A model generated the notes under the pieces. That model ran no database searches and was not told the DNA's origin. It was given only the letters and a program-made list of their open reading frames with translations. Source: Candidatus Sodaliphilus aphodohippi (GTDB lineage: Bacteria; Bacteroidota; Bacteroidia; Bacteroidales; Muribaculaceae). From it: DNA of 33,929 bases. A program made the position numbers and the translations under genes. Numbering within the stretch: the first letter of the stretch is position 1; every line of letters starts with the position of its first letter. This document shows, piece after piece, positions 1 through 33,929 of the stretch. Location: NCBI GenBank assembly GCA_018065665.1, contig JAGHSV010000104.1:1-33929 (forward strand), read 5' to 3'.

Positions 1-64
1 AATCCTTCAGGGCATCGCTGAGAGGCATAACCGATGAAAAGTTCTTCCTGTTTAGACTTGCCAA
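1..64 (-). other. Possible 5' end of a gene running off the left edge
   Basis: On the minus strand a frame is open from about base 64 to the window edge and reads LNRKNFSSVMPLSDALKD. The first ATG is at base 28 (MPLSDALKD). A TAAATTTTG stretch at about 62-70 resembles a -7 box with one misfit, which would leave a leader of about 25 bases before that ATG. The short text faintly recalls the N-terminus of DciA/DUF721-like proteins (…L.DALK..L), but about 20 codons are too few for a call. A second minus frame (…NLVGVSINFGKSKQ…) and a plus frame (stop at 84-86) are also open to the edge, so the true frame is unresolved. Confidence 0.2.
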
Positions 65-129
65 AATTTATGCTTACCCCCACTAAATTTCGACTGACCC
101 ACTCTTTGGCAGCACTTGCTTTCGCCACC

Positions 130-149
130 TAAATCGCAGACTTTCAGCC
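130..149 (+). repeat. 20-base repeat, left copy
   Basis: TAAATCGCAGACTTTCAGCC matches bases 33516-33535 at 19 of 20 positions in the same orientation. It forms the left edge of the hairpin-rich block. Confidence 0.6.
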
Positions 150-319
150 CGCGCCTCGTGGGGAGACATCCCTTCCGAGGCCTACGCTCACTTCGTTCGC
201 TCCGACCCCGGTTACAGTTGCGCTTCGCTCACATACCGCGCTTTCAGCGCTTAACGCCTGACGGCGTGCTCTATATTGGTGACAAAATCGCTCCAACCCC
301 GGGGCAGCAAACCGCTGCC
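130..319. repeat. GC-rich hairpin-dense dispersed repeat
   Basis: This noncoding block is markedly richer in G and C than the genes to its right. It contains several perfect hairpins: GCGCT-TTC-AGCGC (238-250), ACGCC-TGAC-GGCGT (254-267) and GGCAGC-AAACC-GCTGCC (303-319). It also has a CCCCGGGG palindrome (297-304) and related CTTCGTTCGCTC / GCTTCGCTCAC stretches. Its first 20 bases recur near the right end of the window. The arrangement suggests a REP- or MITE-like dispersed element, or an unannotated structured RNA. The short ORFs predicted through it (116-340 plus, 144-497 minus) look spurious. Bases 320-444 hold only AT-rich sequence. Confidence 0.5.
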
Positions 320-430
320 AACCAGAGCAATCAAGAATAATTCCCAAAGTAATCACACTTACCACAATAGCATTGCAAGGTATTGAAAATCTATTATTTA
401 CAAAATTTATTAACAATTTCACCGTACAGC

Positions 431-449
431 AATAATAATCCTTATTATT
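431..449 (-). terminator. AT-only hairpin at the end of the CoiA-like gene
   Basis: AATAATAA-TCC-TTATTATT is a perfect 8-bp stem with a 3-base loop straddling the TAA stop of the CoiA-like gene (445-447). All pairs are A-T and no clear U-run follows, so termination is only a possibility. Confidence 0.25.
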
Positions 450-1410
450 CCCCCTTCTTCCAAAAGACAAAGTCGCAATCTGCATACTTTCTTTCAATTG
501 CTATGCATTTTCGCTTGTCACGTATATAATAGGGGCAACTTGCTGCCGCAATCCATCCTTTATCTGGTCTATTACAATGTCTGATTAAGCAAAAATAACA
601 ATGTCTGATGTCTTCCCCATGATTTAATGCATGAGCTAAACCAGAAATTAAAGAGTTATTATCGTTAGGTTCTTGACTAATGATGTCATAGACTGCATTC
701 GGCAGATGTTCGTCAAACTGGCAGCAATCAATTTCATCCAGTTTAAGATGTTTCCCTTTATCATCTGACAACAAGCTAAATCTTTCGACTTTTGTAGTAG
801 GACGAATTTTTCGCTCAAATTTAAAATTGAAGAAATGCATGTGCCTATTCTGTTCATCAAAAGGGTGTATGGTGGTTAGTTCACTATCTACATCTATTTC
901 GATAATTCGAATGCCACTATTAATTTTTTCATAAGTGCATGGGTGGTTTACATTGACTTCAATAAATAATTTTCGGTCAGAATGCTCGCTGTGGGTAAGG
1001 AGGACATCTGGTCGGAAACCGCCACACGTCTTTTCAATTTCACAAGTGTCAAAATACTTTTTTAAGTCTATTTTCCGTTGAACATTTTTCTTACACCTTT
1101 TAAAAGGACAAGAATCCAGTTGCTCGCAAACATTGTTAGCATTGTGTTGAATAACGAAATACTCCTGGGTATCAAAGATTTCTTTAATCATTTTCTTTGC
1201 GAGGTTATGTAGATATGTTTCATTGCTACAGTTCTCGCTATTTTTGTGCCTAAAATGGTGCTCACGCACTTGTCCCAGCACGGCTACCATTTCATTTCCA
1301 CAGCCAAGACAAGTATATTTTTCAGATTTACGACACTCTTTAGTTACATTATTTATTTCTTTTACTTGCCCATTGCAAAGAGCGTATCGGAACTGACTTA
1401 ATAACTTCAT
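445..1410 (-). CDS. CoiA-like zinc-ribbon / PD-(D/E)XK nuclease protein
   Basis: A 321-residue protein with the layout of the competence CoiA-like family. An N-terminal zinc ribbon is visible (C34-x2-C37 followed by HHFRH at 51-55). Next comes a restriction-endonuclease-like core with E125, R134-P-D135-V and F-I-E151-V-N153, in which the usual lysine of (D/E)XK is replaced by Asn. A C-terminal cysteine cluster (C271, C274, C279, C292, C302, C312) may bind a second metal. The family is linked to DNA processing in transformation and is also found with mobile DNA; the substrate here is unknown. The ATG overlaps the stop of the upstream XRE gene by four bases (ATGA), so the two are translationally coupled. 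Base composition is much more AT-rich than neighbours (20 G/C in 60 bases at 601-660), which suggests transfer. The family call is fairly firm; the role is open. Confidence 0.7.
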   Translation of the reverse strand: MKLLSQFRYALCNGQVKEINNVTKECRKSEKYTCLGCGNEMVAVLGQVREHHFRHKNSENCSNETYLHNLAKKMIKEIFDTQEYFVIQHNANNVCEQLDSCPFKRCKKNVQRKIDLKKYFDTCEIEKTCGGFRPDVLLTHSEHSDRKLFIEVNVNHPCTYEKINSGIRIIEIDVDSELTTIHPFDEQNRHMHFFNFKFERKIRPTTKVERFSLLSDDKGKHLKLDEIDCCQFDEHLPNAVYDIISQEPNDNNSLISGLAHALNHGEDIRHCYFCLIRHCNRPDKGWIAAASCPYYIRDKRKCIAIERKYADCDFVFWKKGE

Positions 1411-1880
1411 AATTCTGGTTTATTTTGAGGGACAAAATCAATACGCATATTCAATGCACTTGCAATCTTATTGAGTATATCAATACCGACCGAGAACTTT
1501 CCCTGCTCAATACGGCTAAGGTTTCCAGCATCAATGCCAATTCGTTTTGCAAGAGTTTTTGCATCTATATCTTTTTCTTTCCTTAACTCCTTGATACGGT
1601 TTCCGATGCGTTCACGTTCTTTGTCTCTATCCGGCAAAAAACCAAAAATAGGATTAAGGTTATTACGGAACATGCCCAAAAGAATTGGACCCAAGATAAC
1701 ACTGTCATCACCTTTATAATATTCATCAAACAATAAAATCAAACACTTGGTAACAAATCCGTTACACTGCTTCTCTATCTGATAGTTCATTAAGTCAGAG
1801 AACAATAAAATAAAACAATCGCCTTCGGATGTTTCAACACGAACCCTCTTAGGATCAATAAATTCAACTTTTGTAGCCAT
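1407..1880 (-). CDS. XRE-family regulator with unknown N-terminal domain
   Basis: A 157-residue protein. Residues about 92-147 form a Cro/C1-type helix-turn-helix (IGNRIKELRKEK…LAKRIGI…LSRIEQGK). The first 85 residues (MATKVEFIDPKRVRVE…) match nothing I recognise and may be a sensing or dimerisation domain. It is the first gene of a two-gene operon with the CoiA-like nuclease and overlaps it by four bases. A perfect 16-bp palindrome sits at its predicted transcription start, so autoregulation is likely. This resembles the control logic of restriction controller proteins and antitoxins, but nothing in the sequence proves a toxin or restriction function. AT-rich like its partner. Confidence 0.75.
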   Translation of the reverse strand: MATKVEFIDPKRVRVETSEGDCFILLFSDLMNYQIEKQCNGFVTKCLILLFDEYYKGDDSVILGPILLGMFRNNLNPIFGFLPDRDKERERIGNRIKELRKEKDIDAKTLAKRIGIDAGNLSRIEQGKFSVGIDILNKIASALNMRIDFVPQNKPEL

Positions 1881-1899
1881 ATTGTTAAATCGTTTTTAT

Positions 1900-1915
1900 A
1901 GTGGTGAACCCCACT
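1900..1915 (-). promoter_or_regulatory. Hairpin in the XRE leader
   Basis: AGTGG-TGAACC-CCACT (plus-strand reading) is a perfect 5-bp stem with a 6-base loop, ending about 20 bases before the XRE start codon. It may affect translation; evidence is structural only. Confidence 0.3.
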
Positions 1916-1924
1916 TCAAAACAT

Positions 1925-1940
1925 TTGGAAATATTTCCAA
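1925..1940. promoter_or_regulatory. Perfect 16-bp palindrome, probable XRE operator
   Basis: TTGGAAATATTTCCAA equals its own reverse complement. It lies just downstream of the -7 box at 1944-1951 and covers the expected start of transcription (about 1938). This is a classic position for repressor binding and suits an HTH dimer encoded by the next gene. Confidence 0.6.
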
Positions 1941-1943
1941 CTG

Positions 1944-1951
1944 CAAAGTTA
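1944..1951 (-). promoter_or_regulatory. -7 box of the XRE/CoiA-like operon
   Basis: Minus strand TAACTTTG followed by C matches TAnnTTTG exactly. The -33 region offers only TTGG at a spacing of 19, so that half is weak. The leader would be about 58 bases. Confidence 0.55.
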
Positions 1952-2047
1952 TGTAAAATTGTTATATTTACCAATAATAGATTGCAGTATTTAACAATAT
2001 TTATATTCTTGAGTCAAGGACCGGGTGCTGCAGACGAATGTAGGCAT

Positions 2048-2079
2048 TTTGGGAAATAAGGGGATTTTTATTAATTTTG
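2048..2079 (+). promoter_or_regulatory. Promoter of the TraB/GumN gene
   Basis: TTTG (2048-2051), a 20-base spacer and TAATTTTG (2072-2079) match the Bacteroidetes -33/-7 consensus fully. Transcription would start near 2085, leaving a leader of about 60 bases before the ATG at 2145. A second perfect -7 match, TATTTTTG (2115-2122), lacks a -33 partner. Confidence 0.6.
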
Positions 2080-2144
2080 GAGTGCGTTATAAAGAATAAA
2101 TGGTCATTTTTTTATATTTTTGCAAAAACAAAAATTCACTAATT

Positions 2145-3029
2145 ATGAAGAAACTACTTTTAATGGCCATATTTGGCATCATATCTTTATGCGCTAATGC
2201 CCAGTTGCTGTGGCAGGTTAGCGGGAATGGGCTGGGGAAGCCTTCGTATCTGATGGGGACGCACCATTTTGCGCCGGAGTCGTTCATTGACAGCGTGCGC
2301 GGGTTGAACGAGGCCATCAACTCGTGTGATATAGTTTGCGGCGAGGTTGTCACCGACAGTCTGATGAGTCCCGCCACACAAAAGAAGATGGCGCTGGCAA
2401 TGATAGCCCCCGAGGACAGCACCTTGAAGGACGTGCTCTCGCCTGCCGGCCTGCAGATTGTTGAACGTGTTGTCAACAAGTACCTTGGCATACCGCTGGC
2501 ACCACTGATGAAACTGAAACCGGCGGCACTGACAGCCCAAATCCAGGCCATCCAGGCCATGAACGGCAAGAGCAACATCGACCCCACCAAGCAGATTGAC
2601 CTTGCCGTGCAGAAACGCGCCATCAAAGACGGCAAACCTGTGACCGGTTTTGAGACTGCCGACCAGCAAATCAACATCCTGTTCAACGGTCCGCTTAACG
2701 TGCAGGCCGCCACTCTGCTCGAGTTGTGCGAGAATGACAGCATCGCTGCCGGATTTACCGACCAAATGTTTGAACTATATAACAAGCAAGAACTTGATGC
2801 CCTGTACAAGATGCTCACCGACCCTGATATCGGCGTGAAACCCACCAAGCAGGAACTGGACCTGATGGTATTTGACCGCAACCGCGCATGGGTGCCCCAA
2901 CTCGAGAAGATGATGCACGAGGGCAAGTCGGTTCTCGTCTGCGTCGGTGCCGGACACCTCCCCGGCGACCAAGGTCTCATCGGGTTGCTGCGTACTGCCG
3001 GATACACAGTCACAGCAGTCTCAAAATAA
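2145..3029 (+). CDS. TraB/GumN family protein
   Basis: A 294-residue protein counted from the ATG at 2145. The track's earlier start at 2100 overlaps promoter-like sequence and would bury the signal peptide MKKLLLMAIFGIISLCANA. The N-terminal motif L-M-G-T-H-H (38-41), acidic E67 and the C-terminal GAGHLPG…GLIGLLRTAGY block are hallmarks of the TraB/GumN (PF01963) fold. This family includes Tiki-type metalloproteases that use GxxH and Glu residues. The signal peptide sends it to the envelope. The substrate is not evident. It is transcribed alone or at the head of the following plus-strand genes, although the next gene has its own promoter. The family call is strong; enzymatic activity is inferred. 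Confidence 0.85.
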   Translation: MKKLLLMAIFGIISLCANAQLLWQVSGNGLGKPSYLMGTHHFAPESFIDSVRGLNEAINSCDIVCGEVVTDSLMSPATQKKMALAMIAPEDSTLKDVLSPAGLQIVERVVNKYLGIPLAPLMKLKPAALTAQIQAIQAMNGKSNIDPTKQIDLAVQKRAIKDGKPVTGFETADQQINILFNGPLNVQAATLLELCENDSIAAGFTDQMFELYNKQELDALYKMLTDPDIGVKPTKQELDLMVFDRNRAWVPQLEKMMHEGKSVLVCVGAGHLPGDQGLIGLLRTAGYTVTAVSK

Positions 3030-3044
3030 ATTATCACCCTTAAA

Positions 3045-3076
3045 TTTGGTGAAATAAAAAATTTGCTATACCTTTG
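3045..3076 (+). promoter_or_regulatory. Promoter of cls
   Basis: TTTG (3045-3048), a 20-base spacer and TACCTTTG (3069-3076) match the consensus fully. The predicted start of transcription, about 3081-3083, is only 3-5 bases from the ATG at 3086. A small inverted repeat, TCACC…GGTGA (3034-3052), overlaps the -33 element. Confidence 0.65.
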
Positions 3077-3085
3077 TAAATAGGT

Positions 3086-4531
3086 ATGGTACTTGCTGAA
3101 CTTTTCCCATATGCCCACATCGTGTACGACATCCTGATGGTGCTGTACGTCATCACTATTGTCAGCGTCATCATCATTGTCATTGGCGAGAACCGCAACC
3201 CGCTGAAGTCGCTTGCATGGGTGGCTGTGCTGGTTTTGCTGCCTGTTGCCGGACTGGTATTGTACCTGTTCTTTGGACGAAGCCTGCGTAGCCGGCACCT
3301 CATCCCCCGAAAAGACTGGATGAAACTGGTCCATGCCCACTCGGGCAGCCGCGAGCACATCGAGTCGCTGGTGCCCGACATCTGCTCACAGCACCAGATG
3401 CGTCTTGCCGAGGCCTTGGTCGAAGCACCTTGCTACACAGGCAACAACATTGACATTTACACCGACGGCAAGTCAAAGTTCGAAGCACTGAAACATGACA
3501 TCGAAACTGCACAGGACTACATACTGCTGCAGTACTATATCTTTGAAAACGATGCTATCGGTCATGAAATCAGCAATCTGCTAATCAAGAAAGCCCAACA
3601 GGGGATTCACGTCCACGTGATATATGACCACATCGGGTCATACACGATTAATGCCGCTTTCTTCCATCGCATGAGGCGTGCCGGTGTTGAGGCGTACCCG
3701 TTCCTGAAAGTGACATTCACGACAATCGCAGCGCGTCTCAACTGGCGCAACCACCGCAAGATGGTTGTCATTGACGGCAAAGTGGGCTATATTGGCGGCA
3801 TGAACATTGCCGACCGGTATGTCACAGGCGAAAAAGGCAAACAACCATGGCGCGACACCCACATCCGCATCACAGGCGAGGCTGTCAAGGGGTTATTCTT
3901 CTCGTTTGCAGTCGATTGGGACTTCATGCAGCACAAACTGCTGACAATGCCGCAACAAGAGACCAACACCCCCGCTACCGGCAACAACACAATGCAGATT
4001 GTCGCCAGCGGCCCCACCGACAAGTGGAACGCAATGGCGTTTGTCGTGCAGAAAGCCATATCCATGGCCCGCAAGTCATTGTATATCCAAACACCCTATT
4101 TCCTCCCCAACGATGCCCAGTTAAAAGCATTGCAGGTGGCAGCGTTGTCGGGTGTTGATGTCAGACTGATGATTCCGCGCGACACCGACTCGGTGATTCT
4201 CAAATACGCCACACGCAGTTACCTGAAAGAGTGCCTGCTGGCTGGCATCAAAATTTATTTCTATGAAAGCACCATGATGCACAGCAAGGCCATTATCGTT
4301 GATGACAACTTTGTCACGGTTGGCTCAACGAACTTCGACTTCCGCAGTTTTGAGCACAACTTTGAATGCAATGCTCTGATTTACAACCAAGACTTCAACC
4401 GCCGGATGAAAGAAATCTTTGCCGCCGACCAACGGTGCTGCACACGCATCATTCTGTCGGAATGGAAACGGCGCAACCAATTTGCCAAGGCTTTTGAATC
4501 AATACTGCGACTGCTCGCACCAATACTGTAA
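3086..4531 (+). CDS. cls: Cardiolipin synthase (phospholipase D family)
   Basis: A 481-residue enzyme that joins two phosphatidylglycerol molecules into cardiolipin at the inner membrane. Two N-terminal membrane segments (about 12-33 and 42-63, separated by ENRNP) precede two HKD catalytic motifs: H223-R-K225…D230 (NHRKMVVIDG) and H399-S-K401…D406 (MHSKAIIVDD). Each is followed by the usual G-S/G-x-N stretch. Length is normal for bacterial ClsA-type enzymes. The ATG at 3086 is nearly leaderless given the promoter; the in-frame ATG at 3137 (residue 18) would leave the first membrane helix shortened but usable. It is followed after 51 bases by the beta-lactamase-like gene, probably co-transcribed. 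Confident call. Confidence 0.92.
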   Translation: MVLAELFPYAHIVYDILMVLYVITIVSVIIIVIGENRNPLKSLAWVAVLVLLPVAGLVLYLFFGRSLRSRHLIPRKDWMKLVHAHSGSREHIESLVPDICSQHQMRLAEALVEAPCYTGNNIDIYTDGKSKFEALKHDIETAQDYILLQYYIFENDAIGHEISNLLIKKAQQGIHVHVIYDHIGSYTINAAFFHRMRRAGVEAYPFLKVTFTTIAARLNWRNHRKMVVIDGKVGYIGGMNIADRYVTGEKGKQPWRDTHIRITGEAVKGLFFSFAVDWDFMQHKLLTMPQQETNTPATGNNTMQIVASGPTDKWNAMAFVVQKAISMARKSLYIQTPYFLPNDAQLKALQVAALSGVDVRLMIPRDTDSVILKYATRSYLKECLLAGIKIYFYESTMMHSKAIIVDDNFVTVGSTNFDFRSFEHNFECNALIYNQDFNRRMKEIFAADQRCCTRIILSEWKRRNQFAKAFESILRLLAPIL

Positions 4532-4582
4532 CTATCCACCACCCGTAAATTTACAATAACCACAATCCCATTGACAATACTG

Positions 4583-6082
4583 ATGAAGAAGATATTTCTA
4601 TTACTTGCCGCCGTTGCTCTGTTGGCAAATGCCCAGACGGGAGAAATCATGCGTTCCACTCCGGCGCAAGAGTCGGTTAACCCACAAGCAGTTGCAACTT
4701 TCTTTGACTCGCTGATGGCCGTCAACGCCACCGACATTCACCATGTGATGGTGCTTCGTCACGACAAAGTTATTGCCGAGCTTCACCCTGCGCCCTACCG
4801 TGCCCAGGACAGCCACACGCTGTACTCGTGCAGCAAGACCTTCACCTCGATGGCTGTGGGTATCGCAATCGACGAGAACCGTCTTCGTCTGACCGACCGT
4901 GTTGCCGCGTTCTTCCCCGAACGGTTGCCCGACACGGTGTCGGCACGGTTGGCCGACATCACCGTGCGCGACCTGCTCATCATGGGTGCCGGCATCAAAC
5001 CAGACTGGATCATGCGCAGCCAGAGTCCCGACTGGATTACCGAGTGGTTTTCAAAACCCGTGACCGAGGCACCCGGCAGCAAGTTCCAGTATGACTCTAT
5101 GTGCTCCTACATACTTGCCGCAATTGTCCAACGCGTGACAGGCAAAACCATGCTGGAGTACCTCAACGAGCATTTATTCGGGCCCATGGGCATCACCGAG
5201 GTGGACTGGGAGCAGAGCCCCGAGGGTGTCAACACCGGCGGATGGGGGTTGCGGTTACAGACCGAGTCGCTTGCCAAGATGGGCATGCTGATGCTGCATC
5301 GCGGCAACTGGAACGGACGCCAACTGGTACCAGCAGCGTGGATTGACGAAGCATCGGCCAGCCACATTAACTACAGTTGGGTAAAACCCGGCGACAAACC
5401 GACCGACAAAAACCAAGGATACGGATACCAAATCTGGCGATGCAACTGGCCCGGAGCATATCGTGCCGACGGTGCCTACGGGCAGTTTATCGTTGTCATC
5501 ACCGAGAGCGACATGGTGGTGGTCATCAACGGTTACAGCGACGACACCAACGGCGAACTGCGCGCCATCTGGCGGCACCTCATGCCCGGAGTGGACAAGA
5601 CTAACTCCAACCCGGGGAAAGCCCAGAAAAAACTCGAGGCATTGTGCAGCAAGGCATCGCTGCCGGTTCTCAAGGGCAAAGACATAAACCCGCTACCCGC
5701 GGGTGCAAAGCTCAAACTGCAGAGCAACAAGCACAACATAGCGACAATCGAGCTTACACCGATGAGCAAATTCAGCACAATGTACATCCACTATGCCGAC
5801 GGCCACAGCGACTGCATTTATCTGGGACATGGCAACTGGATGTACGGCCCCGTTGAACTGCCGCCCTACTCAATCGATGCCGTGGACCGCTTCAAGGGAC
5901 TCAACCGCAACTTCCAGGCTGCCGGATGCCGTGCATGGACCGACAAGAATGTCCTAACGGCACGCATCGAGTATGTCAACTGGATAAGCGCCACCACCTT
6001 TGTGTTTGACTTCAAGGCAAACAAAGTAACCATAACCGACAACTTTGACGCCTCACACCCCGAGGTAATAACCTTCAAATGA
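4583..6082 (+). CDS. Serine beta-lactamase-like hydrolase (class C / PF00144)
   Basis: A 499-residue secreted protein from the ATG at 4583 (the track used a TTG four codons earlier). MKKIFLLLAAVALLANA is a signal peptide. The nucleophile motif is S82-C-S-K85, the second motif is Y170-D-S172, and a GAYGQ block replaces KTG. These belong to the class C beta-lactamase / esterase / D-Ala-D-Ala peptidase-like family, many of which are not lactamases. Residues beyond about 360 form an extra beta-rich C-terminal domain. Its stop overlaps the xerD start by four bases (ATGA). No AmpR-like regulator is nearby, so antibiotic resistance is not implied; an envelope esterase or peptidase role is as likely. 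Confidence 0.85.
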   Translation: MKKIFLLLAAVALLANAQTGEIMRSTPAQESVNPQAVATFFDSLMAVNATDIHHVMVLRHDKVIAELHPAPYRAQDSHTLYSCSKTFTSMAVGIAIDENRLRLTDRVAAFFPERLPDTVSARLADITVRDLLIMGAGIKPDWIMRSQSPDWITEWFSKPVTEAPGSKFQYDSMCSYILAAIVQRVTGKTMLEYLNEHLFGPMGITEVDWEQSPEGVNTGGWGLRLQTESLAKMGMLMLHRGNWNGRQLVPAAWIDEASASHINYSWVKPGDKPTDKNQGYGYQIWRCNWPGAYRADGAYGQFIVVITESDMVVVINGYSDDTNGELRAIWRHLMPGVDKTNSNPGKAQKKLEALCSKASLPVLKGKDINPLPAGAKLKLQSNKHNIATIELTPMSKFSTMYIHYADGHSDCIYLGHGNWMYGPVELPPYSIDAVDRFKGLNRNFQAAGCRAWTDKNVLTARIEYVNWISATTFVFDFKANKVTITDNFDASHPEVITFK

Positions 6083-6990
6083 GACCGATAACCGACATCA
6101 GCAAGGTTCTGGAGCAATACGGCGTATATCTGCGCATCGAGAAAGGGCTCTCAGACAACACGGCCCGGGGATACGCCACCGATGTGGAACACCTCGTCAG
6201 TTACCTGCGAAGCGAGGGCATAAGCCCCGAGAATGCCGACGGGGTGGCACTGGAGCTGTTTGTCGGCACCCTGAAGGACCTGGGCATCCAGGCACGCTCG
6301 CAGGCACGCATCGTGTCGGGTATCAAAAGTTTCTACAAATTTCTGCAACTTGAAGGCTACACCGACGGCAACCCCACCCTGTTGCTGCCAGCACCGCACA
6401 TCGGGCGACATCTGCCCGAAGTGCTCACCGTTGACGAGATTGACCAGATGCTCTCGTGCATTGACATGAGCACACCCGAAGGCATTCGCAACCGCGCCAT
6501 CATCGAGGCCATGTACGGATGCGGCCTGCGTGTGAGCGAACTGATTGGGTTGCGCCTCTCGTCAATCTATGCCGACGAGCAGTACATCATTGTCAACGGC
6601 AAGGGCAACAAACAGCGTCTGGTCCCCATCTCGCCCATCGCACTCGAACTGATTGCCAACTACATCCATGATGTCCGCGGCACCATGACCATCAAAAAAG
6701 GCAACGATGACATCGTCTTCCTAAACCGTCGCGGCAGCGCCCTGTCACGCCAGATGGTGTTCATCATCATCAAACAACTGTGTGAACTGGCGGGGATACG
6801 CAAGACTGTCAGCCCGCACACCCTCAGGCACTCATTTGCCACACACCTGCTCGAGGGCGGTGCCAACCTGCGTGCCATACAGCAGATGCTGGGGCATGAA
6901 AGCATCGCGACCACCGAAATCTACATGCACATCGACCGCACCATGCTGCGTGACGAGATACTGCAACACCATCCCCGCAATCGGCGTTGA
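6079..6990 (+). CDS. xerD: Tyrosine recombinase XerD
   Basis: A 303-residue site-specific recombinase that resolves chromosome dimers at dif. An N-terminal SAM-like core-binding domain (about 7-95) is followed by the catalytic domain with all active-site residues: R151 (CGLRVSEL), K175 (GKGNK), H247 and R250 (HTLRH), H273 (LGHES) and the nucleophile Y282 (EIYMH). Length and sequence fit a housekeeping Xer protein rather than a phage or transposon integrase, and no att site or element boundary was seen. XerD is favoured over XerC by overall resemblance, not proven. Start ATG overlaps the preceding stop (ATGA). The gene converges on mutS with 47 bases between, in which I see no terminator. Confidence 0.85.
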   Translation: MRPITDISKVLEQYGVYLRIEKGLSDNTARGYATDVEHLVSYLRSEGISPENADGVALELFVGTLKDLGIQARSQARIVSGIKSFYKFLQLEGYTDGNPTLLLPAPHIGRHLPEVLTVDEIDQMLSCIDMSTPEGIRNRAIIEAMYGCGLRVSELIGLRLSSIYADEQYIIVNGKGNKQRLVPISPIALELIANYIHDVRGTMTIKKGNDDIVFLNRRGSALSRQMVFIIIKQLCELAGIRKTVSPHTLRHSFATHLLEGGANLRAIQQMLGHESIATTEIYMHIDRTMLRDEILQHHPRNRR

Positions 6991-7037
6991 TGCCGTTGCT
7001 AGCACTACACAATCCAGAAACTTGAAAACCCTCCGCG

Positions 7038-9656
7038 TCACTGGTGGCGGCCGGTGAGGATGCCCTTGATGTCGTTGAGTTTGTTGAGCGCCTCGACGGG
7101 TGTGAGGTTGTTGACGTCAATGGTCAGAATCTCGTCGCGAATCTGTGCCAGCACGGGATCGTCGAGTTGGAATATCGACAACTGATAGCCGCTGCGGTCG
7201 TGTGCCACGTCGCTCAGGTCCTTGGTCACACTGCCGGCATCGGCGGCATTGCTTTCCAACTGCTTTAGAACCTGATTGGCGCGTTCGACGATGTCAATCG
7301 GCATGCCCGCGAGTTTTGCCACGTGGATACCGAAACTGTGTTCGCTGCCGCCTTTCACGATCTTGCGCAGGAATACCACTTTGCCGTTGATTTCCTTGAC
7401 ACTGACATTGTAGTTGACAATGCGCTTGAAAGTCTTCTCCATCTCGTTGAGCTCGTGGTAGTGGGTGGCAAAGAGCGTCTTGGCCTGGGCGCGGTGCTCG
7501 TGAATGTACTCAACGATGGACCATGCGATGGAGATGCCGTCATAGGTGCTGGTGCCGCGGCCCAGTTCATCAAACAGCACGAGGCTGCGCTGACTGAGGT
7601 TGTTCAGAATTGAGGACGCCTCGGTCATCTCGACCATAAAGGTACTCTCGCCCTGCGAGATGTTGTCGCTTGCCCCGACGCGTGTGAAAATCTTATCGAC
7701 GATGCCGATTCGTGCAGCCTCGGCCGGCACGAAGCAGCCCATCTGCGCCATCAGGGCAATAAGGGCAGTCTGTCGCAGCAACGCACTCTTACCCGCCATG
7801 TTGGGACCGGTGATAATCATGATTTGCTGGTCGTCGTTGCCGAGGTGGAGACTGTTGGGGACATATTGTTCTCCCGGAGGCAGTTGCCGCTCAATCACCG
7901 GGTGACGTCCGTTGGTGATGTCGATGTCCAGACTGTCGTCAACCACAGGGCGGTTATATTTGCCTTCGATTGCGACACGGGTGAACGAGCACAGGCAGTC
8001 GAGCTGTGCAATGATGCCGCAGTCGGTCTGTATGGCCGGGATATACTCGGTGACGTCCGAGACCAGTTCGTTGAAGAGTTGGGTTTCTATAATCTGGATA
8101 TTCTCCTCGGCGCTCAATATCTTGGTTTCGTATTCCTTCAGTTCGTTGGTGACATAGCGCTCGGCGCTGACCAGTGTCTGTTTCCTGATCCACTCGGGCG
8201 GCACCTTATCCTTGTGGGTGTTACGCACCTCGATATAGTACCCGAAAACGTTGTTGTAGGCAATTTTCAGGTTTGATATGCCGCTCTCCTGGCTAAGGCG
8301 TTGCTGCATCCCGATCAGGTAGTCCTTGTTGGAGTGTGACAGGTTGCGCAGTTCGTCCAGTTTTTCGTTGACCCCCATGTTGATGACATTGCCGCGATTC
8401 AGCTGGTTGGGGGCATCGGGGTTGATTTCACGGTCGATGCGCTCGCTCAGGGTCTTGCATGCGTTAAGTTGCTCACCCAGGGTGTTGAGCACGTCGCAGT
8501 TGGCATCCATTGTCATCTGTTTTATGGGCTCAATTGCCTGCAGTGCGCACTTGAGCTGAACTATCTCGCGTGGCGTGATACGCCCCACGGCGGCCTTGCT
8601 GGTCAGTCGTTCGACATCTCCCATAACCTCGAGGTGCTCTTTCAGCAGGTCGCGGTCCTCGGGGTGACGCATGAAGTGCTCGACGGCGTCGAGTCGTCGG
8701 TTAATGGCCTTGACATCCTTGATGGGGAACATAATCCAGCGATGCATCATGCGCGCGCCCATTGGCGAGAGGGTACGGTCAACTACATTAAGCAGCGACT
8801 TGCCGTCCTCGCACAGCGGTGTCACCAGTTCAAGATTGCGTATCGTGAACTTGTCAAGGCGCACAAACCGGTCGGCATCCAGTCGCGACAGCGTGGTGAT
8901 GTGCTTGACCTGGGTGTGCTGGGTGATGTCCAGGTAGTGCATGATGGCTCCGGCAGCAATGATTGCCTCCTCCATCGGGCCGATGCCGAATCCTTTCAGA
9001 CTCTTTGTCTCAAAGTGCTTCAAAAGCCTGTCAACGGCAGTCTCGCTGGTGAACACCCACTCGTCCATCTCATAGGTCAGGTAGTGGGTGGTTACCGAGT
9101 CGGCAAAGCGAGTGCGGTTGCTGCGCTCGATGAGCACCTCCTTGGGTTGGAAGTTGCCGAGCAGTTTATCGACATACTCGGCATTGCCCTCGGCCACCAT
9201 AAACTCGCCGGTGCTGATGTCAAGCAGTGCCAGTCCCTCTTTTTTCTTGCCGAAGTGCACCGCTGCCAGGAAGTTGTTCTCCTTGCGGTCGAGAATGCTG
9301 CCGCCAACAACGACGCCCGGTGTCACCAGTTCGGTGATGCCTCGCTTGACGAGTTTTTTGGTCAGTTTTGGGTCTTCAAGCTGGTCGCAGATGGCCACGC
9401 GCTTGCCGGCACGCACCAGTTTGGGCAGATAGGTATCGAGTGCGTGGTGAGGGAATCCCGCCATCTCGGTTGCCGCCGCTGCACCGTTGCTGCGGCGCGT
9501 GAGGGTGATGCCCAGTACCTCAGACGCTGTTATGGCGTCTTGAAGATATGTTTCGTAGAAGTCGCCCACGCGAAACAGCAGTATGGCATCGGGATGTTTC
9601 TCCTTCATTGCCATGAACTGTTTCATCATTGGGGTTTCGAGCGCGTTTTTTGCCAT
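7038..9656 (-). CDS. mutS: DNA mismatch repair protein MutS
   Basis: An 872-residue full-length MutS1. The mismatch-reading motif F33-Y34-E35 (GDFYE) is intact. The connector, lever and clamp regions follow, then the ABC ATPase with Walker A G617-PNMAGKS-624 and Walker B LVLFDE (D696-E697) followed by [10 protein letters not shown]. With MutL it starts mismatch repair in the cytoplasm. All key residues are present, so there is no sign of a mutator allele. It has its own promoter at 9678-9709, 68 bases after the MBOAT gene on the same strand, so read-through from the acetylation pair is possible. Confidence 0.96.
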
Positions 9657-9677
9657 CTTGTTGTTGGTTTGTTATTG

Positions 9678-9709
9678 CAAAATTACAAATTTTCTGGTGA
9701 AACACCAAA
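9678..9709 (-). promoter_or_regulatory. Promoter of mutS
   Basis: On the minus strand, TTTG (9709-9706), a 20-base spacer and TAATTTTG then C (9685-9677) match the Bacteroidetes consensus fully. Transcription would start about 15 bases before the ATG at 9656. Confidence 0.65.
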
Positions 9710-9724
9710 AAACAGCATAACCGT

Positions 9725-11248
9725 TTAGAACTGGAAGTAAATGAACGGCTGCACGTCGCTGGTCTTCACCTGTGCGATGATAAAAACCATTGCTATCAGC
9801 ACCAGCACATAAACGATGGCCGGCATCTTGACAAAAGCCCGCTTGCATCGGGTTTCCCACTTGGCGGGGACAAAGTGCAGCGCATAGCCCAGCACAATCA
9901 TCGCCATCACGCTGCCATAGCCGGTGATGAGTTGCCCAAGCAACTCGGGGTGGAAATTGGTGAAAATCTGGGTCAGCATCTTGACCGAACCGTCAAACTC
10001 ACGGTTGCGGAAGAAAATCCAACACAGGCAGACAAAGTTAAAAGTGATGAAAACGCTCAGCGCATGCAGCCACTTGCCGGTTTGCCCCGAGGTTTTACTG
10101 CCCGTGAGCGACATCCACATCTTGTGCAGTGCCAGTGCCACGCCGTGCAGGCCGCCCCACGCCACAAAGTTCCACGACGCCCCGTGCCACAGGCCACCCA
10201 ACAGCATGGTGATGAGCAAATTGAGGTACTGACGCAATTTCCCCTTTCGGTTGCCGCCCAGCGATATATACAGGTAGTCGCGCAACCACGTCGAGAGCGA
10301 GATGTGCCAGTGGCGCCAGAACTCGGTGATTGAAGCGCTCTTGTATGGACTGTTGAAGTTAATATTGAAATGGAAACCCAACAGCAGCGCGATGCCGATT
10401 GCCATGTCGCTGTAACCCGAGAAGTCGCAGTAAATCTGCAATGCATAACCATATACGCCCACAAGGTTCTCGAGTCCGCTGTATAAAGTGGGGTTGTCAA
10501 AAATGCGTTCAACAAAGTTGACGCTGATAAAGTCACTGATAACTGCTTTCTTGAACAGACCGCACACTATCAGCCATATACCCATGCCAACCATGTTGCG
10601 TGTGACGTGCAACGGTCGGCGTATCTGAGGTATGAAATCGCTGGCACGGACAATGGGGCCTGCCACCAGCTGGGGGAAGAACGACACGTAGAACGCATAG
10701 TCAAGCAGACTGTCCAAGGGCTTGATGCGCCGGCGATAAACATCAATGGTGTAACTGAGCGACTGGAACGTGAAGAACGAAATGCCGACGGGGAGGAAGA
10801 TGTTCAGGTCGGTGAACGTGCCTCCGGTGAGACCGGCAAAGGCGTGACCCAGGAAATTAGTGTATTTGAACCACCCCAGCAAACCGAGGTCTATGATAAG
10901 ACTCAGTGCCACCAACCACTTGCGCCGCGCTTTGCTGCCGTCACCACCAATGCCTCGGGCAATCAAGAAGTCGCTGACGGTGACAACGGCAAGCAAGAAG
11001 AAATAGAAGCCGCTTGACTTGTAATAGAAGTAGTAACTGAAGGCTGTCACAAACAGCAGGCGTGCCGTGAGGTTGCGGTGCAGGAAGGCATAGACGACAA
11101 TGAAACCGGCAAACAGCCAAAGGAAGATGCCGCTGCTGAAAATCATCGGGGCATTGCTGTCATAGGTCAACAGCGACACAATGATGTTCCAGTCCAAATT
11201 GCGCCACCCGCTGGCAAGCATATCCAGTATCTTATCCATGCCCATCAT
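9725..11248 (-). CDS. MBOAT family O-acyltransferase (AlgI/PatA-like)
   Basis: A 507-residue polytopic membrane protein with the MBOAT signature: WRHWHISLSTWLRDYLY (about 311-327) and the catalytic histidine H355 in GGLWHGASWNF, which corresponds to AlgI His322. Such proteins move acetyl groups across the inner membrane for alginate, peptidoglycan or other polymer O-acetylation. The start overlaps the stop of the SGNH gene by four bases (ATGA), so the two are made together as the usual transporter/transferase pair. No alginate or cellulose synthase genes are nearby, so the acceptor polymer is not identified. Met1 and Met2 (and Met4) are all possible starts; Met1 gives the overlap. Confidence 0.88.
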   Translation of the reverse strand: MMGMDKILDMLASGWRNLDWNIIVSLLTYDSNAPMIFSSGIFLWLFAGFIVVYAFLHRNLTARLLFVTAFSYYFYYKSSGFYFFLLAVVTVSDFLIARGIGGDGSKARRKWLVALSLIIDLGLLGWFKYTNFLGHAFAGLTGGTFTDLNIFLPVGISFFTFQSLSYTIDVYRRRIKPLDSLLDYAFYVSFFPQLVAGPIVRASDFIPQIRRPLHVTRNMVGMGIWLIVCGLFKKAVISDFISVNFVERIFDNPTLYSGLENLVGVYGYALQIYCDFSGYSDMAIGIALLLGFHFNINFNSPYKSASITEFWRHWHISLSTWLRDYLYISLGGNRKGKLRQYLNLLITMLLGGLWHGASWNFVAWGGLHGVALALHKMWMSLTGSKTSGQTGKWLHALSVFITFNFVCLCWIFFRNREFDGSVKMLTQIFTNFHPELLGQLITGYGSVMAMIVLGYALHFVPAKWETRCKRAFVKMPAIVYVLVLIAMVFIIAQVKTSDVQPFIYFQF

Positions 11249-12621
11249 TGCTCACCTCCTTTCGGTGTATTTTGTTGGCGATAAGACTGATAGCCCCAGT
11301 CGAGCGTCTCGGCAAAAATGCGGCCTATTCGTTTACCGCCGTTGAAATTGATGTGGGTGTAATCGCGGTTGGCTTCGGCAGGTTTTGCCTGTGCCATACG
11401 CACGATGCTGCCGCTGCCGCCCATTGCCGTAAACATGTTCCAGAACGCGATGTGATGGTCAAATGCCAGTTGCTGCTGAACATTTATCAAGGCTGTGATG
11501 CAGCTCATTGTATTAAGGGCGCCCGATGCTGTGCGCTGGGCCCTATCGCTGACGCTGACAACAAGAAAACCGGTCGTCGGCATCGCTTGCTTCATACGGT
11601 CAATGGCACTGCCCATCTTCATGCTGTATTCGTTGAACTGCTTTTGGCCTTTGTGGGCGATGTTAAGTCCGTACATGATAATGACAAGATCGTAATGCCG
11701 TGCCTTGTCAAACGATGCAAACATGCGGTCACTGACTTTGCCCAGGTGATAACCGCATGACGACCGCAGGCTGAAGTTATCGACAGTGATGCCATCGTTG
11801 CCGTCCATAGCACTACCCAGGAAAGCGATACCGGGATCGCTATAATCCACGGTCCACTTGACACTTCCAATCTTGCCGTTGACATGGACCGAACCCACCT
11901 CGCCGTTACCGCTGATGTTAAAGCGCTGTGTGGCGGTGCCGTTGACGGTTGCGGTGACACTGGCAGTGCCGTAGCCTGTGTAATATAATGTTGCAACTTG
12001 GCAGGTGTCAAGATGGGCTGTTGCCGTGGTTCCTCTCAACTCAACATTTGCACCCGGCGTGGCTGCATAGTAGTGACCGGTGATGGAGGCATGTTCACCG
12101 CCGAAACCTCTGTGATCGTTACCGTTGTGCTCGGTCCAGCCGCTAAAATTGTGACGCACGCTCCGGCGGAAACCGTTCACGTTGCTCGTGATGGGCACAT
12201 ACCCGACCCCACAGCCACCGTAAAGCGTCTGCAACTGCTCACGCAGCGGTTCGGTCAGTATGTCACCCTCGATAAAACTGTCACCCAGCACGGCAATCCT
12301 GACGGGCCGTCCCAGCGACGCCATTTGCTCGATTGCCTCATAGAGGGGTTCTATTCCCTGGCGTTCGTCCCCGCTCATGTCGTTGATGCAGGTCATGCCG
12401 GGTTTGCAGGTGTTGATGGCGTTTTTCACGACCGGCAGCTCCTTGATGGTGTCGGTCTGTGCCGGCATGCCCGTCGAGTCGTTTGAAATGTCCGAGAGAA
12501 TGTCAACTTGGCGCAAGGCCATACCACCAACAGACAACTGAGGCAACCACTTGAGCCCCAGCAATCCAAGCACCGTCAGCAGCACGATGCAGACAACAGT
12601 ATGAAGGTAACCCCGTTCCAT
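11245..12621 (-). CDS. Membrane-anchored SGNH hydrolase/acyltransferase with inserted beta domain
   Basis: A 458-residue protein with an N-terminal membrane anchor (about 7-24). The SGNH catalytic blocks are visible: G113-D114-S115 (VLGDSFIEGD), Y-G318-L-N320, and D420-YT-H423. Between the first and second blocks lie about 110 residues (roughly 175-285) rich in Thr, Val and Gly that read as a beta-sandwich insertion. Insertions of that kind occur in peptidoglycan O-acetylesterase Ape1. It is the first gene of the MBOAT pair and so acts in the periplasm on the same polymer, either as transferase (AlgX/PatB-like) or esterase (Ape1-like). The sequence does not decide between these. Confidence 0.8.
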   Translation of the reverse strand: MERGYLHTVVCIVLLTVLGLLGLKWLPQLSVGGMALRQVDILSDISNDSTGMPAQTDTIKELPVVKNAINTCKPGMTCINDMSGDERQGIEPLYEAIEQMASLGRPVRIAVLGDSFIEGDILTEPLREQLQTLYGGCGVGYVPITSNVNGFRRSVRHNFSGWTEHNGNDHRGFGGEHASITGHYYAATPGANVELRGTTATAHLDTCQVATLYYTGYGTASVTATVNGTATQRFNISGNGEVGSVHVNGKIGSVKWTVDYSDPGIAFLGSAMDGNDGITVDNFSLRSSCGYHLGKVSDRMFASFDKARHYDLVIIMYGLNIAHKGQKQFNEYSMKMGSAIDRMKQAMPTTGFLVVSVSDRAQRTASGALNTMSCITALINVQQQLAFDHHIAFWNMFTAMGGSGSIVRMAQAKPAEANRDYTHINFNGGKRIGRIFAETLDWGYQSYRQQNTPKGGEQ

Positions 12622-12647
12622 GAAAGATTTTCTCTAAAAAAGTCGTA

Positions 12648-12655
12648 CAAAATTA
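12648..12655 (-). promoter_or_regulatory. -7 box of the SGNH/MBOAT pair
   Basis: Minus strand TAATTTTG is an exact -7 match 26 bases before the ATG at 12621. Candidate TTTG elements lie at spacings of 17 and 23 rather than the preferred 19-21. Confidence 0.5.
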
Positions 12656-12790
12656 CAACTTATTTATAACATCAAACACAAAAAAAACGCCAAAGTTGTT
12701 AACAACCGTCACACGCCAGAGGCCATGGGGTTTTCATCTTGGTGGATGCCTTTGTCAACAAAATATAAGAAATGGCCCGTTTTTTGGATT

Positions 12791-12798
12791 TATTTTTG
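12791..12798 (+). promoter_or_regulatory. -7 box of the U32 gene
   Basis: TATTTTTG is an exact -7 match 28 bases before the ATG at 12827. No TTTG stands at the right distance. Its position rules out the track's start at 12725. Confidence 0.5.
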
Positions 12799-12826
12799 TA
12801 AGTTTGCAGTGAAAAACGGAAAATCA

Positions 12827-14077
12827 ATGGAAAGGAAAGATTTTGAGATAATGGCCCCGGTGGGGTCATGGGAGTCGCTGACCGCCGCATGGCAGGGCGG
12901 TGCCGACGCCATCTATTTTGGTATCGAGGGTTTGAACATGCGCTCCAAGTCCAGCGTGAACTTCAGCATCGACAACCTACACACCATTGCCGCCTGGTGC
13001 AGCGAGCACGGCATGAAGAGTTATCTGACAGTGAACACTATCATATATGAGGAGGACATCGACTACATGCACCGCATTGTCGACGCGGCGCGTGAGGCCG
13101 GCGTCAGTGCCATCATCGCCAGTGATATGGCAGCCATTCTCTATGCCCGCAGCATCGGTGTCGAGGTGCATATCTCCACCCAGGTCAACGTGAGCAACAG
13201 CGAGGCAGTGCGCTACTATGCCCGCATGGCCGATGTCATGGTGTTGGCCCGCGAACTCAACATGGACCAGGTGCGCGCCATCAGCGAGACCATCGAGCGC
13301 GACAACATCACCGGCCCCAACGGTGCTCCGGTGCGTCTCGAGATGTTCTGCCACGGCGCATTGTGCATGGCAGTGTCGGGCAAGTGCTACCTGAGCCTTC
13401 ACGAGGCGGGCACCAGTGCCAACCGCGGCGCGTGCCGGCAGATTTGCCGACGCAGCTACACCGTCACCGACCGCGAGACCGGCGACAGCCTGGACATCGA
13501 CAACAAATACATCATGTCGCCCAAGGACCTCAAGACCATACACTTCCTCAACAAGATGGTCGACGCCGGGGTGCGCGTGTTCAAGATAGAGGGCCGCGCC
13601 CGCGGACCCGAATATGTGCGCACTGTGGTCAGCTGCTACCACGAGGCCCTGAACAGCCTCATTGACGGCACCTACAGCGAGGAGAAGGTGGCGCAGTGGG
13701 ACGAGCGTCTGGCGCGGGTGTTCAACCGCGGTTTCTGGAACGGCTATTACCTGGGGCAGCGGCTGGGCGAATGGACAATGAAATACGGCTCCAGCGCAAC
13801 ACGCGTCAAGGTGTATGCCGCCAAGGGCATACGCTATTTCTCCAATCTGGGTGTTGCCGAGTTCCTGGTCGAGGCCGGCGAGGTCAAAGTTGGTGACGAG
13901 ATAGTCATCACCGGCCCCACCACTGGTGCCGTAATGTTGACACTCACCGAGATACGCGTCGATCTCAAGCCCGTTGACCGTGCCGTCAAGGGCGAGCACT
14001 TCTCAATCAAGACCGACACCAAAATCCGCCCCAGCGACAAACTCTTCCTGTGGAAGGAGACCAAATTAACACCATAG
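12827..14077 (+). CDS. U32 family peptidase-like protein (TrhP/RlhA type)
   Basis: A 416-residue protein from the ATG at 12827 (MERKDFEIMAPVGSWESL). The upstream 34 codons in the track run through the promoter and are rejected. The N-terminal beta-barrel start APVGS…GGADAIYFG and the U32 signature E172-MFCHGALCMAVSGKCYLS are both present. Further cysteines C203 and C207 could complete a metal or Fe-S site with C180 and C187. U32 members were once called collagenases (PrtC), but E. coli relatives YegQ/TrhP and YdcP/RlhA hydroxylate tRNA wobble uridine or 23S rRNA C2501. One of these RNA-modifying roles is likelier than proteolysis; which one cannot be told here. Monocistronic, divergent from the SGNH gene. 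Confidence 0.85.
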   Translation: MERKDFEIMAPVGSWESLTAAWQGGADAIYFGIEGLNMRSKSSVNFSIDNLHTIAAWCSEHGMKSYLTVNTIIYEEDIDYMHRIVDAAREAGVSAIIASDMAAILYARSIGVEVHISTQVNVSNSEAVRYYARMADVMVLARELNMDQVRAISETIERDNITGPNGAPVRLEMFCHGALCMAVSGKCYLSLHEAGTSANRGACRQICRRSYTVTDRETGDSLDIDNKYIMSPKDLKTIHFLNKMVDAGVRVFKIEGRARGPEYVRTVVSCYHEALNSLIDGTYSEEKVAQWDERLARVFNRGFWNGYYLGQRLGEWTMKYGSSATRVKVYAAKGIRYFSNLGVAEFLVEAGEVKVGDEIVITGPTTGAVMLTLTEIRVDLKPVDRAVKGEHFSIKTDTKIRPSDKLFLWKETKLTP

Positions 14078-14094
14078 GACAGATGAGACTAATA

Positions 14095-14138
14095 TGACAA
14101 ATGGGAGTAATATCTGCGTCCCATTGGTCCCATTGTCA
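14095..14138. terminator. Hairpin between convergent genes
   Basis: TGACAAATGGGA (14095-14106) pairs with TCCCATTGTCA (14128-14138) with one bulged A. A second copy of TCCCATT (14119-14125) in the loop offers an alternative 7-bp pairing. It lies between the ends of the U32 gene and the AraC-type gene and overlaps the latter's stop codon. No U-run follows on either strand, so a bidirectional terminator is plausible but not typical. Confidence 0.4.
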
Positions 14139-15791
14139 GTCCTTCTTTGACATCTTCTGGAATGCCGACGGGGTGAGTCCCACAATGTCCTTGAAGATGT
14201 TGACAAAGTTGGCGCGTGACTTATACCCCAGGCTTTGGGCGATGCCCTCGATGGTCAAGTGCCCATAGTTCTCGGTGTCAATCAACCGTTTGCATGCTTC
14301 CTTGATGCGGTACTCGTTGAGGATGGTGTTGAACTTGCTGTGCATCACGTTGTTGATGAGGTGTGACACGTTTTTCTCGTGCACTCCGACCAGTGCGGCA
14401 AGTTGGGTGACGGTGAAGCCTTCGTTATAGATATCGGGCGAAGTTTCCATGACGCTTCTGATTTTCCCGATCATCTCCAGCTGCTCGGCAGTGGGGGCTT
14501 CGTCGTTGTTGTGTGTTTGAGGTTCGGGTTTCTGCTCCTTGCTGTCGCGCAGCAGGGCAATCTGTTTCTGGTAGAGCAGCACATCCTTTTTGTGGTTGCG
14601 CTTGCTGTTGATATATATTATTGTCAGTATGGCAAGTACCAGTATCGAGAGGATGACCACGCCCCACAGTACGATAGTCTGAATCCTCTGCCTGGTGGCC
14701 ATCTCGCGGACTTGGTTGCGCGTCTGCTCCAGCTCAATGTTCAGTTTGGCCTCGTCCATCTTGGCCAACCGGCTCTTGTTGATAAACTCGTCCTTGGTGG
14801 TGAAGTAGAGCAGTTCGTATTTGTGCGCCAGCGCCTCGTTTCCCTGCAGTTCATAGTGCCGTTGCAGCATGTTGAGCACCTCGAGCAATTCAAAGGTCTT
14901 GTTGTCGGCACGATTCTTCTTCTCCAAGCGCAACAACTGCGCCTCGGCATCCTTCATGCGGCCACACTTCATCAACAGGTAGTATTTCACTAGATTTTCG
15001 ACCTGTTTGTGCGAGATTGAATCGTTTTCGTTCAGTTCGTGATAGTCAATCGAAGAAGGTTCAAGCAACTTCAATGCCTCGGTATATTTCCCTTTCTGAT
15101 AATTTTCGTAGATACGGCAGAATGTCTGGGCAAACGAAGAATTGATGCTATGTACTATATTGAGTCGGCTGTATTCATTTACCTCATTTTCAATATCATC
15201 TGTTTTGTCATATTTGATGGCAAGAGATACCATGTTCCCAATTAAGGAATTCACATTAGCCGCTTCGGCCGGGGTTGAGTAATTGTTGTGCAACGCCTTG
15301 AACGAATTCTTGAAAAAACCAATCAGTTCAGGACTATAGGCATAGTTGTTGTCGAGGTTGTTTCTTGTGGCTTCAAGGATGCTCATGGTGGTAACAGCAT
15401 TGGCATATTGCCACTGGTGACCATACTTGTGTGCTATCTGTTTGGCTTTCAAGAGGTATGTTGTACCTAACTGATAGTTGTAGTAATTCCTTGTGTAAAC
15501 CAGCCCAATGTAATTCAAGGCCCAGCAGCATGCACTGCTTTCCTCTTTTGTGAGGTTCTCTTTTTCGAGGAACCGATTTGTCTGGAGGTTGGCATATTGC
15601 ATGGCACTGTCCACTTTGCCCTGTTGGCTATAAGAAGAGATGATTCGGCATTGCTCTTCGGGCGACAACTTGTAGAACTTCTCAATGTCGTCGTTTTCAA
15701 ATGCGTGGGCGTTGGCCGATGGGGAACACAACCATGAGGCAATCGTCAATACGGTCGCCAACACTATCCGGTATGTCCACGTCAGTTTCAT
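14136..15791 (-). CDS. Membrane-bound TPR / AraC-type HTH regulator
   Basis: A 551-residue protein. A signal peptide (to about ANA28) and a periplasmic alpha-helical, TPR-like region (about 30-365) precede one membrane helix (about 371-396, IVLWGVVILSILVLAILTIIYI). A cytoplasmic AraC/XylS double helix-turn-helix follows (about 440-548, ending …GYKSRANFVNIFKDIVGLTPSAF). Such proteins are one-component membrane regulators common in Bacteroidetes. The ligand and targets are not evident. It follows the two leucine-rich repeat genes on the same strand but is separated by a terminator and has its own -7 box, so it may control them rather than be part of their operon. That link is inference. Confidence 0.82.
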   Translation of the reverse strand: MKLTWTYRIVLATVLTIASWLCSPSANAHAFENDDIEKFYKLSPEEQCRIISSYSQQGKVDSAMQYANLQTNRFLEKENLTKEESSACCWALNYIGLVYTRNYYNYQLGTTYLLKAKQIAHKYGHQWQYANAVTTMSILEATRNNLDNNYAYSPELIGFFKNSFKALHNNYSTPAEAANVNSLIGNMVSLAIKYDKTDDIENEVNEYSRLNIVHSINSSFAQTFCRIYENYQKGKYTEALKLLEPSSIDYHELNENDSISHKQVENLVKYYLLMKCGRMKDAEAQLLRLEKKNRADNKTFELLEVLNMLQRHYELQGNEALAHKYELLYFTTKDEFINKSRLAKMDEAKLNIELEQTRNQVREMATRQRIQTIVLWGVVILSILVLAILTIIYINSKRNHKKDVLLYQKQIALLRDSKEQKPEPQTHNNDEAPTAEQLEMIGKIRSVMETSPDIYNEGFTVTQLAALVGVHEKNVSHLINNVMHSKFNTILNEYRIKEACKRLIDTENYGHLTIEGIAQSLGYKSRANFVNIFKDIVGLTPSAFQKMSKKD

Positions 15792-15805
15792 AGTTTTTCA
15801 AAAGG

Positions 15806-15813
15806 CAAATTTA
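15806..15813 (-). promoter_or_regulatory. -7 box of the TPR/AraC regulator
   Basis: Minus strand TAAATTTG then C is an exact -7 match 14 bases before the ATG at 15791. No convincing -33 element. Confidence 0.5.
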
Positions 15814-15859
15814 CGAAAACTATTTGAAACGCGTGATAAGAACGTGGAAAAAATACAAT

Positions 15860-15893
15860 AAAAAGTCCCCCGCAGCAATTTCCGCAAGGGGAC
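15860..15893 (-). terminator. Rho-independent terminator after the leucine-rich repeat genes
   Basis: On the minus strand GTCCCC…GGGGAC forms a 6-bp G/C stem with a 17-base loop and is followed directly by TTTTTA. It lies about 95 bases past the stop of the first leucine-rich repeat gene and before the regulator's promoter. Confidence 0.7.
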
Positions 15894-15988
15894 CATCTAT
15901 AGTATGTCGAACTGCCTCAGGAGCTTATTATTTCCGTTTTGTTAGAAAGAAGAAACATAAGTCTAACGCAGTGGTAGCGTTTAAAAAG

Positions 15989-17482
15989 TTACTTAACGAT
16001 GTACTTCTTGCCACCCATGATGTAGAGACCTGCGTCAAGACCCTCGAGACTGATGGCGTTCTGGCGAACAAGACGGCCGTCAACGGTATAGACGCTCTGA
16101 GCCTTGGTTACGGTAGTGTTCAGGTCGATAACGCCTGTTGGAACCGGGGGTTCGGGCAGTTCAAACTTGCTCCAAACGGGATCGTTGGCATAAGAGCCGA
16201 TGTTAGCGCCCTCGGCAAGAACGAGCTCGGCAGCAAACACTTCCTCTTCGAAGTTTGCGCCAACGGGTGCATTGATGGCATCGCAGTAGATAGTGGTGAT
16301 GCCGTGGTTGCCCATAAACGCGTTTTCACCGATGGTTTCGAGGCTTGCGGGGAGTGAGAGTGTCTCGAGCTGTCCGTTATAGGCGGCCTTTGAGCCGATG
16401 GCTGTGGTACCATCGGCAACTTCAAGAACGGTTGCACCATAGGGAACGGCAACGAGAGTCATGCCTTCGGCGTCCTTGAGTGCGGGAGCGGCATCCATAG
16501 CCTTGGTGTAAACACATCCGTTGATTGCCTGGAAGTTGGCATTTCCCTCGTCAACACCGATTTCGCTGATGTTCTTTGCACCGGCGATGAAGCCGGGACC
16601 AAGTGTGGTCACGCCAACGGGAACAGTGAAGCTGGTCAATGCGCTGTTGGCGAATGCGTCCTCACCAATGGTGGCTAACGTTTCGGGCAGGGTGACTGTG
16701 GTGAGAGCTGCGCAGTTTGCAAATGCACTATCGCCAATGGTCTCGAGTACATTACCGCCGTTGAATGTCTGTACAGCACTGCCTTCAAAAGCGCCTTCCT
16801 CGATTGTTACCGATTTCACGGTGATGGTCTTGAGGTTGCTGTTGCCGCCAAACGCCCATGCGCCAATGGTAATGAAGTCGGCCGGCAATGAAACGGTTGT
16901 CTTGATTGACCCGTTGATGTCTCCGTTGTTCGGCATCTTACCCGGATAAGCCACCAGTTTTGTGTGGTCTTTAGAAGTAAGGATACCATAGTCCACATCA
17001 TTGAGATTGACATAGTCATAGGTATCACTGCCATTAAAGAATATTCGTCTAACTTTATTGCCATAGAACGCCTTTGGGTCAATGTTTGTCAAATTGGTGG
17101 TGTTCTTGATGATAGGCGCGTCAAAGTTAGTTAACGAGTATGCCTTGAACTCACGCAGTGTTGTCAGATTGATAAGCGCAAAAGTTGAAGTTGAGTTGTG
17201 GGTTTTGCCGGTAGAGTTTGTTAACCAGTAGGTTGCCCCGTCAAACGCATGCTCTCCAATGGCAACAACGGTGAATTCACCATTCCCGTTGGTGACTGTT
17301 GACTTGTACCAGTCGGGTTTGATTGTGTTATAAGGAGTTCCGCTGGGGTCCTTGACGATTTCGGCCTCGGTGTCGTTGATGGGACGGTACCAGAAGTTGC
17401 CGTCCTGGAAAGCCTCGGTCTGTGCAGTAGCCATCAGGCTCAACAGCGCTGTCAGGAGCGCAAATGTAAATTTTTTAAACAT
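15989..17482 (-). CDS. Secreted BspA-like leucine-rich repeat protein with T9SS-like tail
   Basis: A 497-residue protein with a signal peptide (MFKKFTFALLTALLSLMATAQ). Multiple LRR_5/BspA-type repeats of about 23 residues follow (for example TIGDSAFANCAALTTVTLPE and TIGENAF). The C-terminal 40 residues (VYTVDGRLVRQN…GLDAGLYIMGGKKYIVK) resemble a type IX secretion sorting domain, so the protein is probably exported to the cell surface. BspA-like proteins bind host or microbial surface ligands; the ligand here is unknown. Its N-terminus resembles the neighbouring gene's (TVVAIGE.AF versus TVVGIGEYAF), which suggests duplication. The upstream gap is 59 bases and holds a possible -7 box. Confidence 0.85.
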   Translation of the reverse strand: MFKKFTFALLTALLSLMATAQTEAFQDGNFWYRPINDTEAEIVKDPSGTPYNTIKPDWYKSTVTNGNGEFTVVAIGEHAFDGATYWLTNSTGKTHNSTSTFALINLTTLREFKAYSLTNFDAPIIKNTTNLTNIDPKAFYGNKVRRIFFNGSDTYDYVNLNDVDYGILTSKDHTKLVAYPGKMPNNGDINGSIKTTVSLPADFITIGAWAFGGNSNLKTITVKSVTIEEGAFEGSAVQTFNGGNVLETIGDSAFANCAALTTVTLPETLATIGEDAFANSALTSFTVPVGVTTLGPGFIAGAKNISEIGVDEGNANFQAINGCVYTKAMDAAPALKDAEGMTLVAVPYGATVLEVADGTTAIGSKAAYNGQLETLSLPASLETIGENAFMGNHGITTIYCDAINAPVGANFEEEVFAAELVLAEGANIGSYANDPVWSKFELPEPPVPTGVIDLNTTVTKAQSVYTVDGRLVRQNAISLEGLDAGLYIMGGKKYIVK

Positions 17483-17524
17483 AGCTTTTGATAAATTTAT
17501 TGGTTGTTAATTGATTGATATTTC

Positions 17525-17532
17525 CAAACCTA
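17525..17532 (-). promoter_or_regulatory. Possible -7 box of the first leucine-rich repeat gene
   Basis: Minus strand TAGGTTTG matches TAnnTTTG and lies 43 bases before the ATG at 17482. No -33 element was found. It would let this gene be expressed without its upstream paralogue. Confidence 0.35.
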
Positions 17533-17541
17533 TAAGGTATC

Positions 17542-19368
17542 TTAGTTGTTCAGTATGAGGTTGATGAGTGCGTTCATGTCGGCCACGTCAACAATGGTGT
17601 CACCGTTGAGGTCGGCAGCATCGGTAACCTCGGCAGAACCCAGAATCATGTTGATGAGGGTGTTTAGGTCGATAACATCAACCATGCCGTCACCGTTGAT
17701 GTCGCCCTTGATGCCGGGCTCGGTAACGTCGATGCCGACGATGTTTTGGAATTTTTTCCAACCCTCGGCGGCCTTATATGCCTCAACACTGCCCTTGGGC
17801 ACGTACAATGTTCCGTTGGTATAGGTCTCGGATGCAAAGGTTTTGCCACCTGCCGGCGGAACAGTCGCCAGCATCTGTACGGTCATGATCTGGTTGCTGA
17901 AGCCGCTGCCATCACAAATCTCCTTTAGGTCGGCAGGGGCGTAGATTGCAGTCAGAGGCACCTCGCGGATAGCCTGCTCGCTGATGACGGTTGTGCCATC
18001 ACGTACAACGAGCACCATGTTCTCACGGCCTTTGGGCACGGTAATCAGTCTGTTGGGTTTGCCATTTTTCAGCTCATACAGGCAACTGTCAAGCTCGGCA
18101 TAGTACGGGTTTTCGCTATCGACCTTGACCTCTTTGAGGGCAGAGCAATAGTAGAACGGGTTACGGTCTATGTATGTGACGCTTGCAGGTATAAATGCGT
18201 TGGTGAGAGCAGTACACCTCATGTATGGGCCGTCAAGTATTCTCTTGATGTTTGAGGGCAGTTGGGTATCGGTAAGGCTGGTGCAGCGTGTGAATACCGC
18301 TCCGCTGATTTCCTCTAGTTTCTCGCCGCCGGTGATTGTGGTCAGATTCTCACAGCAACCGAAACACTGGTTGTTGATTTGTTTGACATTCTTGAGGTTG
18401 ATAGACGATATAAGTGTCCATTGCAGCGCACATGTGTCGAGCAGTTCCAAACTCTCGGGCAGATTGATGCTAGATATTGATGTGGAGGATAACGACTGCT
18501 TGCCCAGTATGACCATTCCCTCGGGCAGTGTGATGCTCTTCAGGGCATCGCAGCAGAAGAAGATGCGGGTGGGAAGTTCTTTCAAACCCTGAGGCAACGA
18601 TGCACTGGACAACTGGTGGCAGTCGGAGAAGATTCCGTCACCATACTCGCAATCGGCTTTTGGCAGATTTGCACTGTTGATAACGCTCTTGCAGAAAGCG
18701 TTGTTCCCGATGTATGTGATGCCGGAGTGGAACCGCACATTGGTCAAGTGCTGGTTGTGGTAGAACGCATAGTTCTCGATGCGTGTGATTTGTTCGGGAA
18801 TGTTAAGGGAAGTCACATAGGTGGTGCTTCCGTCAATGTTATAGGACTTAGCACGGGCACCAGTCACCGAAATGATGGAGGTCTTTGCCTTGTTGGTCAA
18901 AAAGGCGATTTCGCCGCCGGGGTTGTCTTCACAGTAGAAGCTTGCAAAGTAGGGATTGTTTGTGTCAACCGAGATGTTGTGGAATTGGTTCTCGGTGAAC
19001 GCGAGCTCGTCAATGTACTTGACCGTCGAGGACACTCTGACTCCGGTGCTCTCGCCGCCAGCGAAACTGAACGCAGATGCACCGATGTATAAAAGCCCCT
19101 CGGGTAGTCTAAGGGTGCCGGAGAAGGTTGCATTACAAAAAGCATATTCGCCAATGCCGACGACCGTATAGGTGACATTGTCGTAGGTAACGGTGGCACT
19201 CAGGTCACTTGACTTGATGTTGCTGTAGGCTGCGTCGTTGGGCAGCGGTGCAATCTCCACCCACTTGTTTGCGTCGTCAATTATCGTGTAGTTGATTTTA
19301 CCAACTTTGAATGCATTGGCCGATAATGCACAGAAAGTAATTAGCAGTAGTAGTAGTTTTGTTTTCAT
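17542..19368 (-). CDS. Secreted BspA-like leucine-rich repeat protein with dockerin-like tail
   Basis: A 608-residue protein with a signal peptide (MKTKLLLLLITFCALSANA). Many LRR_5/BspA repeats fill about residues 60-480 (LPEGLLYIGASAF, LPKADCEYGDGIF and similar). The last 55 residues carry two dockerin-type calcium loops, G-DINGDGMVDVID and DLNGDTIVDVAD, each followed by a helix (LNTLINMIL, MNALINLIL). There is no T9SS-like tail, unlike its neighbour. Dockerins bind cohesins in clostridial cellulosomes, but in gut Bacteroidetes similar tails are frequent without known cohesins. A cell-surface adhesion or assembly role is inferred. Confidence 0.85.
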   Translation of the reverse strand: MKTKLLLLLITFCALSANAFKVGKINYTIIDDANKWVEIAPLPNDAAYSNIKSSDLSATVTYDNVTYTVVGIGEYAFCNATFSGTLRLPEGLLYIGASAFSFAGGESTGVRVSSTVKYIDELAFTENQFHNISVDTNNPYFASFYCEDNPGGEIAFLTNKAKTSIISVTGARAKSYNIDGSTTYVTSLNIPEQITRIENYAFYHNQHLTNVRFHSGITYIGNNAFCKSVINSANLPKADCEYGDGIFSDCHQLSSASLPQGLKELPTRIFFCCDALKSITLPEGMVILGKQSLSSTSISSINLPESLELLDTCALQWTLISSINLKNVKQINNQCFGCCENLTTITGGEKLEEISGAVFTRCTSLTDTQLPSNIKRILDGPYMRCTALTNAFIPASVTYIDRNPFYYCSALKEVKVDSENPYYAELDSCLYELKNGKPNRLITVPKGRENMVLVVRDGTTVISEQAIREVPLTAIYAPADLKEICDGSGFSNQIMTVQMLATVPPAGGKTFASETYTNGTLYVPKGSVEAYKAAEGWKKFQNIVGIDVTEPGIKGDINGDGMVDVIDLNTLINMILGSAEVTDAADLNGDTIVDVADMNALINLILNN

Positions 19369-19407
19369 TGTCTTTTGTTTAGTTAGTAATTAGAAATTGT
19401 TTTTCTG

Positions 19408-19415
19408 CAAAGTTA
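19408..19415 (-). promoter_or_regulatory. -7 box of the dockerin leucine-rich repeat gene
   Basis: Minus strand TAACTTTG then C is an exact -7 match 39 bases before the ATG at 19368. Only a partial -33 element (TTGC, spacing 21) is visible. Confidence 0.5.
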
Positions 19416-19456
19416 ATGCAAAAAGTGTTTTTCTGTGCAAGTTGCTGTGGTAGTGG

Positions 19457-19480
19457 TGTACTTATTCGGGAATAAGTACA
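19457..19480. promoter_or_regulatory. Perfect 11+11 palindrome upstream of the leucine-rich repeat genes
   Basis: TGTACTTATTC and GAATAAGTACA are perfect reverse complements separated by GG. The site is 41 bases upstream of the -7 box at 19408-19415 and 35 bases after the end of menE. No T-run follows on either strand, so an operator or activator site is favoured over a terminator. Confidence 0.55.
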
Positions 19481-19515
19481 AAATACGGCGGTTTTATGGG
19501 GTGCTGTGGCAAGTT

Positions 19516-20499
19516 TTATTTGGCGAGGGCGAGGGCGTGGTGGCGGTCGATCTTGCCGTTGCCGGTCATGGGGATTGCTGTGACTGTGACTATGTGTTTG
19601 GGCAGTTGGTAGTGGTCGAGTGTGTTGCGGCATGTTGCCATGATGTCCCCGGTGCTGATGTCGCCGGCGGCAATGAGCAGGACGGCAACTTCGCCGAACT
19701 TGGGGTCTTGTCGTTTACTGATGCAGAAGTCGCAGGGCAGGTGCGGGCGCAGTTTTTCTTCCAGTTCCTCGATGTGCAGTTTGATGCCTCCGCTGCAGAT
19801 GACGTTGTCGGTGCGGCCGATGATGCGGAAGTGTGTGGTGTCTTTCAGTTCGACGATGTCGTTGGTGACCAGTTGCCGGTCGCAAAGGTGTGGCGCGTCA
19901 ATGACGAGACGACCGATGTTAGTGTCCTCCTTATCGGTCAGACTGACGCTCACACCGTCCATCAGTGTGTACCACCTTGACGCCTCGGGTCCGCTCAGCC
20001 TACGCATGGCGATGTGTGACAGCGTCTCGGTCATGCCGTAGGTGCTCCACACGGCATTGGGGAAGCCGCGCAGTTCTTGCTCGATTTCGCCGGTGACGGC
20101 ACCGCCGCCAATGATGACATTGTCTATCTCCTTGAACTTGCGGCATTCGCTGTCGCACCGCAGTGTCTCATAGACCTGTGACGGCACCATAGCAGCCAGA
20201 TGTATGTGGTCGTTGACATGCGCCAGCGGGTGGTTTGAAGGTTCGGCTTCAATCAGTTTCATGCCGCGCTCGATGGAGCGGACAATCATCATTTTGCCGG
20301 CAATGTAGTCACACGGCAGGCACAACAGGGCTGTGTCGCCGCAGCGCAGTCCCAGGAAGTCGCATGTCATCTGTGCCGATGCCATCATGCGCGCCTTCTC
20401 GACCTGCATCGGTTTGGGCGTGCCGGTGCTGCCGCTGGTGTGTACCCCAACGGTGTCGGCATCATTGTTCCATTCCTGCATAAACTCGCTCGGTGTCAT
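19516..20499 (-). CDS. menE: o-Succinylbenzoate-CoA ligase
   Basis: A 327-residue AMP-forming ligase that activates o-succinylbenzoate with ATP and CoA in menaquinone synthesis. The adenylation motifs are present: T21-SGSTGTPK-29, a YGMTET block, and the C-terminal NGKID lysine motif. It is shorter than the E. coli enzyme (about 450) and lacks part of the N-terminal region, as I recall for other Bacteroidetes MenE proteins. Last gene of the men operon; its ATG overlaps the menC stop by four bases. The operon context makes the call firm. Confidence 0.88.
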   Translation of the reverse strand: MTPSEFMQEWNNDADTVGVHTSGSTGTPKPMQVEKARMMASAQMTCDFLGLRCGDTALLCLPCDYIAGKMMIVRSIERGMKLIEAEPSNHPLAHVNDHIHLAAMVPSQVYETLRCDSECRKFKEIDNVIIGGGAVTGEIEQELRGFPNAVWSTYGMTETLSHIAMRRLSGPEASRWYTLMDGVSVSLTDKEDTNIGRLVIDAPHLCDRQLVTNDIVELKDTTHFRIIGRTDNVICSGGIKLHIEELEEKLRPHLPCDFCISKRQDPKFGEVAVLLIAAGDISTGDIMATCRNTLDHYQLPKHIVTVTAIPMTGNGKIDRHHALALAK

Positions 20500-21512
20500 T
20501 GTGTTATATAGATTTTGCTGCCTTTGAGTTCAATACCGTATGGTATGTTGTCGGTGAACAGCAGTCCCGTGCCCAGTCCCTGCGGGAAGTCGTTGTCGGG
20601 CCCATAGACGCTTGCCGCCAGCAGGGCGACGTTGCGTAGGCCGATGTTGCTCTCGAGGGCGCTTGTCATCCACGAGCCGATGCCCCGTTGCCGTGCCTCG
20701 TCGACCCACTCGCACGTTCCGGTCATGCCGCCGTGCAGGGTGGGTTTGATGACGATGTACTGGGGATTGATGGTGTCGAGCAGACGACGTTTACCGTCAA
20801 GGTCGTTAACGCCAATCAGTTCCTCGTCGAGGGCTATGGGCAGCGGTGACCGCCGGCAAAGTCCGGCCATCAAGTCCCACCGACCCTGTCGCACAGGCTG
20901 TTCGATGCTGTGTATGTCATATCGTGCCAACTGGTTGAGTTTGTCCATCGCGTCGTCGGGACCGAATGCCCCGTTGGCATCGACCCGCAGTTCCAGTTCA
21001 TCGCGCCCGAACCGTGAGCGTATGAACTCAATCAGCCGTATCTCGTCGTCCCAGTCGATGGCGCCAATCTTCAGCTTAACGCAGCGGAAACCGTTGGCAA
21101 TCTTCTGCTTTATTTGCCCGAGCATGTCGTCATAGGATGCCATCCAAACCAGTCCGTTGGTGGGTATTCCAGCCTCGCCGCGCGCGAACGGGGTATCGTA
21201 TAGCAGCGGCAACTGGTTGGCCTCGTTGATTGCCGACTCCAACGCGAACAGCAGCGCCGGGTATGGCCTCAAGTAGGCGGCATAGTCACCGCTTGCCATC
21301 GCGTTGTCAATCAGCGAACGGACATGCCCGAGGTCACCGTATTCGCCCCTGTCGCATGACAGGTCGGGCAACGGTGCACACTCGCCGCGACCGACGGTGC
21401 CGTCGTCTCGGGTGGCGGTGACGATGACCATCTCGTGCAGCGTGTATTCGCCGCGCGAGGTGCGTGCCGGTTTCTTGAAGTGCAGTGTCTTGGTTGTCAG
21501 GTCAAATTGCAT
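20496..21512 (-). CDS. menC: o-Succinylbenzoate synthase
   Basis: A 338-residue enolase-superfamily enzyme that dehydrates SHCHC to o-succinylbenzoate. The catalytic K-x-K pair is K146-L-K148, metal ligands are D178, E204 and D229, and the second base is K256 (VIKPTLHGG). The track's start at 21662 adds 50 low-complexity residues that read through the menB coding region in another frame. The ATG at 21512 lies one base after the menB stop and gives the expected N-terminus, so it is preferred. Part of the menaquinone operon, coupled to menB upstream and menE downstream. Confidence 0.88.
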   Translation of the reverse strand: MQFDLTTKTLHFKKPARTSRGEYTLHEMVIVTATRDDGTVGRGECAPLPDLSCDRGEYGDLGHVRSLIDNAMASGDYAAYLRPYPALLFALESAINEANQLPLLYDTPFARGEAGIPTNGLVWMASYDDMLGQIKQKIANGFRCVKLKIGAIDWDDEIRLIEFIRSRFGRDELELRVDANGAFGPDDAMDKLNQLARYDIHSIEQPVRQGRWDLMAGLCRRSPLPIALDEELIGVNDLDGKRRLLDTINPQYIVIKPTLHGGMTGTCEWVDEARQRGIGSWMTSALESNIGLRNVALLAASVYGPDNDFPQGLGTGLLFTDNIPYGIELKGSKIYITQ

Positions 21513-21513
21513 G

Positions 21514-22368
21514 TCAGGGCAGTTTGGGGAACTTTGACCAGTCGGGGGTGCGTTTCTCGAGGAACGCCTTTCCTCCCTCCTGTGCCTCGTCAAGCATGTA
21601 GTAGAGCGCTGTGGCGTCTCCGGCGAGTTCCTGAATGCCTGCCTGTCCGTCGAGTTCGGCATTGAGTCCGGCTTTGATCATGCGCAGCGCCAGCGGTGAC
21701 AGACGCATCATCTCGTGTGCCCAGTCGACACACTCCTGCTCGAGTTTGTCGTGTGGCACGACGCGATTCACCATGCCCATCCGCTCGGCCTCGGCGGCAG
21801 TATATTGCCGGCATAGGAACCATATCTCGCGAGCCTTTTTCTGACCGACCATCCGTGCCAGATAGGACGAGCCGAAACCGGCGTCAAACGAGCCCACCTT
21901 GGGGCCTGTCTGCCCGAACCGCGCATTCTCGGCAGCGATGGTGAGGTCGCACACCACGTGCAGGACATGGCCTCCGCCGATGGCGAAACCGTTGACCATG
22001 GCGATGACGGGCTTGGGCAGACGGCGAATCTGCATCTGCACGTCGAGTACCGACAGGCGCGGAACGCCTTCCTCATCGATATAGCCGCCGCGTCCCTTGA
22101 CGTGCATGTCACCGCCGGCACAGAATGCCTGGGTGGCGAGCCACTCTTCGTCGGTCTGTCCGGGTTGGCGCGGTGTCTCGGCACCGGTCAGCAGCACCAC
22201 ACTGACGCTTTGGCGTTCGCGAACAATCGAGAAAGCCTGCGATAACTCCCATGTAGTCAATGGAGTGAACGAATTGCGGTAACGAGGCCGGTTGATGGTG
22301 ACCTTGGCGATGCCGTCACACTCCTCGAGCATTATTTCCTTGAAATCCTTGATTTTTTTCCAGTCCAT
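21514..22368 (-). CDS. menB: 1,4-Dihydroxy-2-naphthoyl-CoA synthase
   Basis: A 284-residue crotonase-fold enzyme that closes the second ring of o-succinylbenzoyl-CoA. Signature stretches are [37 protein letters not shown] (oxyanion hole) and [14 protein letters not shown], followed by [13 protein letters not shown]. These distinguish MenB from general enoyl-CoA hydratases. Length is normal. It follows menD after eight bases and precedes menC by one base. Confidence 0.95.
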
Positions 22369-22376
22369 ATTGTGAT

Positions 22377-24008
22377 TTACTTTTTGATATTGTTCATGTA
22401 TGCTTCAAATGCATCGCTGTCGGCCTTGGCGTCGGTGACCACCTCAAGCAGCACAGGGCGGTCGCTCACGGCAGTTCCGAGCCAGTTGACAGCGTCGGCG
22501 AGGAAGTCGGCGTTGTCAACGCGTCGGTAGGTGATGCCATACTGACGGCAGATGCCTTCGGCCGAGAGGTTGTGTCCCCCGGCTACCATAGTGTCGCGAA
22601 CGGGCGATGCCTCAAGTCCCGGGAGAGTGCCGAAGATGGCCCCGCAGTGGTTGTTGAGCAGCAGAATCCTCAGATTCCCCTTCAGTTGCTGTTGCCACAA
22701 CGCATTGCTGTCATAGAAAAAACTCAGGTCACCGGTGACGCAGTACACGTTTTGGTCGGTTGCCAACGATGTGCCCGCAGCGGTGCTGACCGAGCCCTCG
22801 ATGCCGTTGATGCCGCGGTTGCAGTGAATGTGCCTGCCCTCGGCAAAGATGCAGCCCAGGCGTACTGCCATGCTGTTGGCATAGTGTACGATGCCTCCCT
22901 TGCATGTCTGCTCGAACAACTTGACGGCGAGCATCGACGAATATGGCGGCGTGAAGCGCGAGTGGCTCGTTGCCACATTCTTGTGCAGGCATGTCCATGC
23001 TTCGCGGTAGTCCTCTTCGACTTCAGGTCGGGCTTCGAGCAACCCTGTGACGGCATCGGCAGCGCTGCCTTGAAGGAGGTATGTGGTGTGCATGCTGACG
23101 TCATAGAGCCTGCCAACGCTGTCGACCATTGCCACGTTACAGGTGTGGGGCAGTCGGCGCAGGAAATGGCGCAGGCGTTTGCTGACGGTGTTGGCGCCCA
23201 TATACACGACCAGGTCGGGGATATAGCTATTGTCGTTGCCGATTGCCGCCAACATCTGGTCGGTGAAACATGCCGGCATGCCATCGACGGCCAGCGGCTC
23301 GTAGAGCACCGGCATCATGGCACCGAGTTTGGCAATGATGTCGGGGTTGACGGCCGACGGCGCCATCTGGGCCAGAACTGCCATCGTGCGACGCGTACCG
23401 GACACAAGACGCTTCATCGTGTCGGCATCGGGCCGGGCGTATGTAATGGCTCGCTCGTCAGGCAACTGGCTGACCGTGAAGTCAAACAGCGGCTCGGTGA
23501 CGGGGACATTGATGTGACAGGGGAGGCTGTCGCGCTGCATGGCGATGAATGCCTCGTTGACCAACCGGTTGCAGTGCCAGCGTTCCTCGTCGTTGCCGGG
23601 TTCGGGCAGGTTGACGCTTGTTGCGACAAAACGTCCCAGCGCTCCGGGCTGCACGATGGTCTGGCCATCCAGTTGGTCAATCCATCGGCCGGGCCGGTCG
23701 GCAGAGATGACCAGCAGTCGGCAATGACGGTGATGGGCCTCGGCTACGGCTGGCGTCAGGTTGAGCATCGCGCTGCCGCTGGTGACGCACACCGCAACAG
23801 GGCTGTCGGGGTCCTGCAGGGCTATGCCTAGGGCCAAGAACCCTGCCGAGCGTTCGTCGGTGACGGGATGGCACTCGAGATGACTGTCCTCGCCGAAGTT
23901 GTGTACCAGCGGGGCGTTGCGGCTGCCGGGGCACACCACGACATGGCGCACACCGTGTTTCAGCATCAATGCCGTCAGTACGTTTATATTCTCTTTGTTG
24001 CTATACAT
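22377..24008 (-). CDS. menD: SEPHCHC synthase
   Basis: A 543-residue thiamine-diphosphate enzyme that joins isochorismate and 2-oxoglutarate, the committed step of menaquinone synthesis. The N-terminus carries [10 protein letters not shown] and the catalytic glutamate E52 (DERSAGF). The C-terminal cofactor-binding motif [13 protein letters not shown]…NNHCGAIF binds Mg-ThDP. The track's start at 24017 is a TTG; the ATG at 24008 (MYSNKENIN) is 12 bases after the menF stop and is preferred. Third gene of the operon. Confidence 0.93.
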
Positions 24009-24020
24009 CGTTGTCAAGTG

Positions 24021-25025
24021 TTATTTGGCGATTATCATTTTCAGTCGAGTCTCGTTCCACTCGTCGTCGGCGTTGCTGTCGGGCATGATGCCCCCTCCGG
24101 CATATACGGTGCAGTGGTTGCCGTCAATGCTCATGCATCGCAGGGATACATAAAGGTGTGTGCCGCAGTCCATGCCAATGGGACCGGCAAACCCGGTGTA
24201 GTAGCGGCGGTTGCCCGATTCGTTGGCAAGCACGAATGGCAGTGCGCGCTCCTTGGGCATACCGCAGACGGCGGGAGTGGGGTGCAGCAATGACAGCACC
24301 TGTCCAAACGATGACTGGCTGTCGAGGGTGAAGGTGAAGTCGGTGCGCAGGTGCGCGAGGCTGCCGGCGCGGGAGGTCAGCGGGCCTGTCTTTGTCACCG
24401 CGTGGCACAGCGGTGCAATGGTGTTGCCGATATATTGTTCGACGATGTGCTGCTCGTGGCGGTTCTTGTCGCTCCACTGCAGTGTGCCCTCGCTGTATGG
24501 CATGGTGCCGGCGAGCGCTATCGTGTGCAAGGCACCGGATGGGTCGCTCTCGAGCAGAATCTCGGGCGATGCGACAAGCCATGTCCCCGACAGTGGCGTG
24601 CTAAACAGCATCACCATGGCGTTGGGGTAGGCGTTGCAGTAGTATATGAAAATCTGTTCCAGGTCGGGCTCGCGGTCAAGGGTGACGCGTCGGCATCGTG
24701 ACAGCACCAACTTGTCAAATCGGCCGTTGTTCACCTGATTATGGAAAATCCCGAAATCGGCCTCATAGACATTACGGTATTCCTGCTCGTCGACCACTTT
24801 CCAGTCGCGGGTTGCCGAGGATAGCCGATATTCGCTGCGCTGCCATCCCGGTGTGTCGGAGGGCAGCAGAATCAGCGGTGTCTCGTCGCTGATCACGAAC
24901 GGTGCGATGACAAAACCTTCGCGTTGTCCAAGGTCGGCATAGGAGGTCAGCAGCAACGGCTCACCGTCGTAACTGATGCGGGTGTAAACGTCGTTCAGGG
25001 GCAGTCTGTAGTAAACAGTATTCAT
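24021..25025 (-). CDS. menF: Isochorismate synthase
   Basis: A 334-residue chorismate-binding enzyme that isomerises chorismate to isochorismate. The conserved blocks are KLVLSRCR, LAGTMPYSEG…KNRHEQHIVEQYI, FAGPIGMD and YAGGGIMPDSNADDEWNET. It is about 100 residues shorter than E. coli MenF at the N-terminal, non-catalytic side. The start is coupled to the menI stop through TAATG. Isochorismate could in principle also feed a siderophore, but the immediate menD neighbour fixes the menaquinone role. Confidence 0.9.
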   Translation of the reverse strand: MNTVYYRLPLNDVYTRISYDGEPLLLTSYADLGQREGFVIAPFVISDETPLILLPSDTPGWQRSEYRLSSATRDWKVVDEQEYRNVYEADFGIFHNQVNNGRFDKLVLSRCRRVTLDREPDLEQIFIYYCNAYPNAMVMLFSTPLSGTWLVASPEILLESDPSGALHTIALAGTMPYSEGTLQWSDKNRHEQHIVEQYIGNTIAPLCHAVTKTGPLTSRAGSLAHLRTDFTFTLDSQSSFGQVLSLLHPTPAVCGMPKERALPFVLANESGNRRYYTGFAGPIGMDCGTHLYVSLRCMSIDGNHCTVYAGGGIMPDSNADDEWNETRLKMIIAK

Positions 25026-25429
25026 TACCAGATGATGCAGTTGGTTACCGATATGGTGCTGATGAGTGAGCCCTCGTCGTTAGTGATGTCAATGTGCCAG
25101 ATGTGCAGTTTGTGTCCCTGGTGCACGATGCGTGCCGTTGCCGTGACCCGTTCGCCAATTCTGGCGGGATGAACATGGCTAGCATGAACGTCCTGTCCGA
25201 CACAAGCCTTGGCGTCGGGGCACAGGGCGCACGACCCGCACCCTGCCAGAGTCTCGGCCATCGCCAGCGATGCGCCACCGCTGAGGTAGCCGAATGGTTG
25301 GCAGTTGCGCTCGTCAACGGTCATTACGGCGCAACAGGTGTCGTCATCGGTCGACAGCACCTCCATGCCGATGCTGGTGGCAAGGTTGTGGCATTCATGC
25401 AGTTTAGCTTTTATGTTTTCAAGATTCAT
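25025..25429 (-). CDS. menI: Hotdog-fold thioesterase, probable DHNA-CoA thioesterase
   Basis: A 134-residue 4HBT/PaaI-like protein. The active-site segment Q44-PFGYLSGGASLAMAE-E59 aligns with the YdiI/MenI motif QPFGLLHGGAS…E, keeping the catalytic glutamate. The histidine of HGG is Ser50 here. It would release DHNA from CoA before prenylation. Position as first gene of the men operon supports this role over phenylacetate or enterobactin thioesterases. It lies 44 bases after radC with no convincing promoter (TTATTTTG is one base off the -7 consensus), so the operon may continue from dnaB-radC. Confidence 0.82.
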   Translation of the reverse strand: MNLENIKAKLHECHNLATSIGMEVLSTDDDTCCAVMTVDERNCQPFGYLSGGASLAMAETLAGCGSCALCPDAKACVGQDVHASHVHPARIGERVTATARIVHQGHKLHIWHIDITNDEGSLISTISVTNCIIW

Positions 25430-25473
25430 ATATTAATTTTCATTACGTGCAAAATAACAAAAGTTGACTGGGG

Positions 25474-26184
25474 TTATAACCGTGACTCGTCGTTGTAACT
25501 GTAGTAACCGTTGCCTTGGCAGACGATTATGTGGTCAACCAGGTCAATACCCATTGTCTTGCATGCAGCCCGTACGTTGGCGGTTAGTTCATCGTCCATC
25601 TTACTGGGGCGGCGGGAACCACCGGGGTGGTTGTGGGCAAGTATAATGCCGTCGGCCAGATGCTCCACCGCCGGTTTCATGATCATCTTCACGTCGGCAA
25701 CGGTCATTGCCGTACCGCCGCTGCTGATGCGCTCACGGCGTATCACACGCTTGGAACGGTCTAGCAACAGCACGTGCACCTCCTCGTGGCTTAGTGAATC
25801 CAATGCGCTCTTTAGGCACTCATAGGCATCAACGCTCGAGCGAATCTGCGGTTTCTCGTCAAACTTCTCGCTGTGGTAGCGCCGTGCCAGTTCCATGGCG
25901 GCCAGTATCTCGAGTGCTTTGACCTCGCCGATGCCGTGATAGGTGTTCATCAACTGACGATAGGACAGTCGCGCCACATTGTTCAGTTTGTCGTCATTAT
26001 CGCGGAGTATGCGGTTACAGAGGTCCACCACATTCTCACCCGGGCTGCCAATGCCAATGAAGACGGCAATCAGTTCGGCCTTGGTCAGGGCCCCGAAGCC
26101 CAGTTTTTTGGCTTTTTCGCGCGGACGATCGTCCTCGGCAACCAGTGTTTGCAGGTTGCGGTTGGGTTTGCTGTCGTAGTCCAT
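25474..26184 (-). CDS. radC: RadC/UPF0758 JAMM-domain protein
   Basis: A 236-residue protein with an N-terminal helix-hairpin-helix-like region (about 20-100) and a C-terminal JAB/JAMM metal-binding domain carrying H-N-H-P-G-G…D (AHNHPGGSRRPSKMDD). The old link with DNA repair has been withdrawn for E. coli RadC, and the molecular function is unsettled. Full length, all metal ligands present. It lies 14 bases after dnaB and 44 before menI, so it is probably co-transcribed with dnaB. Confidence 0.88.
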   Translation of the reverse strand: MDYDSKPNRNLQTLVAEDDRPREKAKKLGFGALTKAELIAVFIGIGSPGENVVDLCNRILRDNDDKLNNVARLSYRQLMNTYHGIGEVKALEILAAMELARRYHSEKFDEKPQIRSSVDAYECLKSALDSLSHEEVHVLLLDRSKRVIRRERISSGGTAMTVADVKMIMKPAVEHLADGIILAHNHPGGSRRPSKMDDELTANVRAACKTMGIDLVDHIIVCQGNGYYSYNDESRL

Positions 26185-26198
26185 GGCTATTCAATTAG

Positions 26199-27758
26199 TT
26201 AGAACGGTGGTTGGTTCTCTCCCGGGCCTGCCAGGAAGTCCACATTGGAAGGAGGCGGAGTGCCACCGTCAAGCTGCACGGGAGACTCAAACTGCTGGCT
26301 GTTGATTTTTGACTCACGGGTCTGTTCACCCCTGAACACCTGACTGTCATCCCAGTTCTCAAAACGCGCGAACTGGCGGACAAAACGCATTTTCACATCC
26401 TCCACACTACCGCTACGGTGCTTGGCAATGATAAACTCGGCCAGTCCGCTAATGTCATTGCCCTCGGCATCCACACCGCTCTTGAGATAATATTCGGGTC
26501 GGTGGATAAAGCAAACGATATCGGCATCCTGCTCGATGGCACCCGACTCACGGAGGTCACTCAACTGCGGGCGCTTTCCGTGCTTGTCGTCGCGCTGCTC
26601 GACACTACGGTTAAGCTGCGAGAGTGCAATGATGGGGATATCCAGTTCCTTTGCCAACTGTTTGAGGCTTCGAGAGATGTTGCTGACCTCCTGCTCGCGG
26701 CTGCCGAACTTCATACCCGATGCGTTCATCAACTGCAGGTAGTCGATGATGATGAGTTTGATATTATGTTCGTTTTTCAGTCGGCGCGCCTTGGTGTTAA
26801 GTTCAAACACCGACAGTGACGGCGTGTCATCGACATAGAGTGGAGCCGAGAACAACTGTTTTGTTCGCGTCATCAGGTTCTCCCACTCGTCGTTGTTCAG
26901 GTTACCGCTTTTGATTTTCTGTCCCTCAAGGTTGCAGACGTTACTGATTAGACGGTTGACCAACTGCAGGTTGGACATCTCGAGCGAGAAAATGGCGACA
27001 GGGATATTGTAGTCAACCGCCATATTCTTTGCCATGGAAAGCACCAGTGCGGTCTTACCCATCGCGGGACGGGCAGCGATAATGATGAGGTCGCTGTTCT
27101 GCCAACCCGATGTCACCTTGTCAAGGTCATGATAACCTGTCTGCAGTCCGCTCAGTCCGCTCTCACGGTTGGCGGCATCCTGTATTTTCTTGATGGCCTC
27201 GTTGACGATTGGGTCAATCTGCTGCACGTCGCGCTTGAGGGTGTTCTTTGAGATTTCAAACAGCTGTCCCTCGGCTTCCTGCATGAGGTCATAGACATCG
27301 TTGGTCTCGTCAAACGCCTTTGACTGGATTTGGCTGGTGAAAGTGATGAGACGGCGCGCTATGTACTTCTGCGCCACGATGCGGGCATGGAAGTCCACGT
27401 TTGCAGCACTGCTGACGCTACCGGTCAGTTTTGTGATGCGCAAGGGACCGCCGGCCTCCTCAAGAGTGCCGTCGTTACGGAGCTGCTCGGTCACTGTCAG
27501 CATGTCGATTGGGCGTTGCTTGGCCCCCAACGACACTATTGCCGAGTAAATCTTCTGGTTTGCGTTATCATAGAAACTCTCGGGCTTGAGTATGTCGCTC
27601 ACGATTGAGTAAGCGTCCTTTTCGAGCATAAGTGCACCCAACACGGCCTCCTCAATCTGGAGGTCCTGGGGCTGAAGTTTCCCGAACTCGCTGACTATCT
27701 CGCTCTCGTGCTGCGGGCGCCGACGCGTGCGCGACCCGCTGTTGTTGTTTTCTGCCAT
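26199..27758 (-). CDS. dnaB: Replicative DNA helicase DnaB
   Basis: A 519-residue hexameric helicase for the replication fork. The N-terminal primase-interaction domain (about 29-130, LQIEEAVLGALMLEKDAY) is followed by the RecA-like motor with Walker A A229-RPAMGKT-236 and the conserved SQLNRSVEQR…LSDLRESGAIEQDAD block. The track's start adds 13 residues ahead of MAENNNSG. The ATG at 27758 is preferred because a -7 box lies 26 bases upstream. The low-complexity C-terminal tail (PPPSNVDFLAGPGENQPPF) is typical. No intein is present. Confidence 0.95.
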   Translation of the reverse strand: MAENNNSGSRTRRRPQHESEIVSEFGKLQPQDLQIEEAVLGALMLEKDAYSIVSDILKPESFYDNANQKIYSAIVSLGAKQRPIDMLTVTEQLRNDGTLEEAGGPLRITKLTGSVSSAANVDFHARIVAQKYIARRLITFTSQIQSKAFDETNDVYDLMQEAEGQLFEISKNTLKRDVQQIDPIVNEAIKKIQDAANRESGLSGLQTGYHDLDKVTSGWQNSDLIIIAARPAMGKTALVLSMAKNMAVDYNIPVAIFSLEMSNLQLVNRLISNVCNLEGQKIKSGNLNNDEWENLMTRTKQLFSAPLYVDDTPSLSVFELNTKARRLKNEHNIKLIIIDYLQLMNASGMKFGSREQEVSNISRSLKQLAKELDIPIIALSQLNRSVEQRDDKHGKRPQLSDLRESGAIEQDADIVCFIHRPEYYLKSGVDAEGNDISGLAEFIIAKHRSGSVEDVKMRFVRQFARFENWDDSQVFRGEQTRESKINSQQFESPVQLDGGTPPPSNVDFLAGPGENQPPF

Positions 27759-27783
27759 GATGTTTTTTGTATTATTCCGTCTG

Positions 27784-27791
27784 CAAAGGTA
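27784..27791 (-). promoter_or_regulatory. -7 box of dnaB
   Basis: Minus strand TACCTTTG then C is an exact -7 match, 25 bases before the ATG at 27758. No TTTG at the usual distance. Confidence 0.5.
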
Positions 27792-27861
27792 AATCAAAAA
27801 AACGGAGTGAGGGCTCTGTTTGGGTTGTTGTTTATGAACAACATATTAACATTAATATCAA

Positions 27862-27915
27862 CACCGGCGACCGCCCTGCCCCACCCTGCAGCGTGAGCCG
27901 TGGCAATCGCCGGTG
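27862..27915. other. Inverted repeat between efp and dnaB
   Basis: CACCGGCGA (27862-27870) and TCGCCGGTG (27907-27915) are perfect 9-bp arms separated by 36 bases. It lies 29 bases past the efp stop on the minus strand. It is G/C-rich as in terminators, but the following minus-strand sequence (TTGATATTAATG) is not a clean U-run. It may end efp transcripts or be a protein site before dnaB. Confidence 0.4.
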
Positions 27916-27943
27916 CCGATTTTATCTCCGACCGAGGTCAGGG

Positions 27944-28507
27944 TTAGCGAACGCGTCCCTGATAACTGCCGTCGCGTGTGTCAACCTCGATAGTCTCGCC
28001 CTCGTTAACAAACAGAGGAACGCGAACGGTTGCGCCTGTCTCGACAGTAGCGGGTTTCAGTGAGTTGGTTGCGGTATCGCCCTTTACGCCTGGTTCAGTG
28101 TAAGTGATTTTCAGTTGAGTCTTAACGGGCATCTCGGCAAAAAGAACTGTCTCGGTCGATGCATCGCTGACAACCTCAACAACGTCGCTCTCCTTCATGT
28201 AGTCAACACCGGTGATAAGGTTCTTGGCGATGGGAATCTGCTCGTAGGTCTCCTGATTCATGAACATAGCGTCCTCGCCGTCCATGTAAAGGTACTGATA
28301 GGGACGGCGCTCAACGCGTACGTCTTCCAGTTTCTCACCAATGTTAAAGCGGCGCTCCAGCACGCGGCCGTCAACCACGTTTTTCAGTTTGGTGCGCATG
28401 AATGTGTTACCCTTACCGGGTTTTACGTGCAGGAACTCGATGCAGAAATACAGGTCCCCGTCGAGGCGGATACATGTTCCGTTTTTAATGTCTTGAGCGT
28501 TAATCAT
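27944..28507 (-). CDS. efp: Translation elongation factor P
   Basis: A 187-residue protein of normal length with the three EF-P beta-barrel domains. The tip loop that enters the ribosome reads [10 protein letters not shown] with Lys32 at the position modified in E. coli (Lys34). EF-P relieves stalling at polyproline. No modification genes (epmA/epmB, earP or ymfI-like) are in the window, so the modification state is unknown. Domain III ends [15 protein letters not shown], close to the conserved ending of the family. It has its own promoter. Confidence 0.95.
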
Positions 28508-28565
28508 AACTGTTTATATCTATTTAATTTTTATTAATTTTGCGGATTTTGCAGTAAACCAACTG

Positions 28566-28573
28566 CAAAGGTA
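28566..28573 (-). promoter_or_regulatory. -7 box of efp
   Basis: Minus strand TACCTTTG then C is an exact -7 match with a leader of about 53 bases. The nearest TTTG is 24 bases upstream, slightly too far. Confidence 0.5.
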
Positions 28574-28707
28574 CTACAAATCAGTGGCAACTGCAAGCAA
28601 ATCACTCGTTTTTTTCACAACGCCCGCATTACCGTGTAGAAATTGCCATGGCCGAACGTCAAAGGAACCACCGATTCCCTGTTGATAAGCAAACCCTTAA
28701 AATGGTG

Positions 28708-30732
28708 TCAGCGAGTAACCGTGAATGTCTTTTTGTCTGGTCCCACTCCGGTGATTGTCAGGCTTTTCCACTTTGACGGCAGGCATGGTGTCTGCTGGAC
28801 GATGCCGTCCTCAGTGATTCGCAGTCCGCCAAAACCGCACAGCACAGCCTGGAGCATGCCTCCGGCTCCGGTGGCAAAGTAGGGGTTGTTGCCTCCTGCT
28901 TCCTCCGACAGCACCCCAAACGGCGGGCACTTGTGCGGGACATAGCTTTTCTTCCACAGGGCGAATGCCTCGTCGCGGTTGCCCAATTGAGCCGCCAGGA
29001 TGCTGACGATGCTGTTGCCCATGGCAGGGCCTTTGGGGTCCATGCGTTTGTTGTAGTAGTCCACGTTTTTCCTGATTTCGGCCTTGTCGGTCATCAGCCC
29101 CAGAGGGTATGCGAGCAGCACGACATCACCCTGCTTGATGGCACGTCCGTCGTATGTGGCATGTTCTTTCATCACGCCGTCGGCAAAGTAGTGGTACTTG
29201 ATGTTTTTCTCGACCTCAATCCACTCGTCGCTGGGGGCTTCTCCCACGGCGCGGGCAGCCTCGATGGCATATTTCAGGCTCACCTGGGCGGCACCGTTGG
29301 TGAACGCGTTGTCATCGACCACGCCGGTATATTCGTCGGCGCCGACAACCTTGTTGATGCTGTATGTGCCGTCGCTGTTGTTCTCGACGCGGCTGCAAAC
29401 AAACTCGGCAACCTCCTTCATCAGGGGGTATCCGCTCTCGCGAAGCCATTTCGAGTCCTTGGTGACGCAGTAGTAGTTCCAGCATGCGATAGCCACGTCG
29501 GGGGTGATGTGGTGTTCAAATGTGCCTGTGAGTGCCCACAGCGGGCATGCCTCCTCGCCGCTGTCGTCGCTCTCCCACGGGAACATCACGCCGCGGTAGC
29601 CCAGCATCTTTGCCCTCTGGCGCGCCGGTCCGAGGCGGTCAAAGCGGTAATCCACACAACTTTTTGCCATTTTCTGGTTGAGCATCAGCAGCGGCGGGTA
29701 CATCCATATCTCGGTGTCCCAGAAGATGTGGCGGTTGTAGCCGTCACTGCTCAGTCCCATTGGCGAGGGGCTCTCGCGGTTGTCCTCGCCGACAAACGAG
29801 TACAGATGATAGAGGCAGCTGCGCACGTCGGTCTGGCTTTCGATATCGCCCTCGATTTGTATATCGCTCTGCCACAAGCGTTCCCATTGTGCCTTGTGCC
29901 TTGCGAGCGGATGGTCGATGCCATCGGCTGTGATGCCTGTCACCATGCGGCTGGCCTGGTTGGTGGGGTTGAAGAAGTCGCGGCTGGTGCACACGGCTCC
30001 AACCAGGGCAAACCTGAATGTCTTGCCCGCCTGGAGCGTATGTGTCAGGCAAATGCCCTTGATGCCTTCATACTCACACTCGGTGATTTGTTTTCGCATA
30101 TTGGGTTCGTCAACGAGGAAACTCGATGTACATGCCACCGTGTGGATGTTGTGTATGGTGCTGGTCGTGATTTTGTTGAGCGGTATGGCGTTGTCCTTGC
30201 GTCCAATGCGCTGGAAGCTGTACTTCGCATCCTTGTTGTCCTCGGTGGGCCGGATCACGTTGATGGCTTCCATTGTCATGTTGGTCTTTGGCGTGATTTC
30301 GACTACCATCATGCCCATATAAGAAAGATGCCGCAAGGCCTGCATGGTATATTTGACGTGCGCCTTGGGCAGGTCGAACTCGGTGGTGACAACTGCCTCT
30401 CTCATGTTCATCTCCTGGTGCCATGCCTTAGCGTCGGTGTCGGTAATCACCTTGCCGTCGAGTTTGAGTGCCATATCCAGGAAGTTGGGGCTAAAGACGG
30501 CGTTGCTGACACCGTCAAATTCGTCGTAATGCTCATAGACGCCGTTCAAGAGGATGGCCTCGGTGCCGAACAGCTGCTCGCTTGTCACGATTCCTATAGT
30601 ACCGTTGGCAAGGCTGATGCCGGCATAGTTGTCGCGCTGTATCGTGCTCAGTGTCCATCCGTCATTCACCTTTGCCTGTAGCGCGAGTGACGACACGATG
30701 GCGAGTAGGAATAAAAATCTATTTATTTTCAT
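28708..30732 (-). CDS. Secreted glycoside hydrolase family 65 protein
   Basis: A 674-residue protein from the ATG at 30732. The track's 47 extra residues are an out-of-frame reading of the upstream GH78 gene. MKINRFLFLLAIVSSLALQA is a signal peptide. The (alpha/alpha)6 core carries HIFWDTEIWMYPPLL, the catalytic acid E467 in VGADEYTG…NAFTN, and K533-Q534. A second acidic pair, E610-E611 before the TGAGGMLQ block, sits where GH65 hydrolases carry a general base and phosphorylases lack one. I infer a hydrolase of alpha-glucosides (kojibiose, nigerose or trehalose type) rather than a phosphorylase; export also fits that. It starts 11 bases after the GH78 gene. Confidence 0.85.
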   Translation of the reverse strand: MKINRFLFLLAIVSSLALQAKVNDGWTLSTIQRDNYAGISLANGTIGIVTSEQLFGTEAILLNGVYEHYDEFDGVSNAVFSPNFLDMALKLDGKVITDTDAKAWHQEMNMREAVVTTEFDLPKAHVKYTMQALRHLSYMGMMVVEITPKTNMTMEAINVIRPTEDNKDAKYSFQRIGRKDNAIPLNKITTSTIHNIHTVACTSSFLVDEPNMRKQITECEYEGIKGICLTHTLQAGKTFRFALVGAVCTSRDFFNPTNQASRMVTGITADGIDHPLARHKAQWERLWQSDIQIEGDIESQTDVRSCLYHLYSFVGEDNRESPSPMGLSSDGYNRHIFWDTEIWMYPPLLMLNQKMAKSCVDYRFDRLGPARQRAKMLGYRGVMFPWESDDSGEEACPLWALTGTFEHHITPDVAIACWNYYCVTKDSKWLRESGYPLMKEVAEFVCSRVENNSDGTYSINKVVGADEYTGVVDDNAFTNGAAQVSLKYAIEAARAVGEAPSDEWIEVEKNIKYHYFADGVMKEHATYDGRAIKQGDVVLLAYPLGLMTDKAEIRKNVDYYNKRMDPKGPAMGNSIVSILAAQLGNRDEAFALWKKSYVPHKCPPFGVLSEEAGGNNPYFATGAGGMLQAVLCGFGGLRITEDGIVQQTPCLPSKWKSLTITGVGPDKKTFTVTR

Positions 30733-30743
30733 GATGATAATTT

Positions 30744-33323
30744 TTATCGTGAAATTGTATATGTTCCGGCCTTGTATTCCTTGCCGGTAGTCTCGCCGGG
30801 CAGGGTAACAGTGGCAGTGGCGCCAGCCGGTACGGTGAATGTCCAGATCCACTTGTCGCCCTCGTAGTGCCAAGCGCTCTTGATGGTACCGGCTGCCGAG
30901 CGGTAGCTGGCGTCAACCGAACCGAGTCGCTTGTCGGGTATCGGACGCATGATGATGTGCTTGAAGCCGGGCTGTGCGGGGTCGGCGGCGATGCCTGCCG
31001 CGGTCTTCCAAATCCACGAGCATACGCAGCCGTAGGCATAGTGGTTGAAGCTGTTCATGCCGGAGGGGCCCATTCCATTCTCCTTGGTATAACTGTTCCA
31101 TCGTTCCCAGATGGTGGTTGCGCCGTTGTCAACCGAGTAGAGCCAACTGGGGTTCTTGCGCTGGAACAACAGTTCGTAGGCGATGTCGCTCATGCCGTTC
31201 TCGGTCAGAGTCTCCATCAGGATGCTGGTGCCGAGGAATCCGGTCTGCAGGCAGTTGCCGTGGTCGGCAAAATTCTGGCGCAGGCGTGCAATCATGTTCT
31301 CCTTGGCCTGTCCGTCAACGATGCCGTTTCTCAGGGCAAACAGGGCAGGTGTCTGCATGGTGTTGAGTATTTGGGTTTTGAACTCGCCATTGCTGTTGAG
31401 GAACTTCTCGCGGATATAGTTTTTTGCCTCGTTGACCATTGCCTCATACTTGGCGGCATCGCGGCCGGTGCCCTTTGCCATGTCGCGCATCATGCCGGCA
31501 TCAATCACCCAATAGCTGGCACACAGGTAGTTCCAGTAGTCAAGCGTTTCGGGTTTGGGTCCGTGTTCGCCAAAGGCGCGTCCGCTGCAGCTCTCCAGCG
31601 GCTCGTAGCTGAGCCAGTCGGCCCACTGGTAGTTACTGTTCTCCTCTTTCAGTGTCTGGTGGTCATACTTTGTGGTGGCCACATGGTCCATGTATTTCTC
31701 CATCGATGCCCAGTGCTGTGCAACGATATCCTTGTCGCCATACTGTTTCCAGATTGTCCAGGGCACGATAACACCGGCGTCGGACCAGCCAAGACGCATC
31801 ATGTCGCCCTCCTCGCTGCCGTACTGTGCAAACGGAGCAACACCGGGATAACCTCCGCGGGGACTCTGTGTGTCGCGCATGTCGCGCATCCACTTGTGGA
31901 AGAATCTGCTGGTGTTGGCAAAGAAAGTTCCGGTCTCGGCAAATACTTCGGTGTCGGCAGTCCATCCCAGTCGCTCGTTGCGCTGCGGGCAGTCGGTGGG
32001 TACCGACAGGTAGTTTGAACGCTGTCCCCATACGGTGTTGGAGATAAGCCTGTTTATCAAATCATTGCCGGTGGTGATTGTACCAATCTCGATGTCACGC
32101 GTGATGCTGCTGACGGGGATTGACTTGATGCTCGTGATGGTCACGTCGGCATCGGCAGTAACCGAGATGTATCGGTAACCGAAGAAGGTGTATCGCGGGC
32201 GGTAGTTGACCGGTTTGTCACTCTGCCCGAAGGTGTAGTCCATCATCATGCCCGTCTCAGGTATGCGCAGGTTCTCGCGGTGTACGCTGCCCTCGGGGCC
32301 GTCCATTCCGCGCTCGGGGTCACCGTTGCCGTCGTTCAGGAGTTCGCCGGGTTCACAGTGCAGTGTTGTACCACTCTTGGCGCTGAAAACAAAGTCGGGG
32401 ACTGCCGACGCGTTCTGCCCGAAGTCCACCACCAGGTTCTCGCCGGGGTGCAGGGTGATTGTCTCGCCGGGCTTGTAATTGCGTCTGACGATGACCGTTC
32501 CCCACAGTTCCTCGTTCTGTCCCACGGTGTCCTGCCATACATAAACCTTGACGGGTTCCAACGCCAGGTCTTCGCGGAAATAAACCTCGGCGCCGTCGCT
32601 TGGGAGTATCTCGCCGTTGAACTCGGTGTTGATTTCGGGTTTTGAAAGTTTTTCGGGAGTCATGAAACCGAGAGGCACGCGGGCGTCATACACTTCGCCG
32701 TCAAATATGTCGGCATGTTTCACGGGTCCGGCGATGCCGGCTTTCCAGTTGTCGGTGTCGGTACCGATGCGCTGCTTGGTGCCGTCGGTGTAGGTAAGTT
32801 CCAGCACACCGCGGAAGGCGCACTTCTTGCCCCTCATTCCGTCAAAGCCGTTGGGCGTCAGAATCTGGTCGGCCCACCAACCCGGGGTGACCTGCGCCGC
32901 CAATTGGTTCTGGGCACCGCTCTTGCAGTTGATCAGCGGCGTGATGTCGTAGGTAAACGACCGTTTGGTCTTGCTGTAGTGGGTGAATCCCGGTTTGAGT
33001 ATCTCTTCGCCCACCGTCTGACCGTTGACATACAGTTCAAATACGCCCAGACCGGCAGTCATCCACTTGGCCTGCTTGACCTTTTTTCCGTTCTTGATTG
33101 TCGATACAAACCAGTTGGCGCCGTCGGCCGCGCGCGTGCCGTCCTTGATTTTGACCTTGATAACAGGTGCGTCAACGACGCTAATCCACTGTGACGCGTT
33201 CCATGCCGCATTGTCGAGCGGGGTGGTCAGGGCTATGGTCTGCTTGCCATAGGCATTACAAGCAACAGCCACTGCCAGCATAGCAAAAAGGGCTGATTTC
33301 CTAATCATTCCGATATGTTTCAT
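30744..33323 (-). CDS. Secreted alpha-L-rhamnosidase, GH78
   Basis: An 859-residue protein that removes terminal alpha-L-rhamnose. The signal sequence (MKHIGMIRKSALFAMLAVAVAC) ends with a weak lipobox-like AVAC, so it may be a lipoprotein or simply periplasmic. N-terminal beta domains are followed by the catalytic (alpha/alpha)6 barrel with VPTDCPQRNERLGWTAD, where E450 is the likely general acid. The GGYPGVAPF and MNSFNHYAYGCVCSWIW blocks are typical of GH78. It heads a two-gene operon with the GH65 enzyme. No SusC/SusD pair is in the window, so this is a partial or satellite glycan locus. Confidence 0.9.
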   Translation of the reverse strand: MKHIGMIRKSALFAMLAVAVACNAYGKQTIALTTPLDNAAWNASQWISVVDAPVIKVKIKDGTRAADGANWFVSTIKNGKKVKQAKWMTAGLGVFELYVNGQTVGEEILKPGFTHYSKTKRSFTYDITPLINCKSGAQNQLAAQVTPGWWADQILTPNGFDGMRGKKCAFRGVLELTYTDGTKQRIGTDTDNWKAGIAGPVKHADIFDGEVYDARVPLGFMTPEKLSKPEINTEFNGEILPSDGAEVYFREDLALEPVKVYVWQDTVGQNEELWGTVIVRRNYKPGETITLHPGENLVVDFGQNASAVPDFVFSAKSGTTLHCEPGELLNDGNGDPERGMDGPEGSVHRENLRIPETGMMMDYTFGQSDKPVNYRPRYTFFGYRYISVTADADVTITSIKSIPVSSITRDIEIGTITTGNDLINRLISNTVWGQRSNYLSVPTDCPQRNERLGWTADTEVFAETGTFFANTSRFFHKWMRDMRDTQSPRGGYPGVAPFAQYGSEEGDMMRLGWSDAGVIVPWTIWKQYGDKDIVAQHWASMEKYMDHVATTKYDHQTLKEENSNYQWADWLSYEPLESCSGRAFGEHGPKPETLDYWNYLCASYWVIDAGMMRDMAKGTGRDAAKYEAMVNEAKNYIREKFLNSNGEFKTQILNTMQTPALFALRNGIVDGQAKENMIARLRQNFADHGNCLQTGFLGTSILMETLTENGMSDIAYELLFQRKNPSWLYSVDNGATTIWERWNSYTKENGMGPSGMNSFNHYAYGCVCSWIWKTAAGIAADPAQPGFKHIIMRPIPDKRLGSVDASYRSAAGTIKSAWHYEGDKWIWTFTVPAGATATVTLPGETTGKEYKAGTYTISR

Positions 33324-33367
33324 ATAAGTTGATTTTTATAATTTATGCAGTTTGATATTAATTATCG

Positions 33368-33375
33368 CAAATTTA
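33368..33375 (-). promoter_or_regulatory. -7 box of the GH78-GH65 operon
   Basis: Minus strand TAAATTTG then C is an exact -7 match with a leader of about 38 bases. No TTTG at 19-21 bases; the region is instead occupied by an inverted repeat. Confidence 0.5.
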
Positions 33376-33384
33376 CATAAAAAT

Positions 33385-33398
33385 CCTGAATTGTCAGG
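33385..33398. promoter_or_regulatory. Inverted repeat in the GH78-GH65 promoter
   Basis: CCTGA-ATTG-TCAGG has perfect 5-bp arms and sits 9-23 bases upstream of the -7 box, where the -33 element should be. This suggests a regulator site and would explain the missing consensus -33. Confidence 0.45.
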
Positions 33399-33469
33399 TC
33401 AACCGTATAAAAAAACGAGAATTACTTTTTTTGGTGATTTCTGATTAGAACGATTGCTGCAAACTGGAT

Positions 33470-33485
33470 GTCTCATCCTTGAGAC
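33470..33485. other. Hairpin in the right intergenic region
   Basis: GTCTCA-TCCT-TGAGAC has perfect 6-bp arms. No T-run follows. Bases 33324-33666 are otherwise noncoding and hold the GH78 promoter, this hairpin, the second 20-base repeat copy and the promoter of the last gene. Confidence 0.35.
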
Positions 33486-33515
33486 CATTCTGTAGTTATA
33501 GTATTATCTGGCGCG

Positions 33516-33535
33516 TAAATCGCGGACTTTCAGCC
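33516..33535 (+). repeat. 20-base repeat, right copy
   Basis: TAAATCGCGGACTTTCAGCC matches bases 130-149 with one change (A to G). Together with the preceding CGCG it forms CGCG-TAAAT-CGCG (33512-33524). The hairpin-rich remainder of the left copy is absent. Confidence 0.6.
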
Positions 33536-33613
33536 ACATCTCATTATATTGTTAAATATTGTTAAGATTTTGGGAAGTAGAGAAACTTTAGGGTATTCTA
33601 TAAAAAAAATGTG

Positions 33614-33621
33614 TATCTTTG
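33614..33621 (+). promoter_or_regulatory. -7 box of the last gene
   Basis: TATCTTTG then C is an exact -7 match; TTTA stands 23 bases upstream as a weak -33. The leader before the ATG at 33667 would be about 40 bases and is very AT-rich. Confidence 0.5.
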
Positions 33622-33666
33622 CATCATCACAATTTATTGCTTTATTAATTATAAAAATTTTTTGTC

Positions 33667-33929
33667 ATGAGAAAGTATCCTTTCAATGCAGTTCTGCTTT
33701 ATGTTGCAGCCAAAAATCGTCCTCTTTGTCCCCAAAATGATGATGACGAAAATATTGGTGGCGAAAATGTTGGTGGCGAAAATGTTGGTGGCGAAAATAA
33801 TAGTATCGTACCTAATTTAATGCCATACGTCTTACATTATTTTTCTGACAACACACAAAAGTCATGGATGTTTGACTCATTCATCCTTATGGGTTTGTAT
33901 TTTAACAACCAGAACAAAGTGTCTAAAGC
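33667..33929 (+). CDS. Unrecognised protein with acidic ENVGG repeats, 3' end outside the window
   Basis: A frame absent from the ORF track, open from the ATG at 33667 to the window edge (87 codons, no stop). It begins MRKYPFNAVLLYVAAKNRP, then has an acidic stretch (NDDDEN), then ENIGG-ENVGG-ENVGG-EN. The last visible part (NLMPYVLHYFSDN…SWMFDSFILMGLYFNN) is hydrophobic and aromatic. A well-placed -7 box and AT-rich leader support the start. Composition is AT-rich (22 G/C in 60 bases at 33661-33720), unlike the glycosidases beside it. I do not recognise the family and assign no function. Confidence 0.6.
   Translation, partial: MRKYPFNAVLLYVAAKNRPLCPQNDDDENIGGENVGGENVGGENNSIVPNLMPYVLHYFSDNTQKSWMFDSFILMGLYFNNQNKVSK
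33748..33798 (+). repeat. 15-bp in-frame tandem repeat
   Basis: Units GAAAATATTGGTGGC, GAAAATGTTGGTGGC and GAAAATGTTGGTGGC follow head to tail, then a partial GAAAAT. The unit is a multiple of three, so copy-number change would lengthen or shorten the protein linker by five residues without a frameshift. Confidence 0.85.

Follow-up and report, generated by a model that had tools for sequence, protein, structure and literature searches.

The pair of overlapping genes near one end of the DNA analysed here (33,929 bp, referred to throughout as the window) raises the question of how bacteria can safely carry, and spread among themselves, a nuclease that has no protective methylase. The window corresponds to contig C227 in a 2.49-Mb draft genome of 251 contigs. 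An earlier examination of this DNA, made without database searches (the sequence-only reading), had described an XRE-type regulator gene overlapping a CoiA-like nuclease gene by ATGA, within DNA of deviant composition. Both minus-strand open reading frames are present and share bases 1407-1410, and the GC content of the patch was found to be 35.4% (positions 445-2000) as against 53.9% for positions 2100-33929, the next-lowest 1.56-kb stretch anywhere in the window having a GC content of 45.6%. The two genes and the motifs of the nuclease are located as follows.

445-1410, minus strand: CoiA-like predicted PD-(D/E)xK nuclease, 321 aa (PF25164 above cut-off)
535-600, minus strand: C-terminal cysteine cluster of the nuclease, C271, C274 and C292 (invariant in 20 relatives)
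958-1014, minus strand: predicted nuclease core, R133 to E151 (translation and column conservation)
1246-1311, minus strand: N-terminal CxxC...HxxH zinc ribbon of the nuclease, C34-H55 (translation, PF25164 and column conservation)
1407-1410, minus strand: ATGA stop/start overlap joining the XRE and nuclease genes (read from the sequence)
1407-1880, minus strand: XRE-type controller, 157 aa (open reading frame translation; N-terminal beta/alpha domain and C-terminal HTH, residues 92-148)

The dispersed repeat that had been reported beside the pair is real, being located at 130-265 with approximately 30 copies in the genome, mostly 77-92% identical, but it lies outside the conserved cassette described below and is unrelated to it. 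Bases 1-100 of the window, which are identical to parts of six other contigs, mostly at contig ends, likewise lie outside the conserved cassette; the contig breaks at this multicopy sequence.

An AlphaFold model of the XRE protein was obtained with a mean pLDDT of 90.9, and Foldseek comparisons of its HTH domain returned C.BclI and C.AhdI as the best matches, in support of the original likening of the regulator to restriction-modification controllers, with HipB also close. The N-terminal half had no good match among solved structures in the same type of search. PADLOC matches to the XRE spanned the HTH only, and the system as a whole was unmatched by any of the PADLOC defence models.

The nuclease matched PF25164 (CoiA_N) across residues 23-62 with a score of 28.9 bits (cut-off 26.3), and no match to PF06054 (CoiA_nuc) was found either in the nuclease or anywhere in the source genome. 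An alignment of 20 sequences revealed that C34, C37, H52, H55, E64, K72, D135, C271, C274 and C292 are invariant, that E151, H156 and K162 each fail in one sequence, and that E126 is also among the conserved residues. All of the motifs picked out in the sequence-only reading, namely the ribbon, the D135/E151 core and the C-terminal cysteines, are present. Position 153 is variable, being N in the window nuclease (E-x-N) and K in 7 of the 20 sequences; PD-(D/E)xK enzymes carry K or Q at the equivalent position. Structure prediction, which had been proposed as a check on the nuclease core, yielded a model with a mean pLDDT of 84.4, but Foldseek comparison of that model with the PDB returned only weak matches, including SfsA and EcoRV, none of which was significant. 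These weak matches nonetheless agree with the published assignment of CoiA and SfsA to the PD-(D/E)xK enzymes, in which CoiA was classed as PD-EXQ (PMC1189080). The window subfamily resembles the CoiA family (PF25164, PF06054) in its CxxC...HxxH ribbon and predicted PD-(D/E)xK core, and differs from it in having no PF06054 match, in carrying E-x-N/K/Y/H instead of E-x-Q, in its extra C-terminal cysteine cluster, and in being accessory and paired with a putative repressor. The window nuclease was matched by none of the PADLOC defence models, by no phage record, and by no entry of IMG/VR when a single-sequence query was used.

The XRE alignment was utilized to search a family sample of 297 genomes, in which 27 full-length XRE relatives were found. 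The next gene was CoiA-like in 11 instances and encoded an HNH_3 protein in 10, the others being an HNH-like motif protein (L167), a possible PD-(D/E)xK protein (L160) and a 232-aa protein, found once each, and three further genes. A Bacteroidota-wide scan with one genome per species, which shares genomes with the family sample and is not independent of it, returned 80 XRE loci, all within Bacteroidota. Here the partners were HNH_3 (31 loci), CoiA-like (23 loci), the L160 or third type (4 loci) and HNH-like (1 locus), with 21 loci having another partner or none directly downstream. It is from motifs only, and weakly, that the third partner type and likewise the L167/L244 enzyme can be identified as possible nucleases, and for the partner proteins of 232-256 aa the indication of a nuclease is weak or absent. 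In three of the 21 loci (L201, L202 and L203) the nuclease is encoded on the opposite flank of the XRE gene and is divergently transcribed: L202 has an HNH gene followed by a CoiA-like gene, whilst L201 (4570-5649) and L203 (4723-5784) encode a CoiA-like N-terminal domain, its ribbon cysteines lost, fused to the C-terminal domain found in the HNH_3 partners. At loci other than that of the window, the distance between XRE and partner was mostly about -47 to +15 bp.

A minimum of 12 switches between partner types is required by the XRE tree, the well-supported branches of which alone force at least seven changes each for HNH_3 and CoiA. The XREs nearest to that of the window (70-75% identical) precede both HNH_3 genes (L190 and L191) and a CoiA-like gene (L193), and DNA similarity between the window and L190 is restricted to 1424-2002, a region comprising the control region and most of the XRE gene. 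In another instance, L223 and L222 encode XREs that are 95% identical, and their DNA is 88.6% alike up to a boundary located exactly at the XRE stop codon, beyond which the partner genes are unrelated, that of L223 being CoiA-like and that of L222 being of the third type; profile comparison found no relation between these two partner types. The constant part of the cassette is the XRE gene with about 120 bp of control DNA, and the nuclease is exchangeable. The tight pairing of XRE and CoiA-like genes that had been proposed does recur (11 of the 27 XREs), but it represents a single form of a broader module, and about 15 of the 26 CoiA-like genes in the family sample are without an XRE. A further apparent exchange of partners, at the ruvB site (L219 and L244), was dropped as evidence because the contig of L244 seems to end in the first part of a CoiA-like gene that lies behind an HNH-like one, such that insertion or loss may explain the difference.

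The upstream regions of 79 XRE loci were scanned for motifs, with shuffled regions as a control. A candidate operator of the form ATTG-N10-CAAT was present in 68 of the 79 regions, in most cases close to position -92 relative to the XRE start (0.8% when shuffled), and a GTGG...CAC leader in 55, mostly at -35 (0.4% when shuffled). Tandem ATTG-N10-CAAT sites were found in 15 regions, with 11 of the pairs exactly 23 bp apart (0.05% when shuffled). The corresponding features of the window are listed below.

1424-2002, minus strand: portable control unit (73.7% DNA identity to L190, which has an HNH partner, and 72.1% to L193, ending here)
1891-1914, minus strand: leader element GTGGGGTTCACCAC, then AAAAACG (GTGG...CAC form)
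1925-1940, minus strand: 16-bp perfect palindrome TTGGAAATATTTCCAA, a probable hairpin at the transcript start
1944-1951, minus strand: presumed Bacteroidota-type -7 box TAACTTTG (consensus fit; aligned with relatives)
1958-1975, minus strand: promoter-proximal putative operator ATTGGTAAATATAACAAT (ATTG-N10-CAAT)
1981-1998, minus strand: distal putative operator ATTGTTAAATACTGCAAT, 23 bp from the proximal site (tandem ATTG-N10-CAAT)

We take TAACTTTG to be the -7 box by its fit to the TAnnTTTG consensus. At most loci, a TTTG within the operator falls at the position expected of the -33 box in the Bacteroidota promoter consensus (spacing read from the sequence), and a site so placed would fit repression by occlusion. 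The perfect palindrome, which had originally been placed at the promoter, is real; it lies 3' of the -7 box, however, and was for this reason assigned to the 5' leader and not to an operator. Its counterparts in L171, L172 and L173 are palindromic with differing letters, and the retention of symmetry despite these changes suggests that a hairpin is formed. The evidence of pairing within the leader is partial, with 36 of 53 sequences able to pair at the position adjoining GTG...CAC, and the element may act either as RNA or as DNA. Rfam searches with the leader returned sub-threshold matches only, to DUF805 RNA (14.2 bits relative to a gathering threshold of 51.1) and Pistol. Orphan CoiA-like genes have neither the operator nor the leader, indicating that the control region travels with the XRE.

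A search for the combined operator and leader pattern in 693 genomes gave seven matches, and none when the pattern was reversed. Five of these were known modules and one was situated at a contig end, whilst the last, L300, was found by the pattern alone and comprised an XRE new to the set with an HNH_2 enzyme encoded directly behind it. The HNH region of the latter matched PDB 6yex, which we take to be the structure of VcaM4I, and a match to a phosphorothioate-DNA restriction family fell below the cut-off. The L300 enzyme is in these respects akin to the type IV methylase-free HNH enzymes, exemplified by VcaM4I (PMC7897488), though these differ in being single enzymes.

We consider that the locus probably represents a mobile, repressor-held, methylase-free and restriction-like cassette of the Bacteroidota, with exchangeable predicted DNA-cutting enzymes. 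The conserved unit consists of the XRE and the nuclease only, as the sequence-only reading had supposed in comparing the pair to a controller with a restriction enzyme; a methyltransferase is absent from it, and none was recognised by eye among the neighbouring open reading frames listed for related loci. An XRE dimer would bind the ATTG-N10-CAAT sites overlapping the -33 region and hold its own operon down, with tandem sites allowing cooperative control as with the C proteins of restriction-modification systems. Further control may be exerted through the leader element near the start codon, and the start-stop overlap would couple the output of the nuclease to that of the XRE. A nuclease without a partner methylase would in this way be kept low by repression and, should some trigger cause expression to rise, would most likely attack incoming or modified DNA.

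The C proteins C.AhdI, C.BclI and C.Esp1396I provide the closest likeness to this arrangement, sharing with it the HTH fold, a controller gene directly 5' of the endonuclease gene with a short overlap, and tandem palindromic operators over the promoter, those of the window being predicted sites with a 23-bp spacing. The cassette differs from the C-protein systems in being without a methyltransferase, in the extra N-terminal domain of ~85 residues carried by the XRE, in its conserved 5' leader, and in that one XRE family serves unrelated endonuclease types. By analogy, a role in defence may be suspected from this resemblance, from the partner enzyme in L300, and from the report of a CoiA-domain protein among 21 anti-phage systems that were discovered by experiment in E. 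coli (PMC9519451).

Some of the same features would also be expected of a type II toxin-antitoxin system, in which an XRE antitoxin would bind and neutralise the nuclease toxin in addition to repressing the operon. The XRE gene comes first and overlaps the next, the promoter looks autoregulatory and the XRE fold is also near HipB, all of which recall toxin-antitoxin systems with XRE antitoxins (HipB and HigA); partner exchange is common among such systems and fits equally. However, 95% identical XREs precede unrelated large nucleases in L223 and L222, so that several folds would need to be neutralised by the same conserved surface, and at ~320-370 aa these nucleases exceed the size expected of such toxins. 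An intact control region, moreover, accompanies some XREs that have no nuclease. A toxin-antitoxin function is hence considered unlikely.

The restriction-like cassette that we favour instead is located in unrelated sites. Relatives of the nuclease were identified in 25 of the 297 family genomes, across 12 of 30 genera and beside differing genes, which bears out the earlier view of the locus as accessory and mobile rather than a core competence locus. Its presence also varies among close relatives, a point that the sequence-only reading had proposed to check: the right-hand neighbours in the window (2100-4531) were matched in 96 of 101 genus genomes, while within the family sample just three further genomes of the genus have the nuclease, on contigs other than those of the neighbours. 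Modules with 60-92% identical nucleases have mostly unshared flanking genes, and the genes flanking the cassettes mostly look like ordinary chromosomal genes. Between L245 (Segatella baroniae) and L239 (a Muribaculaceae MAG), DNA identity of 85.8% extends over 1750 bp, from 132 bp before the XRE to the nuclease stop, with no detectable similarity outside. A plasmid of Chryseobacterium oryzae also bears an XRE-HNH cassette. At the ruvB site, most genomes of the window's genus have kept the DNA on the ruvB side, and in the examined genomes that lack the cassette the similarity breaks off ahead of it. In L219, the cassette is flanked by an 81-bp perfect direct repeat originating from the 5' end of ruvB (4747-4827 and 7026-7106); flanking direct repeats were present in only 4 of ~57 loci and are not general.

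The minimal unit with its sharp edges, the few loci with flanking direct repeats such as that of L219, and the matches of HNH_3 partners to PADLOC homing-endonuclease models would suit a selfish mobile element, the nuclease of which cuts cassette-free DNA to spread the cassette in the manner of a homing endonuclease. Homing, however, expects a fixed target site, and close relatives do not have the cassette inserted at a common place, since even modules with 60-92% nuclease identity mostly lie beside unrelated genes; in view of this and of the scarcity of direct repeats, such an element seems decidedly improbable. Least credible of all is a locally controlled CoiA competence factor, serving DNA uptake or recombination, given that, despite its above-cut-off CoiA_N domain, the nuclease is found in a minority of relatives at varying sites, that HNH enzymes occupy the same place, and that the source genome has no PF06054 match.

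More tentatively, the repressor-held cassette could be one member of a phylum-wide class that combines, through recombination, a universal XRE control unit (operators and 5' leader) with unrelated methylase-free nucleases, and in which resident repressors could silence newcomers sharing their operator. No published description of this layout was found in searches of open-access literature. If the class is real, the question of safe carriage and spread would have a general answer, in that one repressor with its control region serves several unrelated nucleases, and the operator and leader would offer a sequence handle for new nuclease systems without knowledge of the nuclease, as was the case for L300.

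Several other gene arrangements were encountered. Five loci (L225, L235, L240, L213 and L215) encode an XRE with intact operator and leader and no recognised nuclease behind it, and in L033, L034, L036 and L189 a small lipoprotein-like gene lies 5' of CoiA-like genes without an XRE. CoiA-like matches occurred in 793 plasmid records. An Acinetobacter plasmid (L027, 4685-9014) carries consecutive HNH, methyltransferase, HNH and CoiA-like genes. On conjugative plasmids of enterobacteria (L026, L028 and L029, around 7977-10999; the three examined are IncC, IncHI2 and IncFIB/IncFII), the CoiA-like gene and a UvrD-type helicase gene overlap, the closest PADLOC models for the helicase being those of GajB.
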